From Vicinamibacterales bacterium (GTDB lineage: Bacteria; Acidobacteriota; Vicinamibacteria; Vicinamibacterales; SCN-69-37), in assembly GCA_030827135.1 (NCBI GenBank), contig JAURFE010000004.1:155019-219018 (forward strand): 64,000 nt of DNA, read 5' to 3'. Of the stretch, positions 1 to 64,000 are shown one piece after another (within the stretch, counting starts at the first letter, position 1; every line of letters starts with the position of its first letter). The translations under genes were made by a program, and so were the position numbers. The notes under the pieces were generated by a model. That model ran no database searches, was not told the origin of the DNA, and saw only the letters and a list, made by a program, of their open reading frames with translations.

Positions 1-393
1 TCGCAGCAGGGTGTAGGCCACAAAAATCAGCCACAACACAAGCGACGTCACCAGCCGGACATCACCCCAATCCCACCAGACCCCCCAGGCCTTGCGCGCC
101 CAGAGCGGACCGGTCACCAGCACGATGATGCCGAACACCACGACAAGTTCCGCACCGGCAATCGCGACGCGATCGGAGCCCGGTGTGCGCCGAGCCAGAT
201 AGATGGCGCTGGCAATGCCGCACACAAAGGCGGAGCCGAACATCACCATCGCTGAGGGCACGTGGAAATAGAAGATCTTCTGAATCAACCCCATGGTGGA
301 TTCGTAGGGCGCGGCATCGATGACAAACGGCGCGCCCGCGAACAGCCCCATCGCCACCACGACCAGACCGGCAATCAGTCGATTCTGTCCCAT
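1..393 (-). CDS. ccmC: Heme exporter protein CcmC, 3' end cut by window edge
   Basis: Membrane protein of System I cytochrome c maturation; CcmC presents heme to CcmE on the periplasmic side. The 131 codons visible start at an ATG preceded by AGGAGAAGCG, a good ribosome binding site. The tryptophan-rich heme-handling motif is seen as WGVWWDWGDVRLVTS around residues 97-111, with a FHVP motif (the usual first heme-ligand His) near residue 48. Several hydrophobic segments are present. It lies 8 bases after the ccmB stop in the same direction, so it is the last visible gene of the ccm operon. The C-terminal half is outside the window. Identification is firm. Confidence 0.93.
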   Translation of the reverse strand, partial: MGQNRLIAGLVVVAMGLFAGAPFVIDAAPYESTMGLIQKIFYFHVPSAMVMFGSAFVCGIASAIYLARRTPGSDRVAIAGAELVVVFGIIVLVTGPLWARKAWGVWWDWGDVRLVTSLVLWLIFVAYTLLR

Positions 394-401
394 CGCTTCT
401 C

Positions 402-1091
402 CTACGATTCCGCCATCACGGCGTCGAATACCCACAACGCCAGCGTCAGGAAGACCGCGTCAAAGAATACCAGCATGGAGAGCCAGACCTCCGCGCGGGC
501 CATGTTCGGTTCCGCCGCCAGCAACGCGGCAGTCCCGCTGACTCCGGCAATCATCACCGGCACGGTCAGCGGATACAACACGACCGGCAACAACACATCG
601 CGCGACTGACTCCGGTTGAGCATGGCCCCGAACAGGGTGCCCACCCCGGCAAACCCCAGCCCCCCTGCCACCAGCAACCCCAGCAGGTGCCAGAACACGC
701 CCGACAGGGAGACCCGGAACAGCACCACCACCAACGGGCCGACCACGGCCACCACCAACGACATGATCACCAGCATGCCGATGAGTTTGCCGAGGTACAG
801 CGCCGATCGTTCCACCGGCGCCAGCAGGAGCGCCTTCAACGTCTCCGACTGCCGTTCGCGCTCAAACGTCCGCCCCAACGCGAGCGTGCCCGCAAACGCC
901 AGCGCCACCCAGAGAATGCCCGCAGCGGCGTCGGTCAGCGGCGCCCCATCCACCACAAAGCTGAACGAGAAGATCAGCACCACGGCGACGGCGAAAAACA
1001 CCGTGGTGTACAACAACTCCCGGCTGCGCGCCTCGACCACAAGGTCCTTCCGCGCGATGATGCCGACCGTCTTCCAGAAGCCGGGCGTCAC
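402..1091 (-). CDS. ccmB: Heme exporter subunit CcmB (ABC permease)
   Basis: Integral membrane partner of CcmA; together they release holo-CcmE from CcmC during cytochrome c maturation. The product is 229 residues, normal for CcmB (about 220), mostly hydrophobic with about six membrane segments and the family start pattern (WKTVGIIARKDLVVEARSRE). I placed the start at a GTG whose last bases form the ccmA stop (GTGA overlap); a longer open frame reaches upstream to 1178 but runs inside ccmA and adds a non-homologous leader. ccmC follows after 8 bases. Confidence 0.9.
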   Translation of the reverse strand: MTPGFWKTVGIIARKDLVVEARSRELLYTTVFFAVAVVLIFSFSFVVDGAPLTDAAAGILWVALAFAGTLALGRTFERERQSETLKALLLAPVERSALYLGKLIGMLVIMSLVVAVVGPLVVVLFRVSLSGVFWHLLGLLVAGGLGFAGVGTLFGAMLNRSQSRDVLLPVVLYPLTVPVMIAGVSGTAALLAAEPNMARAEVWLSMLVFFDAVFLTLALWVFDAVMAES

Positions 1092-1801
1092 GCGGTCCCC
1101 TGCAACACGCGACGATACCGATCCCGCAGGGATCCAGCGCCGGCCGGAATCGGAAACGCGCGTCCGCGGTCGATACACACCGCATCATCCACCAGCGTCT
1201 CCGCGGTGTCGAAATCGTGGGTCGCCATGATCACGATCGCCCCCTCCGCCGCCAGCGTGCGCAACCGCGCGATCAAAATGTGGGCCGACGCGTCGTCAAG
1301 GCCCGTGAACGGTTCATCAAGCAGGACCAGGCGCGGCCGGTGGAGCAACGCACGTTCAAGGGCGAGGCGCTGGCGGAGACCGCGGGAGAACCCGCCGGAA
1401 CGGTCGTCGGCGCGATCGGTCAGACGCGCCAGCGCCAGACACTCGGCAACACGCGCGTCCAGATCCGGCACACCATAGAGCCGGCCGAAAAACGCGAGGT
1501 TCTCCGCAGCGGTCAGGTCCGGATACAGATACAGGTCGTGCCCAAGCACCCCGATCGACGCACGCAGGGGATCGCCCGCAGTCTCGGACGCGTGGGTCCC
1601 GTACCGGACCTGGCCTGCTGACGGGCGCAGCAGCGTGGCGAGGATATTCAGGAGCGTCGACTTGCCGGCGCCGTTCGGGCCAAACAGACCAAGGACACGT
1701 CCAGCGTGCGCCTCCAGGGAGACACGCGCCAGCGCCCGTCGGCGGCCGTACGTCCGTGACACGTCAACGACGTGTACGGTGCTGAAATCCAGATCAGGCA
1801 C
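1088..1801 (-). CDS. ccmA: Cytochrome c biogenesis ATP-binding protein CcmA
   Basis: ABC ATPase of the CcmAB complex. Walker A is GPNGAGKST near residue 42 and Walker B with the D-loop is VLLDEPFTGLD. The signature motif is degenerate: GGFSRGLRQR replaces the usual LSGGQ-type string, a form also seen in other CcmA-like ATPases. At 237 residues the size is a little above the usual 200-220. The start is a GTG overlapping the end of the upstream gene by 8 bases; an in-frame ATG at 1957 would add a leader translated from inside the neighbour and is unlikely. Confidence 0.92.
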   Translation of the reverse strand: MPDLDFSTVHVVDVSRTYGRRRALARVSLEAHAGRVLGLFGPNGAGKSTLLNILATLLRPSAGQVRYGTHASETAGDPLRASIGVLGHDLYLYPDLTAAENLAFFGRLYGVPDLDARVAECLALARLTDRADDRSGGFSRGLRQRLALERALLHRPRLVLLDEPFTGLDDASAHILIARLRTLAAEGAIVIMATHDFDTAETLVDDAVCIDRGRAFPIPAGAGSLRDRYRRVLQGTA

Positions 1802-2810
1802 GCACGGCCGGCGCGGTGACCGCGCCCCAGATGCCCCACACCACGAGGGCCAGAGCCAGCAGCAGTGCGGTCCACTGCGGCCAGGTGGGATGGTGCGGCA
1901 ACCCGGAAAAGTCCACCACAAGCGGCTGGCCCGCCTCGATGGCCGGACCGGACGCAAAAATCAGAGGCTGGCCGTTGCTGTCGACCATGTTGCGCGCGGT
2001 GACCTGCGGTGACGCAATTTCCAGTGCTCCCCGTTGCTCGACGAGCAGCGTCAACTGCTGAAGCGTCGCCGGCCAGACCTGTGTCAGTTGTGTCGTGGGG
2101 CCGCGGTAGGGCAACTCAAACGCCGCCTCCACGCGGGTGACCCCGGGCGCAAACGGGCCGGTCACGATCACTCGCGGCCCATTCGCGGTGGCCTGCTTGG
2201 TGGACTCCGGCAGCATCGCCGTGCCGCGCGCCTCACGCGGCAGTTCAAAAATCAGCGGGCCATCGATATCCACTGGCGTGGCGAGTGCGTTGACCACCTC
2301 CATCACGTAGAACACGGTCAATCCGTTTTCGGCGAGTTCAACGATGACCCGTGACTCAGGGCCGAGCACGACCGTCCCCTTGACGGGCGCGGCGCCTGGA
2401 TCCGACGGCGGCGGCGCGACAGCGGCAGGGTCCGCCGGATCGGTCGCCACAAGTGCGACCATCATCCCGGTCGTCCCAATCGGAATCGGCTGCGAATCCA
2501 GACGCACCCCATTGATCATCGTGCTGACGCGCACCGTGTTCCCCACACGCAGCCCCGAGACCAGCGCCCGACCATCGTCACCAGTTGTGACGGTGCGCGA
2601 TTCGCCGTCGACCGACACGTCGACCCTGTGACCCGCAAGCGGATTGCTGAAGTCGGTGATCGCGACACGCACCGACAAGCTGCCCGGCGGCACGTCTGGG
2701 GATGGCAACGGTCGCCCGGACATTTCGCGAAAATTGGGCATCTGCGCTGACGCTGATACCGGGGCGCAGAGGATGGCAGCAAACAGGAACAGGGTTCCAA
2801 AAGATTTCAC
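1794..2810 (-). CDS. Secreted, C-terminally anchored protein with Ig/transthyretin-like region, in ccm operon
   Basis: Unrecognised protein of 338 residues. An N-terminal signal peptide (core LFLFAAILCAPVSASAQ) is followed by a beta-rich region resembling carboxypeptidase-regulatory or Ig-like folds (about residues 45-115, ending in a GTTG stretch), an Ala/Pro/Asp-rich linker near residues 125-145, a second beta-rich domain, and one C-terminal membrane segment (LLLALALVVWGIWGAV) with a short tail. The GTG start overlaps the upstream stop by GTGA, so it is translated with the ccm genes and probably sits on the periplasmic face of the membrane. A role in cytochrome maturation is only suggested by position. 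Confidence 0.7.
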   Translation of the reverse strand: MKSFGTLFLFAAILCAPVSASAQMPNFREMSGRPLPSPDVPPGSLSVRVAITDFSNPLAGHRVDVSVDGESRTVTTGDDGRALVSGLRVGNTVRVSTMINGVRLDSQPIPIGTTGMMVALVATDPADPAAVAPPPSDPGAAPVKGTVVLGPESRVIVELAENGLTVFYVMEVVNALATPVDIDGPLIFELPREARGTAMLPESTKQATANGPRVIVTGPFAPGVTRVEAAFELPYRGPTTQLTQVWPATLQQLTLLVEQRGALEIASPQVTARNMVDSNGQPLIFASGPAIEAGQPLVVDFSGLPHHPTWPQWTALLLALALVVWGIWGAVTAPAVRA

Positions 2811-3340
2811 GCGTGAACACTCCCGAGTCGTTCTCCGCACTGCTTGCAGAACTTCGCATCGCTCTCGTTGGTCGTACGGCAGCGGCTGCACGTCGTCGTT
2901 CCGGCCACAGTAGCGCGGGACGCGTGTGTCCTGGGCGCGTCCGGGGGGATTTGATCGAGCTGCTCCATGATGAGCAGCGCGCGCTGTTTGAGCCGGCCCA
3001 GCATGTCTTCGTAATCGGCGTCGCTGACCTTTTTCATGCCGTAGTCGAACTCGAGGTCCTTGATCGCACGCAGCACGGTGCCCTTGTCCTGCTCGAGCAC
3101 TTCGCGCTGGCGGGCCCCGATGACCGGCGCGCGGTTCTTCGACAGCAACCCCACCAGGGCCTGATGCAGCGCGTACGCCGTGTAACCGGAGGCCAGCGCG
3201 GCGGCGCTCAGCAGCAGCAACGCGGCCGGATGGGTATTCCGAGACATCACCACGGCGGCCGTGGCGGCCACCATGGAGAGCAGGACGTAGAAATGGCCCG
3301 CGGTAAACGGAGCGGGCTCAGTCGAGGTCGCGGAGTTCAT
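2807..3340 (-). CDS. Membrane protein with CcmI-like helix pair and C-terminal zinc ribbon
   Basis: 177 residues. Two membrane segments lie near residues 17-65. A soluble helical region follows with the pattern LEQDKGTVLRAIKDLEFDYG and then KVSDADYEDMLGRLK, which resembles the N-terminal helices of CcmI/CycH-type assembly factors. The C-terminus is a zinc ribbon with two CxxC pairs (CSRC and CKQC). The ATG overlaps the end of the ccmF-ccmH gene by 23 bases. CcmI normally chaperones apocytochromes to CcmF/CcmH, so a truncated CcmI analogue is a reasonable reading, but no TPR repeats are present. The fusion of this helix pair with a zinc ribbon is unusual. Confidence 0.72.
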   Translation of the reverse strand: MNSATSTEPAPFTAGHFYVLLSMVAATAAVVMSRNTHPAALLLLSAAALASGYTAYALHQALVGLLSKNRAPVIGARQREVLEQDKGTVLRAIKDLEFDYGMKKVSDADYEDMLGRLKQRALLIMEQLDQIPPDAPRTHASRATVAGTTTCSRCRTTNESDAKFCKQCGERLGSVHA

Positions 3341-5798
3341 CGTCCAACCTCGCTTCCCGTTCCTGATGCGCCGCCGAGTCCGCGGGCGGCGCCGTCACTG
3401 CGCGATCACCGCCGCGACGGGTCCACCGCACGGCCACGCCCCCGACGAGGAGCACCCCAAGGGCGCCAACCGCGTACGGCAGAAACCACGCCAGGCGATT
3501 AAACCCCTTGTCGATCGGCGCGGCCAGCACTTCCTGGCTGCCGTATTTCTTCACGTAATAATCCACGACTTCGTCGTACGACTTCCCGTCCGCGACGAGC
3601 GCGGAAATTTCCTGCCGCATGGCATCCGCCGTGCCGCAGGTGCATTCGGCCACCCGTTTCCGGCCGCACGTGCCGCACATGCAGACGATTTCGTCGCGGA
3701 GCTTCTTCTCCACCGGTGATCGCGGCACGAGCAGCACGACCTGCGAATTCTCCACATGCTGCGCCTGCGCGTGCGGCGCGAAACCGGCCAGCATGAACAG
3801 CACCAGCAGCGACGTGGTCACCGCGCCCGCCGGTGCCTTCGCTGCGGCGTACGCCATCGCACGTTCCGGCAGCAGCGACAAAATCGTGCCGATCCCCAGA
3901 ACCCCGAAGCCGAACCACACCCAGTTCACCAACGGATTCACCGTCACTTCAAACGTCGCCCGCTGGGTTTCCAGCTCGTAGCCGGCCAGCACGATATAGA
4001 GGTCGTCGGCAAACCCTCGTCGGATCGCGACCTCAGTGGTCGGCTCATCTTCGCGGCCTCGGAAGAACCATCGCGCGGGGTACATCCCCCCGATGGAGGC
4101 TCCCTCCTTGGTCACCGTGGTGTGGCCGGTGATCATCTGCTTCTGGCCGTCGTCGGTGACCTTCAACGCCTCGAACTTCACCAAGTAGTCACCGATCACT
4201 ACCTGCTGGCCGGGCTCGAGATTGATCTGCTCCTCGAGCTTGAACCCGTTGCCCGCAAAGCCGAAGAAGATCAGCACGATGCCCAGATGCACGATGTACC
4301 CGGCGTAGCGGCGACGCGACCGTGCGAAGAGTCCAATCATCGCGGTGAACCGATCCGTGCCGGTGGCCCGCTGCCGGACACCAGACCCGCGCCAGAACTC
4401 CTGCACGATGGTGGTGAGCACCCAGCCACAGAGACCAAAACACAGGCCCGCGGCCCAGAAATTCGCGCCAAGGTACATCACCAGGCCGGTCGTCGCGACG
4501 CCGATGATGATCGGCCACAGAAACTGGTGCAGCATGTTGCCCACGGCGGACTTGCGCCACGCCAGCAGCGGTCCGATCCCCGTCAGCAGGAGGAGCATCA
4601 GCCCGATCGGCAGCATCCACTTGTCAAAAAACGGAGGACCGACCGTCAGGCGCTCCCCGCGCAGCGCCTCGCTGATTGTCGGGAACATCGTCGCAAACAG
4701 GACGAAGAACGCCGAGAACAGCAGAATCCAGTTATTGGCGAGGAACGCCGCCTCGCGCGACGCCCAGGAGTCGAGTTCGTTCCGCGCCCGCAGGAGCGGC
4801 ATCCGCCAAATCACCAGCCCAAAGCTGACCGTCAGAATCACGATCATGAAGATCGTAAACATCCACGCGAGTTCGCGGTCTTCCCCGAAGGCGTGGACGG
4901 ACTGGACAATCCCCGAGCGCGTCATGAACGTCCCGAAGATCGTCAGGAAAAACGTCATGATCACCAGGGAGACGTTCCACACCTTCAGCATGCCGCGCCG
5001 TTCCTGCACCATCACGGAGTGCAGAAATGCAGTCGCGGTGAACCAGGGCAACAGGCCGGCGTTTTCCACCGGGTCCCAGCCCCAGTAGCCGCCCCAGCCG
5101 AGTTCTTCATACGCCCATAGACCACCAAGGGCAAGACCCAGGCTCAGGAACAGCCACGACGTCATCGTCCAGCGCCGCACGGCGCGCAGCCACGAATCAT
5201 CCAACTGCCCGGTGATCAACGCGGCCAGTCCGAAGGCAAACGGAATGGTCATGCCGACAAAACCCAGGTACAGCATCGGCGGGTGGATGACCATGTAGAA
5301 GTTCTGGAGCAACGGATTCAACCCGCGACCATCCGCCGGTGTCGAGAGCAGGTGCGTCTCGAACGGGTTGTTATGGATGACCATGAGGAAGAGGAAGAAC
5401 ATCTGCGTCGCGGCGATGACCGCCACCACCCACGGAATCAGCAGGCGATGCCGTTCGCGGTTGACGTGAATCGCGACGCTGGCAAAGATCGCCAGCAGCG
5501 TCACCCAGAACAGCAGCGAGCCATCGAGGCCACCCCAGTAGGACGTGAGCTTGAAGAACAGCGGCATCGACGAGTCCGAATAGCTGTTCACATACTTGAT
5601 GCTGTAATCGCCCACGACGAACGCGTAGACGATGATCGAGGACAAGACCAGCGTCAGACCGGTCAACACATGTGACAGGCCGACGGCGCCGTCAATCAGG
5701 GCGAGACTGCGGCGGCGGCCGCCTGCAATTCCAGCCGCAAAGGCACCAGCCGCGACGACAAACGCCGCGAGGATCAGAAAGGTTCCGAGGGTGGCCAC
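3318..5798 (-). CDS. ccmF: Cytochrome c heme lyase CcmF fused to CcmH
   Basis: An 826-residue fusion. Residues 1-655 are CcmF: many membrane helices, the tryptophan-rich heme motif ending in GYWGWDPVENAGLLPW (residues 237-252), and conserved histidines in the surrounding helices. A hydrophobic segment at 661-680 ends in AHAQAQ-like residues and looks like a former signal peptide. Residues 690-800 are CcmH, the apocytochrome thioredox partner, with cysteines at 706, 708, 711, 719 and 721 instead of the usual single CxxC pair, then the conserved AMRQEI and KKYGSQEVL stretches, a membrane helix and a charged tail. ccmE ends only three bases before the start. Separate CcmG and CcmD are not seen here. 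Confidence 0.9.
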   Translation of the reverse strand: MATLGTFLILAAFVVAAGAFAAGIAGGRRRSLALIDGAVGLSHVLTGLTLVLSSIIVYAFVVGDYSIKYVNSYSDSSMPLFFKLTSYWGGLDGSLLFWVTLLAIFASVAIHVNRERHRLLIPWVVAVIAATQMFFLFLMVIHNNPFETHLLSTPADGRGLNPLLQNFYMVIHPPMLYLGFVGMTIPFAFGLAALITGQLDDSWLRAVRRWTMTSWLFLSLGLALGGLWAYEELGWGGYWGWDPVENAGLLPWFTATAFLHSVMVQERRGMLKVWNVSLVIMTFFLTIFGTFMTRSGIVQSVHAFGEDRELAWMFTIFMIVILTVSFGLVIWRMPLLRARNELDSWASREAAFLANNWILLFSAFFVLFATMFPTISEALRGERLTVGPPFFDKWMLPIGLMLLLLTGIGPLLAWRKSAVGNMLHQFLWPIIIGVATTGLVMYLGANFWAAGLCFGLCGWVLTTIVQEFWRGSGVRQRATGTDRFTAMIGLFARSRRRYAGYIVHLGIVLIFFGFAGNGFKLEEQINLEPGQQVVIGDYLVKFEALKVTDDGQKQMITGHTTVTKEGASIGGMYPARWFFRGREDEPTTEVAIRRGFADDLYIVLAGYELETQRATFEVTVNPLVNWVWFGFGVLGIGTILSLLPERAMAYAAAKAPAGAVTTSLLVLFMLAGFAPHAQAQHVENSQVVLLVPRSPVEKKLRDEIVCMCGTCGRKRVAECTCGTADAMRQEISALVADGKSYDEVVDYYVKKYGSQEVLAAPIDKGFNRLAWFLPYAVGALGVLLVGGVAVRWTRRGGDRAVTAPPADSAAHQEREARLDDELRDLD

Positions 5799-5801
5799 GG
5801 A

Positions 5802-6212
5802 CTAACGTACCGCGGCCGGCAGCGCGTCGGCCTCATACCGGGACGGGCACTTGGCCATGATCCCGTCCTTCTCCACCACGATCGTGTCGCCCGTCAGCTT
5901 GCCTTTCACGACCACCTCAGCGTCCTTTTTGAACGTATCCGGCACCACGCCCTGATACTGCGCGTTGACCGTCTTGCCGTTCGCCTGGATCGTGAAGCGA
6001 TACTCAAGCGTGGACGGATTGAACAGCGGGTCACCGAGCACATATCCGTGCACGCGCAACCGCTTGCCTTCCCACTGGTCCGGCTCGGCCATGACTTCAT
6101 CAACGTACTTGTAGTATTCGGCGCCTTCCGAAATTGAGGAGTACATCAGGAACGAAAGCGCGCCAACAATCACCAGAGCGGAGAGACTGACTCGGACCGT
6201 TTTCTTGGACAT
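5802..6212 (-). CDS. ccmE: Heme chaperone CcmE, CxxxY variant
   Basis: Periplasmic heme chaperone anchored by one N-terminal helix (VSLSALVIVGALSFLMY). The 136-residue length is normal. The OB-fold body includes the typical VHGYVLGD and VVVKGKL strands. At the place of the usual heme-attaching His (HxxxY), the sequence reads IMAKCPSRYEAD, so Cys replaces His and the conserved Tyr four residues later is kept. CxxxY CcmE proteins are known from archaea and Desulfovibrio-like bacteria. The gene begins the ccm operon; a perfect 12-base palindrome (6214-6225) covers its GAGG ribosome binding site. Confidence 0.93.
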   Translation of the reverse strand: MSKKTVRVSLSALVIVGALSFLMYSSISEGAEYYKYVDEVMAEPDQWEGKRLRVHGYVLGDPLFNPSTLEYRFTIQANGKTVNAQYQGVVPDTFKKDAEVVVKGKLTGDTIVVEKDGIMAKCPSRYEADALPAAVR

Positions 6213-6232
6213 TACGAGGCCTCGTCGTAGCT

Positions 6233-6266
6233 AAGTGCCGACCGGAATTCCGCCCGGAGGGCACTT
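6233..6266 (-). terminator. Hairpin between maf and ccmE
   Basis: Arms AAGTGCC and GGCACTT pair perfectly around a 20-base loop that itself contains the palindrome CGGAATTCCG. It starts three bases after the maf stop on the minus strand. There is no T-run, so it may act as a weak or factor-dependent terminator, or as an RNA-stabilising hairpin between maf and ccmE. Confidence 0.4.
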
Positions 6267-6268
6267 CG

Positions 6269-6856
6269 TCAGGATACCACCGTTACGCCGCGCAGGAGAC
6301 GATCGACCAGCAGGATCGGCAGCCCCACCACATTCGTATACGAGCCCTCAATCTTCGGAATGAATCGCGACGCCAGTCCCTGGATACCGTACGCCCCCGC
6401 TTTGTCGCGCGGTTCACCCGTCTGCACATACGCCGCGATCTCCTCAGGTGCAAGGGCCGCCATCCAGACCACGGTTTCCTCAAGGGCCTCCCGCGGCTCG
6501 CGCCCACCGACGATGGCCACGGCCGTCAGCACGCGGTGCGCACGACCGGACAACCGCTGCAGCATCGCCGTGGCATCCCTGTCATCGACCGGTTTGCCCA
6601 ATACGTCGCCATCAACAACGACGATGGTGTCGGCCCCGAGCACCAGGGCTCCGGGTCGCCGCGCATGTACCGCCTCCGCTTTCAGGAGCGCCACGCGCCG
6701 GGCATACGCCTCCGCGCCTTCGCCGGACAGGCGACGCTCATCGACATCGGCGACCTCCACCTCGAACCGAAACCCGGCGGCGGCCAACAACTCCCGGCGT
6801 CGCGGCGAGGCGGAGGCGAGAATCAACGGGGCGGCCGGTGTCGCAAAGCCTGACAT
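6269..6856 (-). CDS. maf: Maf-family nucleoside triphosphate pyrophosphatase
   Basis: House-cleaning enzyme that hydrolyses non-canonical or modified NTPs to NMP and pyrophosphate in the cytoplasm. Family motifs are complete: LASASPRRRELLAAAG near the N-terminus, LGADTIVVVDGDVLGKP in the middle (catalytic Asp region), then AYGIQGLASRFIPKIEGSY and NVVGLP near the C-terminus. Product is 195 residues, standard length. I chose the ATG at 6856; a longer frame to 6964 adds a leader that overlaps the divergent DUF721 gene. It is divergent from the DUF721-thiolase operon with 28 bases between starts. Confidence 0.92.
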   Translation of the reverse strand: MSGFATPAAPLILASASPRRRELLAAAGFRFEVEVADVDERRLSGEGAEAYARRVALLKAEAVHARRPGALVLGADTIVVVDGDVLGKPVDDRDATAMLQRLSGRAHRVLTAVAIVGGREPREALEETVVWMAALAPEEIAAYVQTGEPRDKAGAYGIQGLASRFIPKIEGSYTNVVGLPILLVDRLLRGVTVVS

Positions 6857-6884
6857 GGTCCGGATGATACACTCCGAGGTCGGC

Positions 6885-7181
6885 ATGGAATCGCTGCAGC
6901 AGACCGCCGTTCGCGCACTTGGCCCACTGCTCCACGCCCAGCCCCTGTCCCCCGGCAAAGTCACCTTCGCCTGGTCGATCGCGGCCGGCCCGCTGCTGGC
7001 GCGTCACGGCACACCGCATTGGCACACCGACGGCACGTTGTACGTGCACGCCCGGGAGCTGGTGTGGTTCAGGGAACTGGAACGCGCCAGGCCGGTCGTC
7101 GCCCAGCGCCTTGCCCATCTGCTCGGACCCGACGTGGTCCGTCGCATCGTCATCACCCGATCGGAGTTCTCTCATGCGTGA
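6885..7181 (+). CDS. DUF721 (DciA-like) protein
   Basis: Small protein of 98 residues of the DUF721 family, which includes DciA, the predicted ancestral loader of the replicative helicase. The family pattern is visible: [10 protein letters not shown]..., then a Trp-containing strand ([14 protein letters not shown]), [20 protein letters not shown], and a Leu-rich end. The ATG at 6885 has GAGGTCGGC upstream; an ATG seven codons earlier is also possible. Its stop overlaps the thiolase start by 8 bases, so the two are translated together, although no functional link is obvious. Whether it really loads DnaB here is unknown. Confidence 0.7.
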
Positions 7182-8355
7182 AACCGTCATCGTCAGCGCC
7201 GTTCGCACCCCGACCGGCAAGTTTCTCGGCGTGCTCAAGGATTTTCGGGCACCGGACCTGGGCGCCCTCGTCGTTCGTGAGTCCGTTCTTCGCGCCGGCA
7301 TCGATCCCGCCCTGGTGGACGAATGCCTGATGGGCAACGTGGTGCAGGCCGGCGTCGGGCAGGCCCCCGCGCGACAGGCGGCTCTTCGCGGAGGGCTCGC
7401 CAACTCGGTCGGCGCACTGACGATCAACAAGGTTTGTGGATCAGGGTTGAAGGCCGTCATGCTCGCGGCTCAGGGGATTGCGGCCGGCGACATCGACGTC
7501 GCGGTTGCAGGCGGCATGGAATCCATGAGCAACTGCCCGTACCTGATGACGAAGGTGCGCGAAGGCCTCCGCATGGGCGACGGCAAGATCATCGACTCGA
7601 TGATTCACGATGGCCTGTGGGATGCCTTTGATGACCTGCACATGGGGCTCACCGGCGAACACGTCGCCGAGAAGTTCAGGGTCAGCCGCGAGGAACAGGA
7701 CGCCTACGCCGTGAACAGTCACCGCAAGGCGGCGGCCGCGACCCGCGAGGGAGCGTTTAACGACGAGATGCTCACGATCTCCATTCCCCAGAAAAAGGGC
7801 GATCCAATTCTCGTCAATGCCGACGAGCCCATTCGCGAAGACACATCGATGGAATCCCTTGGCCGCCTGAAACCGGCGTTCAAGAAGGACGGCACGGTCA
7901 CGGCGGGCAATGCGCCGGGGGTGAACGACGCGGCGGCGGCACTGGTCGTGATGGGCGCCGACGTGGCCGCGCGCCTCAACCTCACGCCCCTCGCACGCGT
8001 CGTGGGCCAGGCGACGGCCGGCCTTGAGCCGCGCATGGTGATGATGACGCCGGTCGAGGCGGTCCGGAAGCTGATGATCAAGACCGGCTGGAACCTGCAG
8101 GACGTGGACCTGTTCGAACTGAACGAAGCCTTCTCGGTGCAGGGCGTCGCCGTCGTGCGCGAACTCGGCATCGACCCGCTCCGCGTCAACGTGCACGGCG
8201 GAGCCGTCGCGCTCGGTCACGCGATCGGCGCATCTGGCGCCCGCGTCCTCACCACCCTGCTCTACGCACTGAAGCGCCACGGCAAGCAGCGCGGTGTCGC
8301 CACGTTGTGCCTCGGCGGCGGCAACGGTGTCGCGCTGGCGGTCGAACTTCTCTAA
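7174..8355 (+). CDS. Acetyl-CoA acetyltransferase (thiolase)
   Basis: Condenses or cleaves acyl-CoA units. The 393-residue product has all thiolase landmarks: nucleophilic Cys88 in [19 protein letters not shown], the catalytic His349 in [18 protein letters not shown], and the acid/base Cys379 in TLCLGGGNG. It starts [17 protein letters not shown], which is the normal thiolase start, inside the end of the DUF721 gene. A 3-hydroxyacyl-CoA dehydrogenase follows after a 73-base repeat-rich gap, so the pair could make 3-hydroxybutyryl-CoA from acetyl-CoA or act in beta-oxidation. Biosynthetic (acetoacetyl-CoA) type is favoured by sequence style but not proven. Confidence 0.93.
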
Positions 8356-8428
8356 TGGAGCCCAGGGGCTTTAGCCTCCGGGACACGCGCGGCCTGAAGC
8401 CGCGCGCTCCGAACAACAGGACGACGAC
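8356..8428. repeat. Two short inverted repeats in the thiolase-dehydrogenase gap
   Basis: The gap holds an imperfect hairpin GGGGCTTTAGCCTCC-like element and a perfect one, GCGCGGC-CTGAA-GCCGCGC, framed by GGAGC and GCTCC. The layout (two stem-loops with TTTAG and TGAAG centres) looks like a mobile REP-type intergenic repeat rather than a terminator, since it lacks a T-run and sits inside an operon. No second copy is present in this window. Confidence 0.5.
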
Positions 8429-9277
8429 ATGACTATCAAGACAATCGGCGTAATCGGCGCAGGGACGATGGGCAATGGAATTGCGCAGGTGTTTGCGCAG
8501 TCGGGATTCACCGTCAAGGTGTTTGATGCATCACCGGGGGCGGTGGACAAGGCCCTCAAGACCATTGAGAAGAGCCTTGCGAAGTTTGTCGAGAAGGGCA
8601 AGCTGTCGGCCGATGATGCGGCAGCCACGCGCACCCGTCTGACGGCGGCCGGCGCGCTCGAAGACTTTGCGGACGTGGACTACGTGGTCGAAGCCGTCAT
8701 CGAATCACTTGAGGTGAAACGCACAATCTTCTCCGCGCTGGATCGCATCACGCGGCCCGACGTGATTCTGACGTCGAACACATCGTCGATCTCCATCACC
8801 ACGATCGGCGCATCCACCAAGCGTCCCGACAAAGTGCTGGGCATGCACTTCATGAATCCGGTGCCGCTGATGACGCTGGTGGAGTTGATCCGGGGCCAGG
8901 CCACATCCACCGAATCGATGCAGACCGCGTCCACGCTGTGCCAGACGCTGGGCAAGACGCCGCTCGAAGCGGCCGACTACCCAGGCTTCATCGCCAACCG
9001 CATCCTCATGCCGATGATCAACGAAGCGATCTACTGCGTGATGGAAGGCGTCGGCACGAAGGAATCCATCGATGGCGTGATGAAGCTCGGCATGAATCAT
9101 CCGATGGGACCACTTACGCTGGCCGACTTCATCGGCCTTGATGTGTGCCTCGCCATCATGGAAGTACTGCACGACGGGCTGGGCGATCCGAAGTACCGCC
9201 CCTGTCCCCTGCTCCGCCGCATGGTCGCCGCCGGCCACCTCGGACGCAAGGCCGGACAAGGTTTCTACACCTACTAG
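8429..9277 (+). CDS. 3-hydroxybutyryl-CoA dehydrogenase
   Basis: NAD(P)-dependent oxidation or reduction of 3-hydroxyacyl-CoA. Residues 1-185 form the Rossmann domain (GVIGAGTMGNGIAQ near residue 8) and contain the catalytic-His motif GMHFMNPVPLMTLVEL near residue 135. The C-terminal helical domain carries YPGFIANRILMPMINEA and MGPLTLADFIGLDV. At 282 residues it has the length of the stand-alone short enzyme (Hbd/PaaH type), not the multifunctional FadB. It follows the thiolase in the same direction and together they form the first two steps of a C4 acyl-CoA route. Confidence 0.93.
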   Translation: MTIKTIGVIGAGTMGNGIAQVFAQSGFTVKVFDASPGAVDKALKTIEKSLAKFVEKGKLSADDAAATRTRLTAAGALEDFADVDYVVEAVIESLEVKRTIFSALDRITRPDVILTSNTSSISITTIGASTKRPDKVLGMHFMNPVPLMTLVELIRGQATSTESMQTASTLCQTLGKTPLEAADYPGFIANRILMPMINEAIYCVMEGVGTKESIDGVMKLGMNHPMGPLTLADFIGLDVCLAIMEVLHDGLGDPKYRPCPLLRRMVAAGHLGRKAGQGFYTY

Positions 9278-9302
9278 CCGGACCGGACGGTCCGACCTCC
9301 AG

Positions 9303-9830
9303 TCATTTCGCCTCTTGGCCCCTGGAACCCGGACGTCTGGACCACCAGGCGAAGGCCGCCAGAGGCGCGAGGATGACAACTTCTCTCGCGATCGATGAGA
9401 GGTTCGTCGGCCAGAAGGTATCGAGCCAGTAGCGACGAGAGATTGGTCCAAAGACGCTGAGCCCGGTCTGGTAGTGCTCCTGCGACCAGGGCCAGAAGGC
9501 CATGATGCCCAGCGGCACGGAGGTGTCGCGCGCCAGCGCATCCAGCAGTGGATGCGTCAGCCAGGCCGAACACACCGCCAGCCAGATACGCCACCGGGTG
9601 GACGCCACGGGCCACCGCTGCCAGGCCGCCACGCTCGCCACGACGAGCGCGGCGCCGACGCTGTGGGTCTCCCGGCTGTGGCGCCCCCACAACAAATCGA
9701 GATCCGGCGCGGCCCCGATGGCGACGAGCAGCGCGATCTGGACCCAGCGCTCGCGTTTCACGCCGGCCACGCCGGCGACAGCCAGTCCGGCGGACAGTGC
9801 CGCCAATCCATGTCCAATCGATGAAGGCAT
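9303..9830 (-). CDS. YdjM/DUF457-family membrane-bound metal-dependent hydrolase
   Basis: 175 residues, several membrane segments. Conserved acidic/His positions typical of the YdjM family are present: GAAPDLDLLWGRHSRETHSVG near residues 38-58 and WLTHPLLDAL near 88-97. In Escherichia coli the relative ydjM is LexA-regulated; here the gene is divergent from recA (285 bases between the starts), which fits an SOS neighbourhood, but I see no LexA-type box that I would call. It converges on the dehydrogenase gene with 25 bases between the ends. The substrate is unknown. Confidence 0.75.
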   Translation of the reverse strand: MPSSIGHGLAALSAGLAVAGVAGVKRERWVQIALLVAIGAAPDLDLLWGRHSRETHSVGAALVVASVAAWQRWPVASTRWRIWLAVCSAWLTHPLLDALARDTSVPLGIMAFWPWSQEHYQTGLSVFGPISRRYWLDTFWPTNLSSIAREVVILAPLAAFAWWSRRPGSRGQEAK

Positions 9831-10023
9831 TCAGGAAGAACTTAGTCTGTCCTGCCCTGTCACAGGTGATCCACACACTGTCTTTGGGTGGCAGATTCCG
9901 CCTCTCCGGTAGCGGCCGTGCCAGCACTTTCTGCGATCGATACCCGGCATGAGGCGAAAGTCGACCAGGCTGTAACTTACTGTTTTTACGATGGATAGAG
10001 GAACGCAAGGACGAATTTTCGCT

Positions 10024-10051
10024 TGACTGGCCCCTGGCACACTTCTAGAAT
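10024..10051 (+). promoter_or_regulatory. Sigma-70-type promoter of recA
   Basis: TTGACT (10024-10029) and TAGAAT (10046-10051) are separated by 16 bases, giving a leader of roughly 57 bases before recA. The rest of the recA-ydjM intergenic stretch (9831-10023) holds no gene or recognisable LexA box of the E. coli or Gram-positive type. Confidence 0.6.
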
Positions 10052-10115
10052 GACCTACGGTCCAGCCGTGGTCGCGCCGATTGGCGGCGGCCCCGCGGGA
10101 AGGATAACGAGGCAT

Positions 10116-11180
10116 ATGGCAGCAGCAGAACGTATCGAGAAAACTGACAAGGTGGATCGCATGGAGCACGCCGTCGACAAGGAACGCGCGAAGGCGGTCG
10201 AACTCGCCGTCGGCCAGATTGAGAAGCAGTTTGGCAAGGGATCCATCATGCGGCTGGGTGACAAGGGCACCGTCGCGCCGATTCCAGTGATCTCGACAGG
10301 CGCGATCAGTCTCGACTGGGCCCTGGGCGTTGGCGGCTTCCCGCGCGGCCGCGTCATCGAGATTTTTGGACCGGAGTCGTCGGGCAAGACGACCCTTGCG
10401 CTTCAAACCATCGCGCAGGCGCAGAAACTGGGCGGTGTCGCCGCATTTGTGGACGCTGAACACGCCCTCGATGCGAAGTACGCGCAAAAACTCGGCGTCG
10501 ACCTCGAGAACCTGCTGGTGTCGCAGCCAGACAACGGTGAACAGGCCCTGGAAATCACCGAAGTGCTGATTCGATCGAACGGCGTGGACGTCGTCGTCGT
10601 CGACTCGGTCGCCGCCCTCGTGCCACGTGCCGAAATCGAAGGCGAAATGGGCGACGCCCAGATGGGCCTCCAGGCCCGGCTGATGTCACAGGCGCTGCGG
10701 AAACTCACCGGCGTCGTCGCCAAATCGAAGACGTCCCTGATTTTCATCAACCAGCTGCGCGAAAAGATCGGCGTCATGTTTGGTAACCCGGAAACCACCA
10801 CCGGTGGCCGGGCGCTGAAGTTCTACTCGTCGGTGCGCGTCGACATCCGCCGCATCGGCGCCATCAAGGACGGCGACCAGGTCACGGGCGGTCGCACCCG
10901 CGTGAAGGTCGTCAAGAACAAGGTCGCCCCCCCTTTCCGAGAGGCGGAATTCGACGTGATGTATGGCGAAGGCATCTCGCGTGAAGGCGACCTGCTCGAC
11001 CAGGGCGTGGAACACAACATCGTCGAAAAGAGCGGCACGTGGTTCTCCTACAAGGGCGAACGCCTCGGTCAGGGCCGGGAAAACTCCAAGACCTTCCTGA
11101 AACAGAACCCCGACACGGCGGCCGCCATTGAACTCCAGTTGCGACAGGCCATGGGGCTGACGTCCCCAGACAAGGGCTGA
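10116..11180 (+). CDS. recA: Recombinase RecA
   Basis: Central strand-exchange and SOS co-protease protein. At 354 residues it is standard length. Visible parts: Walker [10 protein letters not shown], Walker B region [27 protein letters not shown]-binding loop 1 ([11 protein letters not shown]), loop 2 with [21 protein letters not shown] and ALKFYSSVR, and a short C-terminal tail with little of the usual acidic run. I chose the ATG at 10116, with GAGG four to seven bases upstream; the frame stays open to 10023, but that region carries the promoter. It is monocistronic: promoter upstream and a strong hairpin 11 bases after the stop. Confidence 0.97.
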
Positions 11181-11191
11181 TTGTCCAGACC

Positions 11192-11217
11192 GCCCGGGCG
11201 CCCCCTGGCGCCCGGGC
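11192..11217 (+). terminator. recA terminator hairpin
   Basis: A perfect 11-base-pair stem (GCCCGGGCGCC / GGCGCCCGGGC) with loop CCCT lies directly after recA. No T-run follows. In a high-GC genome this is the expected form of a strong transcription stop or RNA 3'-end stabiliser. Confidence 0.7.
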
Positions 11218-11268
11218 CGTGCCGTTCCGCACATGCCAAACGGCCCGGTTCTTGCTATCGTGTGGGGG

Positions 11269-12219
11269 ATGACTCCTACCTTCTCACGTCGACTCACGAG
11301 CTCGTTCATCGTCGCGCTGAGTTTGGCTGTCACCGGGGCTGCGGGCCTGAGTGCGAGCCAGACCAGCCGTCCCAGGCAGACCACCACCGCGCCCGTGCTG
11401 TCCATTCCCGCCGACCAGGCCGGCACGGTGGCTGCTCGACTGTATCTGGCCGTATTGGGCCGGGAAGCGGACGCGCCCGGCCTGCGTGGAGCCACCACGG
11501 AGATTCAACGGGGTCGGCTCAATAGCCAGGTGGTCAGCATGGTTGGCAGCGCGGAGTTCCGCGAGGGCACGCAGCGGCAGCCTGCCTCCGACATTCTCCG
11601 GCAGTTCTATCGCGGCTTGCTCGATCGCGAACCAGACCCCGCCGGCATGAATGCCTTCCTGCCGCGGCTGGGCCGCGGGGAATACACGGGCGTGATTCTT
11701 GAAATGCTGGCATCGTCTGAGTTCCGCGAGACCCTCGGGCCCTCCACCGGAGGAGGGGGCACCTCGACGCCGAGCCGATTGGACGCCGCTCTCGCCTGCC
11801 AGGCCCGTGTCCTGGCCGCCGTGAACGATGCCGTGCCCGGCCGCGTGTTCCTCTCCTTCGACCGCATGCCCGAGACCTCGCAGGACCTGCGCGTCGTGAG
11901 TGGGGCCGCCGTGGACCGCTTCGACAACGACCGTGCCATGACCTATCGCTGCGAAGGCACCGCCGCCACCTACTACTACAACGATCGACAGTCGGCCAGA
12001 GGCGCGGATATCCGCGAGCCCTTCGCATCAGTCGCCGTCAATAACTGCCTGAACGCCGCGGGCAACGAGTTTGGTGGAGCCCAGGTTCAGGGGGCTGCGC
12101 TCAGCGCGTCCGACACCCGTGCTGAATACGTCCTCGGGCTGGCGGTAAGCGACACCCGCACCGTGCACATCGTCTGCGAACTGGACGGCATGCGCGTCGT
12201 CAACGTCCGCCGGCGGTAG
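11269..12219 (+). CDS. Exported protein with DUF4214-like repeats
   Basis: 316 residues with a signal peptide (SSFIVALSLAVTGAAGLSAS). Residues 50-160 contain two copies of a helical unit, LYLAVLGREADAPGL... SAEFRE and FYRGLLDREPDPAGM... SSEFRE, the hallmark of DUF4214 and phycobilisome-linker-like repeats often found on secreted proteins. The second half (about 175-316) is a beta-rich domain of unknown family with a few cysteines. The start is uncertain: an ATG at 11233 adds 12 residues; 11269 gives a cleaner signal peptide. The gene lies between the recA hairpin and tRNA-Phe, and is probably transcribed alone. Confidence 0.65.
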   Translation: MTPTFSRRLTSSFIVALSLAVTGAAGLSASQTSRPRQTTTAPVLSIPADQAGTVAARLYLAVLGREADAPGLRGATTEIQRGRLNSQVVSMVGSAEFREGTQRQPASDILRQFYRGLLDREPDPAGMNAFLPRLGRGEYTGVILEMLASSEFRETLGPSTGGGGTSTPSRLDAALACQARVLAAVNDAVPGRVFLSFDRMPETSQDLRVVSGAAVDRFDNDRAMTYRCEGTAATYYYNDRQSARGADIREPFASVAVNNCLNAAGNEFGGAQVQGAALSASDTRAEYVLGLAVSDTRTVHIVCELDGMRVVNVRRR

Positions 12220-12233
12220 CGAACAAAGACAGG

Positions 12234-12286
12234 GCCCCCGGGCGTCGCGAGGCGCCGGGGGCTATGGTAGACTCTGTTTTTCTTGA
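12234..12286 (+). terminator. Hairpin and T-run upstream of tRNA-Phe
   Basis: GCCCCCGG (12234-12241) pairs with CCGGGGGC (12255-12262); a T-rich tract (TGTTTTTCTT) follows at 12275-12284. It sits 14 bases after the DUF4214 gene stop and separates that gene from tRNA-Phe. The T-run is about a dozen bases from the stem, so efficiency is uncertain. Confidence 0.5.
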
Positions 12287-12297
12287 GCCCTCAAGGC

Positions 12298-12373
12298 GCC
12301 GAGGTAGCTCAGTTGGTAGAGCATACGACTGAAAATCGTAGTGTCGACAGTTCGATTCTGTCCCTCGGCACCA
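12298..12373 (+). tRNA. tRNA-Phe (GAA)
   Basis: A full 76-base cloverleaf: acceptor GCCGAGG pairs with CCTCGGC, D-arm AGCTCAGTTGGTAGAGC, anticodon stem TACGA/TCGTA with loop CTGAAAA (anticodon GAA at 12331-12333), T-arm with GTTCGATTC, and an encoded CCA end. The self-complementary CTTGAGCCCTCAAG lies just upstream. No gene of the downstream membrane protein overlaps it. Confidence 0.96.
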
Positions 12374-12410
12374 CTTCCCCGTTCATGACGTCCCACCAGC
12401 CCGGTCTCCG

Positions 12411-13508
12411 ATGATGGATCAGGCTCCGGGCGGAGCCCCTCCCCTGACCGGGACCTGGCGCCCAGCCTCCCCCTATGTGTGGGGCGGGCACGTCAGCCCC
12501 CAGTTCGTGTTATTGCTCCTGCTCGCACATGCGGTGCTCTTCGGATGGTTCGTCTCTGACTGGAACCGGTTCCGCATGATTCTCTACGCGTTTCACGAAG
12601 TGCCGTCGGAGGAGACCGTCAACGATCCCCCCGAAGATCTCGCACTGCACTACAACTTTGCGGAAGACCCGGTCGCGGCGCTGGCCGCCTACCGCCCCAT
12701 CGCTGAAGCCGTCGTTGCCGGTGCGACTACGGCGGGCGAACGGGCGCGACGCCTCGGCGACTACATCTACAGCCTGCGGCGGGAGCCAGCCACCGACCTG
12801 GGCGAGGACCTGCGCTTCGGTCCCGCGGTCCTCTTCCAGAGACTCCAGGAGGGCGTCCACGGCAACTGCGGCCAGATGTCGACAGTGCTCGCCACCTTCT
12901 GGCGATCGATGGGCAGCCACACCCGCGCGGTCCGGTGGGGCACCTCCGACGGCCGCCTGGGCCACTACGCCGTGGAACTCTGGGATCACGATCGCGGCCA
13001 GTGGTTCTACTACGACATGAACCTCAATGGGTTTGCGCGCGACGAGAGCGCGGCGCCGCTCTCGGTGGCCAGCCTGCGCGCGAACCTCCTGACCGGCGAA
13101 CACATCCACATCACCGCCAACCCGGAGGCCCACGACTATTCACTCGCGGATCTGATCGCCACGGTCCGGCAGTACCCGGTCGAGTTCTACGTGCTCAACA
13201 ACAACTACCTGCGATGGGCCCGAGACAACCGCTTCGGCCTGTTCAACCGGTACTACAGCGCGCTGGCTGCGCTGCCGCATCCGATCGATCGCATCCTTGA
13301 CAACTTGATGGGGGGGCGCGACCGCCGGTTAGTGGTGAGCGGCCGGGTTCTTGTCGGAGGGTGGATGTCGATTCGGGCGGCGCGTGTGCTGACGGCCTAC
13401 CTGCTGAGTGTCATGGCCGTGTGCCTCTTCACACTCCGGCGAACATCGTTAGCGCGACCCGCAGACACGCTTCCACCCACGGCTGCGGATACACCCCCAT
13501 CCCGATGA
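12411..13508 (+). CDS. Membrane-anchored transglutaminase-like protein
   Basis: 365 residues. One N-terminal membrane helix (FVLLLLLAHAVLFGWFV, about 32-48), a soluble domain, and a C-terminal helix near residue 330 (AYLLSVMAVCLF). The soluble part has a transglutaminase-like Cys-His-Asp triad: Cys153 in HGNCGQMSTVL, His185 in GHYAVEL and Asp202 in WFYYDMN. This fold covers protein cross-linkers but also many cysteine proteases, so the substrate is unknown. The start has no clear ribosome binding site. Its last 80 bases overlap the end of nuoN on the opposite strand, which is unusual. It could be related to cell-surface sugar or peptide processing; this is not shown. Confidence 0.65.
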   Translation: MMDQAPGGAPPLTGTWRPASPYVWGGHVSPQFVLLLLLAHAVLFGWFVSDWNRFRMILYAFHEVPSEETVNDPPEDLALHYNFAEDPVAALAAYRPIAEAVVAGATTAGERARRLGDYIYSLRREPATDLGEDLRFGPAVLFQRLQEGVHGNCGQMSTVLATFWRSMGSHTRAVRWGTSDGRLGHYAVELWDHDRGQWFYYDMNLNGFARDESAAPLSVASLRANLLTGEHIHITANPEAHDYSLADLIATVRQYPVEFYVLNNNYLRWARDNRFGLFNRYYSALAALPHPIDRILDNLMGGRDRRLVVSGRVLVGGWMSIRAARVLTAYLLSVMAVCLFTLRRTSLARPADTLPPTAADTPPSR

Positions 13509-14871
13509 TGCCGGCGAGACAGATCACGATGGCCACCTGCAGGACGGCAGGAACCGCGACCGGGCCGGTCTGCTCCGGAGCTTCGATGTACATGCGCCGC
13601 GCGACGACCAGGTAGTAATAGAGCGCGACCACCGTCAGGACGGCACCGAGGAAGGCCAGCGCATACATGCCCTGCTCCACGGCGGCCCAGAATACAAACA
13701 GCTTCGCCCAGAAACCTGCGACAAACGGAATGCCGCCGAGCGACAGCAGGAACAGCAGGAACGCGAGGGCTAGCGGCTGTGAGCGCCGTGCCAGCCCCTG
13801 ATATGCCGTGATCTGATCGGAGCCGGTTGATGCGGCCACGGCCTGCACCACAAAGAAGGCGCCCATGTTCCCGAAGAGGTATGCCACCAGATAGAACAGG
13901 ACCATGCCCACGCCCGAGACCGACATGGCGGCCATGCCGAGCAGCAGGTAGCCGATGTGCGCGACGCCGGAGTATGCGAGCAGGCGTTTGATGTTGGTCT
14001 GCGGAATCGCGAGCAGATTGCCGGCCACGATCGTGATCGCCGCCAGCACCGACAGCACCGGGACCCAGGTCAGCGTGGCTGGTCCGATTCCCTCAACGAA
14101 CAGGCGCAGCATCACGACAAAGCCGGCCGCCTTCGGTGCAATCGACAACCAGGCGACAAACGGTGTGCCGCCGGCTTCGTACGAGTCGGGCACCCACATA
14201 TGGAACGGCACGGCCGCAATCTTGAACCCGAGCCCGGCCAGCATCAGGCTGAGACCGAGAATCATGAGCGGATCACCAGCCGACAGGGCCGGTCCGATCG
14301 CTGCCACATCCGTGGACCCGGTCGCGCCATAGACAAACGACAGGCCGTAGAGAAGCACGGCCGACGACACACTGCCGATGACGAAGAACTTGAGCGCCCC
14401 TTCGGGGGCGGCCGCTTCCCGCTTTCTGAACCCTGTCAGGAAGTAGAGTGGAATCGACATCAGCTCGAACGCGACGAACAGCAGAATCAATTCGCGCGCG
14501 GAGGCGAGGACGAGCATGCCCAGCACCGACGAGAGCAGGATCACGTAGTACTCGGTGGACCGGCGCCAGAAGCCTTCGTCGGTGAAGGCCAACGTGGCCA
14601 GCACGCTGAGGGCCGCCGACACCAGGAACAGCCGTTTCATGAACACGGCAAGTTCGTCGAGCACGAACGTGCCGTCGAGCAGCACACGGCCGGGCTCTGC
14701 GGACCACGTCAGCAGGCCGACGACCACGAGGCCGGCCAGCGTCAGCCATCCACTGAACCGATCACTGGAACCTCGACGAAAAAGGCCGATCACCAGGACC
14801 AGCAGCCACAGGCCGCCGAGTGCGGCTTCTATCCCAAGTGGCTGGGAGGGATGCAGACTCCAGGGCGTCAT
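13429..14871 (-). CDS. nuoN: NADH-quinone oxidoreductase subunit N
   Basis: Proton-pumping antiporter-like membrane subunit of complex I. The 480-residue product is hydrophobic throughout, with the conserved family stretches LLLFVAFELMSIPLYFL, KFFVIGSVSSAVLLYG, FHMWVPDSYEAGGTPF, IKRLLAYSGVAHIGYLLLG and a Lys/Glu pattern in the pumping helices. The ATG follows the nuoM stop in a TGATG arrangement; a GTG one codon earlier is an alternative. It is the last gene of the nuo operon and its 3' end overlaps the convergent transglutaminase-like gene by 80 bases. Confidence 0.93.
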   Translation of the reverse strand: MTPWSLHPSQPLGIEAALGGLWLLVLVIGLFRRGSSDRFSGWLTLAGLVVVGLLTWSAEPGRVLLDGTFVLDELAVFMKRLFLVSAALSVLATLAFTDEGFWRRSTEYYVILLSSVLGMLVLASARELILLFVAFELMSIPLYFLTGFRKREAAAPEGALKFFVIGSVSSAVLLYGLSFVYGATGSTDVAAIGPALSAGDPLMILGLSLMLAGLGFKIAAVPFHMWVPDSYEAGGTPFVAWLSIAPKAAGFVVMLRLFVEGIGPATLTWVPVLSVLAAITIVAGNLLAIPQTNIKRLLAYSGVAHIGYLLLGMAAMSVSGVGMVLFYLVAYLFGNMGAFFVVQAVAASTGSDQITAYQGLARRSQPLALAFLLFLLSLGGIPFVAGFWAKLFVFWAAVEQGMYALAFLGAVLTVVALYYYLVVARRMYIEAPEQTGPVAVPAVLQVAIVICLAGIIGMGVYPQPWVEACLRVALTMFAGV

Positions 14872-16406
14872 CACATCACCCCCAGTTTCGTGAGAATAGC
14901 CACCGTGGACACATCAATCGGGTCGAGGGCGAGGCGCGGCGCCACGCCAAACAGAATCAACACACCGACGAGGATCACGATCGCCACCCACTCTGTCCCC
15001 TGCGCATCAGGCAGGTGCTGGAAGTGCGGATCAGTGCTTTTCGGCCCCCAGAAGATGGCCCGCACGACGCGCAGCACGTAGAGCGACGTCAGGAACGCGC
15101 CAAACACCGCGGGGAACAACCACCACGAATGGGCCGACGCCCATGCCCCGAGGAACGTCAGGAATTCGGCGACAAACCCTGCAGTGGCCGGCAGCCCCAG
15201 CGAGGACAATCCACCGATGGTGAAGGCGACGGCGATGCCCGGCATCATCGTGGCGAACCCGCCCATGCTGAAAATCTCGCGCGAATGCGCCTTCTCGTAC
15301 ACCAGTCCCACCAGCGCGAAGAACAACCCGGTCATCACGCCGTGCGCGAACATCTGGAAGACTGATCCGTTGAGGCCGTGCTGCGTCAGGGTCGCCATGC
15401 CCAGCATCACGACGCCCATGTGCGACACCGAGGAATACGCGATGACGTATTTCAGGTCCTTCTGCGCCATGGCGCTCAACGCGCCGTACACGATATTGAT
15501 GCAGGCGATCGCGCCCACGAGCCACACCCACTCATGGGTGCCCTCCGGCAGCAATCCCATGCCGACGCGCACCACGCCATACGCGCCCAGTTTCATCAAC
15601 ACGCCGGCATGCAGCATGGAGACGGCGGTCGGTGCGGACGCGTGGCCGTCGGGCGACCAGGTGTGGAACGGGAAGATCGCAGCGAGGATACCGAAGCCGA
15701 TGTAAAAAGCGAGAAACACCCACGACTGCAGCTGCGGGTCGAACGACACCTGCTCAAGGTCCAGCAGGGAGAAGGACGTCGATCCCGCCGCCACATATAG
15801 GGCCAGCATGCCGACCAGAATGAATGCCGACCCAAACAGCAGGTACAGCGTAAGCTTCATGGCGGCGTATTCCTTCGTGCCGACGCCCGTGCGTCCGAAG
15901 GCCCAGCCAAACAGGCCCTGCGGGCGCACTTCCCCGCTCGATCCCCAGATGCCGATCAGCAGATACATCGGCAACACGGCGATTTCGTAGAACAGGAAGA
16001 ACACGAACAGGTCCAGCGAGACAAACACGCCGAACACGCCCGTCACCAGAATCAGCAACAGCGCATAAAACTCCTGGTCGCGCGTCGTCACCGTCCATGA
16101 CGCGAACACACCGGCAAAGATGATGAACGCGGTCAACACGACCATCACCAGGCTCATGCCGTCGAGCGCCAGTTGATAGCTGATCCCCAATGATGGGACA
16201 AGCGCAATGGTCTCGTGGAACTGGAACCCGCCGGCGGCCTGATCGTACGCGGCATACAGCCAGAACGCTCCGACCGTGGACACCGTGGCGCCGGCCACCG
16301 CCGTCCACCGCACCAGCAAGGGCCGCGACCGGCCGAAGGCCATGATGATCAGTGCCGCGACAAACGGCGCCCATGTCACGACGGAAAGCATCGGCAGTCC
16401 GTTCAC
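14871..16406 (-). CDS. nuoM: NADH-quinone oxidoreductase subunit M
   Basis: Second antiporter-like subunit, 511 residues. Family features: LDGMSLVMVVLTAFI, FFLFYEIAVLPMYLLIGIWG with the conserved Glu, FHTWSPDGHASAPTAVSMLHAGVLMK, DLKYVIAYSSVSHMG. The start is set at a GTG that overlaps the nuoL stop (GTGA) and has GGGAGG six bases upstream; an ATG five codons later (16391) also fits homologues that begin MLSVVT. It is preceded by nuoL and followed by nuoN with overlapping stop/start signals, so the three are translated as a block. Confidence 0.94.
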   Translation of the reverse strand: MNGLPMLSVVTWAPFVAALIIMAFGRSRPLLVRWTAVAGATVSTVGAFWLYAAYDQAAGGFQFHETIALVPSLGISYQLALDGMSLVMVVLTAFIIFAGVFASWTVTTRDQEFYALLLILVTGVFGVFVSLDLFVFFLFYEIAVLPMYLLIGIWGSSGEVRPQGLFGWAFGRTGVGTKEYAAMKLTLYLLFGSAFILVGMLALYVAAGSTSFSLLDLEQVSFDPQLQSWVFLAFYIGFGILAAIFPFHTWSPDGHASAPTAVSMLHAGVLMKLGAYGVVRVGMGLLPEGTHEWVWLVGAIACINIVYGALSAMAQKDLKYVIAYSSVSHMGVVMLGMATLTQHGLNGSVFQMFAHGVMTGLFFALVGLVYEKAHSREIFSMGGFATMMPGIAVAFTIGGLSSLGLPATAGFVAEFLTFLGAWASAHSWWLFPAVFGAFLTSLYVLRVVRAIFWGPKSTDPHFQHLPDAQGTEWVAIVILVGVLILFGVAPRLALDPIDVSTVAILTKLGVM

Positions 16407-18250
16407 CAGAGGCCTCCCAGGAACCACACCACCGCGACCACACCGGCCCCCACGGCCAGCACGTAATCCTGCACGCGCCCGGTCTGCACCCGTCGCAACT
16501 GCTCACCTGCCGAGACGGTCCACGCGCTGACGACATTGAGAACGCCGTCCACGATGTAGCGGTCGACCCACCCGAACACTGCCGCCATCCTCTGCAGGAT
16601 CTGCCGGTAGACCAGCAGGAACGCCTCGTCAATCCAGAAACCGCGCGCCGCCGCCACACGCAGGGGGCCCGTCATGCGCGCGAGCGTTTCAGGGTCAATC
16701 GCGTGCCGCTGATACGTGGCCCACGCCAGGCCGATCCCGGCCAGCGCCACGCCCGTTGCCGTGGCGGCCAGCCACGACGGTGGCTCAAACGGCAGTTCCG
16801 GATGCGAGAACGTGAAATAGACGCCAATCACCAGCGAGGCGACCGCAAGAATCCACAGCGGCCCCGCCATCGACCACGGGGCATCGTGTGCGAGGTGGCC
16901 ATGCGCATCATGCGCGTCATGCCCATCATGTGCCTTGTGCGGCGCGCCAAAAAACGTCAGGAACACGACGCGCATCATGTAAAACGCCGTCAGGAATGCG
17001 CCCGCCAGCAACAACACGAACGGCACCGTCAGCCCCCCCGCCCATACCGCGGCGAGGATCTCTTCCTTCGACAGGAACCCGGCGAACAGCGGCAGCCCTG
17101 CGAGCGACAGCGTTCCGATCAGAAAGACGATTATGGTCTGCGGCATCTTGCGTGCCAGGCCGCCCATCTGGGTGATGTCATTGGTGCCGACGGCGTGGAT
17201 CACCGCACCGGCGCCCAGGAACAACAGCGCCTTGAAGACGCCGTGCGTCAACAGATGGAAGAATCCGGCCGCCGCGTAGCCGGCGCCGATAGCCGCCATC
17301 ATGTAGCCCAGCTGCGACACCGTCGAATACGCCAGCACACGTTTGATGTCATCCTGCGCGCAGGCCATCATCGCCGCTGCGATGGCCGTCAACGCGCCGA
17401 TCCAGCCGACGATCAGAAGCACATCCGGGGTCAGCGCAAAAAGGAACGCCGTGCGCGTCAAGAGATAGACGCCCGCCGTCACCATCGTCGCCGCGTGAAT
17501 CAACGCGGAGACCGGCGTGGGCCCCTCCATCGCGTCCGGAAGCCAGATGTGCAGCGGCAACTGCGCGGACTTGCCGGCCGCGCCGAGGTACAGACAGAAC
17601 GTGATGAGGGCCAGCCCGTCGAGGCCCACCACGCCGGACTCCACCAGCAGGCGCAGTTCCGCAAAGTCGAACGTACCGGTATGCCGCCACAGGAGCACGA
17701 TGCCGATGAGCAGGCCGACGTCGCCGGCCTTGGTGGTCCAGAACGCCTTGACGGCCGCGCGCGCCGCCGACGGCTTCTTGAACCAGAACCCGATGAGCAG
17801 GTACGAACAGAGGCCAACCAGCTCCCAGCAGATGAACAGCTGCAGCAGATTCGGCGCGAGCACCAGCCCGATCATCGAGAACGCGAACATCGACTGATAC
17901 AGGTAGTAGCGTCCGAGCGCGGCCGGCGGTTCGTCGCTGAGATAGCCCAGCGAATACACCTGCACCAGCAGCGCGACCAGCGTCACCAGCAGCAGCATCA
18001 GGGAGGATTCATGGTCCGCCAGCACACCGATCGTCGCAAGGGTCCCCTGGGCATCAAGCAACCAGTTCCACTCAGTGAGGATCGGGCCGGCGACGTTCAC
18101 CTGCTGCCAGGTCAGCACGGCGGCCACCAGCGCCGTCAGCGCGCCGGCGATGGAGAGAAACGCGGCCGGGCGGCCCGTGCGGCGGAGCGGCCCGACGAGC
18201 CCGAGCACCAGGATGGCGATCAGCGGAGCGAGCAACGGAATGAGGCTCAT
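16403..18250 (-). CDS. nuoL: NADH-quinone oxidoreductase subunit L
   Basis: Largest antiporter-like subunit, 615 residues, with the extended C-terminal lateral helix expected of NuoL (after about residue 510). Conserved parts are LMLLLVTLVALLVQVYSLGYL, FICWELVGLCSYLLIGFW with the key Glu, HIWLPDAMEGPTPVSALIHAATMVTAGVYLL and DDIKRVLAYSTVSQLGYM. The ATG overlaps the nuoK stop (ATGA). A His/Asp-rich cytoplasm- or periplasm-facing loop near residue 440 (HKAHDGHDAHDAHGHLAHD) is notable, since the His/Asp string could bind metal; such loops vary widely among NuoL proteins. Confidence 0.95.
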   Translation of the reverse strand: MSLIPLLAPLIAILVLGLVGPLRRTGRPAAFLSIAGALTALVAAVLTWQQVNVAGPILTEWNWLLDAQGTLATIGVLADHESSLMLLLVTLVALLVQVYSLGYLSDEPPAALGRYYLYQSMFAFSMIGLVLAPNLLQLFICWELVGLCSYLLIGFWFKKPSAARAAVKAFWTTKAGDVGLLIGIVLLWRHTGTFDFAELRLLVESGVVGLDGLALITFCLYLGAAGKSAQLPLHIWLPDAMEGPTPVSALIHAATMVTAGVYLLTRTAFLFALTPDVLLIVGWIGALTAIAAAMMACAQDDIKRVLAYSTVSQLGYMMAAIGAGYAAAGFFHLLTHGVFKALLFLGAGAVIHAVGTNDITQMGGLARKMPQTIIVFLIGTLSLAGLPLFAGFLSKEEILAAVWAGGLTVPFVLLLAGAFLTAFYMMRVVFLTFFGAPHKAHDGHDAHDAHGHLAHDAPWSMAGPLWILAVASLVIGVYFTFSHPELPFEPPSWLAATATGVALAGIGLAWATYQRHAIDPETLARMTGPLRVAAARGFWIDEAFLLVYRQILQRMAAVFGWVDRYIVDGVLNVVSAWTVSAGEQLRRVQTGRVQDYVLAVGAGVVAVVWFLGGLW

Positions 18251-18546
18251 CCCTTCAACCAATCCACCTGGTCGGCCATCGCGGTACGCCGCGTGCGGAA
18301 CAACAGGATGACAATCGCGAGACCCAGGGCGACTTCGGCGACCGTGATGCAGATCGCCAGAATCGTCAACACCATGCCGGTCACTTCACCGTGAAACCGG
18401 CTGAACGCCACCAGATTGATGTTGACGGCGTTCAGCATCAGCTCAATGCCCAGCAGGATACCGACCGTGTTCCGGCGGGTCATCACGCCAAACAGGCCGA
18501 TGCAGAACACCACCGCCGCGAGGATGAGATAGGCAGAGAGTCCCAT
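18247..18546 (-). CDS. nuoK: NADH-quinone oxidoreductase subunit K
   Basis: Small membrane subunit of 99 residues with three helices, the usual size. The conserved glutamates of the E-channel appear in ILLGIELMLNAVNINLVAF and TVAEVALGLAIVILL. It lies two bases after nuoJ and overlaps nuoL by four bases. NuoK and NuoJ connect the quinone site to the pumping modules. Confidence 0.95.
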   Translation of the reverse strand: MGLSAYLILAAVVFCIGLFGVMTRRNTVGILLGIELMLNAVNINLVAFSRFHGEVTGMVLTILAICITVAEVALGLAIVILLFRTRRTAMADQVDWLKG

Positions 18547-18548
18547 GG

Positions 18549-19043
18549 TCAGTCCTCCGGTCTCGCGAAGTAGCTAGCCGACAGCAGAGACACCAGCAGA
18601 ATGACCGCGAGCAGTTCAAACGGCAGCACGTACCGCGTCATCAGTTCGCGCCCAATCAGATGTGTCGGGTCCCCTTCGAACGGTATCCGCACGGCCGCCA
18701 CCGGGGCGCGCATCAGGGTATTCACCAGCAACAGCAGCAACACCCCGGCGACAGCGGCTCCCCCGACCAGGCCGCGACTCGTATGGGACAACCGCTCCCC
18801 CACCAGGCGTTCCGTGACCACGATGGCGAAGACGACGACCGTGACGACACCGCCGGCGTAGAGCAGAATCTGGACGCCGGCGAGAAACTCCGCCTGCAGC
18901 ATCAGAAAAACGCCCGCGGTGCCGGTCAACGCCAACGCCAGCCACAACACCGAGTGGAACAGGTTCTTGGTGAGCACCACGGCGAGCGCTGATCCCACCA
19001 GCAACACAGCGAGGATCCAGAAGCCGATGACGTCGAGGGTCAT
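18549..19043 (-). CDS. nuoJ: NADH-quinone oxidoreductase subunit J
   Basis: 164 residues, five membrane helices, standard for NuoJ. The family region LAGVQILLYAGGVVTVVVFAIVV is seen near residues 52-74, containing the pi-bulge helix that takes part in coupling. The ATG overlaps the nuoI stop (ATGA). Together with NuoK it sits between NuoH and the antiporter subunits. Confidence 0.94.
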   Translation of the reverse strand: MTLDVIGFWILAVLLVGSALAVVLTKNLFHSVLWLALALTGTAGVFLMLQAEFLAGVQILLYAGGVVTVVVFAIVVTERLVGERLSHTSRGLVGGAAVAGVLLLLLVNTLMRAPVAAVRIPFEGDPTHLIGRELMTRYVLPFELLAVILLVSLLSASYFARPED

Positions 19044-19606
19044 ACGTCGCCTCCAGCGGCGTCGGCCGCCGGCTTTTCCGCCGCGGGTTTCTCAGCCGCC
19101 ACCTTCTTCGGCGGCGCCTGCATGTCGCGCAGCCGGTTGCCGGTCGCCCACGACGCGTCGAACTTCTCGCCTATGGCGTGCAGCCGGTCCTTGTCGAGGA
19201 GGAGTTCGCGGCGATCGGTGGTCGCCATGTCAAACGACTTCATCATGATGATGGCGTCTGTCGGGCAGACCTGCACGCACAGCTCGCAGAACTCGCACGC
19301 ATACAGTTCAAGGGAGAACGTCTTGGCGTAGTTCCGCTTCTCGCTCTTGAGCATCTCGACCTTGATGACGGCCGGCGGGCAGACGAACTCGCACAGGCGG
19401 CAGCCGATGCAGTTCTCCTCGCCGGTGTCCTTGTCATAGGTGAGCGCCAGCAATCCCCGATACCGATCCGGATACGTCCGGGGTTTGTCCGGGTAATGCA
19501 CGGTAACGGGCTTACGCAGGAAGTTGCGGCCCGAAATCCGCATGGCGCGAAAGACGGACGTGGCGACGGCCCACGTCTCTTGCAGAATCCCGCGCGGCTC
19601 AGCCAC
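19040..19606 (-). CDS. nuoI: NADH-quinone oxidoreductase subunit I (two 4Fe-4S clusters)
   Basis: Peripheral iron-sulfur subunit that passes electrons towards NuoB. The eight cluster ligands are complete: CIGCRLCEFVCP (Cys66, 69, 72, 76) and CEFCELCVQVCP (Cys104, 107, 110, 114). An Ala/Lys/Pro/Glu-rich tail (residues about 160-188) with two copies of AAEKPA extends beyond the core. I took the GTG at 19606 because AGGAG lies eight bases upstream; a GTG at 19615 is the alternative and makes the overlap with nuoH longer. With no NuoEFG nearby, NuoI would be the outermost electron entry subunit. Confidence 0.94.
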   Translation of the reverse strand: MAEPRGILQETWAVATSVFRAMRISGRNFLRKPVTVHYPDKPRTYPDRYRGLLALTYDKDTGEENCIGCRLCEFVCPPAVIKVEMLKSEKRNYAKTFSLELYACEFCELCVQVCPTDAIIMMKSFDMATTDRRELLLDKDRLHAIGEKFDASWATGNRLRDMQAPPKKVAAEKPAAEKPAADAAGGDV

Positions 19607-20588
19607 CGGTGCCACTCCTGATAACGACCGTGAGGGCTGTCGCGATCACCAGCGCCAGCGATATCGGCCACAACAATTTCCACGAAATCTGCAGAATCTG
19701 ATCCACGCGGATACGGATGAAACTCCACCGAATCCAGGTGATGAGCAGGAAGATCAGCAGCGCCTTCAGCACAAACCACACCGGGCCGAGCCATTCAGGT
19801 CCCGGCCCCGCCCAGGCACCAAGGAACAGCAACGCGCCAAGAAACGACGTCCCCAGCACGTGCGCGTATTCCCCGAGCTGAATCAACGCGAACTTCATTC
19901 CGGAATATTCAACACGGAAACCGGCGACCAGTTCCGATTCCGCCTCAAGGATATCGAACGGCACGCGATTCTCGGCCGCGACACTCGCGATAATAAAGGC
20001 GAGGAAGCCCAACTGGCCGAGCACGGGATACGCGATGAACCACAACCCGTTCTGCGCCGCCGCGATGTCGCCCAGTCTGAGCGAGCCCGCCAGAATGACC
20101 GGCACCAGCGCCGCCATCAGGAACGGCAGGTCATACGAGATGATCTGGTTGACGGCACGCATGGCCGACAGCAGCGCGTACTTGTTGTTCGAACTCCACC
20201 CGGCCATGAACAGTCCAACGATTTCCATCGAGGACACGGCCAGAAAAAACAGGACACCGATGTTGAGGTCGGCGACGCCCAACCCCGGCGCAAACGGGAT
20301 GGTCGCGAAAATCAAAATGCACGGAATCAGAAAAACCACCGGCGCCAGGCTGAAGATGCGCCGGTCCGCATCGCGCGGCACCACGTCTTCCTTCATCATC
20401 AGCTTCACCGCGTCGGCAATCGGCTGCAGGAGGCCGTGCGGCCCCACGCGATAGGGGCCGATGCGGGACTGCATCCGCGCGGCGAACTTGCGTTCCAGCA
20501 GCGTGACGTACGTCACCAGGCCGATCACACCCAGCAGGACGCTGATGCCGGCCACGGCGCCGATGGCTGCGTCGGGCCAACCCGTCAT
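19599..20588 (-). CDS. nuoH: NADH-quinone oxidoreductase subunit H
   Basis: Membrane subunit forming part of the quinone chamber; 329 residues and eight or so helices. Conserved quinone-chamber stretches include LLERKFAARMQSRIGPYRVGP, the acidic loop ENRVPFDILEAESELVAGF and EYSGMKFALIQLGEYAH. The ATG overlaps the nuoD stop (ATGA). nuoI overlaps its end by eight bases. In bacteria with NuoG, nuoG usually sits between nuoF and nuoH; here nuoH follows nuoD directly. Confidence 0.95.
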   Translation of the reverse strand: MTGWPDAAIGAVAGISVLLGVIGLVTYVTLLERKFAARMQSRIGPYRVGPHGLLQPIADAVKLMMKEDVVPRDADRRIFSLAPVVFLIPCILIFATIPFAPGLGVADLNIGVLFFLAVSSMEIVGLFMAGWSSNNKYALLSAMRAVNQIISYDLPFLMAALVPVILAGSLRLGDIAAAQNGLWFIAYPVLGQLGFLAFIIASVAAENRVPFDILEAESELVAGFRVEYSGMKFALIQLGEYAHVLGTSFLGALLFLGAWAGPGPEWLGPVWFVLKALLIFLLITWIRWSFIRIRVDQILQISWKLLWPISLALVIATALTVVIRSGTGG

Positions 20589-21751
20589 CGGTCCACCTCA
20601 CCAAACACCGGGTCCACCGATCCCATGATCGCCACCACGTCGGCCACCGAGTGGCCGGGAATAATGAACGGCAACACCGCCAGGTTCGAGAACGACGCCC
20701 CCCGCCACTTCATCCGGTAGGGCTTGGGGCCGCCATCCCCAATCAGATAGCAGCCGACTTCTCCGCGCGGCCCTTCGACGCGTGTATACGTTTCGCCTTT
20801 CGGCACCCGCACCTGGGCCACCGCCTTGACGCCGGGCCGGGACGAGATCGGCCCCTCGGGCAATCCGTCGAGAATCTGCCGGACGATGCGGATCGACTCG
20901 CGGAACTCGACCATCCGCACGCGGTATCGCGCGAGACAGTCGCCGTCGGTCTCGACCGGCACCCTGAACTGAAAATCCGGGTAGGCCGAATACGGCAAAT
21001 CGCGCCGCAGATCGAAGTCCACACCGGAGGCCCGCAGCAGCGGTCCGCTGATCCCGACCTCGCCGGCCAGTTCGCGCGAAATCACGCCGACGCCCTTGGT
21101 GCGCATCAGGAAGAACGTGTTCTCTTCGAGCATCGACTCGTACTCGAGCAGACGTTCTTCGATCAGGTCAATCGTCTGCCGGCAATCCGCCGCGAATCCC
21201 TCGGGCACGTCGTACCGCACGCCGCCGACCTGATGGAAGCCATACAGCAGACGCGCCCCGGTCAATTTCTCGAACAGGTCGAGCACCAGTTCGCGTTCGC
21301 GGATGCAATACAGGAAAATGGTCGCGCCGCCGCCAAGAGCGCCGCCCATGTCCATGCACCAGGTGCCCAGCCACAAACAGTGCGACGCGACACGCTGCAG
21401 TTCCGCCACCAGAACGCGCAGATACTCCGCGCGTTTCGGCACCTCGATCTTCGCGATGCGTTCCGCCGCCATCACGTACGCGTGTTCACTGCACATCGCC
21501 GCGACATAGTCCGTCTTCGACGCAATCGACGGGTACTGGACGTAGGCCAGGGTCTCGGCGAGTTTTTCGTGGCACCGGTGGAGGTAGCCGATGACGGCAT
21601 CCACCTCGACAACGGTCTCGCCCTCAAGCGTGAGAATCGCGCGGAAGACACCGTGGGCCGACGGGTGCTGCGGCCCCATGTTCATGGTCAGCCGCTCGGC
21701 ACCGGCGTAATCGAGTTCCGTCTTGACGCGTGGGGTGAGGTCAGTGGCCAT
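20585..21751 (-). CDS. nuoD: NADH-quinone oxidoreductase subunit D
   Basis: Quinone-site subunit related to the large subunit of NiFe hydrogenases; 388 residues, with no fused NuoC. Family markers: MNMGPQHPSAHGVFR near residue 24, GYLHRCHEKLAE, YVAAMCSEHAY and the C-terminal VVAIMGSVDPVFGEVDR. The key His and Tyr of the quinone pocket are in the first and third of these. It starts seven bases after nuoC and overlaps nuoH by four bases. Confidence 0.96.
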   Translation of the reverse strand: MATDLTPRVKTELDYAGAERLTMNMGPQHPSAHGVFRAILTLEGETVVEVDAVIGYLHRCHEKLAETLAYVQYPSIASKTDYVAAMCSEHAYVMAAERIAKIEVPKRAEYLRVLVAELQRVASHCLWLGTWCMDMGGALGGGATIFLYCIRERELVLDLFEKLTGARLLYGFHQVGGVRYDVPEGFAADCRQTIDLIEERLLEYESMLEENTFFLMRTKGVGVISRELAGEVGISGPLLRASGVDFDLRRDLPYSAYPDFQFRVPVETDGDCLARYRVRMVEFRESIRIVRQILDGLPEGPISSRPGVKAVAQVRVPKGETYTRVEGPRGEVGCYLIGDGGPKPYRMKWRGASFSNLAVLPFIIPGHSVADVVAIMGSVDPVFGEVDR

Positions 21752-21758
21752 GCGCGTC

Positions 21759-22214
21759 TCAGCGATACGGGGGGTACGGCGTGTCCACGGCGTACGATTT
21801 CAACAAGGGATGCCCGACCCAGTCGTCCGGCAGGAGAATGCGTCGCAGGTCCGGATGGCCGTCAAACGTGATGCCGAACATGTCGAAGCACTCGCGTTCC
21901 ATCCAGTTCGCCCCCCGATACACAGGCGTCAGCGAGGGGCACGTCGTGACACCGGCGCCGAGCCGGGCCTTGAGCAACACCGACAGACGCGCATCGATAT
22001 TGTCGATCGACGCCACCACCTCCAGGCCGTCGTCTTTCCAGTCCACGGCGGACATGAAGGAGAAATATCCAAAGCCCAGTTCTTCCTTCAGCATCGTCGC
22101 GATGGTCAACCACTGCGCCGGGGGCACGGTCGCGGTCAGGGGCGAGTCCCCCTCGGCGATAGTCACCCCGTCGAGGGCGGTCAGGCGAGCACGGACGTCG
22201 GCAGCGGTGATCAT
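21759..22214 (-). CDS. nuoC: NADH-quinone oxidoreductase subunit C
   Basis: Hydrophilic 30-kDa-type subunit, 151 residues. Family signatures are [11 protein letters not shown] and, near the end, [34 protein letters not shown], the diagnostic NuoC block. The ATG directly follows the nuoB stop. It bridges NuoB and NuoD in the peripheral arm. No fusion to NuoD, unlike E. coli. Confidence 0.95.
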
Positions 22215-22853
22215 CTAGTCCACCTTCTCCGTCGGTGCGGCCCGTTTGCCGGTCTTGTGGAAGTGCGCGATCTGGTCCTGCAGCAGAAGCAACCCGTTGA
22301 GCAGCGACTCCGGCGGCGGCGGACAGCCCGGCACATACACGTCCACCGGAATGATCCGATCCACGCCCTTGACGACGTGATAGCCGTGCCGGAAGGGTCC
22401 GCCCGAGTTTGAGCAGGACCCCATCGAGACCGCCCACTTGGGATCGGGCATCTGGTCGTAGATACGCAGGAGCATGGGCGCCATCTTGATCGTGACGGTG
22501 CCCGAGATGATCATGAGGTCGGAATGCCGCGGCGAGGCCCACGGCACCATTCCCAACCGCTCCACGTCGAATCGCGACGCAAACGTCGCCATCATTTCGA
22601 TCGCGCAGCACGCCAGCCCGAAGGTCACAGGCCACACCGACGACTTCCGGGCCCAGTTCAGAAAGTTGTCCGTCACCGTGGTCAGCACGAACCCGCCGGG
22701 AAACTGATGCAGCCCCTCGGTCAGTGATTCAAAGGCTTCGGAGTGTTTGTCCCCGGTCTGACGTTGCTTGTGAAGTTCGTTCCACTCCTGAAGGTCCTTG
22801 AAGTCCTTCCAAATCGGAGCCGGTACGACGGGAACCGGGCGCTTTATTTCCAC
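22215..22853 (-). CDS. nuoB: NADH-quinone oxidoreductase subunit B (cluster N2)
   Basis: Holds the terminal 4Fe-4S cluster N2. The four ligands are Cys82-Cys83 ([11 protein letters not shown]), Cys147 ([10 protein letters not shown]) and Cys177 (VPGCPPPPE). The protein is 212 residues with about 60 residues before the core that include a charged helical stretch. I set the start at the GTG inside the last codons of nuoA (AAGGGA six to eight bases upstream); the longer open frame upstream lies in nuoA. It is the second gene of the nuo operon. Confidence 0.95.
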
Positions 22854-23197
22854 TCGAGAATCCCTTCGCGATACGCGTACACCCAGCCGAGCATCAGGAC
22901 GGCCAGAAATCCGCCCATCACATACAGCGCGCGCGGGCCCAACTCGCGGAGCACCAGGGCCCACGGGAACATGAATACGGCCAGGGCGTCAAACACAATG
23001 AACACCAGCGCGACGAGGTAGAACCCGACCGGGAATTGGACCCAGGCCGTGCCGATGGGCTCGGCGCCGCATTCGTAATTGTCGGATTTTGATTTGTAGG
23101 GTCGACTGGGCCGCAGCAGTTTCGCGGTCAACAGGGAAACCACCGCGAAGCCGGCAATGAGCACTAGAAAAATCACGACGGACAAGTAACCGGTCAC
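22844..23197 (-). CDS. nuoA: NADH-quinone oxidoreductase subunit A
   Basis: First gene of the eleven-gene nuo operon. 117 residues, three membrane helices, with the conserved loop [35 protein letters not shown], which contains the Cys/Glu of the quinone entry region and the FD pair. nuoB overlaps its end. No nuoE, nuoF or nuoG is found upstream: the next gene is a DUF2207 protein 42 bases away. A weak -10-like element (23230-23235) is in the gap. Confidence 0.93.
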
Positions 23198-23229
23198 CGG
23201 AACTCACGTCCTTCCCGAAAATCGCCGCG

Positions 23230-23235
23230 AGTATA
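23230..23235 (-). promoter_or_regulatory. Possible -10 element of the nuo operon
   Basis: TATACT on the minus strand, about 33 bases upstream of the nuoA start. The -35 region falls in the end of the DUF2207 gene and is poor (AGTCAG-like). Read-through from the upstream gene is equally possible. Confidence 0.3.
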
Positions 23236-23239
23236 TCAC

Positions 23240-24871
23240 TCAGCGCGCGCCGCTGACTCCCCCGCCGCCGGCCATGCCGCCGCCGGCGACCCCGACACCG
23301 CTGCCGGGACTGCCAGCGGCAATGATAATCGCAGTCAGTACCGATGATGGATTGTTTATTCCATCGAGCCATGGCACCACCGCGCCGGCCTTCGCAAACT
23401 TCGGCCCGAGCCCGAAGCCGACGGCGACCGGCAGCCACACATCGGCATGCTGCCGCGCACGGCCTGCCGCCACTTCCGCCTTGAGGAACTCCGCACGCGC
23501 GACCCACTGCGCGCCCACCGACACGCCACTGGCCGTGAGTGTCGGAAACGATTCGCCGGCGATCACCAGCGCGAGGCCAAGGAGGATGACGGCGCCCGGC
23601 ACGAGCAACGCAGCCGGCCCCATCGCCCCCAGCCACAGCGCAACACCCAGGAGTCCCGCGAAGCCGACAAGGATCGCCACCACACCCGCCACGGTCATGC
23701 TCGCGGCGGCCCATCGGCGCTCGGCGTCGACATACCCGGCCTCCCGGATCTCCTCGTGGGCTGCGGCCTTGAACGTCGAGACCCCAGACAACAGAAGTCG
23801 TTGCGCATCCTTCAGCGGCAGCCGCCCGTGTTTCATGGCTAGCCACAACGCGTCCATCACGACTTGTTCATGTGGGCGCAGGCGGAGCCCCGTGCTGTCT
23901 TTCGGGGGCAGCACGACCGTCATCATGCCGTCGGCCTCTTCGACAGCCAACACGCGTCGCGCAAGCAGGTCGACCAAGGTCGCAGACAGTTGCGGCAGGC
24001 CGACCCTCGGGCGACTGACCGTCATCGCCGTGCCCAGGCCCGGCGGCAGCGATCCGTGGGCTGCGGGGATGGCCGCGCCGCCGTCGGCCTTTGACCTGTG
24101 GTAGCGCAGTCTCATCATCACCACCATGCCCGCGCCCATCACGAGGATGACCGCAGCGCCGACGATGAACGCCGGGGCTAGTTGGCGCCCGCGATCGTCG
24201 TCCACCTGCCAGCGCGGCGGCGCTACCGCGAGCGAGGCGGACTCGAGGTGGTCGGTCAGGACCGCCGTCTCGTTGACCGCGATGTCACGCTTCCGCGCGC
24301 TCCACACCTGCTCGCCTTCCCGTGTCCACGACCAGCCCTCGGATTCCAACGCGGGCCCGCCAGGCGAGACCGCGCCGCCAGACAGTTGCCAAATCAGTTC
24401 CGCTTCGGTAATCGCGTACCTGTGCCGGGTCGGCAGGATGTGCCACGCCAGATGAGCTCCGCGGGTATCGAGGCGCAGCGCCCCCATGGCACGGTACCGC
24501 AGCGTGAATTGGTGTGTGGTGTTGGTGGTCTCGGGGAATCGCCACAACACGCGAAGCTCGCGGCGCCCGATGCGAATGCTGGCCTGACCGGCCTCGCGGC
24601 CTTCGGGCAGCACACGACCATCCATCGAGGCCTCGACATCGATCAGGCCGTCCGTGCGCTGAATCGGCACGCGCCGCTCTACTTCCCGGAACGTGCGGTC
24701 CGTGAACCGGAAGGTGATCGTCTCGACAACGTCGAGCGATCCGTCCGGCAGCAGCGTCAGCAGTGTATCGAACCGGTCGGCGTGCAGCCCCCGCGTGGCC
24801 GACTGCGCCTGGCTGTCGACGGGCCACAGGAGGCACGCAAGAACGGCAAGGGCGATGAGGGGCCGACGCAT
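23240..24871 (-). CDS. DUF2207-family membrane protein
   Basis: 543 residues. Signal peptide (ALAVLACLLWPVDSQAQ), then an extracytoplasmic beta-rich DUF2207 domain (residues 25-215; GSLDVVETITFRF and LRYRAMGALRL are typical), one membrane helix near 235-255, a cytoplasmic domain with winged-helix-like features (GLPQLSATLVDLLARRVL), and two more helices near 400-445. The C-terminus is Gly-rich (GGGMAGGGGVSGAR), a common ending in this family (usually GGGSSGGGGGGG). Function is unknown. It lies directly upstream of the nuo operon, but an operon link is not proven. Confidence 0.82.
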   Translation of the reverse strand: MRRPLIALAVLACLLWPVDSQAQSATRGLHADRFDTLLTLLPDGSLDVVETITFRFTDRTFREVERRVPIQRTDGLIDVEASMDGRVLPEGREAGQASIRIGRRELRVLWRFPETTNTTHQFTLRYRAMGALRLDTRGAHLAWHILPTRHRYAITEAELIWQLSGGAVSPGGPALESEGWSWTREGEQVWSARKRDIAVNETAVLTDHLESASLAVAPPRWQVDDDRGRQLAPAFIVGAAVILVMGAGMVVMMRLRYHRSKADGGAAIPAAHGSLPPGLGTAMTVSRPRVGLPQLSATLVDLLARRVLAVEEADGMMTVVLPPKDSTGLRLRPHEQVVMDALWLAMKHGRLPLKDAQRLLLSGVSTFKAAAHEEIREAGYVDAERRWAAASMTVAGVVAILVGFAGLLGVALWLGAMGPAALLVPGAVILLGLALVIAGESFPTLTASGVSVGAQWVARAEFLKAEVAAGRARQHADVWLPVAVGFGLGPKFAKAGAVVPWLDGINNPSSVLTAIIIAAGSPGSGVGVAGGGMAGGGGVSGAR

Positions 24872-24931
24872 CGGCTCATTGTAGGCGAGAGGCCAGAGCG
24901 ATCACCATGAAGGGCCAGACCTTGCCCGTGC

Positions 24932-24961
24932 GTAGGGCGCACTGGGTTGCAGTGCGCCGCG
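24932..24961 (+). repeat. Short palindromic repeat, copy A
   Basis: GGCGCACT (24936-24943), loop GGGTTGC, AGTGCGCC (24951-24958), with flank CGTAG on the left and GCG on the right. It lies in the 215-base gap between the DUF2207 gene and rsgA and belongs to the same family as the elements at 28857 and 33941. The rest of the gap shows nothing recognisable. Confidence 0.65.
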
Positions 24962-25086
24962 TTCACGCGTTCAACCCCAGCGCGTCCTGCATGCCTCGCA
25001 CCGCTTGCGTGCGCCGGTCACCTGCAGTGGCATGTCACTCATGATGGAAACCTATGCGGATGGGTCGTGATACCGGTTGCCGGTTG

Positions 25087-26166
25087 TCAGCGATCGCGGT
25101 CCTTCTGCATGGCCTTGATGGCCCGACCAAGGATCTTGCCCTTCCGCTTCTGCTCAAGCAGCGCCCGTTCTTCGCGCCGCCTCTCCAGCGTCACCCGCTC
25201 ATCGTCGAGCTTCACAAAACTCTCGTAACGGGCGGCGTCCAGGGCGCCAGCTTCGACCGCGGCCTTCACGGCGCAACCAGGCTCCTGTTGATGGCGGCAG
25301 TCACGGAATCGACAGCCGGCTGCGAGGTCGGCCACGTCACTGAAGGTATCCGACGCGCCAGGATCCACGCCCCACAACTGCAACTCGCGCATGCCCGGCG
25401 TGTCGATCACGAGCGCGCCGCCGGGCAGCGCAATCATCTGGCGATGTACGCTTGCGTGGCGACCGCGGCTGTCGGATTCACGCACGGACCGCGTCGGCAA
25501 CACCTTGGAGCCGACCAGCCGATTCACGATCGACGACTTCCCCGCTCCCGACGATCCGAGGAGCGCCACCGTCTTCCCGGGCTGCAAGTACGGCTCAAGC
25601 CGTTCGAATCCGCGACCATCCGCCGCACTGATCGCCAGCACGGGCACGCCCGGCGCCAGCCCTTCAACCAACGCCACCGCCTCATCCACGTCGTCGGCCA
25701 CATCGGCCTTGTTCAGGATCACGACGGGCGTCGCGCCACTTTCGCGAGACAACATCAGATACCGCTCGATACGCCGAGGATTGAAGTCGCCATCAAGGCC
25801 GGACACCAGGAACACCGTATCGATGTTCGCCGCGACGACCTGGGCCTGGGTCGAGTCGCCCGCAGCCTTGCGCGCAAAACGTCCTGTGCGCGGCAATACC
25901 GCCCGAATCTGACAGCGCCCCCCATCGTCGAGGCGCAGGACGACCCAATCGCCGACGGCCGGCATGTCCTGACGACCGGCGGCCTCGTGCCTGACGCGAC
26001 CGGACACTTCCGCGAGTTGTTCCCCGGACTCGGTCAACACACGCAAGACGTGGTTATGTTCGAGCGCGACGCGGCCCGCGACGACGCCCGGCTCGGCCCA
26101 GGGGGCAAAGGCCCGGGCAAAGTGGTCCGTCCAGCCGAGGTCTCGCAAGTCAGGCACGCCGACCAT
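25087..26166 (-). CDS. rsgA: Ribosome small subunit-dependent GTPase A
   Basis: Late 30S assembly GTPase. The circular permutation typical of the family is clear: G4 NKAD (residues 152-155) comes before G1 GSSGAGKS (204-211) and G3 DTPG (255-258). An OB-fold lies in residues 30-95 (VGDWVVLRLDD), and the C-terminal zinc knuckle uses Cys285, Cys290, His292 and Cys298, then a basic tail. It is 359 residues long. The ATG at 26166 gives a normal N-terminus; a longer frame to 26676 overlaps the divergent HlyD gene and is rejected. Confidence 0.93.
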   Translation of the reverse strand: MVGVPDLRDLGWTDHFARAFAPWAEPGVVAGRVALEHNHVLRVLTESGEQLAEVSGRVRHEAAGRQDMPAVGDWVVLRLDDGGRCQIRAVLPRTGRFARKAAGDSTQAQVVAANIDTVFLVSGLDGDFNPRRIERYLMLSRESGATPVVILNKADVADDVDEAVALVEGLAPGVPVLAISAADGRGFERLEPYLQPGKTVALLGSSGAGKSSIVNRLVGSKVLPTRSVRESDSRGRHASVHRQMIALPGGALVIDTPGMRELQLWGVDPGASDTFSDVADLAAGCRFRDCRHQQEPGCAVKAAVEAGALDAARYESFVKLDDERVTLERRREERALLEQKRKGKILGRAIKAMQKDRDR

Positions 26167-26347
26167 GGTGGCACGGTCAACCGGTGGGGCCAAATCTGCG
26201 TCAAAGTCCCCGATGCGGGATTTGGGTTTCCCGAAACCGCACCACGGACCCGAGGCGCCGAGGGAAGAGATGAGCGCTAAGACGTTGCAGCTGTGAGACT
26301 TGGAGCCCGAGCACGACTTGGCACTGGTTCTTGCATAGGGAGTGGGC

Positions 26348-27613
26348 ATGGCAATGGACGTCAAGCGTGATCCCGCAATCCTCAAGGCGAAGAAGCGTCG
26401 GCAGATGGTGATGGCCGGTGTCGGTGTGGTGGTGCTCATCGCCGTTTCAGTCTGGGTGATGAGACTCGAGCCTGCGGCGCCAACCGTGGATGGCAACGCC
26501 GCGTGGACGGGCAAAGTCACCCGAGGGTCGATGGTGCGCGAAGTGCGCGGGTCGGGCACGTTGGTGCCGGAAGACATCCGCTGGATCACCGCCACGACCT
26601 CGGGGCGTGTCGAGCGGCGGCTCCTGCGGCCCGGCGCGCAGGTGCGGCCGGACACCGTGATTCTGGAGCTCAGCAATCCGGATCTTCAGAATCGGGCGAA
26701 GACGGCGGAACTTGCGTGGCGGTCTGCGGAAGCCAGTCTGGCCACGCGAAAGAACGACCTGGCCACGCAGCGGCTGCAACTCGAAACCAGTGTGGCGAAC
26801 GCGGCCTCGCAGCTGGAGCAGGATGAACTGCAGTATCAGGCGGACCTGGAGCTCAACAAGCAGGGGATCGTGTCCGACCTGACGTTGCGACGGAGCCAGG
26901 CCAACATGGACCGCGCACGCAACGCGGTGGCGTTGGAACGGAAGCGACTCCAGGCGAGCATCGAGGGTGAGAAGGCCCAGCTGGCGCCGGTGGAGTCTGA
27001 GGTGGCGCGGGCAAAAGCCGCCTACGAACTGGAGGCGAAGAACGTCGCTGACCTGAAGGTGCGCGCGGGAATGACGGGCGTATTGCAGCAGTTGCCCGTC
27101 GAAGAGGGCCAGCAGGTCGGCGCGGGCACGAATATCGCGCGCGTGGCAAACCCGACGGCCCTGAAGGCGGAGATTCGCGTCTCGGAAACACAGACGCGGG
27201 ATGTGCGCATCGGACAGGCCGCGATGATCGACACCCGCAACGGCACGGTCAAGGGGTTTGTGTCGCGGATTGATCCGGCAGCCCAGGGGGGCACGGTCGG
27301 GATCGACGTCACACTTGAAGGCGACTTGCCGCCCGGGGCCCGCATGGACCTGAGCGTGGACGGGGTGATTGAACTTGAACGCCTGGAAAACGTCTTGAAG
27401 ATGCAGCGGCCGTCGTTCGGGCAGGAAAACGGGACGGTGATGCTGTATCGGGTCGCGGCCAACAACGAAGCGACCCGCGTGCAGGTGCAGTTGGGACGGG
27501 CGTCGGTGAGCGAGATGGAAGTGAAGGCGGGGCTCAACGAAGGCGACGAAGTGATTTTGTCGGACATGTCGCAGTACGACGCGTTCGACCGGGTACGAAT
27601 CGGGCGACGGTAA
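26348..27613 (+). CDS. HlyD/MacA-family efflux adaptor protein
   Basis: Periplasmic membrane-fusion protein, 421 residues. Structure: short cytoplasmic start, one membrane anchor (VMAGVGVVVLIAVSVWVM, residues about 20-37), lipoyl-like half (GRVERRLLRPGAQVRPDTVILELSN), a long coiled coil (about 115-235, rich in Ala, Gln, Arg, Glu), the second lipoyl half (VRAGMTGVLQQLPVEEGQQV), and a beta-barrel domain. GGGAG is placed five bases before the ATG. The ATPase gene follows, so together they form part of a MacAB-like exporter. The TolC-like channel is not in the window. Confidence 0.87.
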   Translation: MAMDVKRDPAILKAKKRRQMVMAGVGVVVLIAVSVWVMRLEPAAPTVDGNAAWTGKVTRGSMVREVRGSGTLVPEDIRWITATTSGRVERRLLRPGAQVRPDTVILELSNPDLQNRAKTAELAWRSAEASLATRKNDLATQRLQLETSVANAASQLEQDELQYQADLELNKQGIVSDLTLRRSQANMDRARNAVALERKRLQASIEGEKAQLAPVESEVARAKAAYELEAKNVADLKVRAGMTGVLQQLPVEEGQQVGAGTNIARVANPTALKAEIRVSETQTRDVRIGQAAMIDTRNGTVKGFVSRIDPAAQGGTVGIDVTLEGDLPPGARMDLSVDGVIELERLENVLKMQRPSFGQENGTVMLYRVAANNEATRVQVQLGRASVSEMEVKAGLNEGDEVILSDMSQYDAFDRVRIGRR

Positions 27614-27677
27614 GGCGGCCGGAGGGGGGCTCCGGTTGATTTACGACCCCGCGTGCGCGGGATTGAAAGGGACGGAC

Positions 27678-28421
<744 letters not shown>

Positions 28422-28431
28422 GAGGTTTCTG

Positions 28432-28785
28432 ATGCATACCGTACTCCACGCGCCACAGACCTTTACGCAAGTACCGGCGGCTCCGGCCGCCCTGCACGTG
28501 CTGGTTGCCCCCGATCAGTACGATGTGTTTGAACGTGCGCGGCAGTTGCTGGCATCTGCCGGGATTGAACTGATCACCACCCCGGCCGGACAGGCTCCCG
28601 CGGCTCCGTCTGGCTTCGAAGCCATGCGGCTGCGCGAGGTGGAGGGCCAGCTGGTGCGGTCCGCCATGCAGAAGGCCAAGGGCAACGTCAGTCGCGCCGC
28701 CCGGGCGCTTGGCCTCAGCCGTTCAGCGCTCTACCGTCGGCTCGAACGCCACGGACTCACGACGACCGGAGAATCTATTCGGTAA
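28432..28785 (+). CDS. Short Fis-type DNA-binding regulator
   Basis: 117 residues. The C-terminal 45 residues form a Fis/NtrC-type helix-turn-helix (VEGQLVRSAMQKAKGNVSRAARALGLSRSALYRRLERHGL). The first 70 residues hold one possible beta-alpha unit (LHVLVAPDQYDVFERARQLLAS) reminiscent of a shrunken receiver domain, without the phosphorylatable Asp that would prove it. There is no AAA+ sigma-54 activation domain. GAGAGG precedes the ATG, 10 bases after the ATPase stop. It probably regulates the exporter it is cotranscribed with. Confidence 0.8.
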   Translation: MHTVLHAPQTFTQVPAAPAALHVLVAPDQYDVFERARQLLASAGIELITTPAGQAPAAPSGFEAMRLREVEGQLVRSAMQKAKGNVSRAARALGLSRSALYRRLERHGLTTTGESIR

Positions 28786-28790
28786 GAAGG

Positions 28791-28849
28791 TCCTGGAGTC
28801 CAGGAGTCCCGGGAAACATGGAGGGCGGGTGCTGCGGCATCCGCCCTCC
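28791..28849 (+). terminator. Two stem-loops after the exporter operon
   Basis: TCCTGGA-G-TCCAGGA (28791-28805) is followed by a 12-base-pair stem, GGAGGGCGGGTG / CATCCGCCCTCC (28820-28849, one G-T pair, loop CTGCGG). Together they lie right after the Fis-type gene and are the probable end of the HlyD-ATPase-Fis transcript. Confidence 0.55.
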
Positions 28850-28856
28850 CACCGAT

Positions 28857-28887
28857 CACGGCGCGCTACAGCTCAGCGCGCCCTACG
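28857..28887 (-). repeat. Short palindromic repeat, copy B
   Basis: On the minus strand, CGTAG then GGCGCGCT, loop GAGCTGT and AGCGCGCC then G. The stem bases are 28860-28867 and 28875-28882. Same family as copy A, with compensating stem changes (GCACT/AGTGC against GCGCT/AGCGC). Confidence 0.65.
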
Positions 28888-28929
28888 TTACCAACCCCAC
28901 CCACCCCACCGTGAGGGTATTCTTACAAC

Positions 28930-29808
28930 ATGGAACCACTCACCGCGCTGTTTGCCGAGAGCGCACAGTGGGGCTGGCTCGTCACGAGCGGCCTCCGGAT
29001 TGCGCTGATTCTTGGGTTGGCGTGGATCGCGCTCCGCACCGTCCGTGTCGGGCTCGACCGGTTTGAGGATCGCATCCTCGCCAGCGCGGGCCCTGGAGAG
29101 ATCGAAAGCGCCAAACGCACCAAGACGCTGAGCGACATGCTCCAGAACGTCCTGAGTGTGGCGATCACGGCGATTGCCGCGTTGACCGTGCTGCAGGAAC
29201 TGCGTGTGAACATCATGCCGATTCTCACGGGCGCCGGCATCCTCGGCCTCGCCATCGGATTCGGCGCGCAAACGCTCGTGAAGGATGTCATCAGCGGTTT
29301 CTTCCTGATCCTCGAGAACCAGGTCCGCGTCGGCGACGTTGCACAAATCAACGGCACCGGCGGCCTCGTGGAAGCCATCAACCTGCGGACCATCGTGCTG
29401 CGTGACCAGAGCGGCGCGGTACACATCTTCCCGTGTGGCAGTGTGACCACAATGACCAATCTGAGCATGGATTTTGCCTACGCCCTGCTCGACGTGGATG
29501 TCGCCTACAAACACGACACCGATGAGGTCGTCACCGTGCTGGAGCAGACCGCCGCCGCCATGCGGGAGACCCCGGAATTCGGTTCCCTCACGCTTGAACC
29601 CCTCGAAGTGATTGGCGTGGAACGATTTGGCGAATCGTCGGTGACGATTCGCGTACGTATCAAGACGCTGCCTCTGAAGCAGTTTACGATTGCCCGTGAG
29701 TACCGCCGCCGGCTCAAAAAGGCGTTTGAAGCGGCCGGCATCGAGATCCCATTCCCGCAACGGGACATCACGGTGCGCCATCTCTACGACAGCAAGTCAG
29801 TAAACTGA
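28930..29808 (+). CDS. MscS-family small-conductance mechanosensitive channel
   Basis: 292 residues. Membrane helices near residues 15-40 and 75-95, then the pore-lining helix ([33 protein letters not shown]), the MscS beta domain ([29 protein letters not shown]) and the mixed alpha/beta C-terminal cage. It protects against hypo-osmotic shock by opening under membrane tension. Compared with E. coli MscS (286 residues) the length is normal. It is separated from the exporter operon by the hairpins and the repeat, and it converges on deoC with a 12-base overlap of the 3' ends. Confidence 0.92.
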
Positions 29809-30696
29809 TTTCTGAGGCGCCGGAGGTGGCGGCGGAGCCGGCACGTCGGAGCCGCGCAGCTGCTGCACGATCTTCACGCCGGCGCTGGCCCCCACGCGGC
29901 TCGCACCCGCGGCGACCATGGCCTTGAGTCCCTCAAGGTCGCGCACGCCACCGGCCGCTTTGACGCCCATGTCGGCGCCCACCACGCGGCGCATCAGGGC
30001 CACGTCGGCGACCGTCGCGCCCCCGGGTCCAAACCCCGTCGAGGTCTTCACAAAGTCCGCGCCGGCCGCCTTTGCCAGCGTACACGCGGTCACCTTCTCG
30101 TCGTCAGTCAGGTAGGCAGCCTCGATGATCACCTTGCTGATCACCCCGGCGTCCCGGCAGGCCTGCGCCACGCCCTCGATATCCCGTTCGACCAGCCGCA
30201 CATCACCTGACTTGAGCGCGCCGACATTGATGACCATGTCCACTTCGCGCGCGCCGTCGAAGATGACTCTGCGAGTCTCGTAGTTCTTCACATCCGCCGT
30301 TGTCGCTCCGAGCGGAAACCCCACCACCGTGCAGACCCCGACGCTGGTGTGCCGGAGTTGCGACGCGCAATAGGCGACCCATGTCGGGTTGACGCACACG
30401 GTCGCGAACTTGAACTCGGCTGCCTCACGACACAACTTCTCGAGCTCCTGCCTGGTGGCATCAGGCTTCAGCAACGTATGATCGATCAGAGCGGAGACCC
30501 CGTCGGGTGCGCCCCCGGTGGCATGCATCCCCAGGCGCACCGCGCCGGCGTCCAACACCCCCTGCAACCGCGTCGGGCAGCAATCTTCATTGACCGCGTG
30601 ACACCCGCACTGCGTGGCCGGCCGCCGCGTGGCCGCAAGCACTTCTTCCGTGATGATCGCGATGAGTCGTGAGAGGTCGACCGCCTGTGTCTCCAT
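29797..30696 (-). CDS. deoC: Deoxyribose-phosphate aldolase with an N-terminal targeting-like extension
   Basis: Class I aldolase that splits 2-deoxyribose 5-phosphate into glyceraldehyde 3-phosphate and acetaldehyde. The core (about residues 67-282) has the catalytic triad: Asp153 ([10 protein letters not shown]), Schiff-base Lys217 (FVKTSTGFG) and Lys246 (GVKAAGGVR). The first 65 residues are an addition: an amphipathic helix ([17 protein letters not shown]), a Cys cluster ([13 protein letters not shown]), then a linker. Such a helix-plus-linker leader is like the encapsulation peptides of microcompartment enzymes. The tail is Pro-rich (PAPPPPPAP). It lies one base after the rpiB-like gene. 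Confidence 0.92.
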
Positions 30697-30697
30697 C

Positions 30698-31339
30698 TCA
30701 GAACCTCTCTTCCAACCGGCGGACCTTCAGAAGACGCCGCAGATACCGGGCTTCCTTCATCGGGGTCGTCACCCAGGTATCCACAATGGCCAGCGCTGTT
30801 GCCGTGTCGATCAACGTGCACCCGAGGGCCAGCACGTTCGCGCCATTGTGTTCGCGGGCGTACCGCGCGAGGGTCACGTTGAGACACATCGCCGCCCGAA
30901 TCCCTCGCACCTTGTTCGCGGCGATCGTCGATCCCAGGCCGGCCCCGTCAATCACAATACCGGCATCCGCTTCTCCGCGCGCCACCGACCGGGCCACCGC
31001 GGCCGCGATATCCGGATAGTCCACGGCGTCGGTGGTGTGCGTTCCGACATCCTCCACGGCAATTGCCTGCTGCCGCAGATGCGCAAGAATCGCCGCCTTC
31101 ATGGCCAGGCCCGTGTGATCCGAGCCGATCGTCACGCGCCGGACCGGGCACACCGGCGCCAGGTCCGCCGGAAGCGCGGGATCAGCCGTGCCCGAAGGCA
31201 CCACGGTCACGCGGCGCGCCCGCAGCGTGTCGGCCGCCAGTGGCGTCACATGGCCCTTCGGCTCAAGCTCCACCGTCGTGCCAGGCTCGATCTGCCGCGC
31301 GTCACTCTCGGTGATGATGCTGAACCGCCGCACCGCCAT
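30698..31339 (-). CDS. rpiB: RpiB/LacAB-family sugar-phosphate isomerase with EutT-like N-terminal domain
   Basis: 213 residues; the family alone needs about 145. Residues 7-48 form an extra domain, [12 protein letters not shown]... then [18 protein letters not shown], which resembles the start of the ethanolamine microcompartment protein EutT (FITEAWLR... LTPSARELLESRHLRI). The isomerase core begins at about residue 68 with [11 protein letters not shown], and the DYPD and [11 protein letters not shown] motifs are kept. However, the catalytic Cys (ICGTGIG in E. coli RpiB) is replaced by Asp131 (VIDGAGLG), and the mycobacterial Glu alternative is absent as well. Substrate may be a different sugar phosphate. 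Confidence 0.88.
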
Positions 31340-31341
31340 GT

Positions 31342-31863
31342 CTACCCCACCCCTTCTACCACACCGATGTACGGGAGATTCCGGAACTGCTCGCCGTAAT
31401 CGAGGCCGTAGCCGACGACAAACTTGTCGTCAATCGTAAAGCCCACGTAGTCCACCGGCACATCCACTTTCCGGCGCGACGGCTTGCTCAGCAGACACGC
31501 GGTCTTCAGATGGCTCGGCCGCCGCGTCTGAAACACCTCCTGCAGATGCGCCAGGGTCAGCCCCGTATCGACAATATCTTCGACAATCACGACGTAGCGG
31601 CCGTCAATGGGATGGCCGAGGTCCTTGATCATCTGGACCTGCCCAGTGGTGGACGTGCCGGCGTAACTCCGCACCCCGATGAAGTCACACGTGACGTCAC
31701 CACCGACCTCGCGGATCAGATCCGCGAGAAACATGAACGCGCCTTTGAGCACGCAGACCAGATGGACCGGAGTGTCCGGCCCGGCGTCCCTGCGGATGTC
31801 AGCGCCAAGCGAGGCAATGCGGCTTGCCAGGTCGCGCTGACTGATAAATTCCGTGACCTTCAC
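31342..31863 (-). CDS. hpt: Hypoxanthine phosphoribosyltransferase
   Basis: Converts hypoxanthine (and often guanine) plus PRPP to the nucleotide. 173 residues, typical. The PRPP-binding loop is VVIVEDIVDTGLTL (about residues 91-104), with the LKGAFMFLADL region, the purine-binding VDYVGFTI and the C-terminal YGLDYGEQFRNLPYIGVV block. Its ATG overlaps the upstream deaminase stop (ATGA), and the rpiB-like gene follows after two bases, so the three are translationally linked. This fits a route in which the deaminase product is split and its base recovered as IMP. Confidence 0.94.
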   Translation of the reverse strand: MKVTEFISQRDLASRIASLGADIRRDAGPDTPVHLVCVLKGAFMFLADLIREVGGDVTCDFIGVRSYAGTSTTGQVQMIKDLGHPIDGRYVVIVEDIVDTGLTLAHLQEVFQTRRPSHLKTACLLSKPSRRKVDVPVDYVGFTIDDKFVVGYGLDYGEQFRNLPYIGVVEGVG

Positions 31864-33266
31864 CGTGCACTCCTGACTGCCGCCGTCACCTTCCCTGCCA
31901 TCGCCCGCGCATCACGCAGCACCGCGTCGCGGTCGAGCGTAACTACCCGGCCCTGCCGCATCAGCACCTGCCCATGCACGATCGTCGTGCGGACATCCGT
32001 GCCCCGTGTGGCGTACACCAGATGCGACAGCGCATCAAACAACGGCGTCTGCCGCGCAGAGTTGACGGACACGGTAATGACGTCGGCCAGTTTGCCCGGT
32101 TCAAGGGAACCGAGCCGATCGCCCATCCCAAGCGCGTCGGCGCCGCGCCGCGTCGCCAGTTCCAGCGCCTGCCGCGCGGGCAGTACGCGCGGGTCGCCCG
32201 ACGCATGTTTGTGCAGGAAGGCCGCGACGCGCATGGCCTCGAACATATCGAGGTCGTTGTTGCTGGCCGCGCCGTCCGTGCCCAGGCCCGCCGGCACGCC
32301 GTGCGTCAGCCACGCGGGCACGGGCGCCGTGCCGCTCGCCAGCTTCATGTTGCTCTCGGGGTTGTGCGACAACCCCACCCGGCGCTCCGCCAGCATCCTG
32401 ATATCGGCGTCGTCCACCCACACTGCGTGCGCGGCCAGCGACCGGCCGTTCCACACGCCGAGGCCGTCGAGAAACATGGCCGGTGACTGTTTGAACTGTT
32501 CGGCAAGGATTCCGACTTCATCCTTCGTTTCCGCCAGGTGAATCAGCAGAGGCGCGTTGTACCTGTTGGCCAGCGCGCGGGCGGCCTTCAGGGTCTCGGG
32601 CGTCAGCGTGTATGGCGCATGCGGCGCGACGGCCGGCGTGATCAGCGGGTGATTCGCGAACTCCTTGAGGAATGCCTCCGTGCGCGCCAGGCCGATCTCA
32701 GGCGTTTCCGCGTCGGCCACCGGAAACCGGATGATTGTCTGTCCCAGGACGCCGCGCAGACCGACCGCGGCCGTCGCCCGGCCAATTTCCTCTTCAAAGT
32801 AATACATGTCCGCGAAGGTCGTGGTCCCCGACTCAATCATCTCGAGTGCGGCCAGTCGTGTGCCGATGCGGACGAATTCCGGGGATACCGTCGCCTTCTC
32901 CGCCGGGAAGATGTACTGATTCAGCCAGTCCATCAGCGCGAGGTCATCGGCGAGCCCGCGAAACAACACCATCGGTGCATGGCCATGGGTGTTGATGAGG
33001 CCGGGCATGATGACCTGGCCACGGGCGTCGATCTGCTCAGCGCCCGCGTACCGCGCGGCAATGTCCGCCGCGGTCCCGACGGCGACAATATCCGAGCCGT
33101 TGATGGCCACCGCGCCGTCCTCGATGACCGTCCCTTCGGCGTCCATCGTGACGACGGTTCCACCGGCAATCACCAGTGACACCGGCGTTCCCGGCCGCAC
33201 CGACTGCCACATCAACCCCGCGACGACGAGCGCGAGCGCCGCCGCCAATGCCGCACCACGAACCAT
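31860..33266 (-). CDS. Amidohydrolase of the MTA/SAH/5'-deoxyadenosine deaminase family, with N-terminal anchor
   Basis: 468 residues. Residues 5-20 are a hydrophobic stretch (AALAAALALVVAGLMW) that looks like a signal anchor. The metal-dependent deaminase core has NTHGHAPMVLFRG, the second metal/His site LIHLAETKDE, AHAVWVDDADI and GTDGAASNNDLDMF. This set is typical of adenosine-type deaminases (MtaD/DadD) rather than guanine deaminase. It is the first gene of the operon deaminase-hpt-rpiB-deoC and is divergent from upp (43 bases). A TAGAAT element lies 7 bases upstream of the ATG and no ribosome site is visible; a later GTG (before SLVIAGG) would give a cytosolic enzyme. Confidence 0.88.
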   Translation of the reverse strand: MVRGAALAAALALVVAGLMWQSVRPGTPVSLVIAGGTVVTMDAEGTVIEDGAVAINGSDIVAVGTAADIAARYAGAEQIDARGQVIMPGLINTHGHAPMVLFRGLADDLALMDWLNQYIFPAEKATVSPEFVRIGTRLAALEMIESGTTTFADMYYFEEEIGRATAAVGLRGVLGQTIIRFPVADAETPEIGLARTEAFLKEFANHPLITPAVAPHAPYTLTPETLKAARALANRYNAPLLIHLAETKDEVGILAEQFKQSPAMFLDGLGVWNGRSLAAHAVWVDDADIRMLAERRVGLSHNPESNMKLASGTAPVPAWLTHGVPAGLGTDGAASNNDLDMFEAMRVAAFLHKHASGDPRVLPARQALELATRRGADALGMGDRLGSLEPGKLADVITVSVNSARQTPLFDALSHLVYATRGTDVRTTIVHGQVLMRQGRVVTLDRDAVLRDARAMAGKVTAAVRSAR

Positions 33267-33309
33267 TCGGAGATTCTAATCCCTAACCCCCGATGTATAG
33301 TTCCCGCCG

Positions 33310-33933
33310 ATGGCTTTGCACCTTGTCACCCACCCTGTGGCACAGGACGCGCTGGCGTCCCTCCGTGATGCCACCACACATACCAGCCTCTTCCGCCGAC
33401 TGGCCCATCGCGTGGGGGTGCTCGTGGCCGCGGAGGCCACACGCGACCTCCCCACACGTCCGATTCCCGTGGACACCCCGATGGAGGCCACGATGGGCCA
33501 GCAACTGGCGGCAGACATCGTGGTCGTGGCGGTGCTGCGCGCCGGATTGAGCCTGGTGGACGCGGTGCTTGAACTGGTGCCCCATGCCCGCGTCGGCCAT
33601 GTCGGCCTCAGACGCGACGAAACCACCGCAGTCGCCCACAAGTATTCCAGCCATCTGCCGCCGTCACTCGGCGAAAGCCTCGTGCTGCTGGTGGATCCAA
33701 TGCTCGCGACAGGCGGCAGCGCCATCATGGCGGTGGACGTCCTGAAGGAAGCGGGCGCCCGGCGCATTCGCCTGCTGTGCGTGGTCGCTGCACCCGAAGG
33801 CGTCGGGGCGCTTGAAGCCGCGCACCCGGATGTCGATGTGTATACGCCCGCGCTCGATCGCGAACTCAACGCACACAAATACATCCTCCCGGGCCTCGGA
33901 GACTTCGGAGATCGCCTCTACGGCACCACGTAG
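33310..33933 (+). CDS. upp: Uracil phosphoribosyltransferase
   Basis: Salvages uracil to UMP using PRPP. 207 residues, standard. Family markers are VAVLRAGLSLVDAVL, HVGLRRDE, the PRPP loop LLVDPMLATGGSA (about 129-141) and the C-terminal LDRELNAHKYILPGLGDFGDRLYGT. It is divergent from the deaminase operon; a TATAGT -10-like element (33294-33299) lies in the gap. Together with hpt it makes this region a nucleobase-salvage locus. It is followed by the paired palindromic repeats. Confidence 0.95.
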   Translation: MALHLVTHPVAQDALASLRDATTHTSLFRRLAHRVGVLVAAEATRDLPTRPIPVDTPMEATMGQQLAADIVVVAVLRAGLSLVDAVLELVPHARVGHVGLRRDETTAVAHKYSSHLPPSLGESLVLLVDPMLATGGSAIMAVDVLKEAGARRIRLLCVVAAPEGVGALEAAHPDVDVYTPALDRELNAHKYILPGLGDFGDRLYGTT

Positions 33934-33940
33934 CTGCAGC

Positions 33941-34000
33941 CGTCGGGCGCGCTGGGTTTGAGCGCGCCACCATGGCGCACGACAACCCAGCGCACCCTGC
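33941..34000. repeat. Paired palindromic repeats, copies C1 and C2, inverted
   Basis: C1 on the plus strand: CGTCG then GGCGCGCT (33946-33953), loop GGGTTTG, AGCGCGCC (33961-33968). C2 on the minus strand, reading from 34000: GCAGGGTGCGCTGGGTTGTC then GTGCGCC, a degenerate copy. The two face each other within CTGCAG boundaries (33934 and 34004), an arrangement like a BIME made of two REP units. The block lies between upp and the cysteine-synthase-like gene. Confidence 0.65.
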
Positions 34001-34042
34001 GTACTGCAGAACAGACTAGAATGGCTGTCGGAGGGCGCGTAA

Positions 34043-35104
34043 ATGCCCCATGCTGTGACGTCCGATGCGGTCCTTGCCGCACGCCTTGATTCCCTGCATC
34101 GACTTATTGGCAATACCCCCATGCTGGCGGTTGATTTTCTGTATCGCGGGCATCCGCGCGTGCTGTACGCAAAACAGGAATCGCTCAACCTGACCGGCAG
34201 CATCAAGGACCGCATGGCACTGTTCGTGCTGGAACGCGCCTATCAGTCCGGCGCGATCCGGCCCGGTGACCGGATCGCGGAAGCCACCAGCGGCAACACC
34301 GGCATTTCATTTGCCGCCCTGGGCCGCGCGCTTGGACACCCCGTCACGATTTTTATGCCCGACTGGATGAGTAACGAGCGTATTTCACTCATCGCCAGTT
34401 TTGGCGCGGACATCGTGCTGGTCAGCAAAGCCCAGGGAGGCTTCCTCGGGAGCATCGAGATGGCGGAGACGCTTGCGCGAACGCAGCCATCGGTGTTCCT
34501 CCCCCGCCAGTTCTCCAACGCCGCCAACGTCGAGGCGCATCGTCGCACCACAGGCCCCGAAATCGCCATGCAACTCGCCAAGGCGGGTTTGAAGGCGGAC
34601 GCGTTCGTGGCCGGGGTCGGCACCGGCGGCACGGTGATGGGCGTCGGCGAGTACATGCGGACACAGCACCCCGCGGTACGCATCCACCCGCTCGAACCCG
34701 CCGAGTCGCCGACGATGTCCACGGGGCACAAGGTCGGCTCCCACCGCATTCAAGGCATCTCGGATGAATTCATCCCGGAGATCGTCAAACTCGAGCAACT
34801 CGATTCCATCGTCGCCGTCCACGACGGCGACGCGATCCTGATGGCGCAGAAACTGGCGCATGCCGGTCTGGCCGAGGGCATCTCGTCGGGCGCAAATTTT
34901 CTCGGCGCACTCAAGATACAGAACGAACTCGGCGCAGACGCCGTGGTCGCCACCGTCTTCTGCGACAGCAACAAAAAGTATCTCAGCACCGACCTGCTCC
35001 GGCCCGAGCCGGCCAGGCCCGGGTACGTCAGTCCCGACATCGAAGTGCTCGGCTTCCGCGCATTCCCACGGGTGTGTGGGATGTGTTTTGACGGACCGAG
35101 TTAG
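34043..35104 (+). CDS. PLP-dependent cysteine synthase / beta-synthase-family enzyme
   Basis: 353 residues of fold type II. The PLP lysine is in [14 protein letters not shown] (about residue 53), the substrate loop is [13 protein letters not shown], and the phosphate loop [12 protein letters not shown]. The ends are atypical for CysK: a C-terminal extension of about 35 residues carries RVCGMCFDG with two cysteines. The gene has GGAGGG seven bases before the ATG. It could make cysteine or another beta-substituted amino acid; CysM-like or O-phosphoserine-using enzymes are alternatives. The multicopper oxidase follows after 21 bases. Confidence 0.85.
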
Positions 35105-35125
35105 ATGCGCGGATAGGGGAATAAC

Positions 35126-36676
35126 GTGACCTACACACGGCGGGAAGTGATTTCGTTTGGCGCGATGGCGGTTGCGACGGCGGCAACGGCTCGGGTGCAG
35201 GGCTGGTCACAGTTCACACCTGACGTCGAATTGGAACTGACGGCACAGACTGGCCGGGCGCAGATTCTGCCGGGGCGGCCAACCGATGTCTGGCAGTTCA
35301 CCGGCCGGGTCATCAAGGGTCCCTCTTCCGTCCTCGCGCCCGTGGAGGGGTCCTACCTTGGTCCTACCATCAGGCTCGCTCGCGGGCAGAAGGTACGTAT
35401 CCGCTTTGCGAACAGGCTTCCGGATCCGTCCATCGTGCACTGGCACGGCCTCGACGTGCCGGAAGCTGCGGACGGCCACCCCCGCTTCGCCGTGGACGGG
35501 GGCAAGGATTACGTCTACGAATTTGAAGTTACCAACCGGGCCGGCACTTACTGGTATCACCCGCACCCGCACATGCAGACGGGCCCCCAGGTCTACAGCG
35601 GGCTCGCCGGCATGCTTATCGTGACTGATGCAGAGGAGGCGGCGTTGTCGCTGCCGTCCGGTGCGACCGAACTGCTCGCCGTCATTCAGGACCGGAAGTT
35701 CGACGCCTCCAACCAGCTCGTCTACTCGACGACGATGATGGATATGGAGACGGGGTTTCTGGGAAACCGCGTCCTGGTGAACGGACAGGCGGCGCCGCAG
35801 TGGTCCCTGGCGACGCGCGCGTACCGCATCCGGATACTGAACGGCTCAAATGCCCGCCTCTACAAGCTTGCGTGGAGCGACGGTACACCGATGACCGTGC
35901 TTGGCACCGATGGCGGCTTGCTCGAACAGCCGCACACCCAGCAATACGTCACGCTGGCCCCGGCGCAGCGCGTGGACCTCTGGCTCGATCTCAGCCAGCG
36001 AGCGCTCGACACCAGGATTGAGTTGCAGAGCGCCGCGTTTCCACTGACCGATGGCGGCCTCGACATGTCGGGCATGGGTGGCATGGGCCGAATGGGGGGC
36101 ATGGGCGGCATGGGTGGAGGCCGCGGCGCCGCAATGGCGGGGACAAGCCTGCCGCTCGGGGCCCCGATCTCACTGGCGACCCTGACGGTGGCTCGCCGCG
36201 AGAAGGGCCTCTCGGCCCCGCCCGCGCGGCTCTCGACGTTCGACAGATCGTGGCAGCCGGCGCCCGGTGTGCCCGTGCGACAGGTGCCCCTCACCTTCCG
36301 CATGATGGAATGGTTCATGGCCGGCCGCGCGTTCGGCGAGATGATGGAAGTCGCCTCAGATGAAACCGTCAAGGCCGGCTCCACGCAGATTTGGGAATTC
36401 GTGAACGCCGGGGGGCCGATGGGCATGCAGATGGCGCATCCCATTCACATCCACGGGCGTCAGTTCCGTGTGCTCGGCCGCTCGGGCGGCGCACCAGGCA
36501 ACAGCCTGCGCGAAGGGTTGGTGGACGGCGGATGGACCGACACCGTGCTCGTGCTGCCGAACGAGACGGTGCGGCTGCAGGTACCGTTCACCTCGCATGC
36601 AGGGCTGTACCTGTACCACTGCCACATCCTCGAGCACGAAGACATGGGCATGATGCGCAACTTCAAAGTGATCTAG
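35126..36676 (+). CDS. Multicopper oxidase with Tat signal and Met-rich loop
   Basis: Exported copper enzyme, 516 residues. The leader has twin arginines (TRREVISFGAMAVATAATA), indicating folded export through Tat. Copper ligands are complete: HWHGLD (105-110), WYHPHPHMQTG (143-153), HPIHIHGRQF (about 436-445) and HCHILEHEDMGMM (498-510), with Met as a likely type 1 copper axial ligand. Residues 313-337 are Met/Gly-rich (MSGMGGMGRMGGMGGMGG), similar in idea to the Met-rich copper-binding segment of CueO. The start is GTG at 35126. Best guess is a cuprous oxidase or laccase-like enzyme; an outer-membrane protein follows. Confidence 0.9.
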   Translation: MTYTRREVISFGAMAVATAATARVQGWSQFTPDVELELTAQTGRAQILPGRPTDVWQFTGRVIKGPSSVLAPVEGSYLGPTIRLARGQKVRIRFANRLPDPSIVHWHGLDVPEAADGHPRFAVDGGKDYVYEFEVTNRAGTYWYHPHPHMQTGPQVYSGLAGMLIVTDAEEAALSLPSGATELLAVIQDRKFDASNQLVYSTTMMDMETGFLGNRVLVNGQAAPQWSLATRAYRIRILNGSNARLYKLAWSDGTPMTVLGTDGGLLEQPHTQQYVTLAPAQRVDLWLDLSQRALDTRIELQSAAFPLTDGGLDMSGMGGMGRMGGMGGMGGGRGAAMAGTSLPLGAPISLATLTVARREKGLSAPPARLSTFDRSWQPAPGVPVRQVPLTFRMMEWFMAGRAFGEMMEVASDETVKAGSTQIWEFVNAGGPMGMQMAHPIHIHGRQFRVLGRSGGAPGNSLREGLVDGGWTDTVLVLPNETVRLQVPFTSHAGLYLYHCHILEHEDMGMMRNFKVI

Positions 36677-36730
36677 ACCATTCCGGATCGCAGCGGGGCG
36701 TGCAGGCGCGAAGGATAAGATGTTGGGGTT

Positions 36731-39361
36731 GTGACACTGCTGACGCCCCGATTCTTGCCCTTCGCGTTCTGCTTCCTGGTTGCGGCGCCGTCCCCGGCCG
36801 CCGCCCAGCGTCTGCTGGATGGCGGCCAGATCCATGTACGACTCAGCGCTGCTGCGGTCGAAGCAACCGTGACACCGGCGACCGACCCACCGGTACGGGC
36901 TGATCAGACGCTGATCTTTCGTGGCCTCACGCCAGGGACGTACACGATTACGGTCGGTGCCCGTAGCAAGGCCGTCCAGGTCAATCCCCGCGAGATCGTC
37001 GTCATCGCCGACGCAGACACTCTTGATATCGTCGACCGGCAGTCGATCGGGGAGGGCTTCCACGTCACCGACCGCTGGTTTACGGACCCAGCCTCTGCGC
37101 GGGATGTATGGGCGCTGATCGAGACCATCGCGCCCTACGTCATCGCCGACCGGATGGACAACGGCGGATTGGGCACGGGCCGCACCGCGCTCCTGGGCTC
37201 ACGCGGTTCGTCGTGGACCACCACCCGCATGACGTTCGGCGGCACGACGCTGATCGGTCCCAACGGTCATGGCCTCATGCCCTTTGCGCTCGACCTCTCC
37301 GCCATCGGCAGCGCCTCGATCATGTCCGGACAGGCGCCTGTGGAATATGGCACGCCGGGTGTGGTCGTCGCCCTGACGCCGAAAGCGCCGGCCAGAACCC
37401 GCCGCGGTGTGGCGGACATCTCGTTCATCGCCCCGCGGATGGTGACCCGCAACGCCCTGCTGCACGCGCCGTCCCTTCAGCGCACGGATAACGCCGGGGA
37501 AGGCAACGTCCTCGTCGAGGGGCCTCTAGGCTCCCGTACGGGCCTGCTCGTGTCAGCCTCCCGCGCACGCATTCAGTTCTACGAACGCGACCGGCCTGCG
37601 CGCTGGACGTCGTCGGCGACCTCCCTCTTCGTCCATGCCATCCGGCGTCCCGGCGACGAGGACCAGTTGCGCGCCACCGGCAGTGTGCAGCGCGTGTCCG
37701 CTCCGTTCGAAGACCGCCGCCAGTTTCGTGACCGTTCGGTCAATGAGGACGGCACGTTCGTACAGTTGTCCGCCACCTGGGATCGGTCGTTGAGTGCCGG
37801 CGCACATCTGGAGGTTGTGGCCGGACTTCAGCGCGGCGCCTTTCGTCCCGACACCACAAATGCACTCAGCGGCACCATGGACCGCGTGTGGGACGGTTAC
37901 GTGCCTCTGCCGGCGGCTGACGTCACGACCACACAGTGGGAACTGAACTCCACACTCCACAGGGCCCCAATGGCGTGGCGAGGCGCCCGGCATGACGTGC
38001 GGGTCGGCGGCACACTCCGTCGCGCCGGCCAGTCATCAGCCTTTGCAGGGGCCGTGGACATTGCCGAGGTCGTCGCGGGTCTTCCCGCCCGCGTCTGGCG
38101 ACCGGCCACGTCGTCCGGCACCTCACGGCGGAGTATTTTCGAAGGCGCCGCCTTCATCGCCGACCGGATGGCGATCGGCCACAACCTCACCGTCGAAGCT
38201 GGTCTGCGCGCGGAGGTCACCCGTGGTTCCATTCTCGGCTCCTCACAGGGCGTGTCGTGGACAACGGTGTCGCCACGGGTCTCGGCGCAGTGGCACTATG
38301 GCCCGATCGCGGTGTTTGCGGCAGCGGGTCGCTACACCGACCCCTTGAACCTGTCGCAGCTGCGCCACGGCGATCCAGGCGAAGCCACGATGGACGTGCA
38401 CCGCTGGACCGACCCGAATGCCGACGGCCAGTTCACACCCGCTGAAGCCGGCGTGCTCCTGTGGCGTGCCGGCCGCAGCGCTGCCATCGCATCCATCGAT
38501 CCGGCATTGAAGGCGCCGCGCACGACCGAACTCACAACCGGCGCCGAGATGCGCTTCGGGAAGCACTTCACCATCCGCACGGCGCTGATCTGGCGCTACA
38601 TGCGCTCGATGCTCGGGTCGGTCAACACCGGCGTCACTGCCGCCTCCTACGATCAGCGGCTCATCCCCGATGCCGGCGGCGACTGGGACGGCCCCGGCGA
38701 CGACACCTTCGTGCTCGTCTACGACCGTCGTCCCGAATCATTCGGGCTCGACCATTACCAGCTCACGAATCCTGCGGATGCGACGGCGAAGTATGAAGGG
38801 CTGGAAACCACCTGGGCGCTCCGTACGGAGCCTGCGGAGCTCCACTTCGGCGCGATGGCGTACCGCTCGCGCAGCTGGGCCGGCCACCTCGGATTCGGTG
38901 CACTGGAAAATGACCCGGGGGTGCTGGGCGAAGTCTTCGAACGGCCGAATGCGCGGCCACTGCTCCAGGGCAGCTATTTCTTCGACCGCTCGTATGTCGG
39001 CAAGTTGTCAGGTTCTGTCCGGCTGCCGCTGGGCATGCGGTGGGGCTTTGCAGCGCGGTATCAGGACGGCCAGCCGTTCTCGCGCATCGTCGTCGCGACT
39101 GGCCTGCGCACCGGCCCCGAGATGATTCACGCCTATCGCGTCGCCCGCACGCGCTACACGTACTCGCTGACACTCGACATGCGGATCCAGAAGTTGTTCA
39201 CCGTCGCCGGTCACTCAGCCGCCGTGCGCGTGGATGTGTTCAACGCCACGCAACACAAGAACGAGCTGGAAGAGAACGCGCTCACCACGCCCCTCTTCAG
39301 GCTCTCGACCGTCGTCCAGCCCCCGCTCACGTTCCGCCTCGGGCTGCGTTTCTCGTGGTAG
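36731..39361 (+). CDS. TonB-dependent receptor-like outer-membrane barrel protein
   Basis: 876 residues. Signal peptide (PFAFCFLVAAPSPAAAQ), a small beta domain (residues 30-95), a plug-like domain (about 120-220, ending SIMSGQAPVEYGTPGVVVALTPKAP), then a long barrel with alternating strands and a C-terminal aromatic end (LTFRLGLRFSW). No TonB box can be named. The start is GTG at 36731, with no ribosome site that I trust. It lies 54 bases after the multicopper oxidase; a similar pairing (CopA/CopB) is known for copper resistance, so copper-related function is possible but unproven. It may also carry a different substrate. Confidence 0.75.
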   Translation: MTLLTPRFLPFAFCFLVAAPSPAAAQRLLDGGQIHVRLSAAAVEATVTPATDPPVRADQTLIFRGLTPGTYTITVGARSKAVQVNPREIVVIADADTLDIVDRQSIGEGFHVTDRWFTDPASARDVWALIETIAPYVIADRMDNGGLGTGRTALLGSRGSSWTTTRMTFGGTTLIGPNGHGLMPFALDLSAIGSASIMSGQAPVEYGTPGVVVALTPKAPARTRRGVADISFIAPRMVTRNALLHAPSLQRTDNAGEGNVLVEGPLGSRTGLLVSASRARIQFYERDRPARWTSSATSLFVHAIRRPGDEDQLRATGSVQRVSAPFEDRRQFRDRSVNEDGTFVQLSATWDRSLSAGAHLEVVAGLQRGAFRPDTTNALSGTMDRVWDGYVPLPAADVTTTQWELNSTLHRAPMAWRGARHDVRVGGTLRRAGQSSAFAGAVDIAEVVAGLPARVWRPATSSGTSRRSIFEGAAFIADRMAIGHNLTVEAGLRAEVTRGSILGSSQGVSWTTVSPRVSAQWHYGPIAVFAAAGRYTDPLNLSQLRHGDPGEATMDVHRWTDPNADGQFTPAEAGVLLWRAGRSAAIASIDPALKAPRTTELTTGAEMRFGKHFTIRTALIWRYMRSMLGSVNTGVTAASYDQRLIPDAGGDWDGPGDDTFVLVYDRRPESFGLDHYQLTNPADATAKYEGLETTWALRTEPAELHFGAMAYRSRSWAGHLGFGALENDPGVLGEVFERPNARPLLQGSYFFDRSYVGKLSGSVRLPLGMRWGFAARYQDGQPFSRIVVATGLRTGPEMIHAYRVARTRYTYSLTLDMRIQKLFTVAGHSAAVRVDVFNATQHKNELEENALTTPLFRLSTVVQPPLTFRLGLRFSW

Positions 39362-39362
39362 G

Positions 39363-39827
39363 TCAGGTCCAGGTCGAATACGGGTGTTTCGCAAGATAGG
39401 AATTGGCGTAGCGGTAATCCGCGGAGACCTCATCACCGACCCATGCGGGTAAGTCGACAGCCTCCTGTTCGGACTGCAGCTCAACTTCGGCCACCACCAG
39501 CCCGTCGTTTGCACCGTGGAAGACATCGATCTCCCAGGTGTGGACACCGTGCTGTTCAACGTGCCGGTGTTTATCGACCACCGACGCACACAGCTGGTCC
39601 AGCATGTCGCGGGCGTCAGCGACGGGAATGCCGTACTCGAATTCGAGCCGGGAGAACCCTGATGTGGGGCCTTTGAGCGTCAGGTATGCGCGATCGGCGC
39701 GGACGCGGACGCGGACGGTCCGGCCGGGGGAGGAGGCGATGTAGCCTTGCCGGATCAGGTCGCCCGCAGCGCGGGGCGTCCACATCCCTGGCCGCACCAG
39801 AAACTTGCGTTCAATTTCTACGGCCAT
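39363..39827 (-). CDS. CYTH-domain protein (triphosphate tunnel enzyme family)
   Basis: 154 residues. Starts with the diagnostic EIERKFLV (residues 4-11), then IRQGYI, RVRVRADRAYLTLKGP and EFEYGIP, the alternating charged strands that line the triphosphate tunnel; ELQSEQ is the late acidic strand. Family members hydrolyse tripolyphosphate or thiamine triphosphate, or cyclise ATP; single-domain bacterial forms are most often triphosphatases. It converges on the receptor gene (one base between the stops) and starts 18 bases from the 3' end of tRNA-Val. Confidence 0.9.
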   Translation of the reverse strand: MAVEIERKFLVRPGMWTPRAAGDLIRQGYIASSPGRTVRVRVRADRAYLTLKGPTSGFSRLEFEYGIPVADARDMLDQLCASVVDKHRHVEQHGVHTWEIDVFHGANDGLVVAEVELQSEQEAVDLPAWVGDEVSADYRYANSYLAKHPYSTWT

Positions 39828-39845
39828 GGGTGGTGGGGGGTTGGT

Positions 39846-39921
39846 TGGTGGGCGCTGCAGGACTCGAACCTGCGACCACCGCCGTGTGAAGGCGATGCTC
39901 TACCAACTGAGCTAAGCGCCC
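39846..39921 (-). tRNA. tRNA-Val (CAC)
   Basis: 76 bases on the minus strand: acceptor GGGCGCT pairs with AGCGCCC, D-arm TAGCTCAGTTGGTAGAGC, anticodon stem TCGCC/GGCGG with loop TTCACAC (anticodon CAC), T-arm with GGTTCGAGTCC, and an encoded CCA. It lies between the CYTH gene and the Mla operon end. Confidence 0.95.
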
Positions 39922-39958
39922 AATCGTTCAGAAACCGACGTAGTTTACCACACGGATG

Positions 39959-40369
39959 TCAGCCGATGAAGAGGGCATCCTCGTCGTCGCGACCGTAGCG
40001 GCCTTTGTCCTGGCGTGCGCGGAACACGGCCATCGCGGCTTTCAGCCCGGCCATGACGGCCGCGCCCTGCTTCACCGGCATGATGAGTGACTGCTGCACG
40101 ATCTGCAGCGTGTCGTCGATACGCATCGCGGTGGTGGCCATGACCTCGTCCACACGCTCCACCTGCGTGAGCGCCAGCGCACTCACCTTGCCGGCGTCAT
40201 CCGCAATCTTGTGCGCCTTCTGAATGAGCGGACGTACTTCCGCCTGGAACTGCCGGAGGCTGGTCGCGGCGTCTTTCGCCGTGCGCAACATCTGGAGCCC
40301 GACGACGACCTGCACGACTGCCATGGCCAGCACGGCCAGGGCGATGACGCCCAACCAGACCTCGTTCAC
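39959..40369 (-). CDS. Membrane-anchored helical protein, DUF948-like
   Basis: 136 residues. One N-terminal membrane helix (LGVIALAVLAMAVVQVVVGLQML) followed by a long helical region with coiled-coil character (residues 30-110). The end is charged (RARQDKGRYGRDDEDALFIG). DUF948 proteins have this layout and often neighbour YtxH proteins, as here. The GTG start overlaps the YtxH stop (GTGA). It is the last gene of the uvrB-mlaEFD-ytxH series. Confidence 0.65.
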   Translation of the reverse strand: MNEVWLGVIALAVLAMAVVQVVVGLQMLRTAKDAATSLRQFQAEVRPLIQKAHKIADDAGKVSALALTQVERVDEVMATTAMRIDDTLQIVQQSLIMPVKQGAAVMAGLKAAMAVFRARQDKGRYGRDDEDALFIG

Positions 40370-40635
40370 AGCGTCTCCTTGCGCACCTGCTCGAACGTCT
40401 CGCGCCCACGTTCCACGGCCGCGCTCAGGTTCTCGCGCTGACGCGCCAGGAACTCACGGCCTTCACGCGCGACCGACTCGGCCTTGTCGCGGCCTTCGCG
40501 CGCCTTGTCGGCGAGTTTGCGACGTGTCTCTTCACCCGACGCCGGCGCGTAGAGGAGTGCCACCGCCGCACCAGCCACCGCACCAAGCACAAACGCCAAC
40601 AACACCGGGCCCGACGAATTCTCGTTGTTTGCCAT
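40366..40635 (-). CDS. YtxH-domain envelope protein
   Basis: 89 residues. A Gly/Ala-rich membrane helix (LLAFVLGAVAGAAVALLYAPASG) ends in the YtxH hallmark LLYAPxSGEETR, then a highly charged helix. AAGGAGG lies five bases upstream of the ATG at 40635, which decides the start over the ATG at 40656. It follows mlaD by 13 bases. YtxH proteins are stress-linked in other bacteria; here the gene may add an envelope-stability factor to the Mla operon. Confidence 0.8.
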   Translation of the reverse strand: MANNENSSGPVLLAFVLGAVAGAAVALLYAPASGEETRRKLADKAREGRDKAESVAREGREFLARQRENLSAAVERGRETFEQVRKETL

Positions 40636-40648
40636 CACGGCCTCCTTG

Positions 40649-41695
40649 CTAACCACCGAAAATACTGACCCGCACCGTCAGATACTTGCGCGGGTCAGCT
40701 TTGATGGCGGCGATCAGCTCGTTGAGCGACGTCGCCGCCTGATTCATGTTGTCATAAAGCGCCTTGTCTTGCAGCAACATGCCGGCCGTCCCCTCCCCCT
40801 TCGACACCCCGGACACCAGGGTGTCCAGGCGGGCGGTCAGCGCATCCAGCCGGTCATAGAGCTCTGTCTCGTTGATGAGTTTGCCGACCGTGCCTTCGCC
40901 GCGCGCAACACGACCGGTCATCGTCTCAAGATTGGCGGCTGCTCCGCTCATCGACCTGCCCAGCGCCTCATCCGCAAACAACTGCCCCAGCGGGCCTTCG
41001 CCCCGCCGAATCCTTGCGGTCATGGCCTGCAGATCGTCGAGGGACGCCTTCATGGCCGTGTACGCCGCAGGGTCGTTCAGCAGGGCTCCGACCGTCCCCT
41101 TCCCGGAGTTCACCTGCGTGGCGACCGTGTTGGCCGACTGCAGCAACGCGGTGAACTCGGCGTAGAGCTGGTCGTCGGTGACCAGCTTGCCCATCGTCCC
41201 TTTGCCGCCGCGCACGTCCGTCAGGAGCAACTGCACCTCCTCAAGGGTCTTGCCGGCCGCGGCCGCGGCGTCGGCGACCATGCCGGCGGAGCTGCTCGTC
41301 TTGAGATAGGCATTGTCGGCCAGCGGCGTCCCGCCCGTCCCTGGGGTAATCGCGATGAGCGGCTCCCCCAGCAGGCTGAGCGTGCCCATGCCGGCGACTG
41401 ACTGATCGGTAATCATGTGTCGCACGTCCCGCGAGACTTCCAGTGTCACCTCGATCTGCGACTCCGCGAACTCGACGCCCGTCACCTTGCCGACGTCCTT
41501 GCCCGCGATGCGGACAACCGAGCCGGTCTTCATCCCCTGCACATCAGCGAACCGGGCCTTCAGGGGATACCGCTCCCAAGGAAACCCACCCTGACCGCCC
41601 ACCGCCAGAATCAGCGCACTGGCCAGGACCATCGCCACAATCGCGATGATGCCGATTTTCAGTTGCGCCCAGCCGATTGATCGAGTTCTTGGCAT
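40649..41695 (-). CDS. MlaD/MCE-family lipid-transport substrate-binding protein
   Basis: 348 residues. One membrane anchor (IGIIAIVAMVLASALILAV), an MCE domain (about residues 42-125: LKARFADVQGMKTGSVVRIAGKDVGKV), then a long helical tail that carries five degenerate repeats of about 35 residues, each with GKGT/GEGT-xG-L and a following D...LY/L (GGKGTMGKLVTDDQLY, SGKGTVGALLNDPAAY, RGEGPLGQLFADEAL, RGEGTVGKLINETELY, KGEGTAGMLLQDKALY). MCE proteins carry phospholipids across the periplasm. It follows mlaF by five bases. Confidence 0.9.
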   Translation of the reverse strand: MPRTRSIGWAQLKIGIIAIVAMVLASALILAVGGQGGFPWERYPLKARFADVQGMKTGSVVRIAGKDVGKVTGVEFAESQIEVTLEVSRDVRHMITDQSVAGMGTLSLLGEPLIAITPGTGGTPLADNAYLKTSSSAGMVADAAAAAGKTLEEVQLLLTDVRGGKGTMGKLVTDDQLYAEFTALLQSANTVATQVNSGKGTVGALLNDPAAYTAMKASLDDLQAMTARIRRGEGPLGQLFADEALGRSMSGAAANLETMTGRVARGEGTVGKLINETELYDRLDALTARLDTLVSGVSKGEGTAGMLLQDKALYDNMNQAATSLNELIAAIKADPRKYLTVRVSIFGG

Positions 41696-41700
41696 AGTTG

Positions 41701-42516
41701 TTACTCCAGAAACGCCTTCAGATACGGATCCTGGGACGCCCGCAACTCCGGCAGCGTCCCTTCGAACAGCACCGTGCTGTCCTTGAGCATGAGAAACTCC
41801 GTCTCCGCCAGCTTCTGCGGGGTGGCCGGCACAAACGACAGCGCCGCGCCCTCCCTGACCGCCATGTGAGACGCGATATAAAACGCGTCCCGCAACTGGT
41901 GCGTGACAATCAGCGTGCTGACACCTTCCAGATCCCGGAGCTTGATGATCTCGTCGTCGATGGTCAGCGCCGTGATCGGATCGAGACCGGTGGTCGGTTC
42001 GTCGTAGAGCAGGATCTCCGGCCTGGCGGTCAGCGCCCGGGCGATCGCCACGCGCCGCCGCTGACCGCCCGACAACTCGGAGGGCATGCGCGCAGCGAAC
42101 TCATCCAGACCGACAAACCCCAGCACTTCCCTCACCCGGGCGTCGACCTCCGGGATCGGCATTGCGGTGCCTTCGAACAGTTTGTACCCGACGTTCTCAC
42201 GTACGGTCAGCGAGTCGAACAACGCGCCTTCCTGAAACACCATGCCGAGGCGATCACGGACCGGCATCAGGGCTTCTTCGGACAGCGGATCAACACGCTC
42301 CCCGTTGATGTGAATTTCGCCGCTGTCGGGTTTGAGCAGCCCCAGGACCAGCCGCAACACCGTCGACTTGCCGACGCCGCTCCCTCCCAGGATCACCTTC
42401 GCGCGTCCGGGCAGCAGATCGAAACTCACCCGGTCGAGAATGACCTTGTCGTCAAACGCCAGCGAGACGTCCACGAATCGGATAACGGGGCCTTCGGTCG
42501 CGTTCGGGGGCGCCAT
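41701..42516 (-). CDS. MlaF-type ABC ATPase of the MCE lipid transporter
   Basis: 271 residues with Walker A GGSGVGKST, Q-loop MVFQEGALFDSLTV, signature ELSGGQRRRVAIARA, Walker B and D-loop ILLYDEPTTGLDPIT and the switch His in VTHQLRDAF. The insertion FQEGALFDSLTVRENV is typical of MlaF. It lies one base after mlaE and five bases before mlaD; with these it forms an inner-membrane complex that moves phospholipids between the membranes. Confidence 0.92.
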   Translation of the reverse strand: MAPPNATEGPVIRFVDVSLAFDDKVILDRVSFDLLPGRAKVILGGSGVGKSTVLRLVLGLLKPDSGEIHINGERVDPLSEEALMPVRDRLGMVFQEGALFDSLTVRENVGYKLFEGTAMPIPEVDARVREVLGFVGLDEFAARMPSELSGGQRRRVAIARALTARPEILLYDEPTTGLDPITALTIDDEIIKLRDLEGVSTLIVTHQLRDAFYIASHMAVREGAALSFVPATPQKLAETEFLMLKDSTVLFEGTLPELRASQDPYLKAFLE

Positions 42517-42517
42517 G

Positions 42518-43285
42518 TCAGTAGAACAACGTCAGGATCAACTTCGTGAGCAGGAAGTCGACCGCCAGCACGGTGACCGAGCCCGCCACGACGGCGTTGG
42601 TGGTGGCGCGGCCGACGCCCTGCGTACCACCGGAGGTGCGCAGGCCGACGTGGCAGCCGATGGTCACAATCACGAAGCCAAGGAAGAACGGTTTGATGAG
42701 GCCCATCCAGACGTCCTGGATGTAGAGGCCCTGCACCACGCTGTTCCAGAACACACCGCCTGACACTCCCAGCTGCGTCACCGTGATGATCCAGGCCCCG
42801 ACCATGCCGACGCCGTTGGCGATCACCGTCAGAATCGGCACCATGACAATGCCGGCGAGGACGCGCGGCACCACCAGTTTCCGCACCGGATCGGTCCCCA
42901 GTGCGCGCAACGCGCTGATCTGTTCGGTGACCATCATCGAGCCCAGTTCGGCGGCGATACCCGATCCCACGCGGCCGGTCACCATCAGGGCGGTCAGCAC
43001 GGGTCCCAGTTCCTTGACCATGGTGGCGCTCACCAGCCGGCCCACCATCGACCGCGCACCGAACTGGTCGAGTGTGACACCCGACTGCAGCGCGAGCACC
43101 ATGCCCGTAAATGTCCCTGTGAGCAACACGACCGTCATCGAGCCGATGCCGATTGCGTCAAACTGTTCGATGATGTCGCGGAAGTAGACAGGACGCGAGG
43201 TCAGCCCACGCGCAATCTGCCCAAGGAGCTTGAAGTAATCCTGCACCTCCAGCACGCCTTTTTTGACGCTGGCGTTGACCGACAC
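42518..43285 (-). CDS. MlaE-type permease of the MCE lipid transporter
   Basis: 255 residues, an MlaE/YrbE permease with five or six helices. Conserved parts are VVLLTGTFTGMVLALQSG, GPVLTALMVTGRVGSGIAAELGSMMVTEQI (the family signature with the EQ pair) and DALRALG-like ALGTDPVRKLVVPRVLAG. The GTG start lies one base after the uvrB stop, so it is coupled to uvrB, an odd but tight arrangement. With mlaF and mlaD it makes the lipid transporter; MlaA, B and C are not in the window. Confidence 0.92.
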   Translation of the reverse strand: MSVNASVKKGVLEVQDYFKLLGQIARGLTSRPVYFRDIIEQFDAIGIGSMTVVLLTGTFTGMVLALQSGVTLDQFGARSMVGRLVSATMVKELGPVLTALMVTGRVGSGIAAELGSMMVTEQISALRALGTDPVRKLVVPRVLAGIVMVPILTVIANGVGMVGAWIITVTQLGVSGGVFWNSVVQGLYIQDVWMGLIKPFFLGFVIVTIGCHVGLRTSGGTQGVGRATTNAVVAGSVTVLAVDFLLTKLILTLFY

Positions 43286-43286
43286 G

Positions 43287-45299
43287 TTAGACGCCGCCTC
43301 CCACGAGGACGCGACCGGGGTCTCTCAGCTTGCGCACTTCGTCACGCAGACTGGCTGCGCGTTCGAACTCCAGACTGGCCGCCGCCGCCCGCATGCCCTG
43401 TTCGAGCTCCGCGATCCGGCGATCGAGGTCGGCGCGGGAGTGGAACGCCTCCCGTGTGTCGGCCGCCGGCACCGTCAGATAGTCGCGCTCGTACACACTC
43501 GAGAGCACCTCGTCGATGTGTTTCACGATTGATGCGGGCGTGATGCCGTGTTCGAGGTTGTAGGCCTCCTGCACCGTCCGTCGACGGTCGGTCTCCCGCA
43601 TGGCGTACCGCATCGAGTCCGTGACCTTGTCGGCATACAGCACCGCGCGACCGCGCACATGCCGGGCCGCGCGGCCGATGGTCTGAATCAACGCGCCGCC
43701 CGACCGCAGAAAGCCTTCCTTGTCCGCGTCAAGAATCGCCACGAGCGACACTTCCGGCAGATCGAGCCCTTCACGGAGCAGGTTGATGCCGACCAGCACA
43801 TCGAAGGTCCCCAGCCGCAGGTCACGCAGGATCTCCACCCGCTCAAGGGTATCGATATCCGAGTGAAGGTAGCGCACCTTGATGCCGAGTTCCTGGTAGT
43901 ACGTGGTCAGGTCCTCAGCCATCCGTTTGGTCAGCACCGTGACAAGCACACGTTCCCCTCGGGCCGTCACGTCGCGAATCTCCGCAAGCAGGTCGTCCAC
44001 CTGCCCGGCGACGGGTCTGACATCGATCGGCGGGTCCACAAGCCCCGTCGGCCGGATGATTTGTTCGACGATCACGCCGCCCGCATGCGTCAGTTCGTAG
44101 GGGCCAGGCGTCGCACTGACGTACACCACTTGTGGCCGGCGCGCCTCCCACTCCTCAAACGACAACGGCCGGTTGTCGAGCGCAGAGGGCAGCCGGAACC
44201 CGTAGTCGACCAGCACTTCCTTCCGCGACCGGTCCCCGTGGTACATCCCGCGCACCTGCGGTACCGTCTGATGGCTTTCGTCCACAATCAGCAGCGCGTC
44301 TTCCGGAAGGTAATCAAGCAACGTCGGCGGGGGCTCCCCTGCCGCGCGACCGGACAGATGCCGCGAGTAGTTCTCGATGCCGTGACAGTAGCCGATCTCC
44401 CTCATCATCTCGAGGTCGAACATCGTGCGCTGATGAAGCCGCTGCGCTTCGAGCACCCGGCCGGCGCCTTCGAGGTCGGCGAGCCGTTCGCGCAATTCGT
44501 CCTTGATGCGCTCAATGGCTTCGAGGGTCTTCGCCCGCGGGGTCACGAAGTGCGACTTCGGGAACACCGAGAGCCGGTCGTGACGGCGGACTTCCCGGCC
44601 CGTCAACGGGTCAAACGTGACCAGAGCATCCACCTCGTCGCCGAAGTATTCAAACCGCAGCCCGATGTCCTCGTACGACGGATAGACCTCAACGATATCC
44701 CCCCGCACGCGGAAGGTGCCGCGAGTGAACTCGTGGTCGTTGCGCTCGTACTGGATCTCCACAAGCGACCGTAACAGGTGGTCGCGCCCCGTGGCTGCTC
44801 CCTTTTGCACCTCGACCACGAGCCCGAAGTAGGACTCCGGCGAGCCCAGACCGTAGATGCACGACACACTGGCGACGACCAGGACGTCCCGCCGCTCGAA
44901 CAGCGACCGGGTCGCGGACAGACGGAGCCGGTCAATCTCCTCGTTGATGATCGATTCTTTTTCGATGTACGTCCCGCTGGCCGGCATGTAGGCTTCGGGC
45001 TGGTAGTAGTCGTAATAACTGACGAAATATTCGACGGCGTTGCGCGGGAAGAATCGCCGGAATTCCTGGTACAGCTGGGCCGCCAGGGTCTTGTTGTGCA
45101 CCATGACGAGCGTCGGGCGGTTCACCGTCGCCACGACCTGGGCCATGGTGAAGGTCTTGCCTGATCCGGTCACCCCCAGCAGCACCTGCGCCGGGTCCCC
45201 GCGTTCCAGCCCTTCCACCAGCTGCGGGATTGCGCGCGGCTGGTCGCCACGAAGCTCGAAGTCCGATTCAAGTTCAAAACGGTCCGTATCGGAAGGCAT
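43287..45299 (-). CDS. uvrB: Excinuclease ABC subunit UvrB
   Basis: Nucleotide-excision-repair helicase, 670 residues. Walker [11 protein letters not shown], the beta-hairpin region [24 protein letters not shown]-like DESHQT, helicase motifs [23 protein letters not shown] and QTIGRAARH are all present. The C-terminal UVR domain ([17 protein letters not shown]) binds UvrC. I chose the ATG at 45299; a GTG seven codons earlier is an alternative. Neither has a strong ribosome site. It heads an operon with the lipid-transport genes. Confidence 0.96.
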
Positions 45300-45341
45300 C
45301 GGTGATTCAGCTCGAATCACCCATGGTAGCAGAGCGGTGTC

Positions 45342-46268
45342 TCAGCGAATGGGCGCGAAGTAGCCCGGGCGGGTGCGCACTTTCACACCGGCGGCCTGCG
45401 GCGCCCGTACTTTGACCTGCACTTTCCGGAAGGTGCCGTCCTTCCGGCTGTTCGTGGAGACGTACCCAAGCGTGTAGCGGGCGTTCAGTTCGTCGAGGAT
45501 GCGGGCGTAGATCTTCTCCAGATCCTCCTTCCGGCCCGGGTAAAACGCCGCGCCCCCCGTCTGATGCGCGACATCATTCATCCGCATGGTCTGCAACGCC
45601 CGCTCGGTGCCGGTTTGATGTTCGACATACCCGATGACATACACCATGACCTGGCTGAGCCGGAGCATCTCGACGAGTCGCGAGAAGGTGGTTTCGCTGC
45701 GCGAGTCCGCGCCGTCGGTGTAGAGCAGGAGGACCTTCTGCCCGTCCTGCTCTTCGGCGGCCGCCAGGTACATCGCCAGCGCGTCATACAGGGCCGTGTA
45801 GCCGTCGGCCGTGTTGCTGCGGATACGTTCAAACAGGTGTGGATAACTGCCGGGTGAAAACCTGGACACCCGCACCTGGGTCGCGAAGTCCACGAACGTG
45901 ACGTCACGCGCTTCGTCCAGCGTGTTGATGAACTTGATGGCCGCCGCAGCAGCAGACGGCAGGTCGCGCTGCATGCTGCCGCTGGTGTCGAGCAGCAATC
46001 CGAGATGCAGGGGCACGTCGGGTGTGGCACCGCTGGCGAAATACGTCAGCGCCTGAGCGCGCCCGTCTTCGAGCACCTCGAACTGGTCCCGCAGCAGGCC
46101 CCGGACCAGGGTGTCGCCCCTGGCGGTAACCGTCACGGGCAGCGTCACGACGTCAGTCGTGGCCCGGAAGACCTGCTGCGCGGCGGATCGCGGCCCATCC
46201 AGCAGGCAGAGGCCGATTGCGGCCACCACGATGGCGCGCCCAAGCACGACCGTCCTTCCCGCCCGCAT
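45342..46268 (-). CDS. Exported VWFA-domain protein of Acidobacteria type
   Basis: 308 residues. A signal peptide (AIVVAAIGLCLLDGPRSAAQ) is followed by a short beta domain (LPVTVTARGDTLVRGLLRDQFEVLEDG) and a von Willebrand factor A domain with the MIDAS motif DTSGSMQ near residue 95. The end, YTLGYVSTNSRKDGTFRKVQVKV... RTRPGYFAP, is the hallmark of the 'VWFA-related Acidobacterial domain' family. The ATG at 46268 is taken; a longer one at 46295 adds nine residues. It lies downstream of nothing obvious and converges on none: its start is divergent from the DHH gene. Confidence 0.88.
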   Translation of the reverse strand: MRAGRTVVLGRAIVVAAIGLCLLDGPRSAAQQVFRATTDVVTLPVTVTARGDTLVRGLLRDQFEVLEDGRAQALTYFASGATPDVPLHLGLLLDTSGSMQRDLPSAAAAAIKFINTLDEARDVTFVDFATQVRVSRFSPGSYPHLFERIRSNTADGYTALYDALAMYLAAAEEQDGQKVLLLYTDGADSRSETTFSRLVEMLRLSQVMVYVIGYVEHQTGTERALQTMRMNDVAHQTGGAAFYPGRKEDLEKIYARILDELNARYTLGYVSTNSRKDGTFRKVQVKVRAPQAAGVKVRTRPGYFAPIR

Positions 46269-46306
46269 GATTTGCGCATGATACTCCGCGGGCATGACGA
46301 GGTACG

Positions 46307-46312
46307 TATAAT
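46307..46312 (+). promoter_or_regulatory. -10 element of the DHH gene
   Basis: Perfect TATAAT on the plus strand, 14 bases before the ATG at 46327, so the transcript would start some eight bases upstream of the start codon, nearly leaderless. The -35 region is poor (CTCCGC). Confidence 0.45.
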
Positions 46313-46326
46313 GGCTTGTTTACGTC

Positions 46327-47769
46327 ATGAGAGCACTCGCCGTCTGCCAGGACGAACTGGTGATCCGCACGCTCCACCAGGTCCTGTCAGGCGCATTCGA
46401 CCTTGAGTTTCTGGTCGAAAGCCGCCCCCTCGCCCGACGACTGATCGAGGACCAGATCGCCGTCACGGTGGCCGATCTGAAGCGGGTAGATTCCTATCTC
46501 CGCGCCGACCTCTCTCCGTCCACCTGCGTCCTCGTCGAAGACAACGGCAAACGCAGTCTCAAGAAGATCGTGACCGCCATCCGCGATGCCGGGGGCAGCC
46601 TCCTCTACATCCTCCACGCCGGCACACGCCCCGAGCAGCGCAGGAACTACGACGACCTTCAGGATCTTGTCCCGGAGCTCACCCACCTCGACCTGGCCGA
46701 ACTGCTGAGCGGGTCACTGACGACCGAACTCGACCGCGCGATGACGCGCGCCCGCGTACAGCAATACCAGCGGTACTTCGCGGACGCGGATCGCGTCCTC
46801 ATCCTCCTCCACAACGACCCCGACCCTGACGCCCTCGCGGCGGGCCTCGCCCTGCGCACGCTCCTGCGCCGCACCAAGACGACCGCGATTATCGGCGCCG
46901 TGCAGGGCGTGACGCGCCCGGAAAATCTGCGCATGGCCGACCTGCTCGACATTCAGGTGGAAACGGTGACGCACGCGGACTTCGCGACGTTTGACCGCAT
47001 CGCCACGGTGGATGTGCAGCCGCACTATTTTCCGGGCCAGTTGCCCCGCGTCGACCTTGTCATCGACCATCATCCCGAGCAGGCAGGCTACACGGCCGTC
47101 TTCAAGGACATCCGTCCGGAGTTCGGCTCGACGTGTACGATCCTCACCGAACATCTGCGCGCCGTCGACGTGAACATCTCGGAACGCACCGCAACCGCGA
47201 TGCTCTACGCCATCAAGTCCGACACCCTCTTCTTCGCCCGCCACACCAACCGGTCCGACCTCGAGGCGTTCACGTTCCTGTATCCACTCGCCGACGCCGC
47301 GTTGATCCGCAAGATGGAAGGCGCCGAGATCACGATGGACCGCCTTGAGCACGTCACCCGTGCGCTCGCGACCAGCCGCATGCGGCATCAGGTGTTTTCC
47401 GCGTTCATCGGAGAAACCACCCGCGAAGACTTCATCCCCTACACCGCCGACTTCTTCCTCCAGCTGGAGGGTGTCAAGTGGTCGATCATTGCCGGCATCG
47501 TCGGCGGGCAGCTCATCGTGAGTGTGCGCAATCTCGGGTATTCCAGAAATGCCGGCGAGTTTGTGAAGGCCAGCTTCGGGGATATCGGCAGTGCCGGTGG
47601 ACACCGGGCGCTCGCCAAAGCCGTCGTGCCCGTGGACCGCTTCACGGCCAAGTTCGGCAGCCTCTCCGGCATCGGCATCGCGGCGCGCATCGGTGAACTC
47701 GCGGAGCACTTCCTCGCCGAGACCAAGGACGACAAGAAACACGCCGACAAGTCCGGCAAGCACCTGTAG
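46327..47769 (+). CDS. DHH/DHHA1 phosphoesterase with N-terminal Rossmann-like domain
   Basis: 480 residues. Residues 1-135 look like a TrkA-N/Rossmann-type domain (ALAVCQDELVIRTLHQVL, ADLSPSTCVLVEDN). The DHH domain (155-330) shows LHNDPDPDALAAGLAL, VDVQPHYF and VIDHHPEQ, the metal-ligand motifs. DHHA1 includes GSAGGHRALAKAVVP near residue 420. Such enzymes cleave short RNA (nanoRNase) or cyclic dinucleotides; the first residues are a less common N-terminal partner. The C-terminal tail is Lys-rich. The promoter gives an almost leaderless transcript. Confidence 0.85.
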   Translation: MRALAVCQDELVIRTLHQVLSGAFDLEFLVESRPLARRLIEDQIAVTVADLKRVDSYLRADLSPSTCVLVEDNGKRSLKKIVTAIRDAGGSLLYILHAGTRPEQRRNYDDLQDLVPELTHLDLAELLSGSLTTELDRAMTRARVQQYQRYFADADRVLILLHNDPDPDALAAGLALRTLLRRTKTTAIIGAVQGVTRPENLRMADLLDIQVETVTHADFATFDRIATVDVQPHYFPGQLPRVDLVIDHHPEQAGYTAVFKDIRPEFGSTCTILTEHLRAVDVNISERTATAMLYAIKSDTLFFARHTNRSDLEAFTFLYPLADAALIRKMEGAEITMDRLEHVTRALATSRMRHQVFSAFIGETTREDFIPYTADFFLQLEGVKWSIIAGIVGGQLIVSVRNLGYSRNAGEFVKASFGDIGSAGGHRALAKAVVPVDRFTAKFGSLSGIGIAARIGELAEHFLAETKDDKKHADKSGKHL

Positions 47770-47790
47770 GGCGCGCCGGCCCTGCCTCCC

Positions 47791-48954
47791 CTAAGCCAGC
47801 GCCTGTCCGAGGTCGTCGATCAGGTCGCGGCTGGATTCAAGGCCAACCGACAGGCGCAGCATGCCGCGTGTGACCCCGGCCGCCGCGAGCTGGGTGTCAT
47901 CGAGCCCGTACTGGGACGTCAACACTGGCAACGAGCACAGGCTCTCCACGCCGCCAAGGCTGGCGGCGCGCTGGAAGAGCTGCACACGGTCGAACGTGCG
48001 CACGGCGCCCTCGTAGCCGCCGGCACACTCGAAGCAGATCATCCCGCCGAAGCCGGTCATCTGTGCGCGGGCGATCGCGGCGTCGGGGTGTGACGCAAGC
48101 CCTGGATAAAACACACGACTGACCTGTGGCTGCCGTTCCAGGAACTCGGCCACAGCCTGTGCGTTGGCGTTGTGCTGCGCCACACGCACAGCGAGCGTCT
48201 TCATGCCGCGCGCCAGCGCGTAGGCCGACGCGGGCTCAAGAATGCCACCAAGCAACTTCCGAGCCGGCGCAAGGCGGTCGATGATCGCGCGCGATCCGAT
48301 CAACGCACCCGCGGTGACGTCGCTGTGTCCGTTCAGATATTTCGTCGCCGAGTGCATCACCAGATCCGCACCAAGTGCCAGCGGCCGCTGGTTGATCGGA
48401 CTCGCGAACGTGTTGTCCACGATGGAGAGGACGCCCCTTGCGCGACAGGCCTCTGTGACGCCGGCGATATCAACACATCGCAACGTGGGATTGGTCGGCG
48501 TCTCGAACCAGACCACCTTCGTCTTCGGGCCGAGGAGTGAGCCGACGTGCGTGAGCGCTTCGAGCGACACAAACCGGGTTGTAATGCCGAACCGATCAAG
48601 AAACTGCGTCAACACCTGCAGCGTGCCGCCGTAGATGGATGACGCGCACACCACTTCGTCGCCGGTCTGCAGGAGCCCGAACAACGCGGTCGACGTCGCA
48701 GCCATCCCCGACGACGTCACCATGGCCGATTCCCCGCCCTCAGCGGCCGCGAGTTTGGCCTCGGCCGCCTGCACCGTGGGGTTGCCGTACCGCGAATAGA
48801 TGTAGTGGTCCGACTTCCCCTGCTGGAACCGCTCCAGTTCGGCCGCGTTGGGAAACGCAAACGTCGTCGCCGAATAAATGGGGGTGGTGATGGGGGTTGC
48901 CGCTGAAGGCATCCCTTCGCCGGCGTGCAGGATCTCCGTGTCGCGTGTCCTCAC
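47791..48954 (-). CDS. Cystathionine gamma-synthase/lyase-family PLP enzyme
   Basis: 387 residues of the Cys/Met metabolism family. Landmarks: TPIYSATTFAF, YSRYGNPTVQAAEAKLAAAEGG, SSGMAATSTALF, DNTFASPINQRPLALGADLVMHSATKYLNGHSDV with the PLP Lys in ATKYLNGH, and a C-terminal LRLSVGLE. Gamma-synthase, gamma-lyase, beta-lyase and O-acetylhomoserine sulfhydrylase cannot be distinguished by eye. The GTG start overlaps the stop of the patatin-like gene (GTGA), an unexpected operon partner. Confidence 0.92.
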   Translation of the reverse strand: MRTRDTEILHAGEGMPSAATPITTPIYSATTFAFPNAAELERFQQGKSDHYIYSRYGNPTVQAAEAKLAAAEGGESAMVTSSGMAATSTALFGLLQTGDEVVCASSIYGGTLQVLTQFLDRFGITTRFVSLEALTHVGSLLGPKTKVVWFETPTNPTLRCVDIAGVTEACRARGVLSIVDNTFASPINQRPLALGADLVMHSATKYLNGHSDVTAGALIGSRAIIDRLAPARKLLGGILEPASAYALARGMKTLAVRVAQHNANAQAVAEFLERQPQVSRVFYPGLASHPDAAIARAQMTGFGGMICFECAGGYEGAVRTFDRVQLFQRAASLGGVESLCSLPVLTSQYGLDDTQLAAAGVTRGMLRLSVGLESSRDLIDDLGQALA

Positions 48955-50354
48955 TCGATTCGCTCCCCGGCCGCCACGACCGGCTCAATGAACTGTCGAT
49001 ACGCATCGTCGTATCCCTGCCGCACCAGTTCGGCCAGTGAACGGGTGCGGTCGGACGATTCGTCATACACGCCTGAAAAGTCGAACGGCCCGGCGGGGTT
49101 ATGGTCGGGCCGGATGGCAAACACGCCCGAGAACCTGGGCGCCGCGGCGGCCCACGCTTCCTGGAACGCTGCGGTCTCCACCGAGCGCAGGGTCTCACCC
49201 ATGCGGTGCCGGAAGTCGCCGGGCGTCATCCGCAAGTCGTGCGGCTGCGCGGCGGGTGGCGCGGGAGTCACCAGGACGACCTGCTCGACGCCGATGCGCG
49301 CGACTTCGTCGATCAAGCGTCCCACCAGATCAGGGCGATCACACCACCGATGGGTCTCGCCCTGCCAGTAGCTGTTGAGGGAGAACGTCACCTCGTGCGG
49401 CGCAGACGCGACTGGCACCCGGAGACCGGCCATCACCGCGTCCACGACGAGCGCGCGATCCGCCTCGGCGCCCGCGGACACATCGACCGACTCGGACTCG
49501 CGCGGCCCCGCCCCCACGCGCCGCTGGGTGAACGCGGTGTGCCACGCGGGCGCGACGAGCCCCACGACGACATCGCGACGCGCATCAATGTCATGCACGG
49601 CCAGCAGCACCTCGCGGAAGCCGGGCTGGCCAAAATTCTCCGAGACCAGCTCGACGTAGCGTCGGCCCATCTCGTCGCGCGACGATGCGGGAGCGCCTGA
49701 AGCGCCGCGCGTGATCTGCCACAGTGCCTCCAGCGCGAGACCTTCCGGTTCGGCGGGATCCAGGGGATGGCCCAGCAGATGCCACCAGAACAGCCCTTTC
49801 GTTCTCCGCCTGGAGCGTCGGCCTTTGCGGGCCCGCCACGCCGAGATGGCGAGAACAGCCACCATCCCCACCAGGGCCAGCAACACCAGGCGCGGCACCA
49901 CCGTCGGCAGAATCGGGGGATCAAACAGCGAGGTCAGGAACCGCGTGTATGTGCTGAGCAACCGCTCAGCGATCGAGGGGAAGTTGAGCAACGAAGCCAG
50001 CATGCCGCCCGCATACACCACCGTCGCAGCCAGCACGGCCAGCAAAGGCGACAGCAACAGCAGGCACGCCGCGCCAAGCGCGCCCGCCGCCACGCGAATG
50101 GCCGGCCGCCATCGATACGCGTGGGAGGCTCTCGCGGTCGTCCACGGTCCGGCATCAGCCCACAAGTGGCCGCCGCTGTCCACCGCCGCGCTCAACGCGC
50201 CAATCACGCCCACCCCGTGCGCCGCCACCACATCCACCTTGATGCCGGCTTCATTCAGCGCACGGAGCACGCCGGCGTGGTACGCCCCGGCCGTCCCCGT
50301 GCCGCACAACACCACCGCTGTGCGGAGGCGTGGGGCGTAGGAAGACAGAGCCAT
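48951..50354 (-). CDS. Patatin-like membrane protein lacking the catalytic serine
   Basis: 467 residues. The N-terminus matches the patatin fold (VVLCGTGTAGAYHAGVLRAL then VDVVAAHGVGVIGAL). In active patatins the second stretch is GTSAG; here Gly47 stands at the nucleophile Ser position (AHGVG). The oxyanion region has GTGTAG rather than GGGxxG. Two hydrophobic blocks (about residues 86-120 and 148-172, the latter with LVLLALVGMVAVLAI) are inserted and likely anchor it in the membrane, and the rest is a large soluble region. It is probably a non-catalytic member, or an enzyme using other residues. It is coupled to the PLP enzyme. Confidence 0.75.
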   Translation of the reverse strand: MALSSYAPRLRTAVVLCGTGTAGAYHAGVLRALNEAGIKVDVVAAHGVGVIGALSAAVDSGGHLWADAGPWTTARASHAYRWRPAIRVAAGALGAACLLLLSPLLAVLAATVVYAGGMLASLLNFPSIAERLLSTYTRFLTSLFDPPILPTVVPRLVLLALVGMVAVLAISAWRARKGRRSRRRTKGLFWWHLLGHPLDPAEPEGLALEALWQITRGASGAPASSRDEMGRRYVELVSENFGQPGFREVLLAVHDIDARRDVVVGLVAPAWHTAFTQRRVGAGPRESESVDVSAGAEADRALVVDAVMAGLRVPVASAPHEVTFSLNSYWQGETHRWCDRPDLVGRLIDEVARIGVEQVVLVTPAPPAAQPHDLRMTPGDFRHRMGETLRSVETAAFQEAWAAAAPRFSGVFAIRPDHNPAGPFDFSGVYDESSDRTRSLAELVRQGYDDAYRQFIEPVVAAGERIE

Positions 50355-50363
50355 CGCAGAGAC

Positions 50364-50828
50364 TCAGGCTTCGTCGTGCACAGTGACCAGCCGCACGAGC
50401 TCAAACGTCCGTTTTCCCGCCGGCGTGACGACAAGCACGTTGTCGCCTTCTTCCTTGCCGACAAAGGCGCGACCGATGGGCGACGCGACCGAGATCAAGC
50501 CCTTGTCGGGGTCCGCGTCCTCGGGCATGCACAGTTCAAACTGCAGGTGGTTCCCGTTTTCGATCACGGTCAACTTCGACCCGAAGCCGGCTTTGTCGGT
50601 CGGGATCTTGTCGAGGTTCATCAGCTGCAGCTGCGAGACGCGCGTGCGCAGCATCGAGATACGGGATTCCACCAGCCGCTGACGTTCCTTCGCGGCCGCA
50701 TACTCGGCGTTCTCGCGCAGGTCCCCCAGCTCGCGGGCACGCTGGATCTCCTTGGGCAGATCGTGGGTCAGCTCGCGGTCGAGCACGGCAATTTCATCCT
50801 CGAACCGCTTGATCAGACGGGCTTTCAT
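50364..50828 (-). CDS. greA: Transcription elongation factor GreA
   Basis: 154 residues. The N-terminal coiled coil carries the catalytic tip LGDLRENAEYAAAKERQRLVE with the Asp/Glu pair, and the C-terminal FKBP-like domain has ISVASPIGRAFVGKEEGDNVLV, then a basic end. It rescues backtracked RNA polymerase. The start is ATG at 50828, 26 bases from the divergent SpoU gene. The patatin-like gene starts 9 bases after it, and may be part of the same transcript. Confidence 0.93.
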   Translation of the reverse strand: MKARLIKRFEDEIAVLDRELTHDLPKEIQRARELGDLRENAEYAAAKERQRLVESRISMLRTRVSQLQLMNLDKIPTDKAGFGSKLTVIENGNHLQFELCMPEDADPDKGLISVASPIGRAFVGKEEGDNVLVVTPAGKRTFELVRLVTVHDEA

Positions 50829-50854
50829 CGTGTGAAAAGTCTATCCTATCCGGC

Positions 50855-51682
50855 GTGTCCCATCCGCGTCTGACCCGTCGTCAGGATCCCATCGTCACAC
50901 GCCTGCGTGAGGTCGCCCGAGGACGGGACGCCGGGAGCGACGACGTGCTGCTGGATGGCCCCCATGTGGTGCTCGAAGCCCTGCGCGCCGATGTGCCGCT
51001 TGAGGTCATCCTGGCGACGACGGATCGGCTCGAGGATCCCTCTCCGGACATGCGTCAGCTCTGGTCGCTCGCGGCCGCATCGGGCGCGGCCATTTACGAC
51101 GTCACCACCGGCGTAATGGACGCCGCCAGCCCGGTTCGCACCCCCAGCGGCATCGTGGCGCTCGGTGCCTGGTCACCCGCCGCACTCTCGTCGCTCTGGG
51201 CACCGGCCCCGGCCCTGGCGGTGGGTCTGGTCGATGTGCAGGATCCCGGTAATGCCGGGGCGGTCATCCGGTGTGCTGATGGACTTGATGCAACCGGTGT
51301 CGCGATGATCGGATCCACGGCCGACCCGGGGAGTTGGAAATCGCTGCGTGGCGCGATGGGCAGCACGTTCCGTCTGCCGGTGGCGCGGGGCGGCATCGAC
51401 GAGGTGTTGGCCGATGCACGTACGGCCGGCGTCGCCATTGTCGCCACAGTCGCGCGCGACAGTTCGGGCGCCATCGAACTTCGCCGTGTGGACCTCACAC
51501 GCCCGGTGCTCCTGCTGCTTGGCAACGAAGGCGCCGGCTTGCCGGACGATCTTCAGGAGAACGCCGACGTCCGCGTGTATATCGATATGCGCGCGGGCCT
51601 CGACTCCTTCAACGTCTCGGTCACCGCCGGCCTGCTTCTGTACGAGGCACGGCGACAGCGCCCGTCCCAGGGCCGGGTATGA
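50855..51682 (+). CDS. SpoU/TrmH-family RNA methyltransferase
   Basis: 275 residues. N-terminal substrate-binding domain (residues 1-110), then the SPOUT methyltransferase domain with motif 1 [22 protein letters not shown], motif 2 [12 protein letters not shown] and motif 3 [18 protein letters not shown]. These 2'-O-methylate tRNA or rRNA (usually 23S). The start is GTG at 50855, close to the greA start on the opposite strand. It overlaps rarA by four bases. Confidence 0.9.
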
Positions 51683-53007
51683 CCTCGTTGTTTGACGACG
51701 AGCCTTCCGTGACGGCAGGCACACCGCTCGCCGAACGGATGCGGCCACGCACGCTGGACGAGTACGTCGGACAGACGCATCTTGTGGGACCGGGACAGCC
51801 ACTGCGACGAGCAATCGACGCCGGCGTTCTGCATTCACTGATTCTCTGGGGGCCGCCGGGTACCGGGAAGACCACGCTCGCCCGTGTGCTTGCGCAGGCC
51901 AGCGGCGCGGAGTTTGCTGCGTTCAGCGCGGTCACGTCCGGCATCAAGGAGATTAAGGATGTCATCGCGGTCGCCGCGCATACGCGGCAGCGCACCGGCC
52001 GCCGGACAATCTTCTTCGTCGACGAAATTCACAGATTCAACAAGGCCCAGCAGGACGCGTTCCTGCCGCACATCGAGTCCGGCACGGTCGTGCTGGTTGG
52101 CGCCACGACGGAGAATCCGTCCTTTGAAGTCAACTCGGCGCTGCTCTCACGGTCCAAGGTCTACGTCCTCCAGCCGCTCACGCAAGACGACGTGGTGACA
52201 ATCCTGCGGCGTGCGCTCACTGATACCGGGCGCGGTCTTGGCGCGACCGGCGTCGAGGCTGATGATGACGGGCTGGCGGCGGTGGCGCGGTATGCCAACG
52301 GGGATGCGCGTGTGGCGCTGAACCTGCTCGAACAGGTGGTGTCGTCGCTGCCGACGTCTGCAACTGGTGGCCCGAGCCGGCTGACGGAAGAGATCCTGAA
52401 GGACCTGGTGGATCGCAGGGCGCTGCTCTACGACAAGTCCGGCGAGGAGCACTACAACATCATCTCGGCCCTCCATAAGTCCATCCGCAACAGCGACGCG
52501 GACGGAGCGGTCTACTGGCTGGCGCGCCTGCTCGAGGCTGGTGAAGACCCCATGTATGTGGCGCGCCGACTCGTGCGATTTGCGTCTGAGGACATCGGCA
52601 ACGCTGACCCTGGGGCGCTGCGGTTGGCCATTGCGGCGAAGGATGCGACGCACTTCCTCGGGATGCCGGAGTGCAACACTGCCCTCGCGCAGCTCGTGAC
52701 CTACATGGCGGCGGCGCCGAAGAGCAATGCCGTCTACAAAGCGTACCAGGCGGCCGCGCGTGATGCGCTCAGAACCGAAGCCGCGCCGGTGCCGCTCCAC
52801 CTTCGGAATGCGCCGACGAAGCTGATGAAGGATCTGGCGTACGGCAAGGACTACCAGTACGCCCACGATGCACCGGATGCCCTCACCGACATGTCGTCAC
52901 TGCCCGACAATCTCACCGGCCGCGTCTATTACGAGCCCACCGACCGCGGCCTCGAACCCAAGCTCAAGGAAGCCCTCGACCGCGCACGCGCGAAGCGGAA
53001 GCGCTAG
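51679..53007 (+). CDS. rarA: Replication-associated recombination protein RarA
   Basis: AAA+ ATPase (also called MgsA) that acts at stalled forks, 442 residues. Walker [13 protein letters not shown], Walker [12 protein letters not shown], sensor 1 [19 protein letters not shown] and the C-terminal MgsA tetramerisation region ([11 protein letters not shown]) are present. The ATG overlaps the methyltransferase stop (ATGA). A longer frame exists to 51334 but runs inside that gene. Confidence 0.93.
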
Positions 53008-53255
53008 TCGAAGCGCTGGCGCGACCGCTCGATCAACCGGGCCCATTCTTCTTCCCGATTGCGCGGCGGCACCGGAAATGCCTTCAGCGAAGGTGACGGC
53101 ACGCGACCCGCTTCTTGCGCCCAGGTGCCTGGCGGAGACAGCAAGGGCATAGTCGGCTGCGGGGCGCGCCGGCTCGCCCTTCGACTTTGCCAGGCGCGCG
53201 CGAACGCCGGCCCGTGGATGCCGGCGCTGTCAAGCCGACGCCGGCGGACGTCCAA
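53004..53255 (-). CDS. Doubtful small ORF downstream of a membrane protein
   Basis: 83 codons. The last part ([19 protein letters not shown]) looks like a real helical protein end, whereas the first half is Arg/Pro-rich and looks like noncoding high-GC sequence. It overlaps the end of the preceding minus-strand gene by 26 bases and the rarA stop by four. It may be a decayed C-terminal remnant, or not a gene. Confidence 0.25.
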
Positions 53256-53748
53256 CTCCCTCCGCCGCCATCTGTCCGACGTGGCGGACGGTCGGGGGCT
53301 TGAGGCCTTCCATCCAAGCCTGGAAGACCGGGCTGAAGACTTGCCGCCGCTCTCCCCAGTACTGGCGGACGCCCTGGCGGGTGAAGTAGATCCGTCCCAA
53401 TTCTTCCCACCCCTGCCACACTTCCGGTTCCATCGCCCCCTTGGAGAACTGGTAATGCATGTCCTCGAAGGTCTTGATGAGATTCAACATCAAGATGATG
53501 AAACGTATCCGGCCATCCTCATCCAGGGCGTTCATGTCCTCGACCCCCCGGCTGAAGATCCGTGCCAGGGCCGGGTCGCCGATGACGTTCTCGTTCCAGT
53601 GCCGGATGCCGGCGATCGCGTCAGCCGACGCGGCCCTGCTCAGTGCGTCGGTGTTGTGCCGTACCTGGGCAGCGACGTAGACGAGGGAGAGGACAACCGC
53701 GATCGCACCCAGCATGTCGCTCACGGCACCAATTGCTGCCCAGTTCAT
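53230..53748 (-). CDS. Small membrane-anchored protein of unknown function
   Basis: 172 residues. One N-terminal membrane helix (AAIGAVSDMLGAIAVVLSLVYVAAQV) followed by a soluble helical domain (LKALA-free, rich in Trp/Arg, for example NENVIGDPALARIFSRGVEDM). The pattern (helix then QVRHNTDALSRAAS) is widespread in proteobacterial and acidobacterial proteins of unknown function. AGGAG five bases before the ATG supports the start. It converges with rarA. Confidence 0.7.
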   Translation of the reverse strand: MNWAAIGAVSDMLGAIAVVLSLVYVAAQVRHNTDALSRAASADAIAGIRHWNENVIGDPALARIFSRGVEDMNALDEDGRIRFIILMLNLIKTFEDMHYQFSKGAMEPEVWQGWEELGRIYFTRQGVRQYWGERRQVFSPVFQAWMEGLKPPTVRHVGQMAAEGVGRPPASA

Positions 53749-53952
53749 TTGATCTCCTCTGACTGTGGCCCCGCGCGGCGTCGGCCGCGGCTCGTCATAG
53801 TCGCACCGGCCGACGACGGCTGCAAGCCGTTTTAGGCAGCCCCCTGCGCTTCTGCGATCAGATACTTCCATGACTGACGGCTCCCGGTAGACCATGGCGG
53901 CAGACCCGCCACAGCCAGACACCGCAGACGTCCACCTCAGCACCGGCAGTCG
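53749..53952. other. Intergenic stretch without a recognisable gene
   Basis: Between the membrane-protein start and the mutL hairpin. No RNA gene, open frame with coding style or repeat seen. Confidence 0.5.
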
Positions 53953-53970
53953 CCGGAGCAGAAGCTCCGG
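53953..53970 (-). terminator. mutL terminator hairpin
   Basis: Perfect CCGGAGC-AGAA-GCTCCGG, seven base pairs and a four-base loop, starting 7 bases after the mutL stop on the minus strand. No T-run. Confidence 0.5.
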
Positions 53971-53977
53971 CCCCCGT

Positions 53978-55735
53978 TCAAATCCGTTCGAAGGTACGTT
54001 CGATTTCGCGCCGCGTCAACCGCAACACGACAGGCCGGCCGTGTGGACAGACCGTCGAGTGTGATGTGCGCCTGAGTTCGTCGAGCAGATACTGCATCTT
54101 CTCGCGCGTCAGCGGATCATTCGCCTTCACGGCCGCATGACACGCCATCGTCGCCGCCATCTGCCGCAGGGCAATGTCCACGCTGGCGCCAGGTGACAAG
54201 CCATCGAGGTCGGACGCCACGGCGCGAAGCGCCGCATCCACCTGCTTCCAGTCGAGCAGCGCCGGCACGGCCGTGATGCGCAGACTGGTGCCGCCGAAGT
54301 CTTCACAGTCGAACCCGAGCTTTTCGAGTTCAGCGGTGTGGGACAACAGCGTCTGGTGTTCCCCTGACGACAACTCAAGCACCACGGGCGTGAGCAACGC
54401 CTGCACCTCAACCTTGCCCATCGTCAGCCGTTCCGCAATCTGCTCAAACAAAATCCGCTCGTGCGCCACATGCTGATCGATGATCGCGATGCCCTCGTCG
54501 TCAACCGCGAGGATGAACGTGTTGCGGAACTGGCCGAGCGGCGTGAGCGGCTTGATCAGCGACTGGACGGTGGAGGTGCCGCCGGTGAGGCCGATGTGTG
54601 TCGTGGGTGGGGTTGGGAACGGCTGGGTGAGGCCGGGAGAGGGTGGGCATGGTTGGGTCTCCAACATCCCCTGCCCGAAGCTCCAGGGCAGCGAGGTGCC
54701 GAGGGGCTCTGGTGACTGCGCAGCACCAGGCGACAACACCAACTCGGGGACACCGCCCTGCCCCAGCGCGTCCACAAGGGCGCGTCGGAGCACCTCGTGC
54801 ACGAGACTCTGATCGAGGAACCGCACCTCCGCCTTCGTCGGGTGGACGTTCACGTCCACACGGTCGGGCGGCACCTCGATGAACAGATGCACTTCGGGGC
54901 TGCGCTCCTTGATGGTCGCCACGCTGTAGGCCGCCGAGATCGCATGCGCGATCGTACGGTCCTTGACGAGACGACGGTTGACGAAGACGTGTTGGGGACC
55001 GCGCACGGGGCCCTGCTCGGCAAGCGCGGCGATGAACCCGGCCACGCTCATCCCCGCCGCCTGTTTGCGCACGGGCACCAGGTCCGGCCGGTCGCCATAG
55101 ATCTGATAGAAGCGTTCTTCGCTCGACCCCGCCGGCGGGGCCTCGATGAGGAGACGGTCGCGACTCCGAAGCGTGAATCCGACCTCGGGATACCCCAGCG
55201 CCATCTGCGTCACGAGGCGGGAAATTTGCGCGGACTCCGCGGTATCCGCCTTCAGGAATTTACGCCGGGCCGGCAGGTTGTAGAACAACTCACCCACTTC
55301 GATAAGGGTGCCTTCGGGCGCGCCGACTTCCCTGTCGGACACGACGTGCCCGGCGTCGATGCGAATCTCCGTTCCGCTGAGTGCGCCCCGCTCCCGCGTG
55401 CGCAGCCGGAACTTCGAGACCGACGCGATCGACGGCAACGCTTCTCCGCGGAATCCCAGTGTGAGAATCGCCGCAAGATCATTCGCCTCCCGGATCTTGC
55501 TCGTGGCGTGCCGCTCGACAGCGAGCCGCGCGTCCTCCGCCGACATGCCGAGGCCGTCATCCTCTACCGAAATCAGTTTCTTGCCGCCGAACTCGACGAT
55601 GATCGCGATGCGGGTGGCGTCGGCATCGATTGCGTTTTCGACGAGTTCCTTGACGACGGATGCAGGGCGTTCGACAACTTCACCGGCGGCGATCTGGTTC
55701 GCCAGTTCCGGCGCGAGCCGCTGGATGCGGTTCAC
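53978..55735 (-). CDS. mutL: DNA mismatch repair protein MutL
   Basis: 585 residues. The GHKL ATPase domain (1-335) has ELVENAIDADA, DDGLGM and the GFRGEAL loop. A Pro/Thr-rich linker (about 340-390) leads to the C-terminal domain. That domain has the endonuclease-type metal motif DQHVAHERILFE (420-431; the consensus Ala is Val), plus ACHAAVKA and the zinc-site CPHGRP (563-568), so this MutL is the nicking type and not the E. coli type. The GTG start overlaps the corA stop. The linker DNA is G-rich on the plus strand. Confidence 0.95.
   Translation of the reverse strand: MNRIQRLAPELANQIAAGEVVERPASVVKELVENAIDADATRIAIIVEFGGKKLISVEDDGLGMSAEDARLAVERHATSKIREANDLAAILTLGFRGEALPSIASVSKFRLRTRERGALSGTEIRIDAGHVVSDREVGAPEGTLIEVGELFYNLPARRKFLKADTAESAQISRLVTQMALGYPEVGFTLRSRDRLLIEAPPAGSSEERFYQIYGDRPDLVPVRKQAAGMSVAGFIAALAEQGPVRGPQHVFVNRRLVKDRTIAHAISAAYSVATIKERSPEVHLFIEVPPDRVDVNVHPTKAEVRFLDQSLVHEVLRRALVDALGQGGVPELVLSPGAAQSPEPLGTSLPWSFGQGMLETQPCPPSPGLTQPFPTPPTTHIGLTGGTSTVQSLIKPLTPLGQFRNTFILAVDDEGIAIIDQHVAHERILFEQIAERLTMGKVEVQALLTPVVLELSSGEHQTLLSHTAELEKLGFDCEDFGGTSLRITAVPALLDWKQVDAALRAVASDLDGLSPGASVDIALRQMAATMACHAAVKANDPLTREKMQYLLDELRRTSHSTVCPHGRPVVLRLTRREIERTFERI
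54605..54657 (+). other. Run of eight G-tracts (possible G-quadruplex) in mutL linker
   Basis: On the plus strand, which is the mutL template strand, there are eight tracts of three or four G within 53 bases; the first four are spaced by 1, 2-3 and 7 bases. This part encodes the Pro-rich linker (residues about 359-377). Confidence 0.55.
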
Positions 55736-56697
55736 AGCCAATCCTTCCGGCGGAACACCACAAGCATGCTGCCGGCAATCGCCACCACCATGCCCATTAC
55801 CCACCAGAACTGGGCGGTGGGGCCACCGGGGAACTGTGGCAGCGGCACGTTCATCCCATACAGCCCGGTGAGCACAGTCAACGGCATGAAGATCGTCGCG
55901 ATGACCGTCAGGACCTTCATCACCTGGTTCATGCGGTTGGACTGGCTCGAGAGATACGCGTCGAGCAGCCCGGTCACGCGGTCCTGGAGGAAAATCGCCT
56001 CATCGGTCAACTGCACCAGATGGTCGTACACGTCACGAAAGCGGTAGGCTATCGCATCAGGGATAATCGCGAATTCGCGTCGCGCCAGGCGCCCCAGGGC
56101 GTCCCGTTGCGGCAACGCGACCCGCCGGAGCGCCGAGACGTCCTGCTTGAGCCCCAGAATCTCCCTCACGGGGTGCGTACGCGGTTGCTCAAAGACGAGG
56201 TCTTCGAGGGCGTCAAGGCGCTCTTCGAGGGCGTCCACCTCGGGCCGGTAGTGATCCACCATCGCGTCGATGATCCGATGCATCAACCCGACCGGGCCCT
56301 CACCCAGCGCCTGATGATTGCGGAGGCAGGTCGCCTGCTCCTGCGCGAGCGACCGCGAGGGTGCGGTGTGCACCGTCAGCAGGAAGCGTTCGCCAAGAAA
56401 AAAATCGATGTCGTGCGTCACAAACCCGCGGCCTTCGGCGCCGGCCTGGATACCGTGGAGAATCAGGTAGAGGTGAGAATCGTAGAGTTCGATTTTTGGA
56501 TGATGAATTTCGCTCAGCGCATCTTCGAGCGCGAGTTCGTGCACCCTGAATACATCCTGCAGCAGCGTCCGTGCCCCGGGATCGGGCAACTGGACGTCCA
56601 CCCACACGAACTCCCGTGCCCCGGGCGCCACCCATGCCGGGTCAACCACGTCAACCCGGCCTGTTTGGCCGTCCCGGTGCACGAGCGTCGTAATCAT
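55732..56697 (-). CDS. corA: CorA-family magnesium/cobalt transporter
   Basis: 321 residues. Large cytoplasmic funnel domain, then two C-terminal helices with the signature GLYGMNV (Gly-Met-Asn) between them, and a short end (VFRRKDWL) that overlaps the mutL start. The last helix starts after PQFPGGPTAQFWW. Mg2+ uptake is the default function. It is four bases downstream of ppdK. A second, unrelated Mg2+ transporter, mgtE, heads the visible gene series. Confidence 0.93.
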   Translation of the reverse strand: MITTLVHRDGQTGRVDVVDPAWVAPGAREFVWVDVQLPDPGARTLLQDVFRVHELALEDALSEIHHPKIELYDSHLYLILHGIQAGAEGRGFVTHDIDFFLGERFLLTVHTAPSRSLAQEQATCLRNHQALGEGPVGLMHRIIDAMVDHYRPEVDALEERLDALEDLVFEQPRTHPVREILGLKQDVSALRRVALPQRDALGRLARREFAIIPDAIAYRFRDVYDHLVQLTDEAIFLQDRVTGLLDAYLSSQSNRMNQVMKVLTVIATIFMPLTVLTGLYGMNVPLPQFPGGPTAQFWWVMGMVVAIAGSMLVVFRRKDWL

Positions 56698-56701
56698 GGA
56701 C

Positions 56702-59527
<2,826 letters not shown>

Positions 59528-59541
59528 CGCTATATACTCCG

Positions 59542-61767
59542 TTATTCCGCTGCTACGATCTCGGAAATATCCCCGAGCTGTAAGATCAACCGCTCCAACC
59601 GCTTCATCAACTGCAGCCGTGCCTGGCGAAGGACGGGATCCTCAGCCATCACGAATACATCGGTAAAAAACTTCGCCACGGCGGGTTCAAACTTCGCCGC
59701 CTCCTGATACGCCTCGCGGTACCCGCCGCCGGTCGCGACCGCCCGATCAATCACGGGTGCACGCTGCTCGATCTCCGCCAGCAGCGCCAGTTCGGCCGGT
59801 TCGACCAGCACGCCCCGCTCGGCGTCTCCCGCGTCTGCCGCACCGTCCTTCGCAATGTTTCGCACACGCTTGAACAGTGTGGCCAACTGGCGGAAGGACT
59901 CGGTGGAGGCGACTTCCGGCAGGGCCTGCACATTGGCTTCCAAATCCCGCACCGGCCGGTTTGTACCGGAGGCCAGCACCGCACGCGCGTTTCGCCGGTC
60001 GGCACCTCGCGCCACCAGCACGTATTCCAGACGCTCGCGCAGGAACGCCGTCATCTCCGCCCACGCGGCTTCGGCCATGACATGGTCCGGACCACCGTCG
60101 CCGTACCCCTTCACCGCTCGTCTGATGAGCGCATCAAGCGTCGGTCGCACGGTCAATCCGGTCAGCGCCTCAAGGTCGAGAAGCACCCGCAACACACCAT
60201 GAGCCGCCCGGCGCAGACCAAACGGGTCGCGTGAACCGGTCGGCCGCTCTCCCGCGTGGAAGAGTCCGGCAATCGTGTCGAGTTTATCGGCCAGCGACAC
60301 CGCGGCCCAGGTCACGGCTCCGCCGCCAAGTTGCCCGAGGCCCTGACTGGCTGTGGGTTCAACACTGACGGGCTGGTAGTGGTGGTAAATCGCCTTCCAT
60401 ACCGCGTCGGGCGCGCCGGCTTCACGCGCATAGATGCCGCCCATCACGCCCTGCAGTTCGGTGAACTCGCGCACCATGTCCGTCGCGAGATCGGCTTTGG
60501 CGAGGCGGCCGGCGTCTTCGGCCTGCGCGCCCACCTCAGCCGACTGGCCGAAGCCCTCTTCGGCAATCCACCTCGCCAGCGCCGCGAGACGCTCCGCCTT
60601 GGCCCGATAGGAGCCCAGCTTCTTGTGGAACGTCAGGGTCTCCAGCCGCGGCAACCGCGCCGCCAACCCCACCTTGCGATCCGATTCCCAGAAGAACCGC
60701 GCATCCCGCAGACGCGCCGTGACCACCCGCCCGGCATTGACCGCAATGCTCCTGGGGTTCGTGCCCTGCGTGTTGGTGACCGCAAGGAACGCCGGCAGCA
60801 GACGTCCGTCCTGCCCGACAACAGGAAAAAAATGCTGATGATGAATCAGCGTCGTCGTCAGCACTTCCGGGGGCAGCGCCAGGAATTCGTCGGCGAAGGC
60901 CCCCGCCACCACACCCGGGTATTCGACCAGATCCGGCACTTCCTCAAGCAGCGCCTCGGCCTGCGCCGACTGATGCAGCAACATGCGGCCGCCCAGCTTG
61001 CGGGCCTGGCCGTCGAGGTCGCGAATGATGCGGTCCTTGCGCTCGATGCGCGAGAGAAACACGAAATGTTCCGCGAGCTTCTTCTTGTACTCGTCGAACC
61101 CACGCACCTTGATCGCCCGCCCCGCGCGCCCGCTGGAGGCGAGTACCCGATGGCCGTACGTCACCGCGCCTGAGGTCACGTCCTGCACACGGACGCTGGC
61201 CGCAAGGCTCGTCCGCGAAATCGTGTACGACACCACGCGGCCGCCGTAAAGGAACAGCAGCCAGCGGACCGGCCGCCCAAACACCAGCTCACCCCGGCCG
61301 TCATGCAGTTCGGCGTCCCAATGCATCTGCTTCGGAAACGGCAGCATCCGCAGCACCTGCGTCAGCACATCCGGCAGCACATCGACCGTCGCGCGGCCGC
61401 GGGTCTTCCTCTCGAACGCCAGGTAGCGGCCCTTCGGCGTGTCCGCCTGCGTCAACGCGGCGAACTCCACGCCATTTTTCTTCGCAAATCCGAGCGCGGC
61501 CGGCGTCGGCGCGCCGTCCGCACCAAAAGCCGCCGACACGGGCGGCCCCATCACCGTTTCGTCCCGGTCGTCCTGCCGGTCGGTCAACGACGGCACACAC
61601 GCGGCCAGACGCCGTGGTGTGGCGTGCACTTCAATGGATTCGGTGTTCGGCAGCTGGTGATCCTGCAGCGCCTTTCGCAGTGTCTCACCCAGCTGCTGCG
61701 TCAGCGCCGGCAGCCACGACGCCGGCAACTCTTCGAGGCCGAGTTCGATGAGGAGTTCACGATCCAT
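59542..61767 (-). CDS. glyS: Glycine-tRNA ligase beta subunit
   Basis: 741 residues. Starts [26 protein letters not shown], the usual GlyS start; the body binds tRNA and the C-terminal region has the HD-like and DALR-anticodon-binding parts ([11 protein letters not shown] near the end). Works with GlyQ as an alpha2-beta2 enzyme. The ATG at 61767 overlaps the glyQ end by 11 bases, with GGGGGAG upstream; a longer frame to 61815 lies in glyQ and is rejected. Confidence 0.95.
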
Positions 61768-62647
61768 GGTTCGACTCCCCCTGCTCCATCGGATCCGCGG
61801 TCCACGCTTTCGCAATCGCGACCGCCAGCTGGCGGACGCGCAGAATGTACGCCGTCCGTTCGGTCACCCCGATGCTCCCGCTTGCGTCGAGCACGTTGAA
61901 GGCATGCGAGCACTTCAGCGCATGGTCGAGCGCCGGCAGCACCAGGTGCGACTCAAGCAGCGCCTTTGCGAAGTCGTAGTACTGGTTGAACAGATTGCGG
62001 TGGAACTCCGCAAACGCGCCATCGGCCAGCGCCGGCACCTGGCCAAACGCGTAGTGGGACTGCTCGATCTCATCCCGAAGCCGGACCTCACCGTATTTCA
62101 CGCCTTTGGCCCATTCCAGGTCGTAGACGTTGTCGACACCCTGAAGCGACATCGCAAACCGCTCGAGGCCGTAGGTCAGTTCGACGGACACCGGCGACAG
62201 ATCCAGGCCGCCCGCCTGCTGGAAATACGTAAACTGCGTGATCTCGAGACCATCGTAGAGCACCTGCCAGCCGATGCCCCAGGCGCCAAGCGTCGGCGAC
62301 TCCCAGTTGTCCTCCTCAAACCGCACGTCGTGCGCGCGCAGGTCAATGCCGCACGCCTCAAGACTTTGCAGATACAGGTCCTGAATGTCGTCCGGCGCGG
62401 GCTTGAGGATGACCTGAAACTGGTGATGCTTGAACAGGCGATTCGGGTTTTCCCCGAAGCGGCCGTCGGCCGGCCGTCGCGACGGCTGCACATACGCCAC
62501 GTTCCATGGCTTCCGGCCCAGCACCCGCAGGAACGTCTCGGGGTGCATCGTGCCCGCGCCCATTTCGATGTCCATCGGCTGTTGAATCAAGCAGCCTTGC
62601 GCGGACCAGTAATCCGACAACTTAAACACCAGGTCCTGAAACGTCAC
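61757..62647 (-). CDS. glyQ: Glycine-tRNA ligase alpha subunit
   Basis: 296 residues, catalytic subunit of the tetrameric enzyme. Class II landmarks: [17 protein letters not shown], then [53 protein letters not shown]-type region and the late [23 protein letters not shown]. The GTG start lies two bases after the recO stop. The open frame continues upstream through recO to 63082 as an artefact. Confidence 0.96.
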
Positions 62648-62649
62648 AA

Positions 62650-63408
62650 CTACGGCCTCAACTCCCTCACCACCCGCGCGGATCGCACATCGCGCTCCAG
62701 ATGCATCGCGATCAGCCGCGCGTGCACCACTTCCAGCTCCCGCATCACGTCGGCGTGCGCCCCAGCATCGGTGATGACTGCCGGCGTCTCTGCCGCCGCG
62801 CGTCGCAGCCACCCGAAGGCCTCCCGCGACACCGTCAACGTCCCATGCCCGCAGCGGGCACACGCAAACTGCCAGTCCCCCGGGTCGAGCACCGCGCCAT
62901 CGGCCAACGTCCCGCCGCATCGCGCGCAGGCGTTCAACGCCGGATACACGCCCTCGAGCCTGAGCAGCCAGAACTCGAAATACCGCGCCAGGCAATCGGC
63001 CGACCCGGCCCGGCTCATCGCATCCCCGACCGACGACGCCAGCCGATAGAGCCGCTCGTTCGCCATCGCGTCCGGCGCCCATTCATCCACGAGTTCCGCG
63101 AAATAACTCGCGTACCCGAGTGCGCGCGCCGCATCGCCGTCCACCCGCCCCGCCGCCGCCTGCATCGGGCTCGTCACCGGTTCAATGCGCTCCAGCCGCA
63201 CCAACTCGCGCCCTTCCCGCTCGACATAGGCCACGCGGCCACGCGTAAACGGCTCAAGCGCTCCGCCAAACCGGCGCCGCGACTTCGTGGCGTTCTTCGC
63301 CACGCCCCGCTTCTTCCCTTGGTGCTCCGTCAGGAACACCACAATCCGATCCGCCTCGGCGTACCGATATGTCCGCAGGACGATCGCGTCGGCGACGATC
63401 GTGCGCAT
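62650..63408 (-). CDS. recO: DNA repair protein RecO
   Basis: Mediator that, with RecF and RecR, loads RecA on SSB-coated DNA. 252 residues: OB-fold at the N-terminus ([32 protein letters not shown]), helical middle, and the zinc site with two CxxC pairs (CARCGG and CARCGHG, about residues 160-185). The ATG at 63408 is chosen over an upstream in-frame ATG because it gives the family N-terminus. It lies 10 bases after mgtE and two bases before glyQ. Confidence 0.93.
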
Positions 63409-63418
63409 CAGTCCGGCC

Positions 63419-64000
63419 TCACCCGCCGTGCAGGAACCGGAGGAACACCGTTGCCAGTCCCAGGAACGACAGGAAGCCAAACACGTCGGTCAACGTCGTG
63501 ATGAACACCGACGAGGCCAGCGCGGGATCCACTTTGGCCGCCCGCAACCCAAGGGGAATCAGCGTGCCCGCCACGGCCGCGATGAACATCGTGATGATCA
63601 TCGCCAGGCCGAGGATCGCGCCCAGCGCCCAGTCGTCGGCGAGCAACCACGCGCCGACGACGGCCATCAGGCCCAGCGCGACCCCATTGCCCAACCCGAC
63701 CAGACCTTCCTTGAGTGCCGCCTGCCGCGCATTGCCCCACGTCAGTTCGCCAAGTGCAATGCCGCGCACGACCACGGCCAGCGTCTGTGTCGCCGCGTTG
63801 CCGCCCATGCCGGCGACCACCGGCATCAGCGCCGCGAGGTACACCACCTTTTCAATCGTCGCGTTGAAGCGGCTGACCACAAAGGCCGCCACAAAGGCCG
63901 TGCCCAGGTTGACGAGCAGCCACGGCAGCCGCTTCTTCAGCGATTCAAGCGGCGGCGTGAGGACGCCGTCCTCGGCCGAGACGCCGGCCAACCGGAAGAC
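63419..64000 (-). CDS. mgtE: MgtE-family magnesium transporter, 5' end cut by window edge
   Basis: Only the last 193 residues are visible: the membrane domain, five helices, with RLPWLLVNLGTAFVAAFVVSRF and LMPVVAGMGGNAATQTLAVVVRGIAL, which is the MgtE pore signature, and DPALASSVFITTLTDVFGF near the end. The cytoplasmic N and CBS domains lie beyond the window. It is the first visible gene of the minus-strand series ending with mutL. Confidence 0.93.
   Translation of the reverse strand, partial: VFRLAGVSAEDGVLTPPLESLKKRLPWLLVNLGTAFVAAFVVSRFNATIEKVVYLAALMPVVAGMGGNAATQTLAVVVRGIALGELTWGNARQAALKEGLVGLGNGVALGLMAVVGAWLLADDWALGAILGLAMIITMFIAAVAGTLIPLGLRAAKVDPALASSVFITTLTDVFGFLSFLGLATVFLRFLHGG

Follow-up and report, generated by a model that had tools for sequence, protein, structure and literature searches.

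A form of cytochrome c maturation in which the heme chaperone CcmE carries cysteine in place of the heme-binding histidine has been published as System I*, with CPSKY as the commonest CcmE motif (PMC3601427). The carriers listed in 2011 were delta-proteobacteria, Chloroflexi and Firmicutes (PMC3601427). The definition given in 2006 included absence of CcmH, a point dropped in 2011 (PMC3601427); since roughly one in three System I* bacteria retains CcmH (PMC3601427), the combination of a CxxxY CcmE with CcmH is not new. Cys-type CcmE is experimentally active in Desulfovibrio desulfuricans and Methanosarcina acetivorans (PMC3601427, PMC9084895); in M. acetivorans the Cys is required for heme attachment (PMC9084895). 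Heme binding by the Desulfovibrio proteins is disputed: covalent in D. desulfuricans, it was reported as non-covalent for D. vulgaris (PMC3884852).

We analysed a stretch of 64 000 nt (the window) from the genome of a Vicinamibacterales bacterium, phylum Acidobacteriota. The gene order on the minus strand, to which all window coordinates below refer, is ccmE, ccmF-ccmH, a gene of a CcmI-like protein, a gene of a 365-aa protein, ccmA, ccmB, ccmC and a CcmD-like gene. As in System I* (Allen 2006; Goddard 2010; review PMC3601427), CcmE has Cys for His within a CPSKY-like motif, CcmABCDEF are present and ccmG is not present in the operon. Unlike in the described System I*, CcmH is in frame with CcmF and has five cysteines (CxCGxC...CxC); also, the CcmI-like zinc-ribbon gene and the gene of the 365-aa protein lie between ccmFH and ccmA. 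The absence of CcmH specified in 2006 does not hold here, as a CcmH domain is fused to CcmF. With E. coli System I the locus shares an OB-fold CcmE, a WWD CcmF with four histidines, CcmA-D and the three-helix fold of CcmH; it differs in having Cys, not His, in the order E-F-H, not E-F-G-H, and in a CcmH that is not of the RCxxCQ type.

Outside the phylum the comparison covered Bacillaceae, Deinococcus and E. coli. CcmE of E. coli and Deinococcus is HxxxY; CcmE of two plasmid operons, those of Metabacillus pB218 and Cytobacillus firmus p1, has the motif CPSKY, and these operons have the order E-F-H-(CcmI-like)-(unknown)-A-B-C, like the window. They differ from it in that ccmF and ccmH are separate genes with an 8-base overlap instead of one frame, CcmH has two cysteines far apart (PGC...YC) and no CxxC, and ccmG is found at the operon end.

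The CcmI-like small membrane protein (177 aa, 2807..3340) was recognized by BLASTP and by weak zinc-ribbon matches; its BLASTP hit (3e-5) is the gene product that follows CcmH in the operon of Metabacillus. Its C-terminus is a zinc ribbon, not a TPR domain, and the Bacillaceae counterpart has no ribbon. The 365-aa exported or membrane protein (1794..2891), uncharacterised, had no Pfam or NCBIfam match; a 310-aa hypothetical protein occupies this position in the Metabacillus operon, with no detectable similarity between the two, and the Cytobacillus operon likewise has a hypothetical of similar size there. The CcmA ATPase (1088..1957) matched ABC_tran (7.5e-29) and, below cut-off, the ccmA model TIGR01189 (7.7e-37); the true start of ccmA is probably later than the listed TTG. 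CcmB (402..1178) matched Pfam CcmB at 1.5e-30. The 5' part of ccmC is at 1..435 (PF01578 match G000:C42:154911-155393) and the gene runs past the window edge; beyond it a CcmD-like gene follows ccmC (ORFs of the two genes in the locus piece, 18747-19454 and 18436-18741; TIGR01191, TIGR04391).

It is very likely that the operon in the window is the only one for cytochrome c maturation in this genome and represents a System I* variant. No separate System II ResB was found in the genome; the single ResB match lies inside CcmF itself, at its C-terminus, and System II was rejected as the real pathway. Cytochromes c to be matured do exist in the genome: the monoheme cytochrome c domain PF13442 is matched 17 times, in 13 cases above the cut-off. 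DsbD-type transmembrane proteins and redoxins are encoded elsewhere in the genome; one redoxin-family match (G000:C11:1060164-1060553) has an internal TGA stop.

A fusion of CcmF with CcmH next to ccmE had been proposed in the original prediction, and we saw it confirmed: the Pfam domains CcmF_C, Cytochrom_C_asm and CcmH are in one protein of 826 aa read in a single frame (3318..5798), and 80 ORFs of the order are built alike. As these ORFs come from many separate assemblies, an assembly error was rejected as the origin of the fusion. The CcmF part (residues 1-645, 3864..5798) aligns with Thermus CcmF 6zmq at E 9e-89; its WWD loop WGGYWGWDPVENA (WGGYWGWDP) and H172, H260, H302 and H504 are invariant or nearly so in the alignment, so that both the WWD domain and the periplasmic and transmembrane histidines of a CcmF are in place (residue roles taken from the literature). 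The CcmH part begins at Q680 (3321..3761; Pfam CcmH, PF03918, 57.8 bits, 9.5e-16). Its AlphaFold model (pLDDT 86) shows a three-helix domain, a C-terminal transmembrane helix and a cytoplasmic helix, and in a Foldseek search it matched Pseudomonas aeruginosa CcmH 2hl7 (probability 1.00, E 0.028); family match and three-helix fold both identify it as CcmH.

The frame is fused at the ccmE locus in 11 of the 14 surveyed genomes of Vicinamibacterales. As for the other three, G078 has on another contig a frame of 770 aa with a CcmH domain at its end, and G049 and G127 have an unfused CcmF, with a CcmH of another type (APCC) elsewhere; since these two genomes do with an unfused CcmF and a different CcmH, the arrangement is dispensable. 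The fused frame was read in 69 of 80 named relatives; of the others, 8 showed CcmF with no detected CcmH (some of these being cut by a contig end), and in 3 the available sequence did not include CcmF. Some close relatives carry incorrect database names (Acidimicrobiia, Cyanobacteria, Bifidobacterium breve), although the ccm operons they contain belong to this Acidobacteriota type. The fusion was not seen at the ccmE loci examined elsewhere in the phylum sample. In the CcmF tree the order forms one clade (support 100) with the unfused G049 and G127 inside; the two changes that the fusion requires on it are best interpreted as a single gain and a single loss. In several operons with CxxxY and a separate ccmH, the latter starts about -14 to +23 bases from the ccmF stop, so that the fusion could arise by a minor change.

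The linker between the two parts (residues 646-679, 3762..3863) resembles an internal signal peptide, judging by its conservation and by a helix in the model. It consists of a loop bearing K/R, a short hydrophobic stretch at about 659-672 and the tripeptide A677-Q-A679, after which CcmH begins with Q680. Across 73 distinct linkers the small-x-Ala|Gln site has Ala at -1 in 100% and Gln at +1 in 93%; these two residues are as conserved as the CcmH cysteines, compared with <60% for most neighbouring columns of the linker. The pattern [AVSTGLI]xA[QHE] followed 72 of the 73 linker hydrophobic segments; of 914 control segments, hydrophobic stretches elsewhere in these proteins, 17 were followed by it. 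Hence a hydrophobic stretch and then a conserved small-x-Ala site, the arrangement sought in a polyprotein, are both found in the linker; to assess the cleavage site we relied on pattern and conservation rather than on a trained predictor. Separate CcmH relatives have ordinary N-terminal signal peptides, several of them ending in AQ.

Because of this conserved internal signal-peptide-like site, we consider CcmF and CcmH to be probably made as one chain and then cut apart; to the reading that the fusion is a polyprotein rather than a permanent two-domain protein we assign, from sequence, a probability of roughly 75%. The cut would most likely be made by signal peptidase I after Ala679, as conservation suggests, releasing CcmH from Gln680. 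The cytochrome b/c1 of Bradyrhizobium (fbcH) is reportedly also made as one chain, with internal signal-peptide cleavage shown by experiment; there, likewise, two neighbouring respiratory proteins share a chain, though the proteins differ from CcmF and CcmH.

One could argue instead that CcmF and CcmH stay permanently fused, the linker segment being an extra transmembrane helix that keeps CcmH beside the CcmF heme site in a 1:1 ratio. The uninterrupted single frame in 80 ORFs agrees with it, and such tethering would be sensible, as in a computed CcmF/H complex the CxxC of CcmH lies close to the WWD site (PMC10663686). However, a permanent fusion leaves the invariant Ala and the 93% Gln after a short helix with no reason to be there; moreover, the AlphaFold helix (659-672) is 14 residues long and has no confident packing, and confidence is low over 658-690. 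We regard permanent fusion as unlikely.

Still less probable is separate translation of CcmH, as an additional or the sole source of the protein, from a start codon within the 3' end of ccmF; CcmH would then have a signal peptide of its own, and the frame would be open across the junction by accident. An in-frame ATG in the window does open a good signal peptide, and ATG occurs in the linker region of 51 of the 80 fused ORFs; yet methionine is not conserved in its column, where Phe is most frequent (50%), a near-consensus Shine-Dalgarno sequence precedes any start codon of the region in only 3 of the 80, and a frame kept open with ccmF through 80 diverged ORFs suggests selection for the fusion.

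The gene next to the polyprotein frame, an ORF of 136 aa with ATG start (5802..6212), is a CcmE that very probably works as a System I* heme chaperone, judging from its sequence and genomic setting. The match to Pfam CcmE (PF03100) has 75.4 bits (cut-off 24.6; E 4.8e-21) and covers profile positions 2-98 of 99; the protein combines a membrane anchor with a periplasmic OB-fold heme chaperone domain. Through the motif, the ORF can be aligned with three CcmE proteins of known structure, 8ce8, 1sr3 (E. coli) and 2kct, the last being the Cys-type CcmE of D. vulgaris (PMC3884852). The original prediction had set IMAKCPSRYE against the classical heme-attaching AKHDENY, with Cys for His, and the column alignment bears it out: AKCPSRY falls in the same columns as the E. 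coli AKHDENY, and Cys122 and Tyr126 are opposite His130 and Tyr134. The motif Cys122-Pro-Ser-Arg-Tyr126, placed by the column alignment, is encoded at 5835..5849 (codons read from the sequence: Cys122 at 5847-5849, Tyr126 at 5835-5837). Thus Cys122 stands in the column of the heme-binding His of classical HxxxY, and CPSRY conforms to the System I* type CxxxY, usually CPSKY, which is also what most relatives have.

A second CcmE of HxxxY type, which would have spoken against the prediction by serving as the real chaperone, is absent: the PF03100 search gave this single match in the whole 3.24-Mb genome (80 contigs; completeness 100). A chance occurrence of CxxxY was rejected, since a motif KC-x-x-x-Y of the same make recurs in each of the 87 genomes typed as CxxxY in the phylum sample described below; also, 447 of 455 matches to AKCPS[KR]YE in the GTDB genome collection, scanned with a Cys-only CcmE alignment as the query, encode CcmE relatives. 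That this CcmE has decayed or been repurposed, the Cys marking a lost heme chaperone function, is very improbable: the tail after the motif is indeed shorter than in E. coli and the best NCBIfam CcmE match (61 bits) is below the model cut-offs, but dozens of Acidobacteriota families keep the motif, the operon is complete, the genome has neither another CcmE nor System II, and the Cys type is active in the two organisms cited at the outset. By analogy with its homologues, heme would be bound covalently at Cys122. This CcmE is a member of an already described kind and ordinary for its phylum.

How ordinary it is can be seen from a sample of 149 Acidobacteriota genomes, in which CcmE was found in 99 and the motif was read at each locus. 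The type was CxxxY in 87 genomes (mostly CPSKY or CASKY within KC-x-x-x-Y) and HxxxY in 12. The prediction had placed CxxxY in archaea and Desulfovibrio-like bacteria; the type itself is confirmed, but its range was understated, as it is the rule in Acidobacteriota (87/99). CcmH (PF03918) occurs in 76 of the 149: in all 12 with HxxxY, in 63 of the 87 with CxxxY and in one with no CcmE. Thus the CxxxY type occurs across the phylum with fused CcmH, with separate CcmH or with no CcmH, and the notion that CxxxY means absence of CcmH was rejected for this phylum. The prediction had also called for a survey of Acidobacteriota that would correlate CcmE type with ccmF/ccmH architecture. The link it implied between CxxxY and the fusion turned out to be weak, the fusion being limited in the sample to the order of the window and CxxxY being phylum-wide, and we rejected the rule that one goes with the other; a correlation did appear between CcmE type and CcmH type.

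A CcmH with RCxxCQ is present in 12 of 12 HxxxY genomes versus none of the 63 CxxxY genomes that have CcmH. The latter have a multi-cysteine CcmH, CxC(G)..C (51 genomes), one with APCC (12) or one with CPVCP (1), some genomes having two; in 2 of the CxxxY genomes an additional odd CcmH accompanies the multi-cysteine one. The CcmH with APCC motif is a second kind, whose gene lies apart from ccmE in the CxxxY genomes. For the split of 12/0 versus 0/63 the Fisher test gave p = 4e-14, a value that overstates the evidence because the sampled genomes are related. On the CcmF tree two changes between C and H suffice; therefore, few independent events are behind the pairing of types, and an exchange of entire operons may have occurred. 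In HxxxY operons ccmH starts 517-694 bases past ccmF, and all four of those read have a CcmG-like thioredoxin gene in between.

In the window, CcmH has CMCGTC...CTC instead of the classical redox motif LRCxxC. Its five cysteines (706, 708, 711, 719 and 721; CxCGxC...CxC) are invariant in 50 aligned relatives; the extra ones may serve in a disulfide relay or bind a metal. The CcmF-CcmH frame, the conserved internal site and the multi-cysteine CcmH make up a new variant. A search of mostly open-access literature returned no description of the Acidobacteriota case, of a CcmF-CcmH frame or of the internal site, which is weak evidence of novelty.

The following sequence of events could be proposed, its heme-handling steps modelled on homologues. 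CcmC and CcmD, with CcmA and CcmB, would load heme onto Cys122 of CcmE, with Tyr126 as a likely axial ligand of the heme; CcmE would pass the heme to CcmF, which would attach it to apocytochromes presented or reduced by CcmH. CcmF and CcmH would be translated as one chain with the old CcmH signal peptide retained inside, and the predicted signal peptidase cut would leave CcmF and a separate, membrane-anchored CcmH. More tentatively, and at odds that fall short of even, the polyprotein might be cut order-wide and the CcmE chemistry of Acidobacteriota might be matched to CcmH chemistry, with CcmH having a different redox job in System I*. As part of this joint reading, CcmH of System I* would perhaps help to release heme from the stable Cys-heme bond.

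How the thioether-like bond between heme and the Cys of CcmE is broken is named as a question in the System I* literature (PMC3601427). Acidobacteriota offer natural comparisons: the Cys-type CcmE is the norm, CcmH is present or absent, and the CcmH active site differs with the Cys type. The fused operon provides a single gene for the CcmF-CcmH synthase, which could ease its purification, as the natural CcsBA fusions did for System II; and its internal signal-peptide site allows the idea of a bacterial polyprotein to be put to the test.
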